A stretch of DNA of 64,000 bases, from positions 1 to 64,000 of the forward strand of contig NZ_RYFF01000005.1 of assembly GCF_004138165.1 (NCBI RefSeq), written 5' to 3'. Positions 1-64,000 of the stretch are shown here, piece by piece. The position numbers were made by a program, and so were the translations under genes. Each line of letters starts with the position of its first letter. Position 1 is the stretch's first letter. A model generated the notes under the pieces. That model saw only the letters and a list, made by a program, of their open reading frames with translations, was not told the origin of the DNA and searched no databases. The stretch is from Candidatus Chloroploca sp. Khr17 (GTDB lineage Bacteria > Chloroflexota > Chloroflexia > Chloroflexales > Chloroflexaceae).

Positions 1-674
1 ACAAGCCTCAAGAAACTGTGCTGACGCTAGTATAGCAGACGGATCGATGTATGGTTGCCCAACCACCGCATGACCGCAGGGCTACGCTGAAAATGGGGGA
101 ACCACGTTCCCCCACGCCCCCGTTTTCCTGCGTGGTGGTGCGCCGGCAGGCGCATCGTGTGCTGATGCAAAGTCAACGCTCCGGGGGCACCGTCAACGGC
201 TCGGCTACCGTCTGCGAAGCCGGCCTTCGCCGGCTGGATGAGGCCGCGCAGACGGCCTTCGCGAACCGTAGCCGAGGGCTTATGGACTTTCAGAAATTAA
301 TCCGCTCCAGCCCACGAAGGTGGGCTTCGCTTCCCCTAGCCGAGGGCTTCAGCCCCACGGCATCGGGCGCATACCGGATTATGTACTGGAACACCATCAG
401 CCCGACGGTGCTCCCGTCAGGATGACTTTGCATCAGCCCTGGGAGCACAGCCGCCCGCTGAGCGAGTGTTTGCCAGCAGTATCATGCAAAGTCATCTGCA
501 GACACTATCTAACCCTCCTGGGACTTTGCATCAGCCATGCCACGCAACCACATAGGGTTGCGCCAGATCATCAACCCTGGTATCCTGCCTGTATTGAGCT
601 TCAATGAGCCGCCGTTGCAAGATCCAGGCAAAGCAATGACCCAGTTTCATCGCACGTATCGACAGACACCCACG
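1..674. repeat. Non-coding, repeat-derived left end
   Basis: No convincing gene is seen here; the open frames run through palindromic repeats. Bases about 270-420 hold a dispersed repeat that recurs at about 9029-9262; it includes the hairpin AGCCCAC-GAAG-GTGGGCT and a GCCGAGGGCTTCAGCC palindrome. A 13-base motif, CTGATGCAAAGTC, at 162-174 recurs inverted at 424-436 and 522-534. The stretch at about 510-534 recurs with few differences at 37544-37568. These look like relics of small mobile elements. Confidence 0.6.
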
Positions 675-1433
675 ATGCCGCCCTATCAGCGGTATGCCCA
701 GGCCTATGATCTGAGCGGTCAGGTGCGTTTTGCGTTGTTGGTTCACATCTATCTGCGCGAGGTTCTTGCCCTGCATCCTGTGCAGGGTCGTCGCTTGCTT
801 GATCTTGCCTGTGGTACTGGCACGCTGGCCTTCTTGATGGCTGAACGAGGGTGGAGTGTCGTTGGGGTTGATGCTTCCGCTGCAATGCTGGCGATGGCGG
901 CCGAGCGTGTCGCAGAGAACCCTGGCGCAACCGTGCAGTTTCTGCAGGGCGATATGCGTACCCTCGCCGGGACAGTGTCGTCCGCCGCTTTTGATCTGGT
1001 AACATGTACCTACGATAGCCTGAACTATATGCTGACGCACGACGATCTCGCTGCCTGTTTTGACTCAGCTGCGCGCGCCCTGGCTCCGGGGGGCCTCTAT
1101 GTGGCTGATATGAATACACGCCATTTTCTTGAGTTTGGCTGGGGTACGTGCGCGATCCATGAGCAATCCGGCTATGTCCAGGTTGAACGGAGCCATTTCG
1201 AGCCGACGTCTTCGCTCAGTACGATGCTCTTGACCGGTTTTCTTGGTGATGAGACCAGTGGCTACGAACGTTTCGATGAGCTCCACGTTGAACGGGCGTA
1301 TTCGCCTGATGAGGTTGCGGATTTGTTCAAACGCGCCGGGCTCACTGTCGAAGCAAGCTATGATAGTTTTACGCTGAGTTCGCCTGGGCCAGAAACCCAG
1401 CGGATCTTTTGGGTCGCTCGCAAGTCCCAGTAG
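675..1433 (+). CDS. Class I SAM-dependent methyltransferase
   Basis: A Rossmann-fold methyltransferase of 252 residues. The SAM-binding motif I, LLDLACGTGTLAFLMAERG, lies near residues 40-58 and is followed by the acidic motif VVGVDAS. An FDLVTCTYDSLNYM motif follows, typical of small-molecule methyltransferases related to the UbiE/CypM groups. The substrate cannot be inferred. The start at 675 places the usual YAQAYD segment close to the N-terminus; ATG codons at 636 and 537 are in frame but none has a clear ribosome binding site, and the longest form runs into the repeat region. Another methyltransferase gene (menG) follows on the same strand after a strong hairpin. Confidence 0.85.
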   Translation: MPPYQRYAQAYDLSGQVRFALLVHIYLREVLALHPVQGRRLLDLACGTGTLAFLMAERGWSVVGVDASAAMLAMAAERVAENPGATVQFLQGDMRTLAGTVSSAAFDLVTCTYDSLNYMLTHDDLAACFDSAARALAPGGLYVADMNTRHFLEFGWGTCAIHEQSGYVQVERSHFEPTSSLSTMLLTGFLGDETSGYERFDELHVERAYSPDEVADLFKRAGLTVEASYDSFTLSSPGPETQRIFWVARKSQ

Positions 1434-1505
1434 GGCTGATCGGTTCTTCCCTGCACGATCTTGCCAGCGAAGGTGAGAAGTGTGGTTCACGAAAGCTTTC
1501 ATCGG

Positions 1506-1546
1506 GTTGCCGCAGCATGCTAGCTTTGCTGGCATGCTGCGGCAGC
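1506..1546. other. Near-perfect intergenic hairpin before menG
   Basis: The arms GCCGCAGCATGC (1509-1520) and GCATGCTGCGGC (1532-1543) are perfect complements. The inside continues as AGC-TTT-GCT after one G-T pair. The result is about 16 paired bases on a three-base loop, ending 20 bases before the menG start. There is no T tract on the + strand, so it is not a standard terminator; it could stabilise or separate transcripts. Confidence 0.7.
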
Positions 1547-1564
1547 AAAAAAAGAAATACCCAT

Positions 1565-2281
1565 ATGACAGTGCTCCCTCCAATTGAAGAAAAAGCTCGT
1601 TATGTTGAGCGTATGTTTGCCCGGATTGCGCCGGGCTATGATCGGGTCAATCGCGTCATGACCTTCGGGCTCGATCAGGGTTGGCGTCGGCGTGTGGTTG
1701 CGTCTGTTGCGCCCCCGGTTGGCGGGCGTTCGCTTGATGTTGGTACCGGCACGGGCGATTTTTTGCCTGAACTTGCCGCCTGGAGTCGCGATGGCTTGGC
1801 CGTTGGGGTGGATTTTACGCTGCCAATGATGGTGGCTGGTCAACCAAAACTCGATGCGCTCGGCGCTCGTTCTAGTCAGTTTGTCGGGGGCGATGCACTC
1901 TGTTTGCCGTTTCCCGATCAGACGTTTGATGCGATTACGACGGGCTTTGTGATGCGCAATGTCACCGATATTCGTCAGGCTTTCGCCGAGATGCATCGCG
2001 TCGCTCGCCCCGGTGCGATGGTGGCATGCCTGGAAGTGGCACGTCCGCGTAATCCGGTGATCCGTCTGGGCCATCGGCTCTATTTTGAAGGGGTGGTGCC
2101 CTGGATTGGGCAGTTGCTCGGCGGCGATCGCCGCGCTTATACCTATTTGCCCCAGTCGGCCCGGGCGTTCCCCTCTCCCGACCGCCTCGCCGATCTGATG
2201 CGGGAGGCCGGTTGGAACTATGTCGCGTATCGCCTCTATGGCCTGGGGGCTGTGGCCATCCATGTGGGGGCCAAAATCTGA
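1565..2281 (+). CDS. menG: Demethylmenaquinone methyltransferase (UbiE/MenG)
   Basis: Likely catalyses the last step of menaquinone synthesis, the C-methylation of demethylmenaquinone with SAM. The 238-residue protein has the family signature near the N-terminus (VERMFARIAPGYDRVNRVMT, residues about 15-34), then SLDVGTGTGDFLPEL (SAM motif I) and the C-terminal block typical of UbiE/MenG. The ATG at 1565 gives the family N-terminus; the open frame extends upstream to 1409 but that part crosses a hairpin and is not conserved-looking. A menaquinone-based respiratory or photosynthetic chain fits a Chloroflexota host. Confidence 0.88.
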   Translation: MTVLPPIEEKARYVERMFARIAPGYDRVNRVMTFGLDQGWRRRVVASVAPPVGGRSLDVGTGTGDFLPELAAWSRDGLAVGVDFTLPMMVAGQPKLDALGARSSQFVGGDALCLPFPDQTFDAITTGFVMRNVTDIRQAFAEMHRVARPGAMVACLEVARPRNPVIRLGHRLYFEGVVPWIGQLLGGDRRAYTYLPQSARAFPSPDRLADLMREAGWNYVAYRLYGLGAVAIHVGAKI

Positions 2282-2308
2282 TCTTTTGATGCTAACAATG
2301 GCAAGACG

Positions 2309-3190
2309 ATGAATGACTATGATCCGCGTGAGCAACGCGAGAATATGATGCAGCGCCGCCTCCGTAAGGCGCGTGGCGAAGAGGTGGCTGATGAGTTGGC
2401 CGCTGATCAGGACTTTGATGATTTCGACGATCCTCGTGTACCAGGTATGGGCTATGATCAAGCGCCGCCCTATCCTCGCTATCGCCGTGGTTCGGGTGGC
2501 GGGAGTGGCTGCGCGCAGGCGGTGCTCTATCTGACGATCGGTGCCCTCGTGGCGCTGTTGATCGGTTTTTTTGCCTTGAATCAGTTTGCAGGCCGCATTG
2601 GTGACATGTTTGCGGGAGTGCCTGCGCTGCCCGATGTGGCGACGCTGATTGCCACTCCGACGCCGCAAATTATTACGAGTGCCGCTGTGGTGCAGCGTGT
2701 GCAGCAGTTGAGCCGCCTCGAGACGGCGTCCTATAGCATTCAGACGGTGATTGATGTTCGCCAGGGTAGCAATATTCCTGTTGTCGGTGATTTTCTTGAG
2801 GGCGATGCGCTGTTACTCATTGCACACGGTACCGTGATCGCGGGCGTTGATCTCAATACGCTGACAACCGACGATGTGACCGTTGCCGCCGATGGCCGGA
2901 GTGTGACGCTGCGCTTGCCGCCAGCGATGATCTTTGCGACCACCCTCGATAATGAGCGTACCCGCGTCTATAGCCGGAGCCGGGGCATCTTTGCTCCAGA
3001 AAACAAAGATCTCGAAACCGAGGCTCGCCGTCAGGCTGAACAGCAGATTCTGCTCGCAGCCTGCGAGGATGGTGTGCTCAGCAAGGCAACCGAGCAGGCT
3101 CAGACTTCGCTTACCCAGCTCGTTGGGCTCTTTGATAATATTGCGGTGACGGTCGTTCCAGCTCCTCCAGGCCCGTGCCCCGCCCCGTAA
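2309..3190 (+). CDS. DUF4230 membrane-anchored protein
   Basis: A 293-residue protein. Residues 1-68 are charged and probably cytoplasmic. One transmembrane helix (AVLYLTIGALVALLIGFFAL) spans about residues 71-90. The extracytoplasmic domain contains VVQRVQQLSRLETASYSIQT and matches my recollection of the DUF4230 family, including the Arg/Glu-rich helix near residue 230 and a short proline-rich tail. The function of the family is unknown to me. It starts 28 bases after menG and may be in the same transcript. It converges with the minus-strand DMT gene across a hairpin. Confidence 0.75.
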   Translation: MNDYDPREQRENMMQRRLRKARGEEVADELAADQDFDDFDDPRVPGMGYDQAPPYPRYRRGSGGGSGCAQAVLYLTIGALVALLIGFFALNQFAGRIGDMFAGVPALPDVATLIATPTPQIITSAAVVQRVQQLSRLETASYSIQTVIDVRQGSNIPVVGDFLEGDALLLIAHGTVIAGVDLNTLTTDDVTVAADGRSVTLRLPPAMIFATTLDNERTRVYSRSRGIFAPENKDLETEARRQAEQQILLAACEDGVLSKATEQAQTSLTQLVGLFDNIAVTVVPAPPGPCPAP

Positions 3191-3217
3191 ACCTGGTGCT
3201 TCGCTCGCACCGTTGCA

Positions 3218-3248
3218 CAACCAGGGCCAGTTCTGCTGGCCCTGGTTG
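3218..3248. terminator. Bidirectional terminator-like hairpin
   Basis: Perfect 13-bp arms CAACCAGGGCCAG and CTGGCCCTGGTTG flank a TTCTG loop. It sits between two convergent genes. There is no T tract on either side, so the terminator call rests on position and stem strength. Confidence 0.6.
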
Positions 3249-3266
3249 CGCGAAGAGCCACACAAA

Positions 3267-4157
3267 TTACCCTTTGCCCTGTTCGGCCTGCAAGGCTAGG
3301 GCGATGCCGCCAAGTAATAGCACAAAGCCGATCAGTTGCAAAGGGGCAAACTGCTCTTGAAAGAGGACAAGCGCAAAGATCGCCGAGCCGATTGGTTCGC
3401 CGAGCAGGGCAATCGCAACAAAGGTTGCCGAGAGGGTCGAAAGCGCGTAGTTCAAGGCGGTGTGCCCCAGCAGTTGCGGGCCAAGGGCAAGGGCAAGGAT
3501 AAGCAGGTAGGCGTACGGTGAAAAGCCGAAGAGTGGTTGCCCTGCGAGCATTGCCCACACCACCAGCACCACGGCTGCGGTGCTATAGACTACATAGATA
3601 TACGCCAGAATGCTCAGCCGCCGCCGTAGCGAACGTCCGATCAGCAGGTAGCCACTGGCTGTCGCTGCCCCAACAAGCGCGAGCAGATTGCCGAGCATCG
3701 GGTTGGGTTGAAGGCTCTGGGCGCTGTCAGAAAAAGAGATCGCGATGGTGCCGAGCAGCGTCAGACTAATGCCCACTATCGTGCGCCAACTCAGGCGCTC
3801 ACGGAAGAAGAAAAATGAAGCCAGGGCAATCCAGAGCGGATTGGTTGCGACTAGGGCGGCACTCGAGGCCACCGAAGTGTAGGCGAGCGAACTGATCCAA
3901 CTCGCGAAGTGACCCGCCAGAAAGCTACCCGAGCCAAGCGCCAGCAACAGATCCCGTCGACTCAAGCGCTGCAACTCGGGGCGTGCCTTGGCGAGCACCA
4001 GCGGCGTGAGAATCAGCGAGGCGAGCACCAGTCTACCAGCGGCAATGCTGATCGACGGAACGCCTGCCGCCTGCGCATACCGAATCATAATCGAAGCCGT
4101 CGAAGCGATCAAGACACCACTAAAGAGAATCAGGTACGGCCACATCGAACGCTGCAT
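3267..4157 (-). CDS. DMT/EamA-family exporter
   Basis: A 296-residue, very hydrophobic protein with about ten transmembrane helices in two EamA repeats, the architecture of drug/metabolite transporters. Substrate unknown. It starts with MQRSMWPYLIL, runs through SWISSLAYTSVASSAALVATNPLWIALASF at the end of the first repeat, and ends with a basic KGKG tail. It begins seven bases after the end of the metallophosphoesterase gene on the same strand, so the two are probably cotranscribed. Confidence 0.85.
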   Translation of the reverse strand: MQRSMWPYLILFSGVLIASTASIMIRYAQAAGVPSISIAAGRLVLASLILTPLVLAKARPELQRLSRRDLLLALGSGSFLAGHFASWISSLAYTSVASSAALVATNPLWIALASFFFFRERLSWRTIVGISLTLLGTIAISFSDSAQSLQPNPMLGNLLALVGAATASGYLLIGRSLRRRLSILAYIYVVYSTAAVVLVVWAMLAGQPLFGFSPYAYLLILALALGPQLLGHTALNYALSTLSATFVAIALLGEPIGSAIFALVLFQEQFAPLQLIGFVLLLGGIALALQAEQGKG

Positions 4158-4164
4158 CGTCAGT

Positions 4165-5031
4165 TCACTTCGTTTCTCGGCTACGTTGAGAGCGGTTTAA
4201 AAAATCTTGCACGGCCTCGTCAATGCTCATCCTCCCGCTCATAATGCGGTCGTGATAAGCAGGCACAAAATCAAAGAGTAGCGATTGTCCCGTCTGAAGT
4301 TCACGGATCATGAGCCGACTATGGGCTCCGATCGCTTCGGTCATCCCGCTCGTGTGAAAGAGTTGCTCGGTTGCGGCCACATCATAGCGTAGACGAACAA
4401 TCTCGGCCTGCCATCCTGTGCGCTGGCGACTCAGGCGGGCATAGGCGGCCCGCTGATCGCCGTCAAACGGCAGCCCGACCGAGCCGACATTGACAACCAG
4501 CGTTGGCCCAAACCGGCGTACAAAGGGAGCGTGGGTATGCCCAACACAAAAAATGTGGGCGCGTGGATCAATTTGTTCACGCAAGATCCCGGCGGGGGCG
4601 AAAGGGTCAATGCCATCGCGATCATGGCGTACCGAGGCATGGTAGACCATCATTGTCGTACCGTCGAGGTTGAGGGTGAGGTCAGTCGGTAATGCGGCAA
4701 TGGCGGCGATCTGATGCGCCACCTGGGTATGGGTCCAGGCAATGACCCGGCTCACTTCAAACTGCGGCCCGCTGGTGGGGAAATCGGGGCGGCGATGCTC
4801 CTCATCATAGTGCAGCACATAGCGCTCGTGATTGCCGCGCATCACCAGCCAGCCATGCTCAGCCGCAAAACGCCTCACCAGGTCAAAACAGGCCCCCGAG
4901 AGCGGCCCGCGATTGAGGATATCTCCCGCTACAATGACCAGATCGGGTTCCCATCGTTCAAGATCCTCCACAACCGCGTGCAACGCCGCCAGATTCCCGT
5001 GAATATCCGCCAGAAGCGCAATTTTATCCAT
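4165..5031 (-). CDS. Calcineurin-like metallophosphoesterase
   Basis: A 288-residue YfcE/PRPP-type phosphoesterase. The metal-binding motifs are complete: DIHGN (residues 9-13), GDILNRG (about 41-47), GNHE (about 71-74) and VGHTHAP (about 163-169). Such enzymes hydrolyse phosphodiesters or phosphomonoesters using two divalent metals; the natural substrate is not predictable. First gene of a probable two-gene transcript with the DMT exporter. Confidence 0.85.
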   Translation of the reverse strand: MDKIALLADIHGNLAALHAVVEDLERWEPDLVIVAGDILNRGPLSGACFDLVRRFAAEHGWLVMRGNHERYVLHYDEEHRRPDFPTSGPQFEVSRVIAWTHTQVAHQIAAIAALPTDLTLNLDGTTMMVYHASVRHDRDGIDPFAPAGILREQIDPRAHIFCVGHTHAPFVRRFGPTLVVNVGSVGLPFDGDQRAAYARLSRQRTGWQAEIVRLRYDVAATEQLFHTSGMTEAIGAHSRLMIRELQTGQSLLFDFVPAYHDRIMSGRMSIDEAVQDFLNRSQRSRETK

Positions 5032-5102
5032 AGAAAAAGCTACTCAAGCCAGGGTATGCTTCAGGTCACTCTCTTGAGTATATAGCAACCTTCGGGAATT
5101 TG

Positions 5103-5440
5103 TGACGGCTCCCAAGCGTAAACGCTTGGGCTTCAGAGACTGCCGCCCCAGTCTCGTGCTCCATGGAGCACATGGGTGGGGGGTGGCCTTTGAATGCACT
5201 TGCCTGTCCCGGCTCTCAGGTTGGCCCCTTCCGCCGAACCAGTGCGCCACATGACCTTGAACCTTTTACCGAGCAGAGGCTTGTCCGCTCGAACCGGCAA
5301 GGCTCACTTGGGTAGGTGCGAACACCCATGCGTATGATAAGACACGTACGCCTGTTCGTCAAGGGGCTGAAGCCGCTGAAGTGCGTGAAGGGCTCATATC
5401 CCAGCGCTGAAGCTGCTGGGCTTTACGCCCTATTTTCGTA
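5103..5440 (-). mobile_element. Non-autonomous IS200/IS605-like element, possible omega-RNA carrier
   Basis: Read on the minus strand, this gene-free stretch begins with hairpins CCCAGCAGCTTCAGCGCTGGG and CAGCGGCTTCAGCCCC next to an ATGA. It then has a consensus promoter (5362-5334), a transcript that would open with a GGTG-TTCG-CACC hairpin, and ends with the hairpin CCCAAGCG-TTTA-CGCTTGGG and GTCAC. Subterminal hairpins, a right end in CAC and no inverted repeats are typical of IS200/IS605-group elements. No transposase, TnpB or IscB frame is present. The ATGA at the left end and the structured leader recall HEARO/omega RNAs of IscB elements, but that identification is from memory and unverified. 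Confidence 0.45.
5334..5362 (-). promoter_or_regulatory. Sigma-70-type promoter inside the IS200/IS605-like element
   Basis: On the minus strand TTGACG (5362-5357) and TATCAT (5339-5334) are separated by exactly 17 bases. Transcription would start near 5327 and run through the structured part of the element. No protein gene lies downstream within it. Confidence 0.6.
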
Positions 5441-5474
5441 AACGCACCCTATGCGGGCTCTTCCTTGCCATTGT

Positions 5475-5501
5475 TTTTCGGCGGGCGCAGCCCGCCGAAA
5501 A
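5475..5501. other. Hairpin upstream of MFS gene
   Basis: TTTTCGGCGGG and CCCGCCGAAAA are perfect 11-bp arms around a CGCAG loop. It lies between the IS-like element and the MFS transporter gene and could end minus-strand or leader transcripts. Confidence 0.6.
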
Positions 5502-5576
5502 TATGGTATAGTCAAACCTAGAAATATTTGACTGAGCAGATACTGGGCACTTTTCTGTGCGCGAAGGAGGCGGCCT

Positions 5577-7064
5577 GTGACCCGCAGACGTGTCGTGCTG
5601 ATCACGCTTGGGGTGATGATGAGCCTGTTTATGGCTTCGATGGAGAGCACGGTGATTGCGACGGCCATGCCGACGATTGTGTCTGAACTCGGGGGCATCC
5701 AGAGTTACAGCTGGGTCTTTGCGATCTATATGCTGACCTCGACCACGGTGGGGCCGATCTTTGGCAAGCTGTCGGATCTCTATGGGCGTAGACCAGTCTA
5801 TATGGTTGCGATTGCCGTCTTTATGCTTGGCTCGCTCTTCTGTGGTCTGGCGACCAGTATGAGCCAGTTGATCGCGGCGCGTGCGGTCCAGGGTGTGGGG
5901 GCCGGTGGCTTGTTGCCGCTCGCTTTCATTATTGTGGGCGATATCTTTACGCTCGAGCAACGCACCAAGGTGCAGGGGCTCTTTTCGGGTGTCTGGGGCG
6001 TCAGTTCGATCCTGGGGCCATTGGTCGGCGGCTTTCTTGTTGACCGCGTGGCCTGGCAGTGGGTCTTTTGGATCAATTTGCCGGCGGCCCTCGTTGCCGC
6101 AGGCCTGGTCTGGATGGCCTGGCGCGGTGTCCCCCGCCCTGCAGGCGTGCGTCCTGCGATTGATTACGCTGGTGCGATCCTGTTGAGCATCGGGGTCGCT
6201 TCGTTGTTGCTCGGCCTCAATGAGCTTGGCAGCCTCCAGAGCAATGTCTTGCTAATGGTCGCTGTGGCAACGCTGACTGCACTTTTTCTCGTTGAACGCC
6301 GTGCCGAGGCCCCGATTTTGCCTCTCCACCTCTTTCGCTGGCGGCTCTTTGCCGTAGCCTGTGCGCACGGTGTGCTCGCTGGCTGGGTGCTCTTTGGCGG
6401 CATGAGCTATGTGCCACTCTTTGTCCAGGGCGTACTGGGGACGTCGGCGACACAGGCAGGCACAACGCTCACCCCGATGCTGCTTTCGTGGGTGCTGTCG
6501 AGCATCGTGGCGAGTCGGCTCTTGTTGAAGGTCGGCTACCGTACCTTGATTATCACCGGCATGGTCGTGTTTGTTCTTGGTGCTGGCTTGATGGCCCGCG
6601 TGAGCCCCACCACAACCCAGCTTGAGATCATGGTTGCGCTGAGTCTGATGGGCCTCGGGATGGGCGCTTCGATCCCTTCATTCCTGATTGCGGTGCAGAG
6701 CAGTGTCAACAAGCCCGATCTCGGCTCGGCAACGGCGATGCTTCAGTTTTCACGTACGATTGGCGGAACCTTCGGCGTTGCTGTGCTCGGTGCGATCCTT
6801 GCGTCGCAGTTGACGGCGATCCTGCTTTCGTATGGCCTCAGCCCGGAGGCAGTGCCCCTTGATGCCCTGATCGGCGAAGGTGCTACCGGTGCCGCCGAGT
6901 TGAGTGCGCAAGCCCGCGGTGCGCTCGCGCTGGCGATGAGGGCAATGTTCCAGACAACCTTTGTCGTCGCGGTGCTCGCGCTGCTGGTCGCCTTGCTCAC
7001 CCCACGTACCCAGATCCAGTCGTCTTCTCAACCCGATCCTGAGCACGCTATCACGGCCGATTGA
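5577..7064 (+). CDS. MFS drug exporter, DHA2 (14-helix) family
   Basis: A 495-residue integral membrane protein with about 14 hydrophobic helices. The loop after helix 2 has the MFS motif GKLSDLYGRRPVY (about residues 63-75), and helix 1 shows MESTVIATAMPTI, characteristic of DHA2 proton antiporters of the EmrB/QacA group. Helix 5 shows GLFSGVWGVSSILGPLVGG, the antiporter motif C. The GTG start at 5577 is fixed by an AAGGAGG box at 5564-5570. Likely exports amphiphilic drugs or metabolites; the true substrate is unknown. Confidence 0.88.
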   Translation: MTRRRVVLITLGVMMSLFMASMESTVIATAMPTIVSELGGIQSYSWVFAIYMLTSTTVGPIFGKLSDLYGRRPVYMVAIAVFMLGSLFCGLATSMSQLIAARAVQGVGAGGLLPLAFIIVGDIFTLEQRTKVQGLFSGVWGVSSILGPLVGGFLVDRVAWQWVFWINLPAALVAAGLVWMAWRGVPRPAGVRPAIDYAGAILLSIGVASLLLGLNELGSLQSNVLLMVAVATLTALFLVERRAEAPILPLHLFRWRLFAVACAHGVLAGWVLFGGMSYVPLFVQGVLGTSATQAGTTLTPMLLSWVLSSIVASRLLLKVGYRTLIITGMVVFVLGAGLMARVSPTTTQLEIMVALSLMGLGMGASIPSFLIAVQSSVNKPDLGSATAMLQFSRTIGGTFGVAVLGAILASQLTAILLSYGLSPEAVPLDALIGEGATGAAELSAQARGALALAMRAMFQTTFVVAVLALLVALLTPRTQIQSSSQPDPEHAITAD

Positions 7065-7119
7065 GCCAGAAAGATGCTCGATTTGTGCAAAATGTACAAA
7101 TGAAAAGCCTCTTGACTTG

Positions 7120-7148
7120 TTGCTTTTGACCAAAAGATCGAGTATACT
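7120..7148 (+). promoter_or_regulatory. Candidate promoter of the 87-residue protein
   Basis: TTGCTT (7120-7125) and TATACT (7143-7148) with a 17-base spacer, about 100 bases before the ATG at 7247. A second box, TTGACT at 7112, is too far from the -10 (25 bases). Confidence 0.45.
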
Positions 7149-7246
7149 AACTACAACAAGGCGGCAGTGCTGCTGCACAACTCAGGGTTAGGGCAACGGT
7201 GCCAGAACTCGTAACCTCGACAATGAAGACAGAAGGAGATATCACC

Positions 7247-7510
7247 ATGCGGAACGGTAACTACGAAAATCTTTCGGTTGATGCTGTGGCTCGTCGCCTT
7301 CCCGAGTCGCGTGAATACTTGCGTGAAGCCCGTATCGATCGTACAACGCGTATGTCGCTGCGCGAGGCGGCCAATTCCACCGGGACCAACTCGGATGAAC
7401 TGCTGGCGCAGATCGAGGCTCGCCTCCGCCGTGAGGCTCGCCGCACGCATATCCAGCCCGTTGAGTTTGTGATGGTCTACGAAGAAGAAGATGAGATGTC
7501 GTTCGTCTAA
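7247..7510 (+). CDS. Small hypothetical protein (87 aa)
   Basis: A short charged protein with alternating Arg and Glu, no membrane segment and no motif I recognise. It has an Arg-rich centre (ARLRREARRTH) and an acidic end (YEEEDEMSFV). The ATG at 7247 has a strong AGAAGGAGATATCACC leader. It has its own candidate promoter upstream and a clear terminator downstream, so it is a monocistronic unit and very likely expressed. The pattern resembles small nucleic-acid or protein adaptors but nothing specific can be claimed. Confidence 0.7.
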   Translation: MRNGNYENLSVDAVARRLPESREYLREARIDRTTRMSLREAANSTGTNSDELLAQIEARLRREARRTHIQPVEFVMVYEEEDEMSFV

Positions 7511-7535
7511 TTCCTCCTCGTTCGTTTGCTATCTG

Positions 7536-7568
7536 CGGGCCGTCCAATCTGGACGGCCCGTTGTTATT
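7536..7568 (+). terminator. Intrinsic terminator
   Basis: CGGGCCGTCC-AATCT-GGACGGCCCG followed by TTGTTATT. A 10-bp perfect stem with a T-rich tail, 25 bases after the stop of the 87-residue gene. Confidence 0.85.
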
Positions 7569-7571
7569 CTC

Positions 7572-7630
7572 CTTATGTGTGCTGACGCCAACGGCCAGTG
7601 AAGCTGGCCGTTGGCGTCAGTACACATAAG
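7572..7630. repeat. 27-bp inverted repeat with 5-base loop
   Basis: The arms at 7572-7598 and 7604-7630 are complementary over 27 bases except for one G-T position, around a TGAAG loop. It directly follows the terminator. It is far longer than a terminator needs to be and could be a miniature palindromic element. Confidence 0.8.
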
Positions 7631-7714
7631 GCTTCCTCGGGGCCGCAGGCCCCCAACCCCCTCCCGGCAAACGTGGTACTATACAGCGGTGTCTAATGTC
7701 GAGAGGAGACCCGT

Positions 7715-8986
7715 ATGGTCAGGAGTATCGGTGGGATTGCTCAGGCATCACGGTATCAGTTCGCGAATGGCATGATCGCCCTCGTGCATCGCAATCCCAG
7801 TACACCTACCGTCAGTGTGCGGGGCGAGTTGCGCTTGGGGGCGGTTGATGAGCCGGCTCTCGCTAATGGCCTGGCGTTGCTGACCGGCGCTGCGCTTATT
7901 CGTGGTGCCGGTGAGCGTACCTTTCAACAGTTGGTCGCCGAAACCGAGGCCCGTGGCTGTGGAGTCAGTGCCGCCGGTGGGCTCCACGCGACGAGTTTTG
8001 GCGGGCGGGCGCTGGTGGAAGATTTGCCCCTCATCCTTGAACTCCTGGCCGATATGCTCATCCATCCGACTTTTCCGCGCCACGAGGTTACGAAGCTGCG
8101 CAATCAGTTCTTGATGAGCTTGCGTGAACAGGAAGAGGAGCCGATGACTAGGGCGTCACGGGCGATCCATACGTTGCTCTATCCGCCCGAACATCCCTAT
8201 AGCCGCCTCGCGACGGGGACGCTTATGACGGTGCAGGCGCTAGAGCGTGATGATCTCGTGCGTTTTCATGGTGCTTATCATCCCCAGGATGCGATCATTG
8301 CTGTGGTTGGTGATGTTGAGCCTGACGCTGTCTTTGCGGCCCTGGAACGCCATTTTGGCTCATGGAACCCCGGCAAATCACCGCCCAAAACGACCCTGCC
8401 CGCTGTGCCGCCGTTGCACGAACCGCAGCGTTGCGATATCGTGATGGAGGGCAAGCTCCAGTCTGATGTGATCTGGGCTGTCCACGGCCTCGCCCGCAAT
8501 GATCCTGATTTTTATCCTGCGATGCTCGCCAATCTGATCCTTGGCCGCTTGGGGCTCGGGGGGCGACTTGGCGAAGAGGTGCGTGAGAACCAGGGTATGG
8601 CCTACTATTGTTCGAGCAGCCTCGATGCTGATCTGGGCGCAGGCCCCTGGTCAGCCGTGGCTGGGGTCAACCCGCATGATGTCGAACGAGCGATCGAGGC
8701 GATGCTGCACGAGATCCGCCTTTTTGCTCGTGAAGGGCCAACGGCGCAAGAATTGGCCGATGCGCGCGCTTTTCTTACCGGGATTCTTGTGCTTGGCCTT
8801 GAGACCAACGATGGCATGGCCGGAACCTTGCTGGCGATGGAACGCTATAACCTTGGGCGCGATTTTATCGAGCGCTACCCGGCGTTGCTTGCCGCTGTTT
8901 CCCACGAAGAGATCCTGGAGGTGGCCCGGCGCTATCTCGGTGGTGCTGGCTATGCCCTGGCCGTCGCGGGTCCACCGTCTAACTAG
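7715..8986 (+). CDS. M16 (insulinase-like) peptidase, non-catalytic type
   Basis: A 423-residue two-domain M16 protein. The family fold is visible in the N-terminal domain (SVRGELRLGAVDEP, then the helix with GLALL and GAGERTFQQLVAE) and in the second domain starting near residue 230 (IVMEGKLQSDVIWAVHGLARND). The zinc motif HXXEH, expected at about residues 55-59, reads LLTGA, so both zinc histidines and the catalytic glutamate are missing. In M16 heterodimers such a subunit pairs with an active one; no partner gene is adjacent here. An AGGAG box precedes the ATG. Confidence 0.8.
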   Translation: MVRSIGGIAQASRYQFANGMIALVHRNPSTPTVSVRGELRLGAVDEPALANGLALLTGAALIRGAGERTFQQLVAETEARGCGVSAAGGLHATSFGGRALVEDLPLILELLADMLIHPTFPRHEVTKLRNQFLMSLREQEEEPMTRASRAIHTLLYPPEHPYSRLATGTLMTVQALERDDLVRFHGAYHPQDAIIAVVGDVEPDAVFAALERHFGSWNPGKSPPKTTLPAVPPLHEPQRCDIVMEGKLQSDVIWAVHGLARNDPDFYPAMLANLILGRLGLGGRLGEEVRENQGMAYYCSSSLDADLGAGPWSAVAGVNPHDVERAIEAMLHEIRLFAREGPTAQELADARAFLTGILVLGLETNDGMAGTLLAMERYNLGRDFIERYPALLAAVSHEEILEVARRYLGGAGYALAVAGPPSN

Positions 8987-9340
8987 GTAGTCTGTCAACG
9001 AAGTTTCCCGGTCTTCTGGAGTGCCGGCTTATGGTTTTCCAGAAATGAATCCGCTCCAACCTACGAAGGTTGGCTTCGCTTCCCATAGCCGAGGGCTTAT
9101 GGTTTTCTAGAAATGAATCCGCTCTAGCCCACGAAGGTGGGCTTCGCATTGCCTAGCCGAGGGCTTTAGCCCGACGGCATCAGGCGCATAGCGGATTATG
9201 TACTGAAAGACCATTAGCCCGACGGCATCGGGTGCATACCGGATTATATACTGGAAGACCATCCGCCGGTACTCCCTTCGGCAGCAGAGCAGAAAATGTA
9301 CGTTACAGACTACGAAAACATGCCCAAGGGAGGAACGTTG
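8987..9340. repeat. Tandem copies of a dispersed palindromic repeat
   Basis: Two diverged copies of a unit (from about 9029 and 9097) share GAATCCGCTC, the hairpin built on CCNACGAAGGTNGG and AGCCGAGGGCTT. They are followed by two copies of a segment with GCATACCGGATTAT-type sequence ending in GACCAT. The same unit occurs once at about 270-420. No gene is seen. Confidence 0.75.
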
Positions 9341-9565
9341 ATGATTGTTGCAGGTACCCGCGATGCTGTGCTGAATCAGGTTCAGGCGGTCAATATTCAT
9401 GGCACGATCCTCTATGATCTTGCCTATACCCACGTAGGCGAAACCCAACCCCGCCAGGCGCGCCTCGGCAGTGAGAGTCTTTATCCCGAACCGCAATCAG
9501 GTGATCTCATTCGGGTGCAGTATATGATGAATGTCGCTACTACGGTAGAGCGTCGTACGCGGTAG
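9341..9565 (+). CDS. Small hypothetical protein (74 aa)
   Basis: A short soluble protein (MIVAGTRDAVLNQVQAVNIH...) with no recognised domain. The ATG at 9341 is preceded by an AGGGAGG box at 9328-9334, which makes it a better start than the in-frame ATG at 9296. The alternating hydrophobic pattern suggests a small beta-rich domain. It precedes the secreted beta-helix genes by about 150 bases; no functional link can be shown. Confidence 0.55.
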   Translation: MIVAGTRDAVLNQVQAVNIHGTILYDLAYTHVGETQPRQARLGSESLYPEPQSGDLIRVQYMMNVATTVERRTR

Positions 9566-9718
9566 ATAAGGACTCAATTCCTATCGGTACACTCTATCAT
9601 GTGGTTACGACTCGTGCTAAAATAACAGCGCGTATCGATGCGCTTTTTTGGCATATCCTCTGTTGCTCTCCTCCCGATGGTATCGCCGTTGCCCCGGCGG
9701 CGGCACAAGGAGTTCGGC

Positions 9719-12700
9719 ATGGCTCCGCGCAGGCACACTCTTCTTCTCCTCACGGTCGTTGCTCTCGTCGTTGCTTCGTTTGGTCTGGTCACCCTCCTTC
9801 CCGCGCAGTCTGGTCGTTCCGAGGTGGTCTTTTTTGTTGACACCCTGGAAGATCTGGATGGTACCAATGGATGTGTGGAACCTGGCCCCGGTCGTACCTG
9901 TAGCCTCCGTCAGGCGATTGTGAGTGCGAATGCGCATCCAGCAAATAGTGATTATAAAGTCATTACCTTCCGTTATTTTACCGATGGCCCGCTCTCAACC
10001 GAGGGTGGCATTGTCCGGCTTGACCCCTTGAAGCCGGTGTTGCCCAAGCTTACGACGGATCGCGTTGAAATTATTGCGAACGATCTCTTTGGGATTCCCA
10101 AGATTCAGCTCGATGGCAATGGCCGCGACGTCGGTTTTCAACTCGCTGGCAATGAGGGGTTGATCCGGGGCCTGAGTCTCTATGGCTTTTCGGATTTTGG
10201 GATTGAGGAATTTCTTGGTTCGGCGATTTATATTACGGGCAATAATAATCGTGTCGAGCGCTCGTTTATCGGTGTCAATCCGGATGGACAGACGATCCCT
10301 GGGCGGCAAAATTTTAGTGGCGTTCGGATCGAGGGCAGTGCCACTGGCAATGTGATCGGTGGGGCCGGTGGGCCTGGTGTGGCGAATTATATCAGCGGCA
10401 ATACGCAAAATGGGGTCATTATTCGCAATGCCTCGGGCAATTTTGTCCAGAATAATTTCATTGGCATTGTACGTGAGAATCAGTCAACGACCCTGGTTGC
10501 GCGGGGTAATGGGCAGTATGGGGTGCAAATTGCCAGTATTAGCAGTAGCCTCAGTACCAATAATGTGATTGGTGGTACGAGCGCCGAACTCGCCAATGTG
10601 ATTGCGGATAATGGTCAGGCCGGTATTCTGCTGCGCGGTTCGGGTACGATTACGAATGCTGTCCAGGCCAATTATGTTGGTCTCGATAGCGCCAATAACG
10701 ATTTCAGGAATCGTGCCGATGGCTTGCTCCTTGAAGCTGGCGCACGCAATAACCTCATCGGTGGTTCGGGGGCGGCCCCGCTGGTCATCAGTAATAATGT
10801 CAACTATGGCATCCATTTGCGCCTCAATGGCGATCTCACGCGTGATAACGTGATCGCTGGGACGACGTTTATTGGAACCCGTACCGATGGGGTGACTGCC
10901 TTTGGCAATGGTCGCGGTGGGGTGCTGATTGCCCCCGGGGTCACCGGGACGCTGCTCCAGGGTGCGGGCAATAGTCTGCGTATTGCTGCCAATGCAGGCC
11001 CCGGGGTGATTATTGGTGGCATTGGTGAGCTGGCGGCCAATAATCGGATCGAGCAGGCGCTTATCGGCCTTGTGCCAGCCCCTGGCGGTTTCCAGGCTCG
11101 CCCCAATGCGCTTGGTGGGGTGGAGGTTGTCACCTCAACGACGACCCTTCTGTCCAATAATCGGATTGGCGGCAATACGACGAGTGGGGTGTCTATTGGC
11201 GCTGGTGCAACCGGTGTGACGTTGATGGGCAATATCATTACGGACAATAGCACCAGTGGTGTGGCGATCCAGCCTGATGCGACTGATGTAACGTTGATGG
11301 GCAATACCATCAGCGCCAATGCAACCTATGGGGTTCACGTTGGCGTTGGGGTTGAAGGTACGCGGCTCTTGGGCAATACGGTCGCTGATCAGGCCCTTGC
11401 TGGGATCTGGCTCGATGGGGCCAGCAATACAACGGTCATTACCAATACGCTAACCGGCAATGCCGCCGGTGGACTCGTCGTGCAGGCGGCCAGCAATACT
11501 ACAATTACCGAGAATGTCTTTGGCGCGAACGCTTCCTTCGGGCTGCGTGTCAGTGAGAGTATGACCACGACGGTTGGCCTCAATCGCGTCGGGTTGACGA
11601 TGGATACGCGCACTGCCCTTGGGAACCTCGGTACGGGTATCGAGGTCTTTGATGCGCAGACGACCGCGCTTACCAATAATTTTGTGGCGAGCAATGCTGG
11701 CGCTGGCATGGTGATTACGGGAACCAAGACCCGTGCGACGAATGTGCAAGGCAATGTCACTGGTTTGCTGCGTGATGCCGAAGGGTTTGCCCGTGTGGCG
11801 AGCCCCAACCTCGGGCCGCAGATCCTTGTCGCCGAGGGGCCGTATCTGACGTTGATCAGTGGCAATACGGTCGCGGGTGATAATGATCCGCTCACTGCCT
11901 ACCCTGGGATTGTGATTTCGGGGACGCAGACTTTCACCGCGACGGTTGAGGCCAATCGCATTGGTTTTGTGCCCACCGCACCACCCGATGGCGAACCCTT
12001 TCTTAGCTTTGGTCATAGCGAGGGCATTGTCGTTGAGGGGGCGCACTATGTCCAGATTCGCAATAATAATCGCATTCGTCGCAATGATGGGGCTGCAATT
12101 CGTCTCACTGATGTGATGTCGGCGACGGTGACTGATCATATGGCGGATCGGGCGATCTTTGAGAATGGCCGTGGTATTGTGGTGACAGGTACGTCGCAGT
12201 TTGTGACGCTGGCTCAGAATGAGCTTGTGGCGAACCGTGGTGATGCTATTGCGCTTGAAACGGTCAGCCAGATCGCTGATGTGCTGGTGCGTGAAAATAC
12301 GCTGCGGGCCAACGAGGGCTTTGGTATTCTGCTCAACGGCAATGTCCAGCGGGTGAAACTCCCTGGCAATCGGCTCAGTTTCAATCAGGCCGGGGGCATC
12401 AATTTTGTGCGTGCGGCTCCTTCGCCCGCCGCCACCAATCCGAATCATGATCTTGCCCCGCCTATCATCGATCTCACTGGCACTGATCCGATGCGCCTGC
12501 GCGTCTTTGATAATGGAACGTTCCAGGGACGGGTGATCACCGCGACGCTGGAACCCGGGGCTTTGCCCGCGCCCCTCGATGGCTGTGTCACCTGTACGAT
12601 CGAAGTTTTCCGCCCTGATCCTGAATCGCTCGGCCAGGGTCTGACGTCGCTTGTGACGGTCACAGCCTCGCCCGAAGGCCTCTATAGCGGCCAGTTCGAG

Positions 12701-13945
12701 AATCTGACCGACACCCTCGAGTTGCTGCTCATCGCCACTGATGTGCTCAGCAATAGCTCTGAGTATGGTGCCTTTCCGGTGCGACGTGGCATGGTCTTCC
12801 AGGAAGCAAATCTGATCCGCGAGGCGATCCCCGGCGAGACGGTGCTCTTTACGCTTGCCTTGTCGAATACGGGTACCTTGAACCTCGTTGACCTGCAGGT
12901 CGATGTGTCGGCTCCGCTTGAGGGTTGGACGCTCGTGACGAATCCGGTGACGAGTACCCTTCTGACCCTCGCAGATGGTGAAGTCAAGCAACTGACGTTC
13001 GCGTTGACCTTGCCCCCAGGGGCGCATCCGAATGCACGCGCTGGTCTGGTCAATGTGCTGAATGTGACGGTTAGCAATGCCTATGGCTCACCAACAACCG
13101 CTCGGTTGGAGACACGTGTTCGGGCGCAGCCAATCCTTCAGGTTGATCCACTGGTGGCCGTGGGCGCTGCCCGACCCGGGGCTTTGGTCGAACATCAGCA
13201 TACGCTCCGCAATCAAGGCAATGTAACGGTTACGGCCAATCTTGCCGCTGTGACCCGTGATGCCATCGGGATCACCGAACTCTGGACAACGACCTTGCCG
13301 ACGACCACGGTGACGCTCGCGCCCGAGACCGAGGTTACTCTGCCCGTGCTGGTGCGGGTGCCCCCTGGTGCCCAGGTGCTCGATCCGTTGGGCAATCCGG
13401 TGCAGGCGACCACGAGCGTCACGGCAACGGTGCCAGCTTTTGAGGGGGTGAATCCGTTGCTCAGTTACCCTGCGTTGACCCTGCCCTTTACCGCGACAAC
13501 CCGCGTTGGCCTTGCTCCCGATGCTGACCTTGAACGCGACGAGACCGCCGAGGCTGCGGCCGGTGGCGAGGCGATCTTTACCCATACGGTGATCAATCAG
13601 AGCAATGGGACGGCTTTTTTCTGCCTGATTGCTTCGACGACCAAAGGCAGTACGGTGCGCTTCGAGTCGGCCACCCGCGATTTTGTGGTTGATGCGAATG
13701 GCTGCTTCCGCCTCGATCTGGTCAATGATGGCAGCCAACAGCCCCCGCTCTTCCGTGAAGCCCAGTTCCGGACCATTGTCTCGCTTGATCCACGTCTGTT
13801 GCCCAATGAGCGCGAGCTTGTCACGTTGACCTTGCGCGAAGCCTCAACCGAGCAAGTCATAAGCGATGCAACGCTGGTCAATCAGATCACGATTGTGCGT
13901 GGCAACCGGCTGCCAAGGGTATGGTTACCGCTGGTGCAAAAATAA
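9719..13945 (+). CDS. Secreted right-handed beta-helix protein with CSLREA motif
   Basis: A 1408-residue exported protein. A signal peptide covers about residues 1-33 (basic start, then LLLLTVVALVVASFGLV). The CSLRQAI motif near residue 61 belongs to the CSLREA-type N-terminal domain of secreted right-handed beta-helix proteins. Residues about 100-900 are a parallel beta-helix rich in NNRI, GNVIGG and NTI turns. The rest is Ig-like or CARDB-like domains with TxxNTGT repeats. It ends in LPRVWLPLVQK. Start at 9719 is set by AAGGAG at 9707-9712 and the signal peptide; the frame is open back to 9638. It is probably a cell-surface or matrix protein, possibly carbohydrate-binding. It is followed after 12 bases by a related, larger gene. 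Confidence 0.85.
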   Translation: MAPRRHTLLLLTVVALVVASFGLVTLLPAQSGRSEVVFFVDTLEDLDGTNGCVEPGPGRTCSLRQAIVSANAHPANSDYKVITFRYFTDGPLSTEGGIVRLDPLKPVLPKLTTDRVEIIANDLFGIPKIQLDGNGRDVGFQLAGNEGLIRGLSLYGFSDFGIEEFLGSAIYITGNNNRVERSFIGVNPDGQTIPGRQNFSGVRIEGSATGNVIGGAGGPGVANYISGNTQNGVIIRNASGNFVQNNFIGIVRENQSTTLVARGNGQYGVQIASISSSLSTNNVIGGTSAELANVIADNGQAGILLRGSGTITNAVQANYVGLDSANNDFRNRADGLLLEAGARNNLIGGSGAAPLVISNNVNYGIHLRLNGDLTRDNVIAGTTFIGTRTDGVTAFGNGRGGVLIAPGVTGTLLQGAGNSLRIAANAGPGVIIGGIGELAANNRIEQALIGLVPAPGGFQARPNALGGVEVVTSTTTLLSNNRIGGNTTSGVSIGAGATGVTLMGNIITDNSTSGVAIQPDATDVTLMGNTISANATYGVHVGVGVEGTRLLGNTVADQALAGIWLDGASNTTVITNTLTGNAAGGLVVQAASNTTITENVFGANASFGLRVSESMTTTVGLNRVGLTMDTRTALGNLGTGIEVFDAQTTALTNNFVASNAGAGMVITGTKTRATNVQGNVTGLLRDAEGFARVASPNLGPQILVAEGPYLTLISGNTVAGDNDPLTAYPGIVISGTQTFTATVEANRIGFVPTAPPDGEPFLSFGHSEGIVVEGAHYVQIRNNNRIRRNDGAAIRLTDVMSATVTDHMADRAIFENGRGIVVTGTSQFVTLAQNELVANRGDAIALETVSQIADVLVRENTLRANEGFGILLNGNVQRVKLPGNRLSFNQAGGINFVRAAPSPAATNPNHDLAPPIIDLTGTDPMRLRVFDNGTFQGRVITATLEPGALPAPLDGCVTCTIEVFRPDPESLGQGLTSLVTVTASPEGLYSGQFENLTDTLELLLIATDVLSNSSEYGAFPVRRGMVFQEANLIREAIPGETVLFTLALSNTGTLNLVDLQVDVSAPLEGWTLVTNPVTSTLLTLADGEVKQLTFALTLPPGAHPNARAGLVNVLNVTVSNAYGSPTTARLETRVRAQPILQVDPLVAVGAARPGALVEHQHTLRNQGNVTVTANLAAVTRDAIGITELWTTTLPTTTVTLAPETEVTLPVLVRVPPGAQVLDPLGNPVQATTSVTATVPAFEGVNPLLSYPALTLPFTATTRVGLAPDADLERDETAEAAAGGEAIFTHTVINQSNGTAFFCLIASTTKGSTVRFESATRDFVVDANGCFRLDLVNDGSQQPPLFREAQFRTIVSLDPRLLPNERELVTLTLREASTEQVISDATLVNQITIVRGNRLPRVWLPLVQK

Positions 13946-13957
13946 AGGAGGAGCGCC

Positions 13958-16900
13958 GTGGCATCACTCAATCGTCGTCTCGCGCTGGTGCTCATGCTGG
14001 CGCTGCTCTTCGCGTTGCTTGCTCCACTGCCGGTGCCCTGGTCGTTTGTCGCTGCTCAAGAGAGCATTGTCGTCAGTAATCTCACTGACCTTGACAATGG
14101 TGGGGCGAATGATTGTGGCGCTGATGGATGTAGCCTGCGCGAGGCGATCCGTCTGGCGAATGACCGCGATGGGCTAAATAGCATCACGTTTAGCGTGACC
14201 GGGACGATCACCCTCGAAACGGCCTTGCCCATCTTGACTGATGATGCGACGACGATTGATGCGACCAGCGCCGATCCGGCGGCGATGCAGCCCAACGTGA
14301 CGCTGAATGCCCTGGGCATTGCGCCGGGCTCGCACGGGTTGCATCTCCAGAGCAACAACAATGTGGTGCGGGGCCTGGCGCTTATTCGTGCTCCGGCGGG
14401 TATGTCAGCGGATATCGCTGGGGCGGGCATCTTTCTTGATGGCGCGAGCGGCAATCAACTCTATCAAAACTGGCTTGGCCTCGCTGCCGATGGTTCGGCC
14501 CAGGGCAATCAGGGCTATGGCCTGCTCATCGGCAATGGGGCGAGCAATAATGTCATTGGGGCTGACCGTGATGATCAACGCAATGTTTTGACGTCAAACG
14601 TCATGGGCGGCATTCGCATCAATTCGGCGAGCAATAATGCCTTGAATCAGAATAATCTGATTGAGGGCAACTATGTTGGGACGACGCCTACGGGTGATGC
14701 TGCAGGTAACAATGGGACACGTACAGATAGCGCGGGCCTTAGCCTCCGTGCCGGTGCGGTCAATACGATAATCCGTAACAATGTGATCGGGGGGTTCCCT
14801 GAGTCATTTGGTATTTTTATGCCCGGCGTTGATCAGGTGTCGACCAATGCACTCATTGCGCGGGATACCGTGATTGTAGGCAATACGATTGGGGTGACGC
14901 GTGGTGGCACACCCATCCCAAATAAATTTGGTCTTCAGCTTGGCAGCAATGCCTATGGCCCACGCAATACGACGATTGGTGGCCTCGATCCACTTGACCG
15001 CAATATCATTGCCGGCAATACCAACTACGGTATTCGTTTCCTTGATACCGGGTTTGTCTGGGGCGATGCAACTATTCTTGGCAATCTGATCGGTTTGACT
15101 GCTGATGGCACGCCGCTGCCCAATGGCACAAGCAGTGATAGCTCCTCCGGGGCGCTCTTCATTGGTCTGCTTGGCGGTGGTACCGCCCAGTTCCCGCCGG
15201 GGCGCGTTACCGTTGGCCCCAATAATGTGATCGCAGCAAGCCGCAGTTTTGGTATTCATGTTCGTTCCAGTAACCATGTCATCAAAGGCAATTATATTGG
15301 GACAAGTCTCTCCGGCGATCGTTCTGAAACGGGCCTGACTGCCCATGGTGGGGCGAGCATTTTTCTTGAGCATGGTACTGGGGTTACCATTGGTGGGACG
15401 ACCATTGCTGACCGCAATGTGCTTGCGTATGGCGGCTCGCAGGTCGGTGGTGCGCGTGCCGCGATCCTGATCAATCCGGTGGCGCTGGGAACCAACCGCT
15501 GCAATGGTACTTGTACAACGAGCGGCCATCTGATCGAAGGCAACTATCTTGGGGTTCGTCCCGATGGTGTGACGCCGTTGAATGCCGCGTCGCCTTCTGG
15601 TACCGAGGGGATGCGCATCTGGCGCACCACCGGTGTGACGGTGCGCAATAATGTGATTGGTGGGGTTGGCCAGGGTCTCGCCCTGGGGGAACCGAGCACT
15701 GTCGCTGGTGCCGTCACCAATCTGCTGATCGAGGGCAATCTGATTGGTGCCCCGGCAACGGGCGAGTTGCCGCTTGATGCCAATCTCGCCGCCGCACCGC
15801 GCAATTTCTCGGTTGGCATTCGTCTCTACAATGGCTCAAATAATGTGATCCGTCAAAACCTCGTTGCCTATAATGGCTCCGGCCAGACGTTTGATGTCGT
15901 ACCTGGTATTTTGATTGGTTCGCTGTTTGATGGCAATCTCGCGAGTAATAATGATCTGATTGGCAATCGTCTGGTGCGCAATGGCGGTGTCGATGCACCG
16001 GGTGTCCTGATCCGCGGCGCGACCGGCATTCGGATTTCGCAGACGACAACCGAGTTTCATCAGGGGCCGGGCATTGCTCTGCTTGACGGCGGCAATGTCG
16101 GGCGTACCCCGCCGACGCTGGATCCGCAGTTGCAGCAGAATCCCGACCCTGCCCCCCCCAGTGTCACTGGTTCGACTGATCCCGCGTGTGGCCCCGGTTG
16201 CACGGTCGAGATCTTTACGACGTCGCGTGGCACCGAAGCCGACGAGGGGCCGATCTATCTGTCCTCCGGGGCAACGCTTGCTGATGGTACCTTCAATATC
16301 CCGTTGCCCGTCTGTCAGCGCTATCTCAATGCAACAGTGACTGACGCCGCTGGCAATACGTCGCCTTTTAGTGCCCGCATTGACCTCGGCGTTGATCATC
16401 CCTGCGCGCCAATTGCGTTTGATCTCGTCGCCGATCCTGCTGGTACTGAACGCGCGGTGGCCCCTGGCGAGCAGACGACCTATCTGCATACGCTCAATAA
16501 TGCTTCCCCGATCACCTTGACCTTCTCGGTGGCCCTGACTTCGACCCAGCGCTGGGCCAATGGGCCAACCCTGGTTACGGTGCCCCCCAATGCGTCAACC
16601 CCGATTTCGGTGACCGTGACGGTGCCCGCTACCCAGACCGAGGCGGCCACCGAGACAACGAGCGTCCGTGCGCTCGTTGGAACCGCTCGCTCGTCGAATG
16701 TGGTGACCAATACGACTACGGTGCGGCTGCCTGGCCCGGCCTTCCCCGCGCTTACCGGTCCTCTGACGACGACGCTCGCCGGGCCGACGACGATCTTTAC
16801 CCATACGGTAAGCAATGTCGGCGATGTGGTCGGTGATTTTACGGTCAGCAGTACCGGTTTTGTGGGCGATCCGCCGCCCGGATGGTCGGTGGCCTCGGTG

Positions 16901-19900
16901 ACGCCGGCGTCGTTTACTTTGACTCCTACGCAGACGATGACGGTCACGGTGCTGGTCAATACGCCTGGTGCTCCCCCCGCCGGCCCGGTGGTCTTTGGGT
17001 TGCGGGCCTTGGTGACGGGTGACGAGACGCGGCTAGCCCAGACCGCCAATACGATTGTCGTGCCGGTGGTGCGTGGCTTGGCCTTTACCCCTGCGGCGCT
17101 ACAGCGTGTGACGACCGATCCTGGCGCAACGGCGCGATTTACCTATGTCCTGACCAATACCGGCAATGCCGCTGATAGCTTTGCCCTTGCGACCTCGGTA
17201 CCACCTGCTGGCTTGACCCTTACGGGCATAACTGCGACGCCGAGTCTGAGCAATCTGGCTACCGGCATCTCTTCGACGGTGCAACTGAGCTATGCGGTGG
17301 CGGATGCTGCGCTCGCCGGTACTTATCCGTTGACGGTGACGGCGCGTGCCACTGGTGGCGCTGATCCGCCTGCACCGGTGCTGCGCTCGCTTGAGGTCGT
17401 TGTCCGTGGGAGTGGGGCGGTGACGCTTACCCCGCCGCTGGCCGCGCCGCCCGCCGTTGATCTCACCGGCGCGACGCAACCCGTCGCAGTGACGACGGTC
17501 TTTACGGCGACCAATTCGGGCAATGCGTCGGCGCCGATCTTGCCCGGGCCGGTGACCGGTCTGCCGTCTGGTTGGACGGGGAATGTGACGGGCAATGGCT
17601 GTCCAGCGACCCTCCCCGGTCTTGCGCCAGCAGCATCTTGCCTCTTTACCGTGACGGTCACCGTGCCGCCTACCGCTGATGCCGGGGTGACTGATCTCAC
17701 GGTCGCGGCTACGGCAGATAATAGCGCCCGAACGAATCCGGCTGTGCCTGATGATACTGATGAAGCGACGCTCCGTGTGCAAGTTGCGGTGGTGCGCGGG
17801 GTGGCGCTGCGTCCTGCGAACCTTGCGCAACAGGCCTTGCCGGGCGCGACGGTGACGTTTGTGCATACGCTCGAAAATACCGGCAATGCGCCCGATAGTT
17901 ATACGCTTACTGTGAGCCAGACGGCGACATTGCCCGCCTGGACGCTCAGTCTGACGCCAACAGCGGTCAGTGACCTGGCGCGTGATGGCACACGGACGAT
18001 CACGACCACCACGGTGGTGCCGGCGAATCTGCTGGCGGGGGAGGTCAAACAGTTGACGGTGCGGGCCGCCGGGGTGAACAATGGGCCGACGGCGGAAGTG
18101 ACCGCAGCCGTGACGATCGGTTCGCTCGTGGCGGGCGAGTTGCTTGACAGCCCGCGTGGCAGCGTTGATCCCGGTGCCACAACGACCTATACGGTGACAG
18201 TGCGCAATACAGGGACTGAACGCACCAGGTATACCCTCGTCTTGAGCGATACGCTGCTGGGATGGCGTTCTGAAGTTGGCTCGGCGACGCCTGCGTTGCT
18301 GCCGGGGATGACCGGCACGCTGGTGATCAGTGTGACCGCACCGCTTGATGCTCTCCCCGAGGCGACCAATACAACGCGGCTGCGTTTGGTCAAAGAAGGC
18401 GTGCCCACGGTCATCCTTGATGAACGTGAAGCAAGTACGAGGATCGGGCCAGTGGTACGCGGCTTCCTCTTTACTCCCACAACGCTGCAGCGTGTGACTA
18501 CCGACCCGGCGACAACGGTACACTTCACGTACCTTCTGACCAATACTGGCAATGTGGCCGATAGCTTTACCATTGTTCCTTCGGTGCCGCCTGCCGGTTT
18601 CAGTGTGGCGGGGGTTTCGGCAACACCGAGCCTGAATGATCTTCCCGTTGGTGCTAGCTCGACGGTGCATGTGAGCTATACGGTTGGGGCCGACGTGTTA
18701 GAGGGAACCTATCCGTTGACGCTTACCGCTCGGGTGAGCGGGGGCGATGATCCTCCCCCGGATGCCCAGCGTGCTGCTGAGATTGTGGTGCGTGGGCGTG
18801 GTGCGGTGGCGCTTGTGCCCGAGATAGCCGAGTTGCCTGAGCTTGACCTGACCGGAGCGACGCAGCCGGTCGTGGTGACGGCGGTCTTTACCGCAACCAA
18901 TACGGGCAACGCACCTGCGCCGATCTTGCCGGGGCCGGTGACCGGGCTGCCGGATGGCTGGACAGGTGAGGTGACAGACAATGCGTGCCCTGCTGCATTG
19001 CCTGGCCTGGCTCCGGCAGCGACGTGTCGCTTTACCGTCACGGTCTCCCTTCCCGCCGATGCTGATGGGGGTGTGACCGATCTGACGGTGGCAGCCACGG
19101 CGGATAATAGCGCACGCACCAATCCGACGGTGCCGGATGCCACTGATGAAGCTACGTTGCGGGTGCGTGTGGCGGTCGCACGAGGCGTCGCGTTGCGGCC
19201 TGATGGTCTTGCTCAGTTAGTCGGCCCCGGTCAGACCGCGACGTTTGTCCATACGCTCGAAAATACGGGGAACGCCCCCGATAGCTTTACCCTCAGTGTG
19301 CTGCAGCCTCAGGCTGAACCAGTCTGGACGGTGGCGGTGAGTCCTTCGCTGGTCAGCGATCTGGCGCGTGATGGAACCCGTACCATTACCACGACAGCGG
19401 TGGTGCCTGCGACGGCGCTGCCGGGTGAAAGTGTACGCCTGACGATCCGCGCTGCCGGCGTCAATGCTGGCCCGGTAGCCGAAGTCACAGCGCTCGTGAC
19501 GGTTACGGAACGGGTTGTGCGTGATTTTGTCTTTACTCCTGAGCCACTTCAGCGCCGGACAACGGTTCCCGGCACGACGGTGATGTTCACGTATGTCTTG
19601 ACCAACACCGGTAGTGGGGTCGATAGCTTTGCCCTTGATCCCTCGGTGCCGCCTGACGGGGTGACGCTGCTCGGCGTGACGGCGACGCCGAGTCTGGTGA
19701 ATCTGCCGGCGGGCACCAGTTCCGAGGTACAGGTCAGGTATGCGGTCGCTTCGGCGGCGCTGGCGGGAACCTACCCGCTGACGATCACGGCGCGAGCGGT
19801 TGGTGGCCTTGAGCCGCCTGCACCCGCCGTGCGTTCAATTGAACTTGTCGTGGTGGCCGGAGGCTCGGTCGTGTTGAGTCCTGATCTGGTTGCACCACCC

Positions 19901-21604
19901 GAGGTTGACCTTGCCGGGGTAATGCAGCCAGTCACGGTGACGGCGGCCTTTACGGCGACCAATACGGGCAATGCGGCTGCGCCAATCGTGCCCGGGCCGG
20001 TGACTGGTCTGCCCTCTGGCTGGACAGGTGACGTGACGGGCAATGGCTGTCCGTCTGGTCTTCCCGGCCTTGCGCCAGCGGCGTCGTGTCAATTTACCGT
20101 GACCGTCACGGTGCCACCGACGGCTGATGCGGGGGTGACCGATCTGATCATTGCCGCCACGGCAGATAATAGTGCCCAGACGAACCCAACGGTGCCTGAT
20201 ATCACTGATGAAGCAACGCTCCGTGTGCAGGTTGGGGTGGTGCGCGGCGTTGCGTTGCGCCCTGATGATCTGGCGGAACAGGCCTTGCCAGGCGAGACAG
20301 TGACCTTTGTCCATACGCTCGAAAACACCGGCAACGTGCCCGATAGCTATACGCTCAGTGTGAGCCAGACGGCGACTCTCCCGGCGTGGACGGTCAATCT
20401 GACGCCGACCGAGGTAAGTGATCTGCCGCGTGCTGGCACGCGGACGCTCACGACAACGACGGTGGTTCCGGCCAATGTGCTGGCAGGTGACGTTCAGCGG
20501 TTGACCGTGCGTGCGGTTGGGGTGAACGATGGCCCGACGGCGGAAGTGACCGCTATCGTGACGATCGGGTCATTGGTTGCGGGCGAATTGCTCGACAGCC
20601 CCCGTGGCAACGTTGATGTTGGTGGAAGCACCACTACCTATTTGTTGACGGTGCGCAATACAGGGACTGAACGCACCAACTATACTGTGGTCTTGAGTGA
20701 CACGCTGCCGGGATGGCGTTCTGAGGTGGGTGCGGCGACGCCCGCCTTGCTTCCGGGGATGACTGGCACGCTCACGATCAGCGTTACTGCGCCACCCGAA
20801 GCTCTTCGCGGTGATACGAATACAACCGTCTTGCAACTCGTTGAAGAGGGTGCGCCGACCTTCATCCTCGATGAGGGTGAAGCCGTCACGCGGGTCGGGC
20901 CGCTCTTTAGTCTTATGCTGACGCCCGATACAGATCTGACCGGTGCGCCAGGCACGCTGGTCGAGAGCAGGCATACCCTGACCAACCTTGGTTCTGCCGA
21001 AGGGACGTTCCGCTTGCGCGTCGTTGATTCGCTGGGCTGGTTTACCAACGTCACCCCTGACCTTGTAACCCTTGCTCCTGATGAAGCGATCGAGATCCTT
21101 GCATTGGTACGTATCCCTGAAGGGGTGCGGGTTGATACACCGAATGTTGCGATCGTGACCGCGCAACAGCTTGACACTCCGGTGCTGGTTCAAGCGCAGG
21201 CGCGGATCGACCTGCGCGTTACCCTGGTTGCCGGGCTCAAACTGGCCTCGTCGCAAGTACGCCGGGTGCAACCAGGGCAAGGCCTGATCAGTATGAGCGA
21301 TCTTGCGGTAACCAATCTTGGTAGTGGGAGCGATACCATCACCCTGACGGTGGTTGGTGAGAGCGATGGCTGGGAGGTTGATCTGAGTCGTAGTAGTGTG
21401 TGGGTTGATCATACGAGTACCGCCCGCGTTTCAATGCGCGTCGTGGTACCTGAACGCATTGCGCCTGGTACCATTAAAACCCTGCGGATCGAAGGTCGCT
21501 CGACCAATGACGAAACCGTTACGGATGCGATCGAGTTATCGTTGATCTACTTTACGGGTGGGCAGACGCCTTCACGCGTCTTCCTGCCGCTGGTGCGCCG
21601 ATGA
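13958..21604 (+). CDS. Giant secreted CSLREA/beta-helix protein with Ig-like repeats (2548 aa)
   Basis: A 2548-residue exported protein. The signal peptide spans about residues 1-34; CSLREAI follows at 58-64. A right-handed beta-helix covers about residues 70-800. From about residue 1040 to 2320 there are repeated modules of roughly 110-125 residues with NTGN-type turns, in the order A-B-C-D-A-B-C-A-B-C-D. The C-terminus is [11 protein letters not shown], like the tail of its neighbour. The GTG start at 13958 has AAAGGAGG just upstream. It is probably a long surface stalk or adhesin. The stop overlaps the aroQ start by four bases (ATGA), an odd coupling of a surface protein to a shikimate enzyme. 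Confidence 0.85.
17080..20900 (+). repeat. Long-period internal repeat ABCD-ABC-ABCD
   Basis: Within the 2548-residue gene, module A (LQRxTT...NTGN) begins near 17080, 18460 and 19510. Module B (GPVTGLPxGWTG) begins near 17410, 18795 and 19855. Module C (RGVALRP...HTLENTGN) begins near 17790, 19175 and 20240. Module D ([10 protein letters not shown]) begins near 18115 and 20565. Similarity is clear at the DNA level, suggesting duplication or gene conversion. Confidence 0.85.
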
Positions 21605-22029
21605 AGACGATTGCGGTGATCCACGGACCAAATCTCAATATGCTCGGGCGACGCGAACCCGCGATCTACGGGCATACCACGCTGGCTGACATCAATGCCG
21701 CCCTGACCACACGCGCCGAGGCGGCGGGGATGCGCCTGATCGCGTTTCAGTCTAATCACGAAGGCGCTCTGGTCGATTTTTTGCAAGGCGAGGGGTGGGA
21801 GGCCGACGGAGTGATTATCAACCCTGGTGCGCTCACGCACTACGGCCTAGCGCTACGCGATGCATTGGCCGCGCTGAGCGCCCCGATCATCGAGGTACAT
21901 ATCTCGAATGTCTACCGCCGCGAACCATTTCGCCACACTTCGGTCGTTGCGCCAGTTGCCACCGGTCAGATCACCGGTCTGGGCTGGCAGGGGTACATGC
22001 TCGCGCTTGAATGGCTCATCATGAGTTGA
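21601..22029 (+). CDS. aroQ: Type II 3-dehydroquinate dehydratase
   Basis: Third enzyme of the shikimate pathway: dehydration of 3-dehydroquinate to 3-dehydroshikimate. At 142 residues it is the usual length. Visible motifs are [13 protein letters not shown] (residues 9-21, with the lid Arg), IYG with the catalytic Tyr at residue 23, FQSNHEG (substrate-binding Asn), [13 protein letters not shown] and [15 protein letters not shown] with the catalytic His. The ATG overlaps the stop of the giant surface protein, so translation is probably coupled. It is the last core gene before the accessory region. Confidence 0.95.
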
Positions 22030-22054
22030 GCCGCTAATTGGCAAAAGAATTGAG

Positions 22055-23098
22055 ATGATAAAACCACAAAAACTTCGACCGGGCGACAAGGTTGCGACTG
22101 TTTCATTGTCCTGGGGTGGCCCTGGGGCAATACCTCATCGCTACGAAGCTGGTAAAAAACAGCTACAAGAGGAATTCGGGTTGATCGTCGCAGAGATGCC
22201 TCATACGCTCAAGGACCCCGATTGGTTGCATCGCCATCCTCAAGCCCGTGCTGAGGATCTGATGGCCGCGTTTTCCGATCCTACGGTTACAGGCATTTTT
22301 TCCACTATTGGCGGAGATGACTCCATCCGGCTGCTTCCTTATCTAGACCTGGAGGTCATTCGATCAAACCCCAAAGTATTCATAGGTTATTCCGACACTA
22401 CGATTGCGCACCTGGCTTGCTTCAAGGCCGGCTTGGTCACGTTCTACGGCCCAGCAATCATGGCCGGCTTTGCCGAGAATGTGGGCATGTTTCCCTATAT
22501 GATTGAGTCGGTGCGCAAGACCCTTTTTCACGCAAAATCAGTAGGGACCATTGCGCCCAACACCAATGGGTGGACTGTAGAGATGCTTGATTGGGCCAAT
22601 CCTGCAAACCAAACACAACGGCGGAAGCTCAAGCCATCGACAGGATGGCGTTTTCTGCAGGGGCGAGGTGTTCAACGGGGGCATTTGATCGGGGGCTGTT
22701 TTGAGGTGCTAGACTCGTTACGCGGAACTGACTTTTGGCCGGAAGCTGATGCTTGGCAAGATGCGATTCTATTCTTGGAGACATCCGAGGATGCACCCTC
22801 GCCAGAGGTAGTCAAATACGGTTTACGTACTTATGCGGCGCTTGGAATCTTGCAGAGGTTGTCCGGGATACTATTTGGCAGACCTGGCGGGCAAATCCCA
22901 GTCGAAAAGCATGAAGAATACGATCAAGCACTCTTGCAGGTAGTTGCCGAAGAAACAGGAATGGATGAGCTTCCTATCATAGCTGGAATGGATTTTGGGC
23001 ATACGGATCCAATGTTTGTGTTGCCTTATGGTATCCAAGCCGAGATCGATTGTGATACTCAACAGTTTGCCATTATAGAAAATGCAGTAACCGACTGA
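22055..23098 (+). CDS. S66 family LD-carboxypeptidase / MccF-like peptidase
   Basis: A 347-residue serine peptidase of family S66. The nucleophile elbow is IGYSDTT (about residues 107-113), the glutamate lies in LFLETSED (about 238-245) and the histidine in DFGHTDP (about 317-323), completing the Ser-Glu-His triad. Members either trim peptidoglycan tetrapeptides or, in the MccF branch, cleave microcin C-type nucleotide antibiotics to give self-immunity. The N-terminal LRPGDKVATVSLSWGGPG and overall length favour the MccF-like branch, though without a microcin cluster nearby. First gene of the accessory region. Confidence 0.85.
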   Translation: MIKPQKLRPGDKVATVSLSWGGPGAIPHRYEAGKKQLQEEFGLIVAEMPHTLKDPDWLHRHPQARAEDLMAAFSDPTVTGIFSTIGGDDSIRLLPYLDLEVIRSNPKVFIGYSDTTIAHLACFKAGLVTFYGPAIMAGFAENVGMFPYMIESVRKTLFHAKSVGTIAPNTNGWTVEMLDWANPANQTQRRKLKPSTGWRFLQGRGVQRGHLIGGCFEVLDSLRGTDFWPEADAWQDAILFLETSEDAPSPEVVKYGLRTYAALGILQRLSGILFGRPGGQIPVEKHEEYDQALLQVVAEETGMDELPIIAGMDFGHTDPMFVLPYGIQAEIDCDTQQFAIIENAVTD

Positions 23099-23134
23099 CA
23101 TTAGCCCGTAACGCCATTCCGGCGGTTTATCCAA

Positions 23135-23258
23135 ATCGTGCATAGGCGGCAACCGTGCGGCGTCGCTCCATACAGGGCCGATTGAGGTGGCCTCATCGCG
23201 GTATTGCACGGCTAAGGCTGATCGAGGCCGCCGAATCGCTGTCGAATTCATGTTGGGC
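23135..23258 (+). repeat. R1 repeat copy 1 (attC-like, ends GTTGGGC)
   Basis: First of three copies of a 124-129 bp imperfect palindrome. The centre is GAGG-TGG-CCTC and the outer arms include CCGTGC/GCACGG and GGCGGC/GCCGCC. Similarity between copies stops immediately after GTT, the position where attC recombination joins cassettes. A good RYYYAAC partner at the 5' end is not visible, so the attC assignment is tentative while the repeat itself is certain. Confidence 0.6.
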
Positions 23259-23378
23259 GACTCAAGTATGTCCGTGCTAGCTGGATGCGCTTCACCGGAC
23301 AAAGTGAATAGATACATATTGAACTACTTGTTTGTCGTGACGAATATAAATGCGCCTTGCTGAACGCGATATGCAATC

Positions 23379-23408
23379 TTGAAACTGCTGTGTATATTAT
23401 GTTATATT
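23379..23408 (+). promoter_or_regulatory. Promoter of the nuclease pseudogene
   Basis: TTGAAA (23379-23384) and TATATT (23403-23408) with an 18-base spacer, 45 bases before the ATG at 23454, in the AT-rich stretch. Confidence 0.55.
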
Positions 23409-23453
23409 AGGGCATATTTGATACGCTTGCTTGATACTAGAAAGGTATAGTAC

Positions 23454-24386
23454 ATGAATAAGCTCTCGATAGAATATCAGAAGAAATTTGGGGCAAATTT
23501 GATTTTTAATTCGTCGGTTTTTGCCAACATAGATCCTTCGGTCAAACTCCACGATGAGACGAAGAATCATCCTTTAAGTAGCTCTGCGTCTTGCTTGAAT
23601 GTGATTAGCTCTTTACTTAATGATCCAGATGGATTAATAAAGTTCCTTAAATCATGTGGGTTGGAAATTGAAGAACTTTACAGGTTCTCTGGCGCTACTT
23701 CTTTTGAAGGAAGAAACTACAATGACAAAGGCTATGCCATTTTTGAGTGGGTTGGGCCTCAAGAATCTCCAATTAATGAAAAAGGAGGTGGAAGAGGTCA
23801 GAGTCGTACAAGTATTGACGCTTTTTTGCTAGGAAAAGTTGATGGAAAAACAACTCAAATACTAATTGAATGGAAGTTTACAGAAGGATTGAGTCGCAAT
23901 ATTACACTTGGGCGGTTTTGTGGTCAAAAAGGTATTGAACGGCTTCGGCGATATTCGTTAATTCTAGCTGAGTTACGCAAAAGTAAAGATTTTCCATTTG
24001 ATTTTGACGAAGAATATCGGATAGGTAAAATAGAATCTATACTTGGTTTATATGACTTCTCACCAGATCATTTGTATTAATTATTAAGGATGACTCTATT
24101 AGCAAAGAAAACGACAGGAAGAGTCTTTGGGAAACATATCTTTGAAGACTATAGGGTAGTTCACCTGACACACTCTCATAATGACCACATTAACATCCTT
24201 CGCCCAGAATACCTGATACTCTCCCCTGGCTTAAAGCAGTTTTCAGGACAGTTATTGCATGATGTTTGGAAAAATATCTTATCACCAATAGATCGAGAAA
24301 AATTTGTTGGCGCACACTGGGATATGTCTATTCATACAATAGAAAATCAGTTGCTTAGAAAATATCTAGAAGACAGATACGTTTAA
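23454..24386 (+). pseudogene. PD-(D/E)XK nuclease-like gene interrupted by an in-frame stop
   Basis: Two open segments (23454-24080 and 24090-24386) are in the same frame, separated by one TAA at 24078-24080. Reading through gives a 310-residue protein with DHLY-stop-LLRMTLLAKK at the break, where related proteins as I recall have a YQLxRMTLLA-type sequence; a CAA-to-TAA change explains it. The first part contains a nuclease core (SIDAFLLGKVD then ILIEWKFTE, giving D and ExK), like the PGN_0703-type putative restriction endonucleases. GC content is far below the neighbours, a sign of recent transfer. Readthrough or a split protein cannot be excluded. Confidence 0.65.
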
Positions 24387-24445
24387 AACTACGAAAATAG
24401 AAATTAATAAATACTTAAAAGTATTACTAAATCTAGCAGCACATG

Positions 24446-24577
24446 GCCCAGCATCGACTCGCAGTGGACGCTGCGGGCGCGGCCTTGAAGCTGGCGGTTT
24501 TCTGCAACGCCGTCGCGTGCTGCCAGCCATGCCCGTTAGCGAACCCGCCCGCGCCGCCGCTGAAGCCCGGCTTAGGC
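24446..24577 (+). other. Degenerate attC-like site before GNAT gene
   Basis: GC-rich 132-bp interval following an AT-rich gene. It begins GCCCAGCATCG and ends CCGGCTTAGGC. Its length and first bases resemble the better site at 39546-39677 (132 bp, GCCCAACATCG). The 3' end lacks the canonical G (CTTAGGC, not GTTAGGC). The next gene starts 17 bases after it, as in integron cassettes. Confidence 0.4.
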
Positions 24578-24593
24578 ATTACAAGGAGATTGC

Positions 24594-25073
24594 GTGACAG
24601 TTCTACGACCAATCACAGAAGCCGAGTACGCAGCTTGGCTTGAGATAGTTATCCCGGCCTATGCCGAAGACAAGGTTTCCTCTGGCCAATGGCCAGAGGA
24701 TTCAGCGCTCGACTCAGCTCGAAAGGACTATGCCGATCTGCTGCCAAATGGAAAGGAGACCGACAAGAACCACATCTTCACCGTTCTAAGCCCAGAAGGG
24801 TTTCCGGTCGGAACGTTGTGGTTTGTCGAGCAGGAAAGAGCGAACAGCCGCATCGCTTATGTCTACGACATCTACATAAAGCCTGAGCACAGAAGGCAGG
24901 GTCACGCTTCTCGGGCCTTTCAGGCTTTGGAAGTGGAAGTTGCAAGACTTCGCCTATCGGGAGTCGCATTGCACGTCTTCGGCCATAATCTTGCCGCCCA
25001 AGCGCTCTACATCAAGTTAGGCTATACCGCCACGAATATCAACATGTTCAAACCGGTGTTCAGTGATGCCTAA
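24594..25073 (+). CDS. GNAT family N-acetyltransferase
   Basis: A 159-residue acetyltransferase. The acetyl-CoA binding motif A is visible as YVYDIYIKPEHRRQGHASRAF (about residues 89-109), and motif B as LHVFGHNLAAQALYIKLGY (about 127-145). Acceptor unknown. GTG start with AAGGAG at 24583-24588. The gene fills the space between two attC-like sequences, and its stop codon lies inside GCCTAAC at 25068-25074, as in integron gene cassettes. Acetyltransferases are common cassette cargo. Confidence 0.85.
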   Translation: MTVLRPITEAEYAAWLEIVIPAYAEDKVSSGQWPEDSALDSARKDYADLLPNGKETDKNHIFTVLSPEGFPVGTLWFVEQERANSRIAYVYDIYIKPEHRRQGHASRAFQALEVEVARLRLSGVALHVFGHNLAAQALYIKLGYTATNINMFKPVFSDA

Positions 25074-25111
25074 CACCTGCCTCTGCACGTAACGTAGCTC
25101 GAACGTTAGCC
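25068..25111 (+). other. Short attC-like site (GCCTAAC...GTTAGCC)
   Basis: GCCTAAC overlaps the GNAT stop codon and GTTAGCC follows 30 bases later, before the next gene's promoter. At 44 bp it is shorter than known functional attC sites and has little internal pairing, so it may be a deleted remnant. Confidence 0.35.
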
Positions 25112-25117
25112 AACCCT

Positions 25118-25145
25118 TTGCAAGCTCGGCATGTCGCGCTACAAT
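25118..25145 (+). promoter_or_regulatory. Promoter of the DUF4160/DUF2442 pair
   Basis: TTGCAA (25118-25123) and TACAAT (25140-25145) with a 16-base spacer, just after the attC-like remnant and 32 bases before the GTG start. Confidence 0.5.
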
Positions 25146-25177
25146 GGTAAACAGAATCCGTTTGGCAAGGTTATCTT

Positions 25178-25492
25178 GTGGACATCCAAGCCATCATTGA
25201 TGCTATCCGTTACAATCGTGTTCGGATCACCGACCACGCCGACGAAGAAGCCCAGGCAGACCGTCTCTCCTTCGATGAAATCTTCTACCACCTGCCACCT
25301 CACTTTCATGCAGAATATCAAGACTTCGAGGCGACCATTGAGATCGCCAGTGGACTGGTTACGGGCAGGATGCCTAGACGCGCCTTGAATCTGATCTGGT
25401 CATGGTTGGACGAACATCGCGACGAAGTTATGGAGAATTGGAAACGGGCGCAAGCGCGACAAGCACTCAAACCCGTGGAACCGCTCCGTTGA
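25178..25492 (+). CDS. Chimeric toxin-like protein (DUF4258-like start, DUF4160-like end)
   Basis: A 104-residue protein whose first 36 residues (RITDHADEEAQADRLSFDEI) resemble DUF4258 proteins. From about residue 39 it reads PPHFHAEYQDFEATIEI...RRALNLIWSWLDEHRDE...ALKPVEPLR, the conserved body of DUF4160. The normal DUF4160 N-terminus is missing. DUF4160 genes commonly precede DUF2442 genes, as here (gap of 9 bases). The fusion reading is an inference from remembered family patterns; toxin activity is not established. GTG start at 25178. Confidence 0.7.
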   Translation: MDIQAIIDAIRYNRVRITDHADEEAQADRLSFDEIFYHLPPHFHAEYQDFEATIEIASGLVTGRMPRRALNLIWSWLDEHRDEVMENWKRAQARQALKPVEPLR

Positions 25493-25501
25493 GGAGGTGA
25501 A

Positions 25502-25753
25502 ATGTTTATCCATGTAACAAATGTGCAATACCTGGACGGCTATCGGCTCCAACTGCACTTCAACAACGGCGTTGAGGGTGTTGTCGATCTAGAACCAGAA
25601 CTCTACGGAGAGGTCTTCGAACCTCTGCGCGATCAGCAGGTGTTTCGGCAAGTAGCCTTGACCAGTCGCACGATTGAATGGCCCAACGGCGCGGACTTTG
25701 CCCCCGAATTCCTGTTGTCATTGGTGCAGAAGACCGAACATGTCGCCGCATGA
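25502..25753 (+). CDS. DUF2442 family protein
   Basis: An 83-residue protein matching DUF2442 (YLDGYRLQLHFNNGVEGVVDLEPEL, then EWPNGADFAPEFLL). DUF2442 proteins are regularly encoded after DUF4160 proteins and are considered possible antitoxin partners. The last codons and the stop lie within the R2 palindrome (CCGCATGAGCGGC). A 3' fragment of another DUF2442 gene with the same R2 sequence lies at 40475-40555. GGAGG precedes the ATG. Confidence 0.8.
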   Translation: MFIHVTNVQYLDGYRLQLHFNNGVEGVVDLEPELYGEVFEPLRDQQVFRQVALTSRTIEWPNGADFAPEFLLSLVQKTEHVAA

Positions 25754-25923
25754 GCGGCGACGCGCAAGCCGCCTGATGCGGTCTGCGACAGTTCAACGTG
25801 AGCGCAACGGTGGAATGCAGCGGGTCTCTGGGCTCAGCCCCGATCCGGACGACGCACGCGTTTTTGCGTAGGCCGCCGCCCAACACCCCGTCCAGCCGAC
25901 CGGAGCATGCGCCTGGTTTCGCA
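25745..25923 (+). repeat. R2 repeat copy A
   Basis: About 180 bp that recur at 37575-37753 and partly at 40547-40617. The first part is an imperfect palindrome, CCGCAT-GCGGC...GCCGC-ATGCGG. The second part contains GCCGCCGCCCAACACCCCG. It starts at the end of the DUF2442 gene and probably travelled with that gene. Confidence 0.8.
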
Positions 25924-26135
25924 TGCTCGTGCGCGACGATAGCGCAGAACCAAGGACGCAACCCCGGACACGGAACAAAGCGTGGGCCGTTCTCAGCCCG
26001 CGACGCCGCATCGAACCGTAGACGCCGCCGGGCGCAACAAGCGCAGCAGGCAGCGTGCGTCGGGCATACCAGGCGATCCATGCGACCAGCGCCGTCGAGG
26101 GGCACCTGCACAAGCGCCCCATCGCACCGACCAGG

Positions 26136-26259
26136 ATCGTGCATAGGCAGCAACCGTGCGGTATCGCACCATACAGGGCCAATTGAGGTGGCCTCATCGT
26201 GGTATCGCACGGCTAAGGCTGATCGAGGTCGCAGAATCGCCGTCGACTTCACGTTAGGA
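26136..26259 (+). repeat. R1 repeat copy 2 (ends GTTAGGA)
   Basis: Aligned with copy 1 over 124 bp with scattered differences, with the same central GAGG-TGG-CCTC palindrome. Sequence after GTT is unrelated to the other copies. Confidence 0.6.
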
Positions 26260-26390
26260 GCGACACTTTACCTTGTCCGATTTCAAACCGATTTTTGAAG
26301 TACCATCCCAATGTGAGTACATCTGTTTATCTCGCGTCGCCGCCATCTGTTCTGGCACCCTTGCTTGCTGCATCTCCCCAGTTGGTGTGC

Positions 26391-26419
26391 TTGCCTTTCG
26401 CGGTGTCCCCGGCTATACT
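26391..26419 (+). promoter_or_regulatory. brnTA promoter giving a leaderless mRNA
   Basis: TTGCCT (26391-26396) and TATACT (26414-26419) with a 17-base spacer. The ATG of brnT begins at 26426, the expected transcription start, so the message should have no leader. Confidence 0.6.
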
Positions 26420-26425
26420 GCGTCT

Positions 26426-26704
26426 ATGAAGTTTGCATGGGATGAGCAGAAGAACCAAAGCAACATGCGCAAGCACGGCTTTAGTTTCGCCGATGCTTGG
26501 GAAATCTTTGCAGCACCCATGCTCATCGATCTGGATGATCGGTTCGATTACGGTGAAGATCGCTGGATCGGAATCGGTCAGTTGCGATCACGGATTGTGG
26601 TGGTCGTCTACATTGAACCAGATGAAGCGACAATTCGGATCATCTCGCTGCGAAAGGCCTTGAGCCATGAGCGACAAACCTATGAACAAGCCTTCGGAAA
26701 CTGA
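26426..26704 (+). CDS. brnT: BrnT family toxin
   Basis: A 92-residue BrnT-type RNase toxin. Recognisable parts are FAWDEQKNQSNMRKHGFSFADA at the start, FDYGEDRWIGIGQL in the middle and IRIISLRKALSHERQTYEQA at the end, which hold the conserved basic and His/Arg residues of the fold. BrnT inhibits translation by cutting RNA and is neutralised by BrnA. The downstream brnA overlaps it by 38 bases. The ATG at 26426 is the family start; the frame is open upstream without coding signals. Confidence 0.88.
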   Translation: MKFAWDEQKNQSNMRKHGFSFADAWEIFAAPMLIDLDDRFDYGEDRWIGIGQLRSRIVVVVYIEPDEATIRIISLRKALSHERQTYEQAFGN

Positions 26705-26942
26705 TTGGGCGCGCATCGACGCGATGACCGATGCGGAGATCGACACATCGGACATTCCGCCGCTCACGGAAGCGTTTTTCAAACGGGCCAAAGTACAGAT
26801 GCCACGGCATCTGATTGCGGTGACCGTGCAGGTTGACCCTGATGTGTTGGCCTGGTTCAAAGCGCAGGGTGAGGACTACGAGCAACGTATGCATGCCGCC
26901 CTCCGTATCTATGCGGAAGCCCATAAAACTGCCCAACCCTAA
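26667..26942 (+). CDS. brnA: BrnA family antitoxin
   Basis: A 91-residue antitoxin. The C-terminal ribbon-helix-helix-type region reads MPRHLIAVTVQVDPDVLAWFKAQ and is followed by YEQRMHAALRIYAEAH; the N-terminal half (MTDAEIDTSDIPPLTEAFFKRA) is the toxin-binding part. BrnA dimers neutralise BrnT and repress the operon. The stop lies next to GCCCAAC (26934-26940), a possible attC start. Confidence 0.85.
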   Translation: MSDKPMNKPSETDWARIDAMTDAEIDTSDIPPLTEAFFKRAKVQMPRHLIAVTVQVDPDVLAWFKAQGEDYEQRMHAALRIYAEAHKTAQP

Positions 26943-27154
26943 CCGTCCGTGCCGCCCAACCCTGATCGGTATGTGGCCGAGGGATATTGCGCATCATTTA
27001 TGAAAAGTACCAGCGCAACCACACGATCAAATCGCCAGAAAGCTGAGGGTTGGCCTGGAAAGGCATAACTCATCCCAGAGTCGAGCTTGTAGCGAGCCGC
27101 ATGGGGTGGCTTAGCGGTGGATAGACGGCACATAAGCACCATCACCGACCAGAA
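26943..27154. other. Gene-free interval after brnA
   Basis: About 210 bases without a gene or clear structure, apart from a second GCCCAAC soon after the brnA stop. R1 copy 3 follows. Confidence 0.4.
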
Positions 27155-27283
27155 GCGTGGATAGGCGGCAACCGTGCGGCGTCGCACCATACAGGGCCGA
27201 TTGAGATTGAGGTGGAATCATCGCGATATCGCACGGCTAAGGCTGATCTAGGCCGCAGAATCGCCGTCTACTTCATGTTATGT
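27155..27283 (+). repeat. R1 repeat copy 3 (ends GTTATGT)
   Basis: Third R1 copy, with a short duplication (GATTGAGATTGAGG) near its centre. It lies between brnA and the restriction operon and again loses similarity to the other copies after GTT. Next to it, CCCTGC and GCAGGG form another small dyad (27293-27322). Confidence 0.6.
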
Positions 27284-27367
27284 GTTTTAACCCTGCACGA
27301 ATTCATGAAAGCTGAGCAGGGAAGTTAGCTTTTGAGCATAAAAATATTGAAAAGATATTGAGGTAAT

Positions 27368-29845
27368 ATGGCGATCAAGAAATCTGAGCTTTACTCATCG
27401 CTTTGGGCGAGTTGCGACGAATTGCGTGGCGGGATGGATGCCAGCCAGTACAAGGACTATGTCCTGTTCATGCTGTTCATCAAGTACATCTCAGACAAGT
27501 ACGCTGATACCGATGATTTTGCGCCACCGGTCACCATACCGCCAGGGGCCAGCTTCAAGGATATGGTCAAGCTCAAGGGCAAGAGCGACATCGGTGACAA
27601 GATCAACACCCAGATCATTCAGCCGTTGATCGACAACAATTCCCGCCTGGCTCGCAGCGATTTCCCCGACTTTAACGATCCAAACAAACTCGGTGAGGGC
27701 AAGGCGATGGTGGATAGACTCACCAATCTGGTGAGCATCTTTCAAAAGCCTGAGCTGGATTTCTCAAAAAACCGCGCCGATCACGACGATATTCTGGGCG
27801 ATGCCTATGAATATCTGATGCGCCACTTCGCAACTGAAAGCGGCAAAAGCAAAGGTCAATTCTATACGCCTTCCGAGGTCAGCCGCATCATCGCGAAGGT
27901 CATCGGTATTTCACCGCGGAATGCCGTCGCTTCCACCACGGCTTATGACCCGACATGTGGATCGGGATCGTTGCTCTTGAAGGTGGCTGCCGAGGCAGGC
28001 AAACACATCACCCTCGAGGGGCAGGAAAAGGATGTAACCACCGCCGGTCTTGCCCGCATGAACATGATCCTGCATGACTTCCCGACGGCCAACATCCTCA
28101 ATGGCAACACGCTCGCCTCTCCCAAGTTCAAGGATGGCGAGAGCTTGCGGACCTACGACTTCGTTGTCGCCAATCCGCCGTTTTCGGACAAAACCTGGAG
28201 CACCGGACTCACGCCCACGACTGATCCATACCAGCGCTTTGAATGGGGTGAACCGCCCGCTAAACAAGGCGACTATGCCTACCTGTTGCACATCATTCGC
28301 TCGATGAAAAGCGCAGGCAAGGCGGCCTGCATCCTGCCGCACGGGGTGCTGTTTCGTGGCAATGCTGAGGCGGCCATCCGTAAGCGGCTTGTTCGCTCGG
28401 GGTATCTGAAGGGCATTATCGGGCTGCCTGCCAACCTGTTTTACGGCACCGGCATCCCTGCCTGCATTCTTGTGCTCGACAAGGAAAATGCCCCGGGTCG
28501 CAAGGGTGTATTCATGATCGACGCCTCCAAGGGTTTTATTAAGGACGGCAACAAGAACCGTTTGCGGGAGCAGGATATCCATAAAATTGTCGACACTTTT
28601 AACAAGCAGACCAATACGCCCCGCTATGCCCGCATGGTGCCCTTTGACGAGATTTCCGGCTCCAAAAACGATTACAACCTTAACCTGCCGCGCTACATTG
28701 ACAGCACCGAACCGGAGGACATTCAGGACATCGACGGTCATCTGCGCGGGGGGATTCCCGACTGGGATATTGAGGCCCTCAGCGATTACTGGAAGATTCT
28801 TCCCAATGTTCGTCAGAGCATTTTCCAACCGTTACGCCCCGGCTATTCTCAACTCTCAATTCTCCATTCTCAATTAAAACAAGCCATTCTGAGTCACAGC
28901 GAATTTACGGCATTCAAGACGAGTGTGACCAAGAGCTTTGATCAGTGGCGCACCCTCAACACGCCAGCCCTGAAAGGCTTTAACAAAGAAGGACACCCCA
29001 AAGCGCTGATTGAGACCATTGCCGAGGACTTGCTGGCAAATTTCCGTAAGGCCCCGCTGCTCGACGCCTATGACATCTACCAGCACCTCATGGACTATTG
29101 GGCTGAAGCCATGCAGGACGATTGCTACCTGATTGCCGCTGACGGGTGGGTGAAGGGAGCGCAGCCCCGCGAGATCATTCAGGTCAAGAACAAGGACAAC
29201 AAACTCGTCTGGCCTGAGCCACACGACTACCTGAAAGGTAAGCGGCGCTTTAAGTCTGATCTTGTTCCCGCGCCGATCCTGGTCGCCAAGTACTTCGTTG
29301 CCGAGCGTGATGCCATCGACGCGCTGGATAACCAACTCGCCATGCTTGAGCAGCAACTCGACGAGATGCGGGAAGAGAACAATGGCGAGGACGGGTTGCT
29401 CTCCGAGGTGATCGAGGGCGAAGGTGACAAGCAGAAGATCACGGCGAAGGCCGTGAAGGCGCGACTGAAGGAAGTCGGCAAAGACCCGAATTTCGCTGAC
29501 GAGTGCGAAGCGCTTGTGGCCTATGCCGACTTGATGGAACAGCAGTCCGACGCCAAAACTAAGCGCAAAGCCGCACAAGAAGACCTGGACAAGAAGATCG
29601 ACGCTAAGTACCCCAAGCTCAGCGTGGACGAGATCAAAACCCTGGTGGTGGATGACAAATGGTTGGCCACGCTGGCCATGGCCGTGCAGGGCGAGTTGGA
29701 TCGCGTCTCACAGACCCTCACCACCCGCATTCGTCAGCTTGCCGAACGGTACGACACGCCGCTACCGAAATTGGTGGACGAAGTGACGGACTTGTCTGCC
29801 CGCGTCGATGAACACCTCAAGCGAATGGGGGCGGTATGGAACTAA
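27368..29845 (+). CDS. hsdM: Type I restriction-modification DNA methyltransferase subunit
   Basis: An 825-residue HsdM, methylating adenine N6 with SAM in complex with HsdS. The N-terminal HsdM_N helical domain spans about residues 8-130. The MTase domain has motif I DPTCGSGSLLLKVA (about 195-208) and the catalytic NPPF (about 268-271). Residues from about 500 form a long C-terminal extension with charged coiled-coil stretches. Near residues 494-503 the sequence YSQLSILHSQLK is encoded by four imperfect heptamer repeats. Overlaps hsdS by 10 bases. Genes hsdM-hsdS-hsdR-M48 form one operon. Confidence 0.92.
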   Translation: MAIKKSELYSSLWASCDELRGGMDASQYKDYVLFMLFIKYISDKYADTDDFAPPVTIPPGASFKDMVKLKGKSDIGDKINTQIIQPLIDNNSRLARSDFPDFNDPNKLGEGKAMVDRLTNLVSIFQKPELDFSKNRADHDDILGDAYEYLMRHFATESGKSKGQFYTPSEVSRIIAKVIGISPRNAVASTTAYDPTCGSGSLLLKVAAEAGKHITLEGQEKDVTTAGLARMNMILHDFPTANILNGNTLASPKFKDGESLRTYDFVVANPPFSDKTWSTGLTPTTDPYQRFEWGEPPAKQGDYAYLLHIIRSMKSAGKAACILPHGVLFRGNAEAAIRKRLVRSGYLKGIIGLPANLFYGTGIPACILVLDKENAPGRKGVFMIDASKGFIKDGNKNRLREQDIHKIVDTFNKQTNTPRYARMVPFDEISGSKNDYNLNLPRYIDSTEPEDIQDIDGHLRGGIPDWDIEALSDYWKILPNVRQSIFQPLRPGYSQLSILHSQLKQAILSHSEFTAFKTSVTKSFDQWRTLNTPALKGFNKEGHPKALIETIAEDLLANFRKAPLLDAYDIYQHLMDYWAEAMQDDCYLIAADGWVKGAQPREIIQVKNKDNKLVWPEPHDYLKGKRRFKSDLVPAPILVAKYFVAERDAIDALDNQLAMLEQQLDEMREENNGEDGLLSEVIEGEGDKQKITAKAVKARLKEVGKDPNFADECEALVAYADLMEQQSDAKTKRKAAQEDLDKKIDAKYPKLSVDEIKTLVVDDKWLATLAMAVQGELDRVSQTLTTRIRQLAERYDTPLPKLVDEVTDLSARVDEHLKRMGAVWN
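28848..28875 (+). repeat. Heptanucleotide repeat inside hsdM
   Basis: Four 7-base units, CTCAACT, CTCAATT, CTCCATT, CTCAATT, in the coding region. Gain or loss of one unit would shift the reading frame. The units are imperfect, which lowers the expected slippage rate. Confidence 0.7.
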
Positions 29846-31104
29846 AGCCGGGATACAAGGAAACCGATCTTGGTCCTCTTCCAAGCGATTGGACAACCGC
29901 AAAGCTCGAAGAGATAGGGTTGGTCGTTAATGGTCTGACCTATGCGCCATCGGATGTGCGGTCGTACGGTACCCTTGTCCTACGTTCCTCAAACATCCAG
30001 AACGACGCGCTTGCGTTCGAGGACAATGTCTTTGTCGATATGGAGATTCCAGAACGGATCATGGTGCGACCCGATGACGTCCTGATCTGCGTACGGAATG
30101 GCAGCCGCATACTGATCGGCAAGACGGCACTTTTGGATGAGCGCACAATAGGAATGGCTTTCGGTGCATTCATGGCGGTATTTCGGAGCGACCACGGCCG
30201 ATACGTCAACTATCTATTCCGGTCGCACATCATGAAGCGCCAGATCGACGAACACCTGGGCGCGACCATTAACCAGATCACCAACAAGAGCCTCAAGTCT
30301 TTCCAGATACCTGTTCCTTCGACTGACGATGAGATCGACGCCATCGCTACCGCCTTAAGCGATGCCGATGCCCTACTGGATGGCCTCGACCGGCTGATCG
30401 CCAAGAAGCGCGACCTCAAACAGGCCGCCATGCAGAAACTCCTCACCGGCAAGACCCGCCTGCCGGGATTTGAGGGCGAGTGGAAACCTCTGAACATGGC
30501 GCAGGACTCAACGCTAAAAGCGAGAATTGGTTGGCAGGGATTAACAACAGCCGAGTATCTCGAGTCTGGACAATACGCTTTGGTAACCGGAACAGATTTC
30601 TTTGATGGAAAGATAGATTGGGATGGTTGTCATTTTGTTGAAAAAGTACGATACGACCAAGACAAATATATTAAGCTTCAAATCAATGATGTTTTATTGA
30701 CTAAGGACGGGACGATTGGCAAAGCTGCATTTGTCGATAAACTGCCCTATCCAGCAACATTGAATAGCGGTGTCTTTGTTATACGACCTAAAAATGGATC
30801 ATACGTACCGAAGTATTTCTTTTATATACTTCGGTCTCAGATATTTGTCGACTTTCTCAATAAGCTCCAAGCGGGTTCAACAATTTCACATCTCTATCAG
30901 AAGGATTTTGTGAATTTTGAATTCCTAGCCCCAGTAACTGTTGAAGAGCAATCTGCCATCGCCACCGTCCTCTCAGATATGGACGCCGAACTCGCCGCCC
31001 TTGAACAGCGCCGCAACAAAACCAAAGACATCAAACAAGCGATGATGCAGGAACTGCTGACCGGCAAGACCCGTCTCGTGACGCCAGGAGGGTCTCATGT
31101 CTAA
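29836..31104 (+). CDS. hsdS: Type I restriction-modification specificity subunit
   Basis: A 422-residue HsdS, the DNA-recognition subunit. Two target recognition domains cover about residues 1-170 and 215-385. Each is followed by a conserved helical spacer: [21 protein letters not shown] near 195-215 and [20 protein letters not shown] near 395-415. The recognition sequence cannot be read from the protein. The second target domain (about 30500-30950) is visibly more AT-rich than the rest, consistent with exchange of a recognition domain. Overlaps hsdR by 8 bases. Confidence 0.9.
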
Positions 31105-34100
31105 TAAACCTCGCCCCGAGCGGCTGACCCAGAATCGCGTGATTGCCGTGTTTACCGACACATGCCGGTCGGACTGTCTTGGCTATCACCATCTGGGTGA
31201 TTGGAGCAAGCGCCCAAACAATGGAACAGCCAATCGACCCATCGAAGCGGACTATCTCAGGGCGAACCTCAAGAAGCGCGGCTATTCAGATGCCCACATC
31301 TCCGCCGCCCTGCAAAAGCTGGAAACCGCCGCCGACACCACTGGCGTCACGCTCTACCAGGCCAACATGCGTACCTACAACCTGTTGCGCTACCCGGTGA
31401 AGGTACTGCTGGCACCGGGGCAGGCGCACGAGGATGTGCACCTGATCGACTGGGAGCATCCGGAGGAAAACGATTTTGCCCTGGCCGAGGAAGTCACCTT
31501 GAAGGGCGGCTATGAACGACGTCCCGATCTGGTTTTGTACATCAACGGTATCGCCATCGGCGTGATTGAACTCAAACGCAGCTCGGTGGAAGTGGCCGAT
31601 GGCGTTCGCCAGTTGATCACGAACCAGGAAGAAATCTTTAATATCGGCTTCTTCAGCACGGTGCAGCTCGTCTTTGCGGGCAGCGATTCTCAGGGGTTGC
31701 GTTACGGCACTACCGGCACCCCCGAACAGTTCTTTGTCCAGTGGAAAGATGAAGAAGGCGGCAGTGCAATGGAGCCAGGCACCTTGCTCGATAAGCCTCT
31801 GGCTCAGATGTGCGGCAAAGAGCGACTGCTGGATCTGATCCGTAACTTCATCATTTACGACGCAGGCCAGAAGAAGGTGCCCAGACCCCACCAGTATTTC
31901 GGCGTTAAGGCTGCCCAGGAACGGGTCCGGCAGCGCGAGGGTGGCGTCATCTGGCACACCCAGGGCAGCGGCAAGAGCATCCTCATGGTGCTGATCGCCA
32001 AATGGTTGATGGAACACGATCCCGATGCGCGAATCCTGGTCATCACCGACCGCGACGAGTTGGACAAGCAAATTGTGGGCGTGATGCGCAACGCCGGGGT
32101 GATCGACGAGGAGGCACCGTCGCCGCGCATTACCTCAAGGTCGCAGTTTGTCGAGAAGCTCGGCGCTACCACTCCGCGCCTGCTCTGTGCGTTGATCCAC
32201 AAGTTCGATCTTGACCTTAAGAGTGACCCGCCGCCGATTCATGGGCGTTTTTACATCTTTGTCGATGAATGCCACCGGACCCAGGGTGGCGATATGAACA
32301 AACAGATGAAGCGGTGGATGCAAGACGCCATCTTCATCGGCTTTACCGGTACCCCGCTGCTGCGCAAAGACAGAAAGACCACCCGTGAGGTGTTCGGTAC
32401 CTATATCCACACCTACAAATTCCATCAGGCCGTAGCCGACAAGGTGGTTCTCGATCTCAAGTACGAAGCCCGCGATGTGCCGCAGCGCCTGACCTCACAG
32501 AAAGCCATCGATGCCTGGTTTGAGCAGAAAACCAGAAACTTGAACAATTTCCAGAAGGCGGTTCTGCGCAAACGCTGGGCAACCATGGAAGAATTGATGA
32601 GCGCGGGCGAGCGCAAACAGCGCATCATTGCCAACATCATCGAAGATTTCGGCCTCAAACCACGCCTGAACAATGACCGTGGCACGGCGATCTTGGTGGC
32701 AGCTTCCATTTATGACGCCTGTCACTATTTCCGGCTTTTTCAAAACACTTCGTTTGGGCAGTACTGCGGCATCATCACCTCTTACGAACCGAACCACAAC
32801 GCGATTTCAAGAGAGCCTGCCAACAGCGATGAGCGCTACAAGTTCGACACCTACACCCAGCATGTATTGAAGAACGGCCAGACGACCAAGCAGTATGAGG
32901 ATGAAACCAAGCGGCGCTTTATTGAAGAGCCTGCCAACTGCAAATTGCTGATCGTGGTCAGCAAGCTGCTGACCGGTTTCGACGCCCCCTCATGCTCCTA
33001 TATTTATCTCGACAACGAACTGCACGACCACAACCTCTTTCAGGCCATTTGTCGCACCAACCGTCTCGATGGAGACGATAAGGATTATGGACATATTGTC
33101 GATTTCAAGGAGCTTTTTGGGGACGTGCAGCAGGCCATTGCGGTTTACAGCTCGGACGAGTTGGACATTGACGAAGGCAGCGGTGGGAGCAACAACATCC
33201 ATCTCAAGGATTGGTTGAAAGAGGGAAAAGCGAAGCTCGACGCTGCCCGCGAAGCCTTGAAATATCTCTGTGAGCCGATTCCTGCGCCGCGTGAGGTAGA
33301 GCAATATCTGCAATACTTCTGTGGCGACGCCAATGATCCAAACGCGCTGAATGACACTGAGGCTCTGCGTATTTCGTTCTACAAATCGGTGGCCACATTT
33401 GTTCGGGCATTTGCCGCCATTTCTCAGGATCTCGACGAAGCAGGATACTCCGCTGCCGAGATCACCTCGCTGAACAGTGAGTTTGAATTCTTCAGTGAGA
33501 TTCGCGCCGCGATCAAGAAGCACTCCGGGGAAGAGCTTGACATCAAGCCTTATGAGGAGGACATGCGCCACCTCATCAACACCTATATCCAGGCCGACCC
33601 TGCTGCCCCTCTGGGAGCGGTGGATAACTATTCGCTGGTTGAGTTGATCATCGAGACCGGCATCCATGACGCCATCGCGAAGAAGCTCAACGAGAAGGGA
33701 AAACTCTCAAAGAATGCTGTTGCCGAGGGCATCATCAACAACGTTCGAAAGACGATTATTCGCGATCAGTTGACCGATCCCAGGTTCTACAAAGAAATGT
33801 CGAAGCTGCTTGATGACCTCATCAAGCAAAAACGCGATGACACGGAATCCTATGAAGAGTTTCTCCGCAAAGCTGAGGCGTTGGTTAAACAGATGGCTAA
33901 GGGGCAAGCTGATGAGGGAATTCCTGCTGAATTGGTTGGCAAACGTGAAGCGATAGTGATCTATAACAATCTGCCCTCGATCCTTGCCGGTGGTGTAGCC
34001 CCCAACGAAGTAAGAGAGCCGCGGGCTGAATATGGGAATACAAGGCTTTCCCTGACCCTTGAAATCGATCGTGCCATGCGTGAAAAAGCGCCGGCAGGCT

Positions 34101-34219
34101 GGCGGGGTGACGACGCACGAGAGAAACAAGTCCTCAATGCGCTCTTCCCGCTCTTGAATAAGGACCGAAACATAACAACGGCCTTGTTTGAACTCATTAA
34201 AAACATGCCGGGGTACTGA
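31097..34219 (+). CDS. hsdR: Type I restriction enzyme endonuclease/translocase subunit
   Basis: A 1040-residue HsdR, which translocates DNA using ATP and cuts unmethylated DNA. The N-terminal nuclease domain has [20 protein letters not shown] (about residues 140-159; PD and ExK). The helicase motor has Walker [10 protein letters not shown]-like TQGSGKS near residue 290, and DECHRTQGG near 390 as motif [12 protein letters not shown] and an arginine-containing motif VI region ([17 protein letters not shown]) follow. The stop overlaps the next start (TGATG). Confidence 0.92.
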
Positions 34220-34935
34220 TGGCCGAGTTTATTCACATAGGTGATATTTCAATTGCGGTGACGAGGAAGGACATTAAAAACGTTCACCTTTCCGTCCACC
34301 CGCCAGAGGGCCGTGTCACGCTATCCGCCCCAATAGAAACGCGCCTTGAGGTGGCCCGAGCCTATGCCATTACAAGACTCAGTTGGATACGTGAGCAGCA
34401 GGAAAAGCTGCGCAATCAGGCTCGAGAAACACCACGGGAATTCATCGAACGCGAAAGCCATTATCTCTGGGGTCGTCGACATCTGCTGACCGTGATTGAA
34501 CGCGACACCAAACCCTCCGTAACAGTCGACCATAAACGGATCACGCTGAGTGTGCGGCCAGGCAGTGACCATGCTAAACGAGCGTCGATTATCCACGAAT
34601 GGCATAAGGGCCTATTGCATGAGTTTGTTCCTACCCTGATTAGCAAGTGGGAACCGAAGCTCGGTGTGCAGGTAACAGCCTATTTCCTCCAGCGGATGAA
34701 AACCAAATGGGGAAGTTGCAATCACAAGGCTGGGCATATAAGGTTAAACACCGAACTCGTGAAGAAACCCAGGGATCTGATCGAATACGTTGTTGTCCAT
34801 GAGATGCTCCACTTGATAGAGCCAACTCACAGCGACCGTTTTATTTCGTTACTCACCGATCATTTCCCAACATGGCGGGAAGCCAGAGCTGAACTCAACG
34901 AGTTGCCATTAGCCGCAGAAGAATGGAGGGAGTAG
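34219..34935 (+). CDS. YgjP-like M48 family metallopeptidase
   Basis: A 238-residue protein of the DUF45/YgjP group. The zinc site is VVHEMLHLIEPTHS (HEXXH near residues 194-198) preceded by KTKWGSC, a highly conserved family element. Genes of this family are often the last gene of type I restriction operons, as here. The role in restriction is not settled; it may control HsdR level or act on protein-DNA complexes. It overlaps hsdR by one base. Confidence 0.88.
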   Translation: MAEFIHIGDISIAVTRKDIKNVHLSVHPPEGRVTLSAPIETRLEVARAYAITRLSWIREQQEKLRNQARETPREFIERESHYLWGRRHLLTVIERDTKPSVTVDHKRITLSVRPGSDHAKRASIIHEWHKGLLHEFVPTLISKWEPKLGVQVTAYFLQRMKTKWGSCNHKAGHIRLNTELVKKPRDLIEYVVVHEMLHLIEPTHSDRFISLLTDHFPTWREARAELNELPLAAEEWRE

Positions 34936-35096
34936 CTACTTGGTTTCACGACTGCAAAAGTTAGGCAAACGGCAGGTTAGATGCGATTTACACATAACAA
35001 GGCGCTGCAATCGGACGGCAATTCCGGCTGCGCTCCATTGCCGCCGGTGAGCTTGGTTGTTAGGCGTCCGCAGTTCATTGCATGCATCAGATGAAT
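34936..35096. other. Gene-free interval holding an attC site
   Basis: Holds two extra R'-like heptamers, GTTAGGC (34960-34966) and GTTAGAT (34976-34982), then the attC at 34992-35065, then 31 bases before the IS element. No gene. Confidence 0.5.
34992..35065 (+). other. attC recombination site (74 bp)
   Basis: Begins ACATAACAAG and ends TTGTTAGGC. CGGCAAT (35016-35022) pairs with ATTGCCG (35038-35044), and AGC/GCT and TAACAA/TTGTTA pairs continue outward with unpaired bases, as in folded attC bottom strands. The GTTAGGC end matches the GTTRRRY consensus; the 5' heptamer has one mismatch. It follows the restriction operon in the right orientation. Confidence 0.65.
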
Positions 35097-36829
35097 GTAT
35101 CCTCTCCAAAACCGCTAGCCAGAGGGTGACAGCGGAGCCAACATCTGGTACACTCCCTGCATATGCAGATTCCTGACCTCAACCCCACCACCATTCCTGA
35201 TCTGGCCACACGCCAGATCGTGATCCAGTTGCTGAACGTCATTGAGACGCTCGCGGCTGAGAACGCGGCGCTGCGCGTTGAAAGCCAGCAGCTGCGTGAC
35301 GAGGTGGCACGGCTGACGGGGCGGTCGGGGAAGCCGGACATCAAACCACCCACGCCACCCCCGGCCCCGCCTGACGATCATTCCTCGGAGGCCGAGCGCC
35401 GCACGCGCACGCCCCGGGGCAAACCCAAGAAGAACGCCACCCTGATCGTCACCCACGAGGAGCGCTGCGTGGTTGACCCCGCGACCCTTCCGCCGGATGC
35501 GGTGCGGCATGGCGTGACGGATGCCATCGTGCAGCGGTTGCGGATCAACGTGGAGGTTGTCCGCTTCGTGCGTGAGGTCTGGTATGTCCCCAGCACGAAC
35601 ACGACCATCACCGCCCCGTTGCCACCGGGCTACCGGGGCGGGTTCTGCCCCACCATTCATGCACTGGTGCCGGCCCTTGGACATGGCGCGAACGTGAGTC
35701 AACCCGCGTTGCTGACCTTCCTGCGGGATGTGGGCCTGACGATTGGCACCGGCACGGTGGCGCGGATGCTGCTGGATCCGGATGGCTTCTGGGCCGACGA
35801 AGCAGCGGCCATCCATCAGACGGGCCTCGCCACCGGCTCGTGGGTCGCCACCGATCAGACCTCCACCCGCGTGGATGGGCAGAACGAGGTCTGCCATGTC
35901 GTGGGCAATGCGCTGTTTACCAGTTACCACACCCGTCCCGGCGGCACGCGTCAGGATGTGTTGGCCGTGCTCTGGGGCCAGGAACTTCGCTATCGCCTGA
36001 ACGACGAAGCGCTGGCATGGCTGCAGGCGAGCAGTCTGCCCCGCACCCTGTTCCGGCGGCTCCGGGAGGCGCTGCCCCACGCGATGGACATGACGGCAGC
36101 GGAGCTCCAGCAGCACCTGACCACGGCGGGGATCACGCTGAACGCGCAGCAGCAGCAGCAGGTGGGGGATGCCCTGGCGGTGGCTGCCTATCATGCCCAA
36201 ACGCAGGTACCCGTGCTGGGTTGGTTACTCAGTGATGATGCGGCGGTCTATGACCACCTCACCGACACACACGCGCTGTGTTGGGTGCATGATTGGCGGC
36301 ATTATGCCAAGCTTGCCCCGCGGGTGCCGCAGCATCAGGCGAGCCTAAAGGCATTTGGTGATCGCTATTGGGCATTCTATCGCGACCTGCTGGCCTACCA
36401 ACAGGCCCCAACGGCGGCGGAACGGGCGCGGTTGGAGGACGCCTTCGACGCCTTGGTCGAAGATGTGACCGGGTATGCGGCCTTGGATGACCGCATCAGC
36501 AAAACCGCCGATAAACGCGCACAGTTGTTGGCGGTGCTGAAACATCCCGATATTCCGTTGCATAATAACGCCATGGAACTGGCGGCTCGTCGCCGGGTGC
36601 GCAAACGGGATGTGAGTTTCGGCCCCCAATCGCGAACGGGGGCGCGGGCCTGGGATACCTTCCAAACCCTGGCGGCCACGTCGGCGAAACTCGGCGTGGG
36701 GTTCTTTCACTATCTCCGCGACCGGATCGTCACGCCTGCAACCACGCCGACCTTCGCCGAGCGACTGGCCCAGCGGGCAGGTGTCGCGGTGCAACCGGCG
36801 GCCTGATCCAGCGGTTTTGGGGAGGATAC
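35097..36829 (+). mobile_element. IS66-like insertion sequence with 20-bp inverted repeats
   Basis: IRL 35097-35116 (GTATCCTCTCCAAAACCGCT) and IRR 36810-36829 match at 19 of 20 positions when one is reversed. They enclose a single transposase gene. No convincing 8-bp target duplication is visible, so the copy may have recombined since insertion. It sits between an attC site and the PIN toxin pair. Confidence 0.8.
35163..36806 (+). CDS. IS66-like transposase
   Basis: A 547-residue single-protein transposase. An N-terminal coiled coil (LLNVIETLAAENAALRVESQQLRDEVARLTG, split here as a long leucine-rich helix, residues about 20-55) precedes a proline/charge-rich linker. The catalytic triad is probably Asp in VATDQTS, Asp in LLSDDAAVYDH and Glu in HNNAMELAARRRVRKRD, the IS66 signature. 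The small tnpA and tnpB genes of classical IS66 elements are absent, so it belongs to the one-gene branch. Confidence 0.82.
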   Translation: MQIPDLNPTTIPDLATRQIVIQLLNVIETLAAENAALRVESQQLRDEVARLTGRSGKPDIKPPTPPPAPPDDHSSEAERRTRTPRGKPKKNATLIVTHEERCVVDPATLPPDAVRHGVTDAIVQRLRINVEVVRFVREVWYVPSTNTTITAPLPPGYRGGFCPTIHALVPALGHGANVSQPALLTFLRDVGLTIGTGTVARMLLDPDGFWADEAAAIHQTGLATGSWVATDQTSTRVDGQNEVCHVVGNALFTSYHTRPGGTRQDVLAVLWGQELRYRLNDEALAWLQASSLPRTLFRRLREALPHAMDMTAAELQQHLTTAGITLNAQQQQQVGDALAVAAYHAQTQVPVLGWLLSDDAAVYDHLTDTHALCWVHDWRHYAKLAPRVPQHQASLKAFGDRYWAFYRDLLAYQQAPTAAERARLEDAFDALVEDVTGYAALDDRISKTADKRAQLLAVLKHPDIPLHNNAMELAARRRVRKRDVSFGPQSRTGARAWDTFQTLAATSAKLGVGFFHYLRDRIVTPATTPTFAERLAQRAGVAVQPAA

Positions 36830-36871
36830 TACACTTGTTCCATTTGGCGGAACCAATGAAGGAGATGCCTC

Positions 36872-37087
36872 ATGAGTCAGATTGAATTTGAAACAATGAT
36901 AGATAAGGATGCGATTACCGTACCATTAGAATATCGTGGCCGCATTCATGGCCGTGTACGCGTCATTATTATCACTGATGAAGCAGAAGATGATATTGAC
37001 ATGATCGAATATCTGATGCAACATCCGCTGAACGCGAATAACGCAATACCGCTTACACGAGACGAGATATATGACCGAGTCAAATAA
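36872..37087 (+). CDS. Putative antitoxin of a PIN-domain pair
   Basis: A 71-residue acidic protein (MSQIEFETMIDKDAITVPLE...). It overlaps the PIN gene by 17 bases. Its N-terminus fits a short beta-strand DNA-binding or dimerisation segment (ITVPLEYRGRIHGRVRVII) and its C-terminus (LTRDEIYDRVK) a toxin-binding helix. I assign it as antitoxin from position and size. AAGGAG lies at 36859-36864. Confidence 0.7.
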   Translation: MSQIEFETMIDKDAITVPLEYRGRIHGRVRVIIITDEAEDDIDMIEYLMQHPLNANNAIPLTRDEIYDRVK

Positions 37088-37508
37088 CCCCCCGAACGTC
37101 TTTATTGACACAAACATCTGGATATATGCATTCGTTGACGCACAAGAGAAGACAAAAACACAACGCGCGCGAGCGCTTATTCGTCGTGAGCGAATGATCT
37201 CTCTTAGTACACAGGTCATTAACGAAATAACAAACAACCTTCTGCGCAAATATGACGCGACAGAAGATGTGATACAGCGCCTTGTTCGTACCATGTACCG
37301 TAAATATCAGGTATACACGTTTACAGAAGACCTCCTCCTCAATGCATCACGTCTACGCACCACGTATAGCCTGTCTTTTTGGGATAGTACCATTGTCGCC
37401 AGCGCTCTGGAGAGTGGAGCAACAATTCTCTACTCAGAAGACATGCACGATAGTCTCATCGTCAACAATCAGTTGCATATTAAAAACCCCCTGAAAGAAT
37501 TATCATAA
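37071..37508 (+). CDS. PIN domain ribonuclease toxin (VapC-like)
   Basis: A 145-residue PIN protein. The first acidic residue is in VFIDTNIWIYAF (residues 10-21), the second in STQVINEITNNL and the third in SFWDSTIVASALESGA, with YSEDMHD near the C-terminus. PIN toxins cleave tRNA or rRNA with a bound magnesium ion. Second gene of the pair with the upstream antitoxin; codon use is more AT-rich than that of the core genes. Confidence 0.85.
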   Translation: MTESNNPPNVFIDTNIWIYAFVDAQEKTKTQRARALIRRERMISLSTQVINEITNNLLRKYDATEDVIQRLVRTMYRKYQVYTFTEDLLLNASRLRTTYSLSFWDSTIVASALESGATILYSEDMHDSLIVNNQLHIKNPLKELS

Positions 37509-37856
37509 AGAGTAGCCAGCGTATATAAATCAGGCACCTCCTTCCTAACCTTACTGGGACTTTGCATCAAACCTGCCGCATGAGCGCCGACGCGCAAGCC
37601 GCCTGATGCGGTCTGCAACAGCGTAACGTGAGCGCAACGTGGCATGCAGCGGATCCCTGGGCTCGGCCTCGATCCGGACGACGCACGCGTTTTTGCGTAG
37701 GCCGCCGCCCAACACCCCGCCTAGCCGACCGGAGCATGCGCCTGGTTTCGCATCGAGTGTTCGTGATCACCGGCGGCTGACAGCTAACCGGTCGGCGGCC
37801 ACGATCACGCCCATTCCCCGCAAACGAGGTACCGATATCCGCTCTGTGAGTTGACC
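37509..37856. repeat. Gene-free interval with R2 repeat copy B
   Basis: R2 copy B covers 37575-37753 (same palindrome as at 25745). It is preceded at 37544-37568 by the sequence CTAACCTTACTGGGACTTTG and following bases, also present at about 510-534. After R2 there is a dyad built on GGCGGC/GCCGCC-type sequence near 37770-37805. No gene. Confidence 0.7.
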
Positions 37857-38375
37857 ATGAGAATTGCCATCGGCCACTACACGATTCGCGATTGGGCGTT
37901 GGATGATGCTGAGGCACTGGCTAGATATGCCAACAACCCCAACGTTGCGGCGAACCTTCGCGATGGATTTCCGCATCCGTATACAACGTCTGATGCCGAA
38001 GCCTTCTTGCGCAATGTAACCGCTCGATCGCCACGTACCATCTTCGCGATTGCGCGTGACGAGGAGGCCATCGGGAGCATTGGCCTGATGATCGGCAGCG
38101 ATGTTCACCGATTCACAGCGGAACTTGGGTATTGGCTGGCAGAGCCCTTCTGGGGCAAAGGGATTATGACGTCTGCGGTTGCGGCCATCACTGACTATGG
38201 ATTTGCGCAGTTCAAGCTGAATCGCATCTATGCGGAGCCATACACATCCAACCCAGCTTCAGCTCGACTGCTGGAAAAGGCAGGCTATCGGCTTGAGGGC
38301 ACGCTCCGTGCAAGCGTGGTCAAACACGGGCGCGTGCTCGATCAATTCATGTATGCCAAGACCAATGTACAATAA
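37857..38375 (+). CDS. GNAT acetyltransferase, RimJ/RimL-like
   Basis: A 172-residue acetyltransferase of the RimJ/RimL type, which acetylates protein N-termini or small molecules. Visible motifs: YTIRDWALDDAEALARYANNPNVA at the start, ELGYWLAEPFWGKGIMTSAV (acetyl-CoA pocket, about residues 85-104), and AEPYTSNPASARLLEKAGYR (about 123-142). ATG at 37857 preferred over the TTG two codons upstream. It is followed by a remnant of brnT and then an attC site, so both probably moved in the same cassette. Confidence 0.85.
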   Translation: MRIAIGHYTIRDWALDDAEALARYANNPNVAANLRDGFPHPYTTSDAEAFLRNVTARSPRTIFAIARDEEAIGSIGLMIGSDVHRFTAELGYWLAEPFWGKGIMTSAVAAITDYGFAQFKLNRIYAEPYTSNPASARLLEKAGYRLEGTLRASVVKHGRVLDQFMYAKTNVQ

Positions 38376-38380
38376 CCAAG

Positions 38381-38503
38381 GATCGTTGGATCATCCTCGG
38401 CACATCGGACGTGGGTCGGCTCTTGTGTGTTGACCATACCGATCAGGGCGATCACCTCCGCATCATTAGCGTGCAGACGGTGAAACCTAACGAACAAGGA
38501 TGA
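38381..38503 (+). pseudogene. 3' fragment of a brnT toxin gene
   Basis: In frame 1 from 38381 the translation DRWIILGTSDVGRLLCVDHT...LRIISVQTVKPNEQ matches the C-terminal 40 residues of BrnT (compare DRWIGIGQL...IRIISLRKA in the intact copy at 26426). No N-terminal half or start remains. Its TGA stop (38501-38503) lies inside the attC site, the usual arrangement of cassette genes. Confidence 0.7.
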
Positions 38504-38544
38504 TGTGGCGGCTTCGCGCCACATGAATCCGTAGTTCGTTGGGC
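38485..38544 (+). other. attC recombination site (60 bp), best example
   Basis: ACCTAAC (38485-38491, fits RYYYAAC) and GTTGGGC (38538-38544, fits GTTRRRY) bound the site. Inside, GAAC/GTTC, GGAT/ATCC and TGTGGCG/CGCCACA pair in order around GCTTCG, leaving a few unpaired bases between the blocks. This is the standard R''-L''-loop-L'-R' layout, and 60 bp is a typical short attC length. Confidence 0.8.
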
Positions 38545-38560
38545 CGCAAAAGTGGAGGAC

Positions 38561-38698
38561 ATGAGACACGCAATCAACATCGCGTTCGACTTTCGTAGCG
38601 ATACGCCTGTGGGAAAGGATCCGGACGCCGCGAGCCCTACGCTGCGGCGCTACCACAAGCTTCTGTGGAGCAAAATGTTGCCTGGAGGAGTTCCTTAG
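38561..38698 (+). pseudogene. N-terminal fragment of a DUF6994-like gene
   Basis: A 45-codon frame with GGAGG before the ATG encodes FDFRSDTPVGKDPDAASPTLRRYHKLLWSK, split here at its recognised parts DFRSDT, GKDPD and SPTLRRYHKLLWSK. These are the conserved first third of a family I recall as DUF6994. It ends in LPGGVP then TAG, so the rest is missing. The stop is followed after two bases by GCCTAAC, a possible attC start. It begins 16 bases after the previous attC site. Confidence 0.5.
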
Positions 38699-38932
38699 CG
38701 GCCTAACAACTACTCCAACCTTGACCCAAGTTGAAGAAGGAATTCGCCTGGTGCTCGATGTGTAGCAAGATAGGCAGTGTAAAGAATAATCTGAAAGACG
38801 AAGCGTATCATTACTGACAGGGATACCTACCGTAACGCCGTTCCGGCGGTCCGTCTTTCGTTATTGTTTTTCCATCTATGCTATACTTTCCTCAGCACTG
38901 TTTGCTAGAGGGCACGACAGAGGAGGTGCATG
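38699..38932. other. Gene-free interval before DUF433 gene
   Basis: Starts with GCCTAACAAC (attC-like 5' end). It contains the dyad GAAAGACG (38792-38799) with CGTCTTTC (38852-38859), which encloses the CGCCG-TTC-CGGCG hairpin, and then a -10 box TATACT at 38882-38887. No matching GTTRRRY end is evident. No gene. Confidence 0.4.
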
Positions 38933-39166
38933 ATGACACCGAAGATGGCGATCCTTATCGTACGATCCCCAGATATTTTGAGTGGAACCCCGGTCTTTGC
39001 CGGTACGCGGGTACCAGTCAAAAATCTGCTCGATTATGTCCGGGCAGGCGATACGATTACGGATTTTTTGGATGATTTCCCGTCGGTCAGCCGCGAGCAA
39101 GTCGATACGATTCTCGCTCGGGTCGAAGCACTTGTCCTGGAGATGAATGATGCGCGTGCTGCTTGA
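38933..39166 (+). CDS. DUF433 family antitoxin
   Basis: A 77-residue protein. RSPDILSGTPVFAGTRVPVKNLLDYVRAG is the characteristic winged/helix-turn-helix start of DUF433 proteins, and DFLDDFPSVSREQVDTIL follows. DUF433 proteins are antitoxins of the VapB45 type and pair with DUF5615 PIN-like toxins, as here (overlap of 17 bases). AGGAGG at 38921-38926 gives best spacing to the second of two ATG codons. Confidence 0.82.
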   Translation: MTPKMAILIVRSPDILSGTPVFAGTRVPVKNLLDYVRAGDTITDFLDDFPSVSREQVDTILARVEALVLEMNDARAA

Positions 39167-39479
39167 CGAATGTCTGCCGCGAAAGCTAAAAGAAAGCCTC
39201 GCTGGACACGAGGTAACGACAGTTCAAGAGCGCGGATGGTCGAGTAAGAAAAATGGGGAACTTTTGCGCCTGATGAATGACTCTGTGGATGTGTTTCTAA
39301 CATCGGATCAGAATTTACGTTACCAACAAGATCTGAGGAGCATTCGCTACGGTATCATCGTGCTCGTTGCGCGTGATAACCGTCTTACCACCCTTCAGCC
39401 ATTTATGCCACAGGTGCAACAAGCCATACCGTGCATGCTTGCTGGCGCGGTGATGGAAATTGGATCACACGAAGACTAA
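39150..39479 (+). CDS. DUF5615 PIN-like toxin
   Basis: A 109-residue protein. MRVLLDECLPRKLKESL with the conserved Asp-Glu at residues 6-7, TVQERGWSSKKNGELLRLM and DVFLTSDQNLRYQQDL match the DUF5615 family, a PIN-like nuclease fold (Mut7-C related). Predicted RNase toxin neutralised by the upstream DUF433 protein. The stop is followed 66 bases later by an attC site. Confidence 0.85.
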   Translation: MRVLLDECLPRKLKESLAGHEVTTVQERGWSSKKNGELLRLMNDSVDVFLTSDQNLRYQQDLRSIRYGIIVLVARDNRLTTLQPFMPQVQQAIPCMLAGAVMEIGSHED

Positions 39480-39545
39480 CACTATCCTCTAGAGATAGAA
39501 ATGCCGCTTTCCAATGCGGTATTTTTATCTTCCCTGCAACCCCCG

Positions 39546-39677
39546 GCCCAACATCGCACTGGAGCCGACGCCGCTGTGCGGCCCCAAACCTGGCGTTTTT
39601 TTCAAACCGGTTCTTGTGCCACCGCTCACTTTGACCTATAGGTGCCGCAGCGGCGGGGCTAACTACCGGCGTTGGGC
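39546..39677 (+). other. attC recombination site (132 bp)
   Basis: GCCCAAC (39546-39552) and GTTGGGC (39671-39677) are perfectly complementary and fit RYYYAAC/GTTRRRY. The next blocks, GCCGACGCCGCTGTGCGGC on the left and GCCGCAGCGGCGGGGC on the right, pair with extra unpaired bases on one side. The length fits the long attC class. It separates the DUF433/DUF5615 pair from the next toxin pair. Confidence 0.75.
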
Positions 39678-39811
39678 GGGGTATCATTCCCTGTCGCTAT
39701 CTGCGTGTTGTCTCACATTGGCCGTGATCCGCAAACTTCTGGTATGCTATCACCACCTGACCCGGGATATATTGCCGCGCAAGGGCTGCTATTACCAAAG
39801 GAAGAATGGTA

Positions 39812-40177
39812 ATGCAGCGCGGAGATGTTTGGTGGGCGAACTTTCCCGACCCAAGTGGCTCAGCGGCAGGGTACTGTCGGCCAATCTTGGTCATTCAGGC
39901 TCGGGATTGGTTGCAAGGGTTCAGAGACCGGCAAGCCAGAGCAAAGATTCGTGTCCGGCTGAATCGAATTCGATTGGGGAATTTCGGCGATTGCAAAAGC
40001 GTGGGACGTGGCGTAAGCGAGTTACGAATCCCACATGGGCCAGGTTATCGTGTTTATCTTGGGCGCAAAGACAATACGGTTGTCATTTTGTTGTATGGGG
40101 GCGACAAGAAAACACAATCTAGAGACATTGAATTAGCCCAAACGTACTGGGATGACTATTTGCGGAGGATAAGATGA
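39812..40177 (+). CDS. Chimeric toxin: PemK/MazF-like start fused to RelE/HigB-like body
   Basis: A 121-residue protein. Residues 1-31 (MQRGDVWWANFPDPSGSAAG then RPILVIQ) are the start of a MazF/PemK RNase. From about residue 34 it reads LQGFRDRQARAKIRVRLNRI then GNFGDCKSVGRGVSELRI and GPGYRVYLGRKDNTVVILLYGGDK, the conserved body of the COG3657 RelE/HigB-type toxins. The usual first strand and helix of the RelE-like toxin are replaced. A complete HigA-like antitoxin gene overlaps its end by 4 bases. Whether the fusion is active is unknown. Confidence 0.75.
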   Translation: MQRGDVWWANFPDPSGSAAGYCRPILVIQARDWLQGFRDRQARAKIRVRLNRIRLGNFGDCKSVGRGVSELRIPHGPGYRVYLGRKDNTVVILLYGGDKKTQSRDIELAQTYWDDYLRRIR

Positions 40178-40470
40178 ACCCAATAACTGCAAACTATGAA
40201 ACTGGACTGAAAGCAACCCTGGCAGACCCCGAAGAAGCGGCTGCTTATCTGAATGCAGCGCTTGAAGAAAATGACCAGGAAGTTTTTCTGTTAGCTTTAC
40301 GCGACATTACTGAGGCGCATGGTTTTTCACGGGTGGCGCAAGACGCTTCATTGAACCGAGAAAATCTTTACCGAATGCTATCGCCTGCTGGAAATCCGCA
40401 ACTATCCAGCTTGAAAACGCTATTACATAGCATTGGGCTGCGTTTAGCCATTGAAGTGGAAACGCCATAA
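40174..40470 (+). CDS. HigA-like antitoxin (COG3636 type)
   Basis: A 98-residue protein with a helix-turn-helix in the second half (VAQDASLNRENLYRMLSPAG then LKTLLHSIGLRLAIE), the pattern of addiction-module antidotes paired with COG3657 toxins. It likely binds the upstream toxin and represses the operon. ATG overlaps the toxin stop (ATGA-type, 4 bases). Confidence 0.85.
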   Translation: MNPITANYETGLKATLADPEEAAAYLNAALEENDQEVFLLALRDITEAHGFSRVAQDASLNRENLYRMLSPAGNPQLSSLKTLLHSIGLRLAIEVETP

Positions 40471-40474
40471 AGGG

Positions 40475-40555
40475 ATTGAATGACCCAACGGTGTGGACTT
40501 TGCCCCCGAATTCCTGCTCTCATTGGTGCAGAAGACCGAGCATCTCGCCGCATGA
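40475..40555 (+). pseudogene. 3' fragment of a DUF2442 gene with nonsense codon
   Basis: The frame from 40475 reads IE-stop-PNGVDFAPEFLLSLVQKTEH, the same as the end of the intact DUF2442 protein at 25502 except that Trp (TGG) is TGA. Similarity continues at the DNA level through the stop into R2 copy C. The 5' part is gone. Confidence 0.75.
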
Positions 40556-40617
40556 GCAGCGACGCGCAATCCGCCTGATGCGGTCTGCAACAGCTCAACG
40601 TGAGTGCAACGTGGAAT
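40547..40617 (+). repeat. R2 repeat copy C (partial)
   Basis: About 70 bp identical in layout to the start of R2 at 25745: the palindrome CCGCATGAGC...CCTGATGCGG and the CAACGTGAGTGCAACGTGG part. It again follows the end of a DUF2442 sequence. Confidence 0.75.
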
Positions 40618-40682
40618 TTCGTAGTTCGTATAAGTTGAATTAGCCGACAATCTATGAGTCAGGCATAATTAGGAGGGATCCG

Positions 40683-41324
40683 TTGCTCATCGATATCCAG
40701 ACACTTGTCGCATTTATCCCGATCGTGCTCGTCCTCGTGCTCATCCCAGGGCCGGATATGGTCTTCATCACGGCCAATGCACTCTCCTCGGGCAAGCGTG
40801 GCGGTGTGTTCTCGGCACTCGGATGCACAACTGGTGCTTTTACCCATGCGGTGCTTGCTGCCTTCGGCCTCACAGCTATTGTCGTCGCGTGGCAGCCGGC
40901 TTACGAGGTTGTTCGCATCGGTGGCGCACTCTACCTCCTCTACCTCGGCGTAAAGTTGCTTTTTGCGAAGGAATCGCCGCTGTCGGTCTCAGATGCCGGA
41001 GTTGGTAAATCGGGCATAAGGCTCTTTCGTGAGGGCTTGATCAACAACCTAATGAATCCTAAGGCCATCCTCTTCTCCCTCACATTCCTGCCCCAGTTCG
41101 CCGACCCAATACGCGGTCCGATCTGGGCGCAGATCATCATCCTCGGGATCGTGCTTGCGGTGATTATGCTCGCGATCGAGATTCCGATCGCCGTGACAAG
41201 CGGTCACTTTGGCCAGTGGCTCACCTCGCGGTCGCAGGCGGCCTCACTGCTTAGCAAAGCGATGGGAGCTGTGCTGATCGGTCTCGCTGTTTGGGTGTTC
41301 CAGAGCCGACGCATCGCGCACTAG
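40683..41324 (+). CDS. LysE/RhtB family exporter
   Basis: A 213-residue membrane protein with about six hydrophobic segments. IPGPDMVFITANALSSGKRGG (about residues 22-42) is the LysE/RhtB signature, and GLINNLMNPKAILFSLTFLPQF (about 119-140) the second conserved block. It probably exports amino acids or homoserine lactone-like compounds. TTG start at 40683 is supported by AGGAGGG at 40671-40677. Last + strand gene of the accessory region; an attC-like sequence follows. Confidence 0.85.
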   Translation: MLIDIQTLVAFIPIVLVLVLIPGPDMVFITANALSSGKRGGVFSALGCTTGAFTHAVLAAFGLTAIVVAWQPAYEVVRIGGALYLLYLGVKLLFAKESPLSVSDAGVGKSGIRLFREGLINNLMNPKAILFSLTFLPQFADPIRGPIWAQIIILGIVLAVIMLAIEIPIAVTSGHFGQWLTSRSQAASLLSKAMGAVLIGLAVWVFQSRRIAH

Positions 41325-41409
41325 GTAAAAATCAGGACGTTCTTTATTAGAATACTCGTTAATCTCTTGACAGAGTAAGCAGATATTACTCGTTCTAAAG
41401 ACAAATTAG

Positions 41410-41534
41410 GAGCAAGCACCTGACGCCGCTGGCGCGTCCAGGAACCTGGTGCGTTCTTCAAGCGCGTGGCGTGCCAGCGCGCGGCGCCATCTATCAATGT
41501 TGCCAGCGGCGCAGCTGAAGGCACGGCGTTGGGC
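41410..41534 (+). other. Terminal attC-like site
   Basis: Ends in GTTGGGC (41528-41534). CGCCGCTGGC (41424-41433) pairs with GCCAGCGGCG (41502-41511). The 5' heptamer is poorly conserved (GAGCAAG). It would be the last site of the array, next to the minus-strand sulfur block. Confidence 0.45.
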
Positions 41535-41542
41535 AGCCACTA

Positions 41543-41791
41543 TCACGCTTCGGTGGGCGGAAGCGACGTGGCGATGTCGTAGACGAGCACTTGTACGTCG
41601 AGGCCTTCGCTGGTCAGTAGGTCGATCGTGTATTCGTGGGTCGCCGCTTTGATCGCCGTCTCGACGCCTGCGGGGGCATAGACCCGGATGCTTGCTTCTT
41701 CTTCGGATGCACGGGCAATGCGCAGCACTGCCTCGGGGCAGATCGTCGTGATGCGCTGACTCAGTTCGGTGATGGCGTCTTCCAGGGTCAT
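41543..41791 (-). CDS. Hypothetical protein at the end of the cysteine operon (82 aa)
   Basis: A short protein (MTLEDAITELSQRITTICPE...) with an alpha-beta pattern and no recognised domain. It is the last gene of the long minus-strand sulfur block, 69 bases after moeB, separated from it by a hairpin. It may be a small accessory of sulfur transfer, but nothing in the sequence proves that. Start at 41791 has GAGAGG upstream. Confidence 0.55.
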   Translation of the reverse strand: MTLEDAITELSQRITTICPEAVLRIARASEEEASIRVYAPAGVETAIKAATHEYTIDLLTSEGLDVQVLVYDIATSLPPTEA

Positions 41792-41820
41792 GCGAAGATC
41801 CTCTCGTGGGCAATGCAGAG

Positions 41821-41847
41821 GGGGCAGTCCGTACGGAACTGCCCCCA
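41821..41847. other. Hairpin between moeB and the 82-residue gene
   Basis: GGGGGCAG and CTGCCCCC arms with an inner TCCGTACGGA palindrome and one bulged base. It may reduce transcription into the last gene or protect the moeB message. Confidence 0.6.
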
Positions 41848-41860
41848 AAGAAGGTGCTAC

Positions 41861-43015
41861 CTAATACTTCGCCATGGTCGGATCGACCTCGTCGCTCCAG
41901 CGGAGGACTCCGCCGACCAGGTTTTTGACCTTGCGGAACCCGGCGGCTTTGAGCATCTCGACGGCCTGACCACTGCGGGCACCGCTGCGGCAGTAGACAA
42001 CGATCTCGACTGAACTGTCGAGCTTATTGATCTGTTCAGGAAGCTGATCGACCGGAATAAGCAGATCGGTTCCTTCGATGCTGGCGATCTCAACTTCATA
42101 CGAATTGCGTACATCGAGCAGGAACGGTCGCTCGGGTGTCTCAAGCAACGCCGCTAACTCGACCGGGGTAATCTCATACTGGCTACTCAAGGTCTGTACC
42201 TCAGGGACAATGCCGCAAAATTGTTCATAGTCAATCAACTCGGTGACGGTCGGGTGGTCACCACAGACGGGACAATTGACATTGCGGCGCAGCTTCAACT
42301 CACGAAAACGCATCTCAAGGGCATCATAGAGCAGCAAACGACCGATCAGCGGCTCACCAATGCCGGTGAGCAACTTGATCGCCTCGGTTGCCTGCAGCGT
42401 GCCGATAACCCCAGGCAAAACACCGAGGACTCCGCCTTCCGCACAGGACGGTACCAGGCCGGGAGGCGGCGGTTCGGGATAGAGGCAGCGATAGCACGGC
42501 CCGCCATCTTTGGGCGAAAAGACCGTGACTTGCCCCTCAAAACGGAAAATGCTACCATAGACATTCGGCTTGCCGAGCATCACCGCAGCATCGTTGGTCA
42601 GATAACGCGTTGGAAAATTGTCGGTACCGTCAATAATTATATCGTAAGGCCGCATCAGGTCAAGTGCGTTCGCCGAGGTGATCGGGGTCTCGTAGGTTGT
42701 CACTTCAACCAGAGGGTTCAGATCGTGGAGCCGCCGTCGCGCCGACTCGGTCTTGGCAAGGCCAACCGTCGAAGTGCCGTGGACAATCTGGCGTTGCAGG
42801 TTGCTCTCGTCAACGACATCGAAGTCAACCAGCCCGATATGCCCGACGCCCGCTGCGGCGAGATAGAGCGCCAGGGGTGAGCCGAGGCCACCGGTACCGA
42901 TGAGCAAGACACTCCCCTGCTTCAGGCGGCGCTGGCCCGCCATCCCCACCTCGGGCATAATCAAATGGCGACTGTAACGCCGGATCTCTTCATTCGACAA
43001 GACTGGTGGTGCCAT
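41861..43015 (-). CDS. MoeB/ThiF-type adenylyltransferase with C-terminal rhodanese domain (MoeZ-like)
   Basis: A 384-residue protein that adenylates the C-terminal glycine of a sulfur carrier and transfers sulfur to it. N-terminal ThiF/MoeB domain: VLLIGTGGLGSPLALYLAAAGVG (about residues 29-51), the Arg-finger region, DGTDNFPTRYL, and CYRCLYPEPPP with the zinc cysteines. The rhodanese domain from about residue 280 has the active loop VVYCRSGARSG. The start overlaps the end of the carrier gene; the SD GGAGGG is made of the two glycine codons of the carrier. With JAMM, carrier and CysM it forms a complete thiocarboxylate cysteine pathway. Confidence 0.9.
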   Translation of the reverse strand: MAPPVLSNEEIRRYSRHLIMPEVGMAGQRRLKQGSVLLIGTGGLGSPLALYLAAAGVGHIGLVDFDVVDESNLQRQIVHGTSTVGLAKTESARRRLHDLNPLVEVTTYETPITSANALDLMRPYDIIIDGTDNFPTRYLTNDAAVMLGKPNVYGSIFRFEGQVTVFSPKDGGPCYRCLYPEPPPPGLVPSCAEGGVLGVLPGVIGTLQATEAIKLLTGIGEPLIGRLLLYDALEMRFRELKLRRNVNCPVCGDHPTVTELIDYEQFCGIVPEVQTLSSQYEITPVELAALLETPERPFLLDVRNSYEVEIASIEGTDLLIPVDQLPEQINKLDSSVEIVVYCRSGARSGQAVEMLKAAGFRKVKNLVGGVLRWSDEVDPTMAKY

Positions 43016-43016
43016 G

Positions 43017-43292
43017 TCACATCCCTCCGGCGATCGCAGGAATAATCGAAACCGTCTCGCCATCCTTCAGCGGGGTCGCTTCGCCCTGCAGGTAGCGAAT
43101 ATCCTCGTCGCCGACATAGACATTCACAAAGCTGCGGAGCTTGCCCCCATCAAAGATATGCTTGCCAAGGGTGGGATACTGTTCCACCAGGCCGTGCAGG
43201 AGCGCACCCACCGTATCTGCTTCAAGGGCCACCGTCGCGTTATTCCCTGCATACTGGCGCAGGGCCGTTGGAATCGTAATCGTAATCGCCAT
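43017..43292 (-). CDS. cysO: ThiS/MoaD-like sulfur carrier (CysO-type)
   Basis: A 91-residue beta-grasp sulfur carrier. The sequence begins MAITITIPTALRQYAGNNAT and ends SIIPAIAGGM. Carriers of this type end in Gly-Gly, which is adenylated and thiocarboxylated. Here one Met follows, so the JAMM peptidase encoded just upstream may have to remove it first, as for QbsE in Pseudomonas and some other JAMM-linked carriers. The neighbours cysM and JAMM mec match the CysO system of Mycobacterium. AAGGA precedes the start. Confidence 0.88.
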   Translation of the reverse strand: MAITITIPTALRQYAGNNATVALEADTVGALLHGLVEQYPTLGKHIFDGGKLRSFVNVYVGDEDIRYLQGEATPLKDGETVSIIPAIAGGM

Positions 43293-43532
43293 GATTTTTT
43301 CCTTATTTGTGCTGGCCATTTTCGCTAGCCTAAACGTAAGTGATCTGTCAACGAAGTTTTCTGGCGTCCTCAGCCGTCCACGAATGGGGTCCACGAATGG
43401 GGGCCACGAAGAAACGAAGAGCGCATGGAGCAGCCCATATTCGTTTCTTCGTTATCAGCATTCGTGATCGGCGGCGCTACCACAAAACTTACTTCACACA
43501 CTAGTAAGTGTAAACAGTACTCCTAAAAACCC
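43293..43532. other. Interval between JAMM and cysO genes
   Basis: About 240 bases without a gene. It includes CTGTCAACGAAGTTT, also found at 8992-9006, and a short repeated CCACGAATGGGG. It breaks an otherwise tightly packed operon, so cysO-moeB may have its own promoter, but no clear -35/-10 pair is seen. Confidence 0.5.
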
Positions 43533-44006
43533 CTACCGCTGCTCTTCAAGGACAAGAGGCTCCTCGACGAAGGCCTCGCCGCCATCAAGCAGGCACCACG
43601 AGGCAAGCCTGGTGGCGTTGCCGTCTTCTACGGCTTGAATGGCAAAAGCAAAGCCCGGGCCGGCAATCGCCTGGGCCCCGACCCGGTCGCGTTCCGAGGG
43701 TGTTGGTGGATGATCGGGATGCGAATGGTAACACCCAACGATGTCGAGCGCACGAGCCTGCGCGGCGCGGTCGGCGCGCATGTAATCGCGCGGATCGAGA
43801 TAGAACCGATCCCGTCGCGAGGTTGGATCGTCGGTCTCGGCCAGGCTCATCTGACCTGCCCAGCGGTTCTCGACCGGAAAGGCTTCGCTGACGACTTTAT
43901 CTTCACCGTCGACGTGGCCGAGCAGCAGGCCGACACACTCATCAGGGTACGTTGCTTCGGCGTGGCGGGCAATAGTGGTTGCCGCCTCAGAGGCTACACG
44001 GATCAT
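43533..44006 (-). CDS. mec: JAMM/Mov34 zinc peptidase (Mec-like)
   Basis: A 157-residue JAB1/MPN/Mov34 peptidase. The catalytic Glu is in DECVGLLLG (residues 22-30) and the zinc motif is YHSHPDHPPTPSERD (HxH then Asp). In the Mycobacterium CysO pathway Mec cleaves cysteine from the CysO-Cys adduct; related JAMM enzymes also trim carrier C-termini. Its start overlaps the cysM stop (TAATG). Both roles fit here because the carrier ends in GGM. Confidence 0.88.
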   Translation of the reverse strand: MIRVASEAATTIARHAEATYPDECVGLLLGHVDGEDKVVSEAFPVENRWAGQMSLAETDDPTSRRDRFYLDPRDYMRADRAAQARALDIVGCYHSHPDHPPTPSERDRVGAQAIAGPGFAFAIQAVEDGNATRLASWCLLDGGEAFVEEPLVLEEQR

Positions 44007-44938
44007 TAGATGCCTGCCCCTTCGATCAGATCGCTATCTTCCCAGAAACGCTCGCTGAGATACCGGTTGGCGCTATCGCAGAGAATAGTGACCACCACGC
44101 CACGCTCTAGTTCACGTGCTACTCGCAAGGCAGCGGCTACGTTTGCCGCCGCCGAGATGCCTACCAGCAGGCCTTCGCGGCGCGCCAGGCGGCGTGCGAT
44201 GGCAAAGGCCTCTTCGCTGCGGACTTCGATCACTGCATCAGGCGCGTTGGGGTTGTAAATGGCTGGCACCAGACGGGTCGAGGCCATATGCTTGACGCCC
44301 TCGAGGGCATGATAGGGGCTATCGGGCTGCACCGCAAGCATCTGGATCTGCGGGTTGAGCTCGCGCAGGCGGCGACTGCTGCCCATAAAGGTGCCACTGG
44401 TGCCCAACGCGGCCACAAAGTGGGTGATTCGGCCACCTGTCTGCGCCCAGATTTCGGGGGCCGTCGTCTTGTAGTGGGCCTGTGGATTGGCCGGGTTACT
44501 GTATTGGTCTGGATAAAAAAACCGCTCGGGTTGCCCGGCAACCAGTTCCCGAATCGTCGTGATTGCCAGATCCATGCCTTCGCTCGCGTCGGTCAGGATC
44601 AGTTCAGCCCCGAGGGCGCGCAGCGTACGGATGCGTTCAGGGCTGGCGTTAGCCGGCAGCGCGAGCGTGACACCATAGCCCAGCGCCGCCCCCAGTGTCG
44701 CATAGGCAATGCCGGTGTTGCCACTGGTGGCATCGGCAATGCGCATGCCTGGGCGCAACGCACCGCGCCGCTCGCCGTCACGCACCATCCATAAGGCGGG
44801 CCGGTCTTTCACCGACCCCCCGAGGTTGTACCACTCGGCCTTGCCGTAGACCTCGACCCCCGGGGCAAGCCCCGTTGTCAGGCGAGTCAAACGCAAGAGC
44901 GGCGTATTGCCAATCAGATCCAGTGGCGTTGTGCTCAT
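44006..44938 (-). CDS. cysM: Cysteine synthase (CysM-type, carrier-dependent)
   Basis: A 310-residue PLP enzyme of the O-acetylserine sulfhydrylase family. The PLP lysine is in GGSVKDRPALWM (about residues 40-51), the phosphate loop is GTSGTF (about 180-185) and TSGNTGIAYA follows the Lys block. Mycobacterial CysM uses O-phosphoserine and CysO-thiocarboxylate; the operon context here argues for a carrier-bound sulfur donor rather than free sulfide. Free-sulfide activity cannot be excluded. Confidence 0.9.
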   Translation of the reverse strand: MSTTPLDLIGNTPLLRLTRLTTGLAPGVEVYGKAEWYNLGGSVKDRPALWMVRDGERRGALRPGMRIADATSGNTGIAYATLGAALGYGVTLALPANASPERIRTLRALGAELILTDASEGMDLAITTIRELVAGQPERFFYPDQYSNPANPQAHYKTTAPEIWAQTGGRITHFVAALGTSGTFMGSSRRLRELNPQIQMLAVQPDSPYHALEGVKHMASTRLVPAIYNPNAPDAVIEVRSEEAFAIARRLARREGLLVGISAAANVAAALRVARELERGVVVTILCDSANRYLSERFWEDSDLIEGAGI

Positions 44939-44971
44939 ACCTTTAAACCTTCGCGTCTCAGCGCCTTTGCG

Positions 44972-45358
44972 TCAATGGCGACGCCGATAGGCTTGCACGG
45001 CCGCTTTCATCGTGTTCAAGGCGAGCGTTGCACAACGTGGCCGTGCTCGAACAACTTCGCGGCCCAGGAGATCGAGCACCGCATTGTCTTCCATGTTCTC
45101 AATGGCTGCCAGCGGCGCATCCTGGAATTGTTCGCTGAGCAGCGAGGCTGCCGCCTGACTGATTGTGCAGCCTTGACCCTCGAAGCTGAGCGCTGTGACA
45201 TGCTCCCCACTGGCCTCAACCTTGAGATAGATGGTAATCATATCACCGCAATCAGGAATGCCTCCCGATAAGGTGATATCTGCTTCGGCGAGTGGCCCGT
45301 GGTGACGGGGATGGTCATAGTGCTCAAGCAGCCGCTCAATAATAGCCTGGCGATCCAT
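44972..45358 (-). CDS. Second SufU/IscU-type scaffold protein
   Basis: A 128-residue protein. The three Cys and the Asp of the scaffold site are present: DCGDM, GQGCTIS and RPRCATLALNTM. It differs clearly from the SufU at 48243. The Fe-S scaffold or sulfur-transfer role is known for the family; which one this copy serves is unclear. It lies between a sulfurtransferase and cysM, so it may link the Suf and cysteine parts of the block. Confidence 0.85.
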   Translation of the reverse strand: MDRQAIIERLLEHYDHPRHHGPLAEADITLSGGIPDCGDMITIYLKVEASGEHVTALSFEGQGCTISQAAASLLSEQFQDAPLAAIENMEDNAVLDLLGREVVRARPRCATLALNTMKAAVQAYRRRH

Positions 45359-45390
45359 TGGTGTCTCGCTTGGTCATCGTTTAACCCTAC

Positions 45391-45443
45391 GTTGCGGTTG
45401 GTGGCAGCGGCTAGCCTCGCTAGCCGCTGCCACCAACCGCAAC
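45391..45443. repeat. 25-bp perfect hairpin between sulfurtransferase and scaffold genes
   Basis: Arms 45391-45415 and 45419-45443 are perfectly complementary over 25 bases on a CTC loop. It lies wholly between two co-directional genes. No T tract follows on the minus strand. It could be a transcript-processing site or attenuator, or a palindromic repeat. Confidence 0.85.
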
Positions 45444-45451
45444 TAGACCTC

Positions 45452-46303
45452 CTACCCCCGTTCGATGGGGAGGCCAACCGCGTTGCCCCATTCGGTCCAA
45501 CTGCCGTCGTAGTTGCGTACATGTGGGAAACCGAGCAGATAGGTGAGCACAAACCAGGTATGGCTCGAGCGCTCGCCAATGCGACAGTAGGTTGTCACCT
45601 GCTTGTCGTCGGTTACGCCCTGACTTGCATAGAGCGCCCGCAGTTCGTCGGTACTTTTGAAGGTACTATCCTCATTGACGGCCTGCGCCCAGGGGATGTT
45701 GACCGCAGTCGGGATATGCCCCCCGCGGAGCGTGCCCTCCTGCGGATACTCGGGCATATGCGTGCGTTCGCCGCTGAACTCCTGCGGACTACGGACATCC
45801 ACCAGCGCCGTGCCAGCGGCGTGCTTGATCTGCGCACGCACTTCGTCGCGAAAGGCGCGGATCGTCGTATCATCGCGCTCGGGGGCGTGGTAGCTGCCCT
45901 GTGGATAGCTCGGCACGACGCGGGTCACCTCGCGCCCGTCGGCGATCCAACGCGCTCGCCCGCCGTTGAGCAAGCGAACATCCTTGTGGCCAAAGAGCTT
46001 GAAGACCCAGAAGGCATAGGTTGCCCACCAGTTGTGGCGATCCCCATAGAGAACCACGGTCGTAGCGTTGCTAATCCCTTTGCTCGCCATCAACTCAGCG
46101 AAACGCGGTGCATCAAGATAGTCGCGCACAACGGGATCATTCAAGTCGCCAACCCAATCAAGCTTGACCGCACCGGGAATGTGTCCTGTCTCGTAGAGCA
46201 ACACATCTTCATTGCTCTCGACCAGGCGCACCCCCGGGTCGTTGAGATGGTCAGCTACCCAGGTGGTGTCAACCAGTACTTCGGGATGGGCATATGCATT
46301 CAT
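45452..46303 (-). CDS. Thiosulfate/3-mercaptopyruvate sulfurtransferase (two rhodanese domains)
   Basis: A 283-residue tandem rhodanese. The inactive N-terminal domain starts at [14 protein letters not shown]; the second has the active-site loop [14 protein letters not shown] (Cys near residue 240). It transfers sulfane sulfur and probably supplies sulfur to the Suf or CysO pathways encoded beside it. Start at 46303 with GAGGAG upstream; the frame is open further upstream through a terminator-like hairpin. Confidence 0.9.
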
Positions 46304-46334
46304 CGGAAACTCCTCGCCAAAAGCTTCATATTTG

Positions 46335-46365
46335 AAAGAGGGAAGGCATTGCCTTCCCTCTTTTT
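46335..46365. terminator. Hairpin between Rieske and sulfurtransferase genes
   Basis: AAAGAGGGAAGGCA and TGCCTTCCCTCTTT are 14-bp perfect arms. On the + strand it is followed by TT; on the minus strand by C-rich sequence. It may attenuate minus-strand transcription from the suf part into the downstream genes. Confidence 0.55.
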
Positions 46366-46399
46366 CAGTATACCGCTGGTCTGGCATAAAGTCAAGTTC

Positions 46400-46717
46400 T
46401 TACGTAGAATACTCAACAAATAAGGCATCGCCCTCAGCATAGACGCGATACGTCTTGACCGGCTTGTAGGCCGGCAAGGTACGCGCCTCGCCGGTGCGGA
46501 GGCTAAAGAGCGCCCCGTGATGGGGACACTCGATACAGAGCATGTCGGGATCAAGCTCGCCCTCGCTCAACGAGGCCTCATCGTGGGTGCAGGTATCATC
46601 AATCGCAAAGAGCTCGCCCTCAACGCGAAAGACGGCAATCGCATGGCCCTCAACCGTAAAGGCCTTGCCACCCTCTTCTGGCACCTCGGCTAGTGTTCCA
46701 ATCTGAATTGCGCTCAT
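46400..46717 (-). CDS. Rieske-type ferredoxin
   Basis: A 105-residue Rieske protein. The [2Fe-2S] ligands are CTHDEASL (Cys, His; about residues 43-50) and CIECPHHGALFSL (about 62-74). It resembles the small ferredoxin of non-haem oxygenases and is common in suf operons, where it may donate electrons during cluster assembly. It follows sufB after 83 bases. Confidence 0.88.
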   Translation of the reverse strand: MSAIQIGTLAEVPEEGGKAFTVEGHAIAVFRVEGELFAIDDTCTHDEASLSEGELDPDMLCIECPHHGALFSLRTGEARTLPAYKPVKTYRVYAEGDALFVEYST

Positions 46718-46800
46718 CGACTCTCTTCTTCTTCAACAAAGTGGTTCGCCCGCTAGCCTTCACCGGTAGGCGAAGGGCTGCGGGCGGCAACCCGCTAGCC

Positions 46801-48216
46801 TTAGCCTACCGATCCCTCCATCTCCATCTGGATCAGGCGGTTCAACTCGACCGCGTACTCCATCGGCAACTCGCGAGTAAACGGCTCCATAAAACCAAGC
46901 ACAATCATCGAGAGTGCATCGGCCTCGGGCAATCCACGGCTCATTAGGTAGAAGAGTTGCTCGGCACCGATGCGTCCGACGGTCGCTTCGTGGGCGAGGG
47001 TGCAGCGATCCTCTTCGATCTCGATGAAGGGGATCGTATCGGAGGCTGACCGCTCATCGAGGATCAGCGCGTCACAGTTGACGTTGATCTTGGCCCCGTA
47101 GGCCCCACGGGCAACCTTGGCGAGACCACGGTAGGTCGTTTTGCCGCCATCCTTGCTGACCGACTTGTTGGTGATGCGGCTCGTCGTCTCGGGTGCCAGG
47201 TGAACCATCTTGGCCCCGGCATCCTGGTGCTGGCCCTTGCCGGCATAGGCGACGCTCAACACTTCGCCCCGTGCCTTGCGGCCCATCAAGTAGACCGACG
47301 GGTACTTCATCGTCAGCTTGCTGCCGATATTGCCGTCTACCCACTCCATGCTCGCCTCTTCGTGGGCGACGGCACGCTTGGTCACCAGGTTGAAGATGTT
47401 GTTGGCCCAGTTCTGGATCGTGGTGTAGCGAAACTTGCCACCCTTTTTGACGACGATTTCAACGACAGCCGAGTGGAGCGAGTTGGTCGAATAGATTGGT
47501 GCGGTACAACCCTCGATATAGTGCGCCTCAGCTCCTTCATCCACAATAATGAGCGTGCGCTCGAACTGGCCCATATTCTCAGCATTGATGCGGAAATAGG
47601 CCTGCAGCGGAATGTCAACCTTGACGCCCTTGGGCACATAGACAAACGAGCCACCCGACCAGACGGCGGTGTTGAGGGCGGCATACTTGTTATCAGCCGA
47701 AGGAATGATCGTGCCGAAATACTCCTTGAAGAATTCCGGATGCTCCTTCAACGCTGTATCAGTATCAAGAAAGATCACGCCGAGTTTTGACCACTCTTCG
47801 CGCAGCGAGTGGTAGACCACCTCAGACTCGTACTGCGCACCAACACCCGCGAGGAACTTGCGCTCGGCCTCGGGAATGCCCAGTTTCTCGAAGGTGTCCT
47901 TGATCTCCTGCGGCACCGCGTCCCAATCAGTCTGCGGGCGCTCACCGGCACGCACGAAATAGTGAATCTCGTCGTGGTTCAGATCCGCGAGTTCGTGGTT
48001 CGCCCACATGCCTGCCAGGGGCACTGGCTTCTTATTGAAAATATCGAGCGCACGCAGGCGTCGCTTCAGCATCCACTCGGGCTCATCCTTCATCCCCGAA
48101 AGTTCCCGGACGACCCGCTCGTTCAGCCCCTTGGGCGCCTTGAACAGATAGTTCTCTTCGTTCCGAAAACCGTACTTGGTGTAATCAAACTGGAGATTGG
48201 TTGCTTCTGCGACCAT
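46801..48216 (-). CDS. sufB: Fe-S cluster assembly protein SufB
   Basis: A 471-residue SufB of usual length. SufB, with SufC and SufD, forms the scaffold on which clusters are built. Characteristic parts include [20 protein letters not shown] at the start, [25 protein letters not shown] and the C-terminal [25 protein letters not shown] with the catalytic His/Glu. Part of the minus-strand suf operon. Confidence 0.95.
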
Positions 48217-48242
48217 TTTCTATCCTCCTGAAATATATCTTG

Positions 48243-48644
48243 TTACAAATCGTCGTCGTCCTCATTGAGGTGATCGATGCCATAGAGCCCAGCCTTGAGG
48301 GCCTTGAGCGAGAGTAGGGCGCATTTAAGCCGGGTCGGATTCCGTGTGAGTGGAATCCCGATCAAGTCAAGCAACTCCTCTTTGCTAAAAGCTTTTGCTG
48401 TCTCAACCGGCATGCCTTTAAGCTCATCGGTTAACAGTGAGGCCGAAGCCTGGCTGATCGCACATCCACGACCTTCAAAACGTACATCAGTAATGATATC
48501 ATTTTCGATCAGTAATTCAATCCGCACCCGATCACCACAGAGTGGATTATGTTCTTCATGCGAAATATCCGGTTCTGTGAGGCGTCCAAAATTATGCGGA
48601 TACTTGGCGTGTTCAAGGATCTGTTGTTGATAGAGATCATCCAT
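48243..48644 (-). CDS. sufU: SufU sulfur-transfer / scaffold protein
   Basis: A 133-residue SufU. The cysteines are in NPLCGDRV, GRGCAIS and RLKCALLSL with the Asp after the first. In Gram-positive-type systems zinc-bound SufU takes sulfur from SufS. It lies directly after sufS (gap 14 bases), which supports this role. The very acidic C-terminus (NEDDDDL) is unusual. Confidence 0.9.
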   Translation of the reverse strand: MDDLYQQQILEHAKYPHNFGRLTEPDISHEEHNPLCGDRVRIELLIENDIITDVRFEGRGCAISQASASLLTDELKGMPVETAKAFSKEELLDLIGIPLTRNPTRLKCALLSLKALKAGLYGIDHLNEDDDDL

Positions 48645-48658
48645 ACCCTGGCCCGTTC

Positions 48659-49897
48659 TTATTGAAAGAGCTTACTTGCTTTTTCGAGGCCGACCGCGAG
48701 CCGATCGATCTCTTCGGGCAGATTATAAATATAGAAGCTAGCGCGAGTGGTCGCTGGCACATCAAAGTGGCGATGCAATGGCTGCGTACAATGATGCCCT
48801 GCCCGCACGGCAATGCCCTGCCCGTCGAGAATCGCGGCGACATCGTGGGGATGCACGCCCTCGAGGGTAAAGCTAAAGGCACCTCCACGTTGCTCAGTCG
48901 TCAATGGGCCATAAAGCGTCAACCCTGGCACATTGACCAGCCGCTCGAGCGCGTAGGCCATCAATTCGACCTCGTGCTGATAGATCGCCTCCATCCCAAT
49001 GGTGCTGAGGTAATCAATCGCTTCGCCCAGCGCGATCGCCTCGCCAATCGCTGGCGTTCCGGCTTCAAAACGTGCCGGCACATCGGCATACGTACTCTGT
49101 TTCAGCTCGACCACTTTGATCATCGAGCCGCCCCCCATGAACGGTGGCATCGCCTCCAGCAGCTTGCGGCGCCCCCAGAGCACCCCGATGCCAGTCGGGG
49201 CACACATTTTATGCCCGCTAAAGGCGAGAAAATCGCAACCGAGTTCAGCAACATTGACGGGCATATGCGGCACACTCTGGGCACCGTCGACCAGCATGAC
49301 CGCCCCAACCGCGTGCGCACGGTCGGCGATCAAACGCACCGGATTGATCGTTCCGAGCATATTGGACTGCTGCGTCAGCGCAACTAATTTGGTCTGTTCC
49401 GTCAATTTCTGGTCAAGCTCTTCGAGCACGAGCCGACCTTCCCCATCAATGGAAAGATAATCGAGGATGGCCCCGGTACGCTGCGCGATCATCTGCCAGG
49501 GCACGATATTCGAGTGATGTTCCATCAGCGAGAGCAAGATGTGATCCCCGGGACGCAGATTGGTTGCGCCCCAGGTTTGAGCCACCAGATTGATCGACTC
49601 GGTTGTATTGCGGGTAAAGATGATTTCGCGCTGACTGGCGGCCCCGATGAAGCGTGCCACCTTGCCTCGTGCGCGCTCGTAGGCAAAGGTGGCCTCTTCG
49701 CTGAATTTGTAAACCCCCCGATGCACATTGGCGTTGTAGCGGCGATAGTAATCTTCTAGGCAATCAATCACCTGCCGCGGTTTCTGCGACGAGGCCGCGC
49801 TGTCGAGAAAGGCCAGCCGATGACCATGCACTTCTTGCTGGAGGATCGGAAACTCACGCCGAATCGCCAAGACATCGAATTGGGTTAAAGTTGACAT
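48659..49897 (-). CDS. sufS: Cysteine desulfurase SufS
   Basis: A 412-residue group II cysteine desulfurase. The PLP lysine is in FSGHKMCAPTGIG (about residue 228), the catalytic Cys in RAGHHCTQPLH (about residue 367), and the N-terminus has LDSAASSQKPRQVIDCLEDYY. It extracts sulfur from cysteine and passes it to SufU. Start at 49897; a longer open frame exists to 49954 without support. Confidence 0.93.
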   Translation of the reverse strand: MSTLTQFDVLAIRREFPILQQEVHGHRLAFLDSAASSQKPRQVIDCLEDYYRRYNANVHRGVYKFSEEATFAYERARGKVARFIGAASQREIIFTRNTTESINLVAQTWGATNLRPGDHILLSLMEHHSNIVPWQMIAQRTGAILDYLSIDGEGRLVLEELDQKLTEQTKLVALTQQSNMLGTINPVRLIADRAHAVGAVMLVDGAQSVPHMPVNVAELGCDFLAFSGHKMCAPTGIGVLWGRRKLLEAMPPFMGGGSMIKVVELKQSTYADVPARFEAGTPAIGEAIALGEAIDYLSTIGMEAIYQHEVELMAYALERLVNVPGLTLYGPLTTEQRGGAFSFTLEGVHPHDVAAILDGQGIAVRAGHHCTQPLHRHFDVPATTRASFYIYNLPEEIDRLAVGLEKASKLFQ

Positions 49898-49937
49898 AAC
49901 CACTCGCTTCGCAACTGGTGGGCCTTGGCCCCAGTGC

Positions 49938-51146
49938 CTAGATCTTCGCTTCAATCACCGCTTCGAGCTGGTGTCGCAGCGCTTCAACCGGGATCGTGTC
50001 GAGGGCCGGGCTAAAGAAGCCCATGACGATCATACGGCGTGCTTCATTTTTGCTGAGCCCGCGGGTCTGCATATAAAAGAGTTGCTCGTCGTCCACATCG
50101 CCGCTGGTCGAGGCATGACCGCCCTTGAGCACACTGTTGGTGTCAATCTTGAGCCCCGGGATCGAGTCGTTGCGTGCCCCCGGTTTGAGGTGCAGCGCAT
50201 GCTCTTCGAGCCGTGTGCTGGTTGCCGTGGACTCGTGCTCGATCTTGATCATTCCATCAAACACACTGTAGGCCGTATCGTTGACCACCGTCTTGAACTG
50301 CATAAAGCTCTCGGCGTTGTGGCCGATGTGGCGCAGCCAGGGTGCGGTGACCAGCACCTGCGAGCCATTGGCAAAGGTGGCCCCGAGCCAGTTGACGCGT
50401 GAGCCATTGCCCTTGAGCGTCGTCTCGGCTTCGATATGCTGCACTTTCGCCCCGAGCGCCAGCGAAGTCCACTCGAGCGAGGCGTTATTGCCAAGCACAG
50501 CCTTTTGTCCACCGATATGATACACTCCATCGCCCCACTGTTGCACACTGATAAAGCGCACGGTGCTATTGGGGCCAGCGATAAGCTCGGTAATCGGCGC
50601 GGCCAGCGCCTGTTCGCTGCGATCCGCCGAGATAAACTCTTCGATGATCGTTGCGCTGGCGTTGGCTTCCACAATCACCAGGGTGCGCGGCATGATCATG
50701 TGGTGGTCGGCAGGCAGCGTGTAGCGCACATGGATCGGCGTATCGGCAGCGACATTTTTCGGCACATAGAGCAAGGCGCCATCGGCCCAGAGGGCGGCGC
50801 GCAAGGCACTGAATTTGTGATCAAGCGGCGCAACGGCGCTATCCATATGCGCCTTGATCAGTTCTTCGTGGCTGTTGAGCGCCTCTCGCAGTGGTTTGAA
50901 GACGACGCCCTGCTCGGCCAGCGCTGCATCCCAGATCAATTCGGTGCCAACGGCACCGCTGAGGGTCAGGGCATCAGGTGCCAACCCGCTCAAGTCAGTT
51001 CGGCGCCACTCGGGTGGCCCTGATTGGGCAAAAAAAGTCCACGCTTCGTGACGACGCTCGGCAAGCCAACCCGGCTCGTGCGCGGCGTGAGCCTGTTCGA
51101 CAATCAGGTCGGCGGTCAAGTCTTTGAGAGTAATGCTTTGCTTCAT
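49938..51146 (-). CDS. sufD: Fe-S cluster assembly protein SufD
   Basis: A 402-residue SufB/SufD family protein. The C-terminal core (LKGGHASTSGDVDDEQLFYMQTRGLSKNEARRMIVMGF) is conserved, while the N-terminal half is divergent, as for SufD. It partners with SufB and SufC. The start at 51146 lies one base after the sufC stop. Confidence 0.92.
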   Translation of the reverse strand: MKQSITLKDLTADLIVEQAHAAHEPGWLAERRHEAWTFFAQSGPPEWRRTDLSGLAPDALTLSGAVGTELIWDAALAEQGVVFKPLREALNSHEELIKAHMDSAVAPLDHKFSALRAALWADGALLYVPKNVAADTPIHVRYTLPADHHMIMPRTLVIVEANASATIIEEFISADRSEQALAAPITELIAGPNSTVRFISVQQWGDGVYHIGGQKAVLGNNASLEWTSLALGAKVQHIEAETTLKGNGSRVNWLGATFANGSQVLVTAPWLRHIGHNAESFMQFKTVVNDTAYSVFDGMIKIEHESTATSTRLEEHALHLKPGARNDSIPGLKIDTNSVLKGGHASTSGDVDDEQLFYMQTRGLSKNEARRMIVMGFFSPALDTIPVEALRHQLEAVIEAKI

Positions 51147-51147
51147 C

Positions 51148-51927
51148 TTACGCTGCTCCAGCCAGTTCCTCGCGGAGCCAGTCGTAGCCCTTCTCTTCCA
51201 GCTCCAGGGCCAGTTCGGGGCCACCATCACGCACGATGCGTCCATCCATCATCACCGAAACAAAGTTGGGCTTGATATAGTTGAGCAAGCGCTGATAGTG
51301 CGTAATCACGAGGGCTCCCAGCTCTGGCCCGGCGAGGCGATTGACGCCCTCAGCGACGATGCGCAGTGCATCAATATCGAGCCCCGAGTCAGTCTCGTCC
51401 ATCACCACCATCCCTGGCTTGAGCATGGTCATCTGCAGGATTTCGAGGCGCTTCTTCTCACCACCGCTGAAGCCTTCGTTGAGGTAGCGACGGGCAAAAC
51501 CTTCGTCCATCTCGAGGGTTTTCATCCCTTCGCGCAGCATCTTGCGGAATTCCGCCATCGGAATAGCGGTCTCTTTCGGATCTTTGCCCTCCTCGGCCCG
51601 ATGTGCATTGATCGCGGCGCGCAGGAAGTTGGCGACGGTCACCCCAGGAACGGCCACCGGGTACTGGAAGGCCAGGAAGAGACCCAGTTTGCTGCGCTCA
51701 TCGGCTTCCAGTTCAAGAATATTCTGCCCACCATACCAGATCTCACCGGCGGTTACTTCGTAGTCAGGATGCCCGGCAATAACATGCGCGAGTGTGCTCT
51801 TGCCACTGCCATTCGGCCCCATAATGGCGTGAATGGTTCCGCCGCGTATGGTCAGATTGACGCCTTTGAGGATCTCGTTGTCGCCAATGTTCGCGCAGAG
51901 ATCCTTGATGACCAGATCGTTGCTCAT
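51148..51927 (-). CDS. sufC: Fe-S assembly ATPase SufC
   Basis: A 259-residue ABC-type ATPase. Walker [13 protein letters not shown] (about residues 37-48), the signature [14 protein letters not shown] and Walker [12 protein letters not shown] are intact. SufC drives conformational change in SufBD. AGGAG precedes the ATG at 51927; it starts 29 bases after sufR, so the regulator and the operon are probably on one transcript. Confidence 0.95.
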
Positions 51928-51956
51928 GTGCTCCTCATTACAAAAAATCAAAACTC

Positions 51957-52613
51957 TTACTCAGACTGAACTGGTACAAGCGGAATTACTCCGCTTCGTA
52001 CCACAAAACGACAGGTGTGCGACCCTTCCCGGATGCTGCTCTCAAGCTGTAATTTCTCGCCAAGGACAAACTCGATCATCTGCCGCTCCATCGAGCAGAC
52101 TTCAGGATGATCCTGGGCAATGTCATAAAACGGACACGCAAAGAGGCGAATGCTGTCGCCACTCTCGGCTACTTCAGCCGGGACACCGCGCTGTTCAAGC
52201 AGGCGACGTAACTCACCAAGACGTTCAGGCACATCGTTGCCTGCCATGCGGTCGGCATACTCGTTGGCCAGGCGTCGGCTCACCCGTTCAAGCAGTTCAC
52301 CGACTTTATCAGGGCCTTCGAGCGCAATCAGTTCACGTAACAAGCCATTGATGAGGCGATCGTACTGCTTGGGAAACCGGCTATGGGCTTCGTCGCTGAG
52401 CATGTAGATCAGGCGCGGTCGCCCTGGTCCGTACCGCTCGGCGCGTACTGCCACGAGCCCTTCGGCCTGCAGGTGAACGAGATGTTCACGAGCGGCAGTG
52501 GTGCTGACCCCAAGCACCGTCGCCAGTTCTTTCACGGTTGCCTCGCCCTGACGCTGCAAGTGCTGCAGGATCTGGCCCGAGGCGCTGGTTGTGGCATAAC
52601 CGATGACGGGCAT
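51957..52613 (-). CDS. sufR: SufR-like Fe-S-sensing transcriptional repressor
   Basis: A 218-residue regulator. A winged helix-turn-helix ([28 protein letters not shown], about residues 26-53) is followed by a coiled region and a C-terminal cluster-binding region: Cys at CPFYDI, twelve residues on a second Cys (VCSMER), then a third in HTCRFVV. The CX12C spacing matches cyanobacterial and actinobacterial SufR, which bind a cluster and repress suf. First gene of the operon, so autoregulation is likely. Start at 52613. Confidence 0.85.
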
Positions 52614-52653
52614 AGCTCTTATTCGCCTCTTGCGAAAGCCACTGCCTTCGCTG

Positions 52654-52671
52654 GCGCCCCACTTGGGGCGC
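52654..52671. other. Leader hairpin upstream of sufR
   Basis: GCGCCCC-ACTT-GGGGCGC, a perfect 7-bp stem, lies in the untranslated leader between the sufR promoter and its start codon. Confidence 0.5.
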
Positions 52672-52712
52672 ATTATGAACTCAATGAGAATGTGTGCTCA
52701 ACGTATAGACCT

Positions 52713-52741
52713 ATTGTACCGACCTCACTTCTTTTTGTCAA
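52713..52741 (-). promoter_or_regulatory. sufR-suf operon promoter
   Basis: On the minus strand TTGACA (52741-52736) and TACAAT (52718-52713) with exactly 17 bases between: a near-consensus sigma-70 promoter. Downstream, TGAGCACACATTCTCA (about 52700-52685) is a short dyad (TGAG-N8-CTCA) that could be an operator for SufR; this is speculative. Confidence 0.75.
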
Positions 52742-52762
52742 TAAAAACGGAAAATACCTTTT

Positions 52763-53785
52763 TTATTCAAACCGGCGGCGATTTTTGCGGCGCGCTTCGG
52801 CTTGTAGGTCGGCGACGCGATCCGTTTCATCTACAATTTCGCCGGTGATCACTTCGAGCACATCTTCAAGGGTGATCACTCCGGCCACCCCGCCATATTC
52901 GTCAATGACCACCGCGAGGTGTTGGCGGGTCTGCCGAAAGACTTCGAGCAGCCGGTCGGCGCGTACGCTCGCCGGAATCAAATTGGCTGGCCGCATAATC
53001 GTCGTAACGAGTTCGTCGCCGCGGCCTTCGAGCAGGGCGGCCAGGATCTCTTGACGCAAGGCAATGCCCCGTACTTCGTCAATCGAGTCGCCGATGACCA
53101 GCATGCGGGTGTGCTCTGAGGCGAGCACGCGCTCACGCGCTTCGGCAAGACTCTCATCGGCGTAGAGGTACGAAAGGCTGACCCGCGGGGTCATAATATC
53201 TTCGGCAATGGTATCGTTGAGCCGAAAGACGCGCTCGATCATCTCAGACTCATCGCGCTCAATGATGCCCTCCTGTTGCCCGATCCGCGCCAGCAGCCGG
53301 ATCTCGGCCTCGGTGGTGGTCGGTGCTTTCCAAGTGCCCACAATCGGCGCAACAAGGCGCTCGATCAGCCAGACAAGCGGTGTGAGCAGCATGGTCAGCG
53401 TTGCCACCGGGCGCGCCGCCACCAGTGCAATTGGCTCAGAATAACGCTCTCCAACATTTTTGGGGATAATCTCGGCAAAAATAATGACCGCCAGGGTCAA
53501 CCCGGCGGAAAAGGCTCCAATCCATTGACTGCCAAAGACCGTTGTGGCTAGATCACCAACAATAATGCTGCCCCCAATATTGGCAATGTTATTCAAGACC
53601 ACAATGGTGCTGATGGGGCGGCCCATATTTTCACGGATCTTGAGCAGAGTTTTTGCCGAAGCACCCCCACCTTCGGCGAGTTGGCGTACCCGCACAAGGT
53701 TGGTCGAAAAGAAGGCTGCCTCGACTCCCGAACAGAGGGCCGAGATGATGAGAACCAGGGCAATGAAGAGAAAGAGTTGCTCCAT
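52763..53785 (-). CDS. CNNM/CBS domain protein (HlyC/CorC family)
   Basis: A 340-residue membrane protein. The CNNM domain with three to four helices covers about residues 1-150 (ALCSGVEAAFFSTNLVRVRQL, then IFAEIIPKNVGERYS). A CBS pair follows (MTPRVSLSYLYADESLAEAR and RQHLAVVIDEYGGVAGVITLEDVLEVITGEIVDE). The usual C-terminal CorC/HlyC domain is missing, making it a short member. Family members move or sense magnesium or other divalent ions. Confidence 0.88.
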   Translation of the reverse strand: MEQLFLFIALVLIISALCSGVEAAFFSTNLVRVRQLAEGGGASAKTLLKIRENMGRPISTIVVLNNIANIGGSIIVGDLATTVFGSQWIGAFSAGLTLAVIIFAEIIPKNVGERYSEPIALVAARPVATLTMLLTPLVWLIERLVAPIVGTWKAPTTTEAEIRLLARIGQQEGIIERDESEMIERVFRLNDTIAEDIMTPRVSLSYLYADESLAEARERVLASEHTRMLVIGDSIDEVRGIALRQEILAALLEGRGDELVTTIMRPANLIPASVRADRLLEVFRQTRQHLAVVIDEYGGVAGVITLEDVLEVITGEIVDETDRVADLQAEARRKNRRRFE

Positions 53786-53809
53786 AGGATGGTGCTCCGC
53801 ATGTTCTGT

Positions 53810-54766
53810 TCAGGTACGTCCAACGCCAAGCAGGTACGTGTAGAGTGCGACGCCCGAGCCGAGCGCGACGACATATTTGACGGCCAGGGGTAGTGCCGAA
53901 GGTGAGATAAACGCCTCGATCAAGCCTGCAATGATCAAGAGAGGAATGCAGCCGAGGATCAAGATCAGGGCGCGGCGTGCGGCGACTACCAGGGCGGCTC
54001 GCCGCGTGAGCAAGCCAGGCCGCAGGATCGCCCAGCCCAGTTGCAACCCGGCCCCCCCCGCGATAAAGATGACACTCAGTTCAACCACTCCATGGGCCGC
54101 AATGAACCCCCAGAGATTGCCAGCAAAGGCAAAACGCTGGGCGGCACCGGCAATAATGCCAAGAAAGAGCCCATTCATGATCAGAATGTAGCCCGTATAG
54201 ATGCCTAGCGTCACGCCTCCTGCAAAGGCGCGAAAGGCGACGCCAATATTATTGGTCATGATTTCCGCCGAGGCGATTGAGCGACCTTCTTCGTTAATGC
54301 GCAACCACCATTCGTTGCCCGCCTGGACTTCACCAACGACAAGTTCGGCCCCTGGCATCAGTACGCCGGCCAGCGCCGGATCGTTCATCGTGAGGCCAAA
54401 GCCGATAAGCGCTGGCACAAAGAACATTAGACAGGCGATCAGCGTTGCTTGCCAGGTAGCGCGAAACGTCTGGGGGAGTTCGGTGCTGAAAAAGGCCCGG
54501 ATCCGTGTTGTGCCACCAGCCCCACTCTCCCGATAGACGGCACTATGCCCGCGGGCAACCAACCCATTAAGAAAGCTTACAATCGCGTGCTCCGGCAGAT
54601 CGCGTCGAGCCGTCGCCAGATCGGCAGCAGCCTGCCGATAGAGCCGCCCAAGTTCACGTAGTTCGCTCGCCGACAACCCCGCGAGGCCCGCGCCGGCCTG
54701 TTCAATCAGGCGATCGAGGCGTTCCCAGTTGGGCCGACGCTGCGCAATAAACTCATCGTGGCGCAT
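53810..54766 (-). CDS. Stage II sporulation protein M-like membrane protein
   Basis: A 318-residue SpoIIM/DUF95 family protein. A cytoplasmic N-terminal part (WERLDRLIEQAGAGLAGL...) is followed by a charged segment (YRESGAGGTTRIRAFFSTELP) and five to six helices with NNIGVAFRAFAGGVTLGIYTG and GFIAAHGVVELSVIFIAGGAG. In Bacillus SpoIIM acts in engulfment; in non-sporulating bacteria the role is unknown. It overlaps the isopentenyl phosphate kinase gene by 14 bases. Confidence 0.85.
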   Translation of the reverse strand: MRHDEFIAQRRPNWERLDRLIEQAGAGLAGLSASELRELGRLYRQAAADLATARRDLPEHAIVSFLNGLVARGHSAVYRESGAGGTTRIRAFFSTELPQTFRATWQATLIACLMFFVPALIGFGLTMNDPALAGVLMPGAELVVGEVQAGNEWWLRINEEGRSIASAEIMTNNIGVAFRAFAGGVTLGIYTGYILIMNGLFLGIIAGAAQRFAFAGNLWGFIAAHGVVELSVIFIAGGAGLQLGWAILRPGLLTRRAALVVAARRALILILGCIPLLIIAGLIEAFISPSALPLAVKYVVALGSGVALYTYLLGVGRT

Positions 54767-55571
54767 AAGCTCTAATGATGGTTCCGCTCGCTAGGGGGGT
54801 ACCGCTTACTGCTGCAGCCAGATTTCCCGGGGTTGGTCCGATCAACTGAACTTCGAGCCCTGGGCAGGCCGTCACGAGGCGCCACATCAGTTCGAGTTTG
54901 CTGCGCATCCCGCCGGTGACATCGACCCCGTGTGACCCTGAAGCCCCGTGCAACACGGTGGCAAGATTGTCGGCACTGATCACGGGAATGCGCGTCGCCG
55001 CCGGGTCGCGGTGCGGATCAGCCGTATAGACCGCATCTTCGCCTACGAGAATGATCCGGTTGGGGGCGATGTTGCTGTTCAGCGCCAGATGCGCGAGCAG
55101 CAACTCGGTCGAGATGATCGCCGTCCCCTGCTGATGATCAAAGGCGACATCACCGTGGATCACGGGCAGCAACCCCTCTTCTAGGGCGTGTTCGACATGG
55201 CCTGTCGCCCACGACGCAATCTGGCCGCCCTCGGCCCAGAGCGTGGCCGAGGGCTGGAACGCCATCGCGGGCAGGCCAGCGTCGAGCAAGGCATCAACCA
55301 CAATGCGATTGAGGCGTAGCGCGGCACTGGCGGTCATCGCCAACCCAAATGGCTCAACCCCGGCGGCGCGACCGCGATGCACCCCGTAGCGGGTCGCCGC
55401 GACATGCCCAAATGAGCCACTGCCATGCCCCAGAAGCACGCGCACCTCGGGCCTAAGTTGGCGGGCCGCCGCTAGTTCAGCCGCCAGTTGCCGGATCACC
55501 GGCAGATCGGCCGCCTCCTCGCCGCGCTTATCAGTAATGACGGAACCACCAAGTTTGATAAAGGTATACAC
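54753..55571 (-). CDS. Isopentenyl phosphate kinase
   Basis: A 272-residue amino-acid-kinase-fold enzyme. FIKLGGSVITDK (residues 4-15) and LLGHGSGSFGHVAATRYG with the substrate-binding His (about 47-63) are hallmark IPK motifs. GGMRSKLELMW contains the nucleotide-binding Lys/Ser region. IPK phosphorylates isopentenyl phosphate to the diphosphate, the last step of the archaeal-type mevalonate pathway, which is known from a few Chloroflexi. Upstream pathway genes are not in the window. A UbiA prenyltransferase gene lies just upstream on the same strand. Confidence 0.85.
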   Translation of the reverse strand: MYTFIKLGGSVITDKRGEEAADLPVIRQLAAELAAARQLRPEVRVLLGHGSGSFGHVAATRYGVHRGRAAGVEPFGLAMTASAALRLNRIVVDALLDAGLPAMAFQPSATLWAEGGQIASWATGHVEHALEEGLLPVIHGDVAFDHQQGTAIISTELLLAHLALNSNIAPNRIILVGEDAVYTADPHRDPAATRIPVISADNLATVLHGASGSHGVDVTGGMRSKLELMWRLVTACPGLEVQLIGPTPGNLAAAVSGTPLASGTIIRAYAPR

Positions 55572-55604
55572 ACCGCACCTGATGGCTACGCGGGCGCAAG
55601 CCCA

Positions 55605-56585
55605 CTAAAAAAAGAATAACACCCCAAGCACTGTGATTCCCCACAGCACCACACTGCTCGCCAACGGCCTATCGCGGAGCAACAGATCTTCGGGCGCGCC
55701 GCCTTCACCGCGTTGATAGATCAAATAGAGATACCGGAAGATCGCGTAGATCACAAACGGGATCGTCATCATCAACATTGGGTACGGTTCCTGCGGGGCC
55801 ACCGGGGCCAGAAAAGCGGTAATGCTGTAGGCCATAATGATGCTTGCCGTCACAATTGACATCATCTGGTCGAGCATTGGCACCGAATATTCCTGCAGAA
55901 TCCGGCGATGCTCACCTGCGCCCTGCTCAAGCAGGGTCAACTCGTGGCGCCGTTTGCCAATGCCGAGGAAGAGCGCCAGCAGGAGCATGCAGAGCAGCAG
56001 CCACGGGGTAATCTCGATATCCAGGACGGCGGCACCAGCTACGGCGCGCAAGACAAAACCAGCTGCAAGCACGAGGATATCAAAGATAACCACATTTTTG
56101 AGCCAGTAGGTATAGAGGAAGCCCTGAATGACAATATAAAGCACGAGCACCCCAAGAAAGTCGAGATCGAGCGGGGCGGGTGGCGGATCGCGATCAAGCA
56201 CGATGGCGAGCGGAATGATGGCAAGCATCAGCACGGCTGCTGCGGCGATGCCTATGCGTGGATCGAGACGCCCTGACGCAAAGGGTCGCTCACGTTTTTT
56301 AGGGTGGGCGCGATCCTTCTCGATATCAACGAGATCGTTGACCAGATAGATGGCACTGGCGGCCATCGAAAAGGCGATGAACGCCCCAATCACCCGCAAG
56401 AGTGGCCCGGGTCCCGCTTCACCCCAAAATTGCCAGAGGCGATCCTCAGAAAAAGCTAGGGCCGCAAAGACAAAAGCGTTTTTTACCCACTGCCGTGGAC
56501 GCATCGCTCGCAATAGTTCCCGCAAGGGATTGACGGTTCCCGTTGTGAGCGTCGGTGTCGCACGATCGGTCGAAACATTATTCAT
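55605..56585 (-). CDS. UbiA family prenyltransferase (decaprenyl-phosphate phosphoribosyltransferase-like)
   Basis: A 326-residue membrane protein with about eight to nine helices. The first Asp-rich motif is NDLVDIEKDRAHPKKRERP (about residues 84-102), the second lies near GIGKRRHEL. MRPRQWVKNAFVFAAL at the start is typical of the Rv3806c-like branch, which transfers phosphoribose to polyprenyl phosphate. The acceptor in this host is unknown. The start at 56585 is preferred to the upstream open frame to 56675. Confidence 0.8.
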   Translation of the reverse strand: MNNVSTDRATPTLTTGTVNPLRELLRAMRPRQWVKNAFVFAALAFSEDRLWQFWGEAGPGPLLRVIGAFIAFSMAASAIYLVNDLVDIEKDRAHPKKRERPFASGRLDPRIGIAAAAVLMLAIIPLAIVLDRDPPPAPLDLDFLGVLVLYIVIQGFLYTYWLKNVVIFDILVLAAGFVLRAVAGAAVLDIEITPWLLLCMLLLALFLGIGKRRHELTLLEQGAGEHRRILQEYSVPMLDQMMSIVTASIIMAYSITAFLAPVAPQEPYPMLMMTIPFVIYAIFRYLYLIYQRGEGGAPEDLLLRDRPLASSVVLWGITVLGVLFFF

Positions 56586-56762
56586 ACAGCGTAAGAGGGT
56601 TACTGTGGTATCATGCCTCAAGATTGTATATACTATGCACAGGGGATTGTACTGCATATCTGCGTTATGCGTCAATCACCTTAAACTTTCGCGCCCCTGC
56701 GCCTCTGCGTCAAATAACCCGACGTATTTGCAAGGTATTGGATCCAGCCTGGAGACAGACCA

Positions 56763-57359
56763 ATGCAAGAACTCTTGATCGCGACCCGCAATCCCGGCAA
56801 ATTGCGCGAGTTTGCGGCCATTTTTGCCGGACTCGATCTGCAGTTGCGGACGCTTGATGAGTTGGGCATTGTCGATGAAGTGGATGAGACGGGGGCTACA
56901 TTTGCCGCCAATGCGACCCTCAAAGCTGAACAGTATCGTGACCTGAGCGGTTTGCCGACGCTTGCCGATGATAGTGGCCTCGAAGTGGCGGTGCTCAATG
57001 GGGCACCGGGCGTCTATTCGGCGCGCTATGGCGGCGTCACCGGTGAGGCCCAGTTATGCTATCTGCTTGACCAGTTGCGTGATGTGCCCTGGCATGCGCG
57101 CCTCGCCCGGTTTGTCTGCGTGATTGCCCTGGCCCATCCCTCGCATCCAACCGAACTGGTGGAAGGGGTGCTGCCAGGGGTGATCGAGTGTGAGCCAAAA
57201 GGCACCGAGGGCTTTGGCTATGATCCGCTCTTCTATCTGATTGATGAAGATAAGACGATGGCTGAATTGCCCCCCGAACGGAAGAATGCTATCAGCCATC
57301 GTGCCCGCGCTGCCCACGCTGCCCGCGCGATCCTCGCTCACTGGTTCAGTCCACAGTAA
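56763..57359 (+). CDS. rdgB: dITP/XTP pyrophosphatase (RdgB/HAM1)
   Basis: A 198-residue HAM1 family enzyme that hydrolyses dITP and XTP to monophosphates, removing deaminated purines. Motifs: LLIATRNPGKLREF (residues 4-17), ADDSGLEV (about 67-74), GAPGVYSARYGG (about 80-91) and GFGYDPLFYL (about 152-161). Family length is normal. GGAG lies eight bases before the ATG. Confidence 0.93.
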   Translation: MQELLIATRNPGKLREFAAIFAGLDLQLRTLDELGIVDEVDETGATFAANATLKAEQYRDLSGLPTLADDSGLEVAVLNGAPGVYSARYGGVTGEAQLCYLLDQLRDVPWHARLARFVCVIALAHPSHPTELVEGVLPGVIECEPKGTEGFGYDPLFYLIDEDKTMAELPPERKNAISHRARAAHAARAILAHWFSPQ

Positions 57360-57374
57360 CAAGGCGCTGAAAAC

Positions 57375-57408
57375 AATCACCGCGAAGCCTCAGGGCTTCG
57401 CGGTGATT
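57375..57408. terminator. Bidirectional terminator between rdgB and rpmB
   Basis: AATCACCGCGAAGCC-TCAG-GGCTTCGCGGTGATT: a perfect 15-bp stem with a four-base loop between two convergent genes. Confidence 0.75.
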
Positions 57409-57474
57409 CGGTGGAAAATTCCTATTGCATCGGCTCTGGCGTTCGGCTATAATGGGCAACGCTGTGGCCGGTGC

Positions 57475-57660
57475 TTAACGAACTTTAGACATCGTACGAA
57501 TACACTGCGTACACGCCTTGACTTGTACCGACGAACCGTCCTTGTTGGTGATGGTTGTCTTCTGAATGTTGGGCCGCCACATCCGGTTTGTGCGACGTTT
57601 CGAGAAGCTGACGTTGTGACCGAAGGATGGCTTTTTTCCGCAGATTTGACACTTTGCCAT
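57475..57660 (-). CDS. rpmB: 50S ribosomal protein L28 (bL28)
   Basis: A 61-residue ribosomal protein, the normal length. [20 protein letters not shown] carries the first zinc CxxC pair; [10 protein letters not shown] carries the second. [16 protein letters not shown] is the conserved core. It is monocistronic and convergent with rdgB. Confidence 0.95.
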
Positions 57661-57885
57661 TGGGTAACTCCAGGCTTTTGTTTACAAGGATTTCAGGATA
57701 CTGATTTTTTCTTGCGAGCGACGGTTAGCATCTTGCGTATCCGCGCACAAACAGATATCCGCACACCTTGTTCAATAGATGCACATCTCTGCGAGACTAT
57801 ACCATACTGATGGATCTTTGGCAAACCAATGCTTCTGGGCGCGCTTTGCGATAAAGGTTGTAGGGCAGATCGGTAGGTTCTTTTC

Positions 57886-58740
57886 ATGACCAAGATTAAG
57901 ATTGTGACCGATGGATCGGCGGATATTCCTCCTGATATAGCCCATGAATTGGGTATTGAGGTCGTGCCAATTCTCGCTCATGTTGACGAGAAGGTGTATC
58001 GGGTTGGTATCGACCTGAGTGATGATCAACTCTATGATCTTATTGTGAGTGGTCATCACCGGGTGCGGATGGCAACCCCTTCCTCTTCGGTCTTCGAGCA
58101 GGTCTATCGGAGCATGATCGGGACGGTGGATTATGTCTTTTCGATCCATCTGGGTACTCGTCTTGGTTCGGTGCTTGGTGAGGCTGTGGCCGCCAAGCAG
58201 CGCCTCCCCGCTAGTACGACGCGTTTGCAACTGGTTGATAGCAAGTCGACGTCGCTTGGCCTCGGTTCGGTGGCGATCAGTGCTGCCAGCGCCGCCGCTG
58301 ATGGTGCCCATCCCGAGGAGGTCAGCCGTTTGATCCACGCGACGATCCGCCATACGCACGTGGTCTTTTTTGTCGATACCATGGAGTATCTTGAGGTCAC
58401 TGGCCGCCTGACGCTCGCTGGGTCGGTGCTTGGCTCGATGCAGCGCATCAAGCCGCTGATGATCCTCGATGAGGGCGAGATTGTGCCCTACGAGCGTACC
58501 CGTACGCGCGCGAAGGCGATCGAGGGCCTCTTTACCTTTGTTGAGGATTTTCCCCGTGTCCAGGATGTGATCGTGCTCTATGCGACAACCCCCGAAGATG
58601 TTGAGAAGTTGCTTGAGAAGCTCGATCCTATTTTTCCTCGTGAACGCGTGCAGGTGGCGCGCTTTGGCCCCGCCGTTGCCGCGCATCTCGGCCCCGGTGC
58701 GATGGGGGTGACGGTCTTTGAGGGTTTTGAAGAGGGTTAG
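57886..58740 (+). CDS. DegV family fatty-acid-binding protein
   Basis: A 284-residue DegV protein. KIVTDGSADIPPDIAHELGIEVVPI at the N-terminus, TPSSSVFEQVYRSM and STSLGLGSVAISAA (lipid-binding Ser region) are typical. GRLTLAGSVLGSMQRIKPLMIL is the conserved second block. Some members present fatty acids to FakA kinases; no FakA is seen nearby. It ends just before recG (21 bases). Confidence 0.88.
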   Translation: MTKIKIVTDGSADIPPDIAHELGIEVVPILAHVDEKVYRVGIDLSDDQLYDLIVSGHHRVRMATPSSSVFEQVYRSMIGTVDYVFSIHLGTRLGSVLGEAVAAKQRLPASTTRLQLVDSKSTSLGLGSVAISAASAAADGAHPEEVSRLIHATIRHTHVVFFVDTMEYLEVTGRLTLAGSVLGSMQRIKPLMILDEGEIVPYERTRTRAKAIEGLFTFVEDFPRVQDVIVLYATTPEDVEKLLEKLDPIFPRERVQVARFGPAVAAHLGPGAMGVTVFEGFEEG

Positions 58741-58761
58741 GGCGGCGCTACGTTGGGGGTT

Positions 58762-61308
58762 ATGCAGGATCGCGACCATATTATTAGCCTCGGGCGTCTC
58801 CTCGCCGCTGAGTTGCGCCGGGGGTGCGATGATACCGCTGCCGAGCATGGCCTCGACCACTTCCTTGCGCAGTGGCAGGCTCAGGCTGCTGGTGCGCTCG
58901 ATCTCCCTGCCGTTCAGGCGACCTTTGCCCTGCTCGCTGAGTATGGGGCGCAGTCAGTCCTTGAGCGCCGTGCCCGCGTGACCCGCGCTGTCGAGGATCT
59001 GCGCGGGCTCTTTCGGCACGAGACTCCGCCTCCTCCGCCCGCGCCACCGGCTAAAAAGAAGCGTACGCGTCCGCCCGCTGCGCCTCCTCAACCACCCGCG
59101 CTCGTTCGCACTGCCGCCGATCTCGCGCTCGCTGATCCCCTCGATCTGGTGCCGGGGATCGAGCGCCGTGACGTTACCGCGTTTCGTCGCCTTGGCCTTA
59201 AGACCGTTGAGGATCTGCTCTACCATGTGCCCCATCGCTACGATGATTTTTCGTCGCAGCGCGGCATTGCCGATCTTGAAGTCGGTGCGGTTGGGACGCT
59301 TATTGCTGAAGTAAGCGATGTCCGGCTCGTCGGCGGTGGGCCGCGTTCACGGGTGGAGGTGACGTTTCGTGATCCGAGTGGCACGATCCGGGCGATCTTT
59401 TTTAATCAGCCCTGGTTGCCCAAGCAGTTGACCGTCGGACGCCAGATTGTGCTCAGTGGCAAGGTGTCGTCTTATCAGGGGCTGCGCCAGATGACGAGTC
59501 CGACCTGGGAGCCGTATGTGCCTGATGGGACGATGCTTCATACCGGGCGCCTCGTGCCCGTCCATCCGCTCAGCAAGGGTCTGCACGAGCGCAATGCGCG
59601 CAAGACGATTAAGTTTGTTGTTGATGCGCTGACGCCGCGCATCGTTGATCATCTGCCCGAAATGAGTCGCCAGCGCTGCAAGCTGTTGCCCCTCGGCGAG
59701 GCGTTGGCGCAGATCCATTATCCTGATACGCCCGAGCAGTTGCAACAGGCGCGTACCCGCCTCGGGTTCGATGAGTTCCTCTTTATTCAGCTCGGGGTGC
59801 TGCAGCGCAAGTTGCTCTGGCAGGGCGAACTTGGCTACCAGTTGACGTTTCTCCCCGATCTCCATCAGCAGTTGCTGGATCATGTTGGCTTTCGCCTGAC
59901 CAAGGCCCAGCAGCGCGTGCTTGACGAAATCTTCCGCGATATGGCCCGGCCCCTCCCGATGGCCCGTTTGCTCCAGGGCGATGTTGGTTCGGGCAAGACG
60001 GTGGTGGCGGCGGCGGCGCTGGTGCAGGCGATTGGCAATGGCTTTCAGGGGGCGTTGATGGCCCCCACCGAAATCCTGGCTGAACAGCACTACAAGGGGC
60101 TTAAACAGTTGCTTGGCAAGCTCGCGGTGCCCCGGGCCGCTCGCCAAGAGGCCGAAGGTGAGACGTGGAAGGATCGCCTTGCGCCTGAAGAAGCCGCCAA
60201 ACTCGCCGAGATTAAGGCGCTGCTCGGGATGACCGATGAGGAAGATATGGCCGGTCAGGGTGTCCGGGTCGCGCTCTTGACCGGCAGTCTCGGTATCAGG
60301 GCGCGCCGACGGGTGCTCGAGGGCATTGCCAATGGTGAGATCGATCTGGTTATCGGGACGCACGCGCTCATTACCGAAGGGGTGCGGTTTCAGTCGCTTG
60401 GTCTGGTGGTGGTTGATGAGCAGCACCGCTTTGGCGTCGAGCAGCGTCAACGTCTGCGTGATAAGGGCTTTAATCCCCATTTGCTCGTGATGACGGCGAC
60501 GCCGATTCCGCGTACACTGACGATGACCATCTATGGCGATCTCGATACCTCGATCCTCGATGAGTTGCCGCCGGGCCGCGAGCCGATCCGTACGCGCTGG
60601 GTGCGCAAGGCGGAACGCTCGAAAGCCTATCGCCACCTGCGCCGCGAAATCGAGCAGGGCCGCCAGGCTTTTGTGATCTGTCCCCTCGTCGAAGAGAGTG
60701 AGAAGGTCGATCTGCCGTCGGCGGAAGAGATGTACGAAACGCTGCAAGGCTCGGTCTTCCCCGATCTGCGTGTGACTCTGCTGCACGGGCGGATGTTGCC
60801 ACGCGAGAAGGACGAGGTGATGCTGGCGTTTCGTGACCACGCCTACGATATCATGGTCGCAACGGCAGTGATCGAGGTTGGCATTGATATTCCCAATGCC
60901 TCGACAATTCTGATCGAAGGGGCCGAACGGTTTGGTCTGGCCCAGTTGCACCAGTTTCGTGGCCGCGTTGGACGGGGCGCACACAAGAGCTATTGCATCC
61001 TGATCAGTGATAAAGATGATAATGCCATCACGCGCCAGCGCCTCGAAGCGATGGAACAGACCAACGATGGCTTCAAGCTCTCGGAGGTTGATCTGCAACT
61101 GCGTGGCCCCGGTGAGTTCTTTGGCACGCGCCAGAGTGGGACGCCGGATCTGAAGGTCGCTCGCTTGGCCGATACCCGTCTGCTCTACGCCGCTCGCAAT
61201 GAAGCTGAGTTGATTCTGAACGATGATGTCCGTTTGAGCAAGCCTGAACATGCCCTTTTGAAACAGAAAGTAGACGCCTTCTGGGCCGAAGCCGCGAAGG
61301 CGGGATGA
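58762..61308 (+). CDS. recG: ATP-dependent DNA helicase RecG
   Basis: An 848-residue RecG that reverses stalled replication forks. An extended N-terminal part (about residues 1-120) contains a proline-rich linker (PPPPPAPPAKKKRTRPPAAP). The wedge/OB domain follows; Walker A is GDVGSGKTVVAAAAL (about 411-425), motif II DEQHRFGVEQR (about 551-561) and motif VI QFRGRVGRGAHKSYC. It is longer than the usual 690-residue RecG because of the N-terminal extension, often seen in Chloroflexi. An ATG at 58762 is chosen over TTG three codons before. Confidence 0.93.
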   Translation: MQDRDHIISLGRLLAAELRRGCDDTAAEHGLDHFLAQWQAQAAGALDLPAVQATFALLAEYGAQSVLERRARVTRAVEDLRGLFRHETPPPPPAPPAKKKRTRPPAAPPQPPALVRTAADLALADPLDLVPGIERRDVTAFRRLGLKTVEDLLYHVPHRYDDFSSQRGIADLEVGAVGTLIAEVSDVRLVGGGPRSRVEVTFRDPSGTIRAIFFNQPWLPKQLTVGRQIVLSGKVSSYQGLRQMTSPTWEPYVPDGTMLHTGRLVPVHPLSKGLHERNARKTIKFVVDALTPRIVDHLPEMSRQRCKLLPLGEALAQIHYPDTPEQLQQARTRLGFDEFLFIQLGVLQRKLLWQGELGYQLTFLPDLHQQLLDHVGFRLTKAQQRVLDEIFRDMARPLPMARLLQGDVGSGKTVVAAAALVQAIGNGFQGALMAPTEILAEQHYKGLKQLLGKLAVPRAARQEAEGETWKDRLAPEEAAKLAEIKALLGMTDEEDMAGQGVRVALLTGSLGIRARRRVLEGIANGEIDLVIGTHALITEGVRFQSLGLVVVDEQHRFGVEQRQRLRDKGFNPHLLVMTATPIPRTLTMTIYGDLDTSILDELPPGREPIRTRWVRKAERSKAYRHLRREIEQGRQAFVICPLVEESEKVDLPSAEEMYETLQGSVFPDLRVTLLHGRMLPREKDEVMLAFRDHAYDIMVATAVIEVGIDIPNASTILIEGAERFGLAQLHQFRGRVGRGAHKSYCILISDKDDNAITRQRLEAMEQTNDGFKLSEVDLQLRGPGEFFGTRQSGTPDLKVARLADTRLLYAARNEAELILNDDVRLSKPEHALLKQKVDAFWAEAAKAG

Positions 61309-61315
61309 ACATTTC

Positions 61316-62608
61316 ATGCATACACTTTCCCTGCCAGCGTTGCCAGGTGGGGCGGCGGTGGTTACACGGTGGCTCGTTGACCCCGATGCCCAGGTGACCG
61401 TGGGCACGCCCCTCGTGATTGTGGTTACGTCGTCGGTCGAGGTGCTCATTCCTGCCGATACGACCGGGCGCCTGTGCGATCCTGTTCCCACAGGGATGCG
61501 CATCGCCCCTGGCGCAATTCTGGCCCGTATCGAGGCTGAGCCTGCGTCGGCCTTGCCTGCTGCCCCTGCGCGCTGCAAAGCGACCCCGCTGGCTCGCCGC
61601 ATCGCGCTGGCGCACGGCCTTGCGTTGCATCAGATCACCGGCACTGGCCCGCACGGCCAGATCCGGGCCGCTGATCTGCGTGTCCTGCTGCACCCGCCCG
61701 CGACGCTGGCTGCCGAGCATCCTCCTGCGGAGACCGGGGAGGATGGGCAATGGCAGCCTCAGGACGGTACGCCTCTTCCCCTCACCGGCACTGGCCCGCA
61801 CGGCCAGATCCGGGCCGCCGATCTGCGTGTCCTGCCGCACCCGCCGCCCGCGACGCTAGCTGCCGCGCATCCTCCTGCGGAGACCGGGGAGGATGGGCAA
61901 TGGCAACCTCAGGACGGTACGCCTCTTCCCCACCTCACCGATAATGAGCGGGATCCCAGTTGCCCTGATGCGGTCCCGCAACCAGCACTTACCCCCATCT
62001 CAATTGATCCTGCGCCCGACCTGCGTCCGGTTGCCACGGTGACGATGGCGTTTGACGCAACAGCCACGCTCGCAGCGAGTGCTGCTTTGCCTGCGCATCT
62101 CGCCCGTCTGGAAGTCACGCCCTTGCTTGCCCCGGTGGTGCTTGAAGCGCTTGCCGCGTTGCTTCCGGCCTACCCGTTGCTCAACGGTGTGCCTAGTGAA
62201 GATGGCAACCTTGTTTTGCGGCGGCGCCTGCACCTTGCCGTTGGCTTGCCAGGCACTGTGCGCTACCAATGGCATCTCGTGCATGATGCTGGCGATCTCA
62301 ATCAACGTGGCCTGACCAGAGCCCTTGCGCACCAGTCGGTTTCCGCGCTCGATGAGGCGACCTTTGCCGTCGTTTTTCGGCCCGAAGGCGCTGCTGGTTG
62401 GCAAGGGATGCCGCCGTTGCCGCATTGCCTGGTTGCCGTGAGTGTCACGCCGCCGGTGCGACGCCTGATTGTCGTCAACGACAGCCTGGCGATTCGGCCT
62501 GTTGGCGTATTGACCATCAGCTACGATGCCCGTATCATTGATGAGCAACTGGCGAACACCTTTCTGCGTACCCTCTGTGCGCACCTTGAAGCGCCGTCAA
62601 CGCGATAA
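61316..62608 (+). CDS. Degenerate E2-like (dihydrolipoamide acyltransferase-related) protein
   Basis: A 430-residue protein with E2 architecture but missing key residues. The lipoyl-like domain (residues 1-75) has VVTSSVEVLIPAD where E2 proteins have the lipoyl lysine (ETDKA). The peripheral-subunit-binding domain is clear (ATPLARRIALAHGL then ITGTGPHGQIRAADL, about 88-122). Its second half plus a linker is tandemly duplicated (147-bp units). The C-terminal domain ends SYDARIIDEQLANTFLRTL where E2 enzymes have the catalytic DHR; the His is Ala. It is probably not an acyltransferase. It sits between recG and hisS. Confidence 0.75.
   Translation: MHTLSLPALPGGAAVVTRWLVDPDAQVTVGTPLVIVVTSSVEVLIPADTTGRLCDPVPTGMRIAPGAILARIEAEPASALPAAPARCKATPLARRIALAHGLALHQITGTGPHGQIRAADLRVLLHPPATLAAEHPPAETGEDGQWQPQDGTPLPLTGTGPHGQIRAADLRVLPHPPPATLAAAHPPAETGEDGQWQPQDGTPLPHLTDNERDPSCPDAVPQPALTPISIDPAPDLRPVATVTMAFDATATLAASAALPAHLARLEVTPLLAPVVLEALAALLPAYPLLNGVPSEDGNLVLRRRLHLAVGLPGTVRYQWHLVHDAGDLNQRGLTRALAHQSVSALDEATFAVVFRPEGAAGWQGMPPLPHCLVAVSVTPPVRRLIVVNDSLAIRPVGVLTISYDARIIDEQLANTFLRTLCAHLEAPSTR
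61637..61930 (+). repeat. Tandem 147-bp duplication in the E2-like gene
   Basis: Units 61637-61783 and 61784-61930 differ at only a few bases; the second has an extra proline codon and lacks another triplet. The reading frame is preserved. High identity shows a recent event. Confidence 0.85.
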
Positions 62609-62617
62609 AGTAGAGAC

Positions 62618-63919
62618 ATGGCAAAAGTACAAAATATCAAAGGCATGCGCGACCATCTGCCCCAGGCGATGTTGCTCCGGCAGCACATCCTGACGGTGGT
62701 GCAACGCGTCTGTGAGCGTCACGGTTTTGATCCGCTGCAAACACCGGTGATCGAGTATGCCGAAGTGCTTGAAGGCAAACTCGGCGACGACGAGAAGCTC
62801 ATCTACCGGTTTGAAGACCACGGCGGGCGGAGTTTGGCGCTCCGGTATGATCAGACAGTTCCCCTGGCCCGGGTGGTCGCGCAGTATGCGGGCCAACTCG
62901 CCTTCCCGTGGCGTCGGTACGCCTATGGGCCGAGTTACCGTGGCGAACGACCGGCCCGTGGGCGCTACCGCGAGTTTTATCAGTTTGATGCCGATATTGT
63001 CGGGAGCAGTTCACCGCTGGCCGACGCCGAGATTGTCACCCTCTTGAGCGAGGCGCTGGCCGAACTTGGCTTTCCCGACTTTGTCACCTTGCTCAACCAC
63101 CGCCAAGTGATCGGCGGCATTGCCCGTGCCAGCGGCCTTGATGAAACAGCGGCGGGCGGCGTCTACCGGGCCATTGACAAATTCGACAAACTTGGCGCAA
63201 GCGGGGTTGGCGAGGAACTTGTACGGATGGGCGTCAACATCACGGCAACCGAGCAGATCCTCACCCTCGTGCAGACCGAAGGTTTACCTGCGACCGTGCT
63301 GGCGACCCTGCGCGAGCACCTGGCAAGTGACGAGCGAGCCGTGGCCGCGCTCGACAACCTGCAGGCAATCATCGCAGCGCTTGAGGCAATGGGTGTCTCC
63401 CCCAAGCGCTATCGCATCGCTCCACGGCTTGCCCGTGGGCTCTCGTACTACACCGGCCTCGTCTTCGAGACCATCACCCCGCACTGGCCGGAAGGCTCAT
63501 TGCTTGGCGGTGGCCGCTACGACGAACTGATCGGCCAGTTTGCTGGACGAGCGATTCCGACGGTCGGGCTCGCCTTTGGCCTTGATCGCCTGCACGACGT
63601 TATGGAAGAGCTAGGACTTGGCCCGCGGTTGAACACAACCGCGACGGCCTTTGTCACAATCTTTGGTGCTGACCTGGCCGGCGAAGCGATGGCGCTTGCC
63701 AGTGAATTGCGTACCGGCGGGGTCAACACCTTGTTGAGCCTTGATCCAACCCAGGGCCTGGGCAAACAATTCAAAGAGGCCGACCGGAAAGGTGCCCGTT
63801 ACGCCCTCGTGCTTGGCCCCGACGAACGCGACCGCGGCGAAGTTGTGATCAAAGACCTGCGTGACGGCAGCCAGCGCAGCGTCGCCCGCGCAGACGTTGT
63901 CGCCGCATTGACCCCGTAG
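62618..63919 (+). CDS. hisS: Histidine--tRNA ligase
   Basis: A 433-residue class II synthetase. Motif 1 is near GFDPLQTPVIEYAEVL; motif 2 YGPSYRGERPARGRYREFYQFDADIVG; the histidine A box LARGLSYYTGLVFE; motif 3 PTVGLAFGLDRL. The C-terminal anticodon-binding domain starts near residue 330 (ATAFVTIFGADLAGEAM). Normal length. Ten bases after the E2-like gene. Confidence 0.95.
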   Translation: MAKVQNIKGMRDHLPQAMLLRQHILTVVQRVCERHGFDPLQTPVIEYAEVLEGKLGDDEKLIYRFEDHGGRSLALRYDQTVPLARVVAQYAGQLAFPWRRYAYGPSYRGERPARGRYREFYQFDADIVGSSSPLADAEIVTLLSEALAELGFPDFVTLLNHRQVIGGIARASGLDETAAGGVYRAIDKFDKLGASGVGEELVRMGVNITATEQILTLVQTEGLPATVLATLREHLASDERAVAALDNLQAIIAALEAMGVSPKRYRIAPRLARGLSYYTGLVFETITPHWPEGSLLGGGRYDELIGQFAGRAIPTVGLAFGLDRLHDVMEELGLGPRLNTTATAFVTIFGADLAGEAMALASELRTGGVNTLLSLDPTQGLGKQFKEADRKGARYALVLGPDERDRGEVVIKDLRDGSQRSVARADVVAALTP

Positions 63920-63975
63920 GGGCACGGCGCCGCCGTGCCCGAACCGCGCCGCCGCGCCCGCCGCCGTGCCCCTAC
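63916..63975. repeat. GC-rich palindromic repeat after hisS
   Basis: GTAGGGGCACGGCG and CGCCGTGCCCCTAC pair over 14 bases; an inner hairpin GGGCACGGC-GCC-GCCGTGCCC is nested. The hisS stop lies in the left arm. Related CCGCCGTGCC units continue to the end of the window. Likely a dispersed palindromic repeat acting as a terminator. Confidence 0.65.
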
Positions 63976-64000
63976 CGCGCCGCCGTGCCTGCCCGTGCCC

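Follow-up and report, generated by a model that had tools for sequence, protein, structure and literature searches.

A proteinless IS200/IS605 element of Candidatus Chloroploca and its structured RNA family, a candidate stand-alone guide RNA for TnpB

A short intergenic sequence bounded by hairpins and lacking a protein of its own raised the question of what it is, what could move it and what the RNA predicted from it may do. The window, the whole 64,000-nt stretch analysed, covers the opening 64 kb of contig 136 in the 6.38 Mb genome of a Candidatus Chloroploca relative (Chloroflexota, Chloroflexales), a filamentous photosynthetic bacterium. Two further genomes, those of Ca. Chloroploca asiatica (G001) and Ca. 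C. mongolica (G002), were used for comparison within the genus. TnpB is an RNA-guided DNA-cutting enzyme thought to be ancestral to CRISPR Cas12, and IS200/IS605 elements insert on the 3' side of a short fixed target, which they do not duplicate. A previous sequence-only reading of the locus had described a small IS200/IS605-like element that might be mobilised in trans and might carry an orphan omega or HEARO RNA.

Extent, ends and copies of the element

The element was found to be 336 bp long (window 5102-5437, minus strand, as are all of its features below) and to lie between a metallophosphoesterase gene (5031-4165, minus strand) and an MFS transporter gene (5577-7064, plus strand). The element described earlier at 5103-5440 was thus retained with corrected limits. 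These limits were set by the empty site in G002 of a copy on contig 116 (C116), which has the same ends and length and is 97% identical to the window element, and they are uncertain by 2 nt because AC is present at both junctions. A third copy on contig 148 showed 87% identity over 291 of the 356 query bases, and the same 356-base query gave 19 matches in the window genome, more distant and partial copies included. The single copy that the sequence-only reading had named as evidence against itself was therefore not what the search for further copies found.

The search for empty sites was also productive. The C116 site was exactly empty in G002, where the left flank ending in TTTAC joins the right flank in an ungapped alignment; the insertion lies 3' of TTTAC, with no target duplication. 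At the window's own site both G001 and G002 lack the element, but about 70 additional differing bases blur the junction, which is why the C116 copy was used to define the empty site. In the window, TTTAC flanks the left end at 5438-5442 and is the predicted TAM for the guide. The (T)TTAC flank at the 5437 end was conserved, with TTAC in 12 of 14 left-end flanks of type A (the subtype of the window, see below) obtained by pattern search, and the bases preceding it varied freely. ISHp608 reportedly has TTAC as its target.

The left end of the transposon is the one nearer the promoter, at 5437, and its right end lies at 5102, so that the earlier assignment of left was reversed. The ATGA said to stand next to the left end was absent, since neither ATGA nor TCAT occurs at 5080-5110 or 5430-5460. 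Hairpins near both ends had been noted correctly and are located at 5400-5420 (left) and 5111-5130 (right); the left end is common to tnpB elements, and the arms of the right-end hairpin were counted over orphan and tnpB ends together. The right-end terminal sequence AGCCGTCAC (5102-5110) was identical at the type A tnpB right ends, which were searched for with a pattern demanding AGCC[GA]TCAC. Beyond the right end, 16 nt of flanking host DNA (5086-5101) form the putative guide, by analogy with the ISDra2 reRNA as set out in the available part of PMC8612924.

Both ends of the element (about 80 and about 50 bp, 74-82% identical) matched elements carrying tnpB only, namely that of contig 9 (C9; 74% over 76 bases and 78% over 50) and that of C. 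asiatica contig C85 (78% over 79 bases and 82% over 50). Inside the 336 bases there are only short overlapping ORFs, none a possible TnpA, TnpB or IscB, in agreement with the earlier description. Overall, the sequence is a real non-autonomous IS200/IS605 element with precise ends. Being proteinless it would therefore be moved in trans, if at all, and this part of the sequence-only reading was borne out by the empty site and by the ends held in common with tnpB-only elements. Three Y1 transposase genes were found in the window genome, none of them, as judged by eye, with type A ends.

Two observations were made on neighbouring or related palindromes. Adjoining the element, window 5474-5502 holds a perfect inverted repeat (CGGCGGGC-GCA-GCCCGCCG) with runs of T and A at its flanks, terminator-like in appearance and mostly absent from both sister species. 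On contig 70 (L022), repeated GACCTGTGAGGTCT-type palindromes follow a Y1 transposase gene that belongs to a different subgroup, an arrangement which to us is reminiscent of REP-associated transposases.

The predicted RNA and its conserved 5' domain

A sigma-70-type promoter-like site, TTGACG-17-TATCAT, reads inward at 5362-5334 with the perfect spacing reported before. A scan of 5050-5560 gave two promoter-like sites against 0.2 in shuffles. Such sites were also enriched upstream of the RNA family described below, where 17 of 62 members had a site scoring at least 9/12 (1.6 expected from shuffles) and eight of 62 a site scoring at least 10/12 (0.1 from shuffles); the 62 are those left of 72 members after exclusion of short, N-bearing or identical upstream stretches. 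From the sequence, the RNA is predicted to begin near 5327 and to extend past the element's right end (5102). Its putative start carries the UUCG-capped hairpin noted earlier (GGGUG-UUCG-CACC, 5314-5327). A 228-nt stretch folded more stably than its shuffles (z -2.2; 5 of the 200 were equally good), and the z-scores of three relatives were -3.0, -3.5 and -4.4.

Nothing anywhere in the window reached threshold in Rfam 15, an outcome that the sequence-only reading had itself named as counting against it, and relaxed thresholds gave no meaningful match at the element locus. Over 12 loci, the relaxed search returned one CRISPR-DR28 match and three microRNA-like matches. The CRISPR-DR28 match (39.9 bits, gathering 35) lies inside a diverged family member at L063:1735-1758 and is possibly a chance palindrome.

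The core of the RNA is a 5' domain of about 70 nt (5253-5322) with two nested helices, P1 (5299-5306/5258-5265) and P2 (5285-5292/5269-5276), and a GGUUC...GGGUAAAA motif. In an alignment of 12 members (11 distinct; A2 and A3 use 12 of 13, a near-identical one being omitted), 98.9% of cells were paired and 8 of 16 pairs had two-sided changes. Two-sided cells numbered 23 against 5.9 in shuffles (0 of 500 as high), and further pair types were not above shuffles (148/500). The covariation tests for these RNAs, here and below, take no account of sequence relatedness.

A covariance model of this domain, R1, gave 97 hits within the taxonomic family, spread over 15 of the 41 genomes and numbering up to 13 in a single genome. 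Across the class it found 21 of 158 genomes in 12 genera, and across the phylum 16 of 400 evenly drawn Chloroflexota genomes, other families included; the class and phylum counts were obtained with stricter filters and are lower bounds, and the phylum-wide search misses G034 and four G036 places found in the family search. A pattern scan gave 21 stretches in Ca. Chloroploca, Oscillochloris and one Chloroflexales MAG, and a scan of viral contigs gave one contig with a family member. With filters on, the only matches of R1 in 37 sources lay in the window, one at the element itself and one of 13.9 bits, which is noise. With filters off, its best score in 10 tnpB loci was 10.8 bits, also noise. 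Of the 97 R1 places, 25 were not entered (some were kept as loci) and 72 members were examined. Overall, the structured RNA is a new family without an Rfam match.

The 3' half and its homology to tnpB ends

For 53 of the 72 members, the 3' half was homologous to the 3' end of tnpB, the right end of a tnpB element or both, as judged by blastn at E 1e-3 against the window genome's own tnpB elements; some tnpB match was present in 54, one of which (G003_C805) matched at the left end only. Four types were recognised. Type C (like C142 and C136b) comprised 35 members, type A, to which the window element belongs (like C9, C128 and C140), eight, type B (like C80 and C92) seven and type D (like C13) three. 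The homology of types B, C and D mostly starts some 60-120 nt short of the tnpB stop codon, though in one case as late as 42 nt, and that of type A just after this codon. The remaining 18 of the 72 members showed no tnpB-like 3' end at E 1e-3, and five of these have less than 100 nt left.

A complete tnpB beside the RNA was absent from 91 of 92 neighbourhood regions, each covering up to 1.5-1.7 kb on either side (54 at full length and 38 shortened by contig or locus ends). The sole examined member with a complete tnpB directly downstream is L246 (G070 contig 30), whose TnpB is 53% identical to that of C9. Four other tnpB matches near the RNAs were short and were read as the common 3' half or left-end sequence. 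Some family members were plainly decayed or shortened. In the type B orphans L052 and L075 and in the members on contigs 122 and 74 of the window genome the RNA scaffold is split by an AT-rich insert of TTTCATCTTTCC-like repeats, which the sister-species copies do not have. In addition, the member on the viral contig, L236 (IMGVR_UViG_3300036863_000049, about 9990-10042, minus strand), combines, as judged by eye, a type A-like middle with a type D-like right end, a possible swap of the 3' module.

The type C fold was built from 22 sequences (alignment A4, with one of the 23 chosen members set aside; A5 has 17). In it, one stem closes around six nucleotides that form a pseudoknot with the final 6 nt ahead of the guide junction, and two nested stems and the hairpin of the right end complete the structure. 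Stem 1, the terminal pseudoknot, stems 2-3 and the right-end hairpin are thus all present in type C. Over 38 pairs, pseudoknot included, 98.2% of 835 cells were paired and 19 pairs were two-sided against 10.6 in shuffles (0/500); the pseudoknot helix was 98.5% paired with three two-sided pairs. Outside type A (nine sequences set aside), the terminal hexamer was fully complementary, G-U allowed, to a stretch further upstream in its own RNA in 32 of 44 distinct members (from 46 sequences). In 1000 permutations the mean was 14.1 and the maximum 22, figures which come from related sequences and do not give a clean probability, and the right ends of 12 distant members in this test were picked by eye.

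Model R2, built from type C orphan RNAs alone, matched 5 of 11 tnpB loci, in each case at the 3' end: C142 (108 bits), C136b (94), C92 (42), C80 (39) and C161 (29.5). Among the 11 loci searched, it missed those of types A and D and one truncated gene, and it also missed the type D orphans. The window RNA was without a match to R2, the best score there being 9.2 bits at 5392-5521. R2 also matched the antisense strand of the genome's HEARO RNA (L064:2228-2359, minus strand; 21.8 bits, E 5e-5), perhaps through the GTCAGT...ACTGAC closing stem of HEARO.

Type A, the window's own subtype, is homologous to tnpB over the last 50-60 nt at the right end only. This part contains a hairpin with a GGGCGG loop (5136-5155) that is common to tnpB right ends and whose arms covary. 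Seventeen type A ends were counted over this and the right-end hairpin, seven of orphan type and 10 of tnpB type (six assigned by a scripted tnpB signature just upstream and four by eye). They make up A7, 17 of 18 ends with one omitted for its long insert; in the patterns used to search for them, loop and terminus were prescribed and the hairpin arms left free. Across these orphan and tnpB ends the two hairpins covary, with 95.3% of cells paired, 27 two-sided cells against 9.6 (0/500) and no more than seven two-sided pairs against 4.5 (12/500); pair types showed no excess (276/500).

A pseudoknot between GUGGCG (5245-5250) and the 3'-terminal CGUCAC is predicted for type A from the minimum free energy fold. 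GUGGCG was invariant in the seven aligned rows (A6), which were found with a pattern demanding it, and no covariation of the pseudoknot was seen among these seven sequences. The diverged copy L221 does not have this partner, and a competing pairing of GUGGC with GCCAC exists at the same place. The tnpB-like 50-60 nt of type A could be kept as DNA for TnpA. The omegaRNA case is strongest for subtypes other than the window's type A, which is the weaker one; for type A this reading is made because of the right-end match together with the common 5' domain, the promoter and the layout.

Interpretation and comparison with known systems

We consider it probable that the element is a non-autonomous IS200/IS605 element whose sole cargo is a stand-alone gene for a TnpB-type guide RNA (omegaRNA or reRNA). 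Such an element would be moved and excised by TnpA supplied in trans, TnpA being the weak link of this model. Transcription of the RNA would continue across the right end into the host flank, of which about 16 nt would become the guide, and a TnpB from another element would bind its 3' half in trans. A candidate partner is the C9 TnpB, which carries three TnpB-type Pfam domains. Its alignment to ISDra2 TnpB spans residues 2-364 of 369 and includes the D, E and D positions, taken to be the catalytic residues. After excision, the rejoined donor site (TTTAC plus flank) would be cut by the ribonucleoprotein of TnpB and orphan RNA and repaired from the sister copy, so that the element would be retained, as has been proposed for tnpB elements. 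In the available text of Karvelis et al. (PMC8612924), TnpB with a flank-derived guide is proposed to cut the rejoined donor site and so to restore the element from the sister copy, and the C116 empty site in G002 is a TTTAC-plus-guide site of this kind. In PMC10278001, TnpB is described as shortening its own mRNA from the 5' end. A stand-alone RNA gene has no tnpB message to trim, and the 5' domain may supply a defined, stable leader; it probably takes the place of the tnpB coding part, giving a stable leader and a defined 5' end without translation.

A wider version of this proposal is offered tentatively, as a possibility to which we give less than even credence: that stand-alone guide RNAs are modular across the phylum, one 5' domain being combined with interchangeable 3' scaffolds that match different tnpB lineages, so that proteinless elements hijack both TnpA and TnpB homing. 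The 5' domain would then be a new functional module that defines the 5' end, stabilises the RNA or recruits another protein, and the 3' ends would be swapped to follow whichever TnpB is resident.

The main competing explanation is that the element is an ends-only remnant (PATE or MITE) of a tnpB element, its RNA a functionless leftover and its hairpins of importance only as DNA for TnpA. A precedent is given in the accessible part of PMC7290912, where the Halanaerobium PATE joins 28 nt from the left end to the final 58 nt of tnpB plus the right end, and the clearly decayed or truncated state of some family members also fits. However, the 5' domain that covaries so strongly was not found in the tnpB loci tested and is present in several Chloroflexota families, promoter-like sites are enriched upstream of members, and in type C the internal stems and pseudoknot covary far from the ends, all of which makes a mere remnant unlikely. 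The same 5' domain, being the part that defines the family and is common to four 3'-end types, can instead be taken to point to an omegaRNA-like decoy or regulator that restrains the bound TnpB as a sponge or serves another RNA-binding protein, and in the portion of PMC10278001 available, part of the tnpB mRNA can inhibit cleavage by AmaTnpB. In type A, however, the 3' end is preserved as in tnpB elements right to the guide junction and the target/TAM lies at the opposite end, which is the arrangement that guiding requires, and we regard a decoy as rather improbable.

The HEARO half of the earlier proposal fared differently from the omega half, which stood and is best founded for subtypes other than that of the window. 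An orphan HEARO RNA acting with IscB could draw on the one iscB with HEARO in this genome. Against it, RF02033 had no match at the gathering threshold in the window, nor did the locus give one with E values of up to 10 allowed, the orphan RNA faces the right end with its guide on the 3' side as for TnpB, and the 3' halves of the family match tnpB; we give this explanation next to no weight. The search for iscB and tnpB elsewhere, also suggested earlier, showed tnpB elements of four types and a single iscB, adjoined by the genome's one HEARO, on another contig, and HEARO/IscB identity was rejected.

If the guide RNA reading is true, elements of about 340 bp that supply only a guide RNA can parasitise the RNA-guided homing of TnpB, and they would offer a natural way to test whether TnpB holds a transposon at its site, as has been suggested. 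It would also mean that an omegaRNA works uncoupled from the tnpB message, which resembles the passage of a transposon guide RNA to separate guide loci, a step through which CRISPR-Cas12 must have passed. Stand-alone omegaRNAs of natural origin, which are under no coding constraint, could in addition be guide scaffolds for small TnpB editors. No family of tnpB-less or orphan omegaRNA genes was among the literature matches listed, which came from a collection with few preprints and from searches in which the omega sign is unsearchable; this absence is weak evidence for the novelty of a tnpB-less omegaRNA family with its own promoter and 5' domain.

Among known systems, HEARO, the omegaRNA of IscB, is likewise a guide-type RNA of an IS200/IS605-like element; HEARO copies exist without a nearby ORF, and stand-alone IscB omegaRNAs occur in Ktedonobacter. 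However, it is a different RNA, with the guide at the other end and a model, RF02033, that the orphan RNA does not match. The palindrome-associated transposable elements (PATEs) of IS605, which are also found in Geobacillus, likewise consist of ends only with no complete ORF, and the Halanaerobium PATE, in the part of PMC7290912 consulted, also keeps the 3' tip of tnpB. In contrast to these, the interior here is a promoter and a conserved non-tnpB RNA domain, found in many genera. In IS607, a conserved structured RNA, the RAGATH-18-derived reRNA, is likewise the guide of a TnpB, but it co-occurs with an upstream tnpB as far as the available text of PMC11061315 describes it, whereas the orphan RNA is without an Rfam match.

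There is also a close likeness to the TnpB omegaRNA of ISDra2 from Deinococcus radiodurans. In the available parts of PMC10097598 and PMC8612924 that RNA has, like type C, a stem 1 enclosing the pseudoknot partner, stems 2-3, a right-end hairpin and a flank-derived guide. As given in the accessible portion of PMC10097598, stem 1 is formed by -116 to -111 with -91 to -86 and the pseudoknot by -105 to -103 with -5 to -3, stems 2-4 follow, and the part 5' of -116 is dispensable. The orphan RNAs differ in having no tnpB in cis, a promoter-like site of their own and an extra conserved 5' domain, and the scaffold of the window's subtype matches only partly. Overall, the element is PATE-like in mobility and distinct from HEARO, and most examined members of its RNA family are TnpB-omegaRNA-like in their 3' half.
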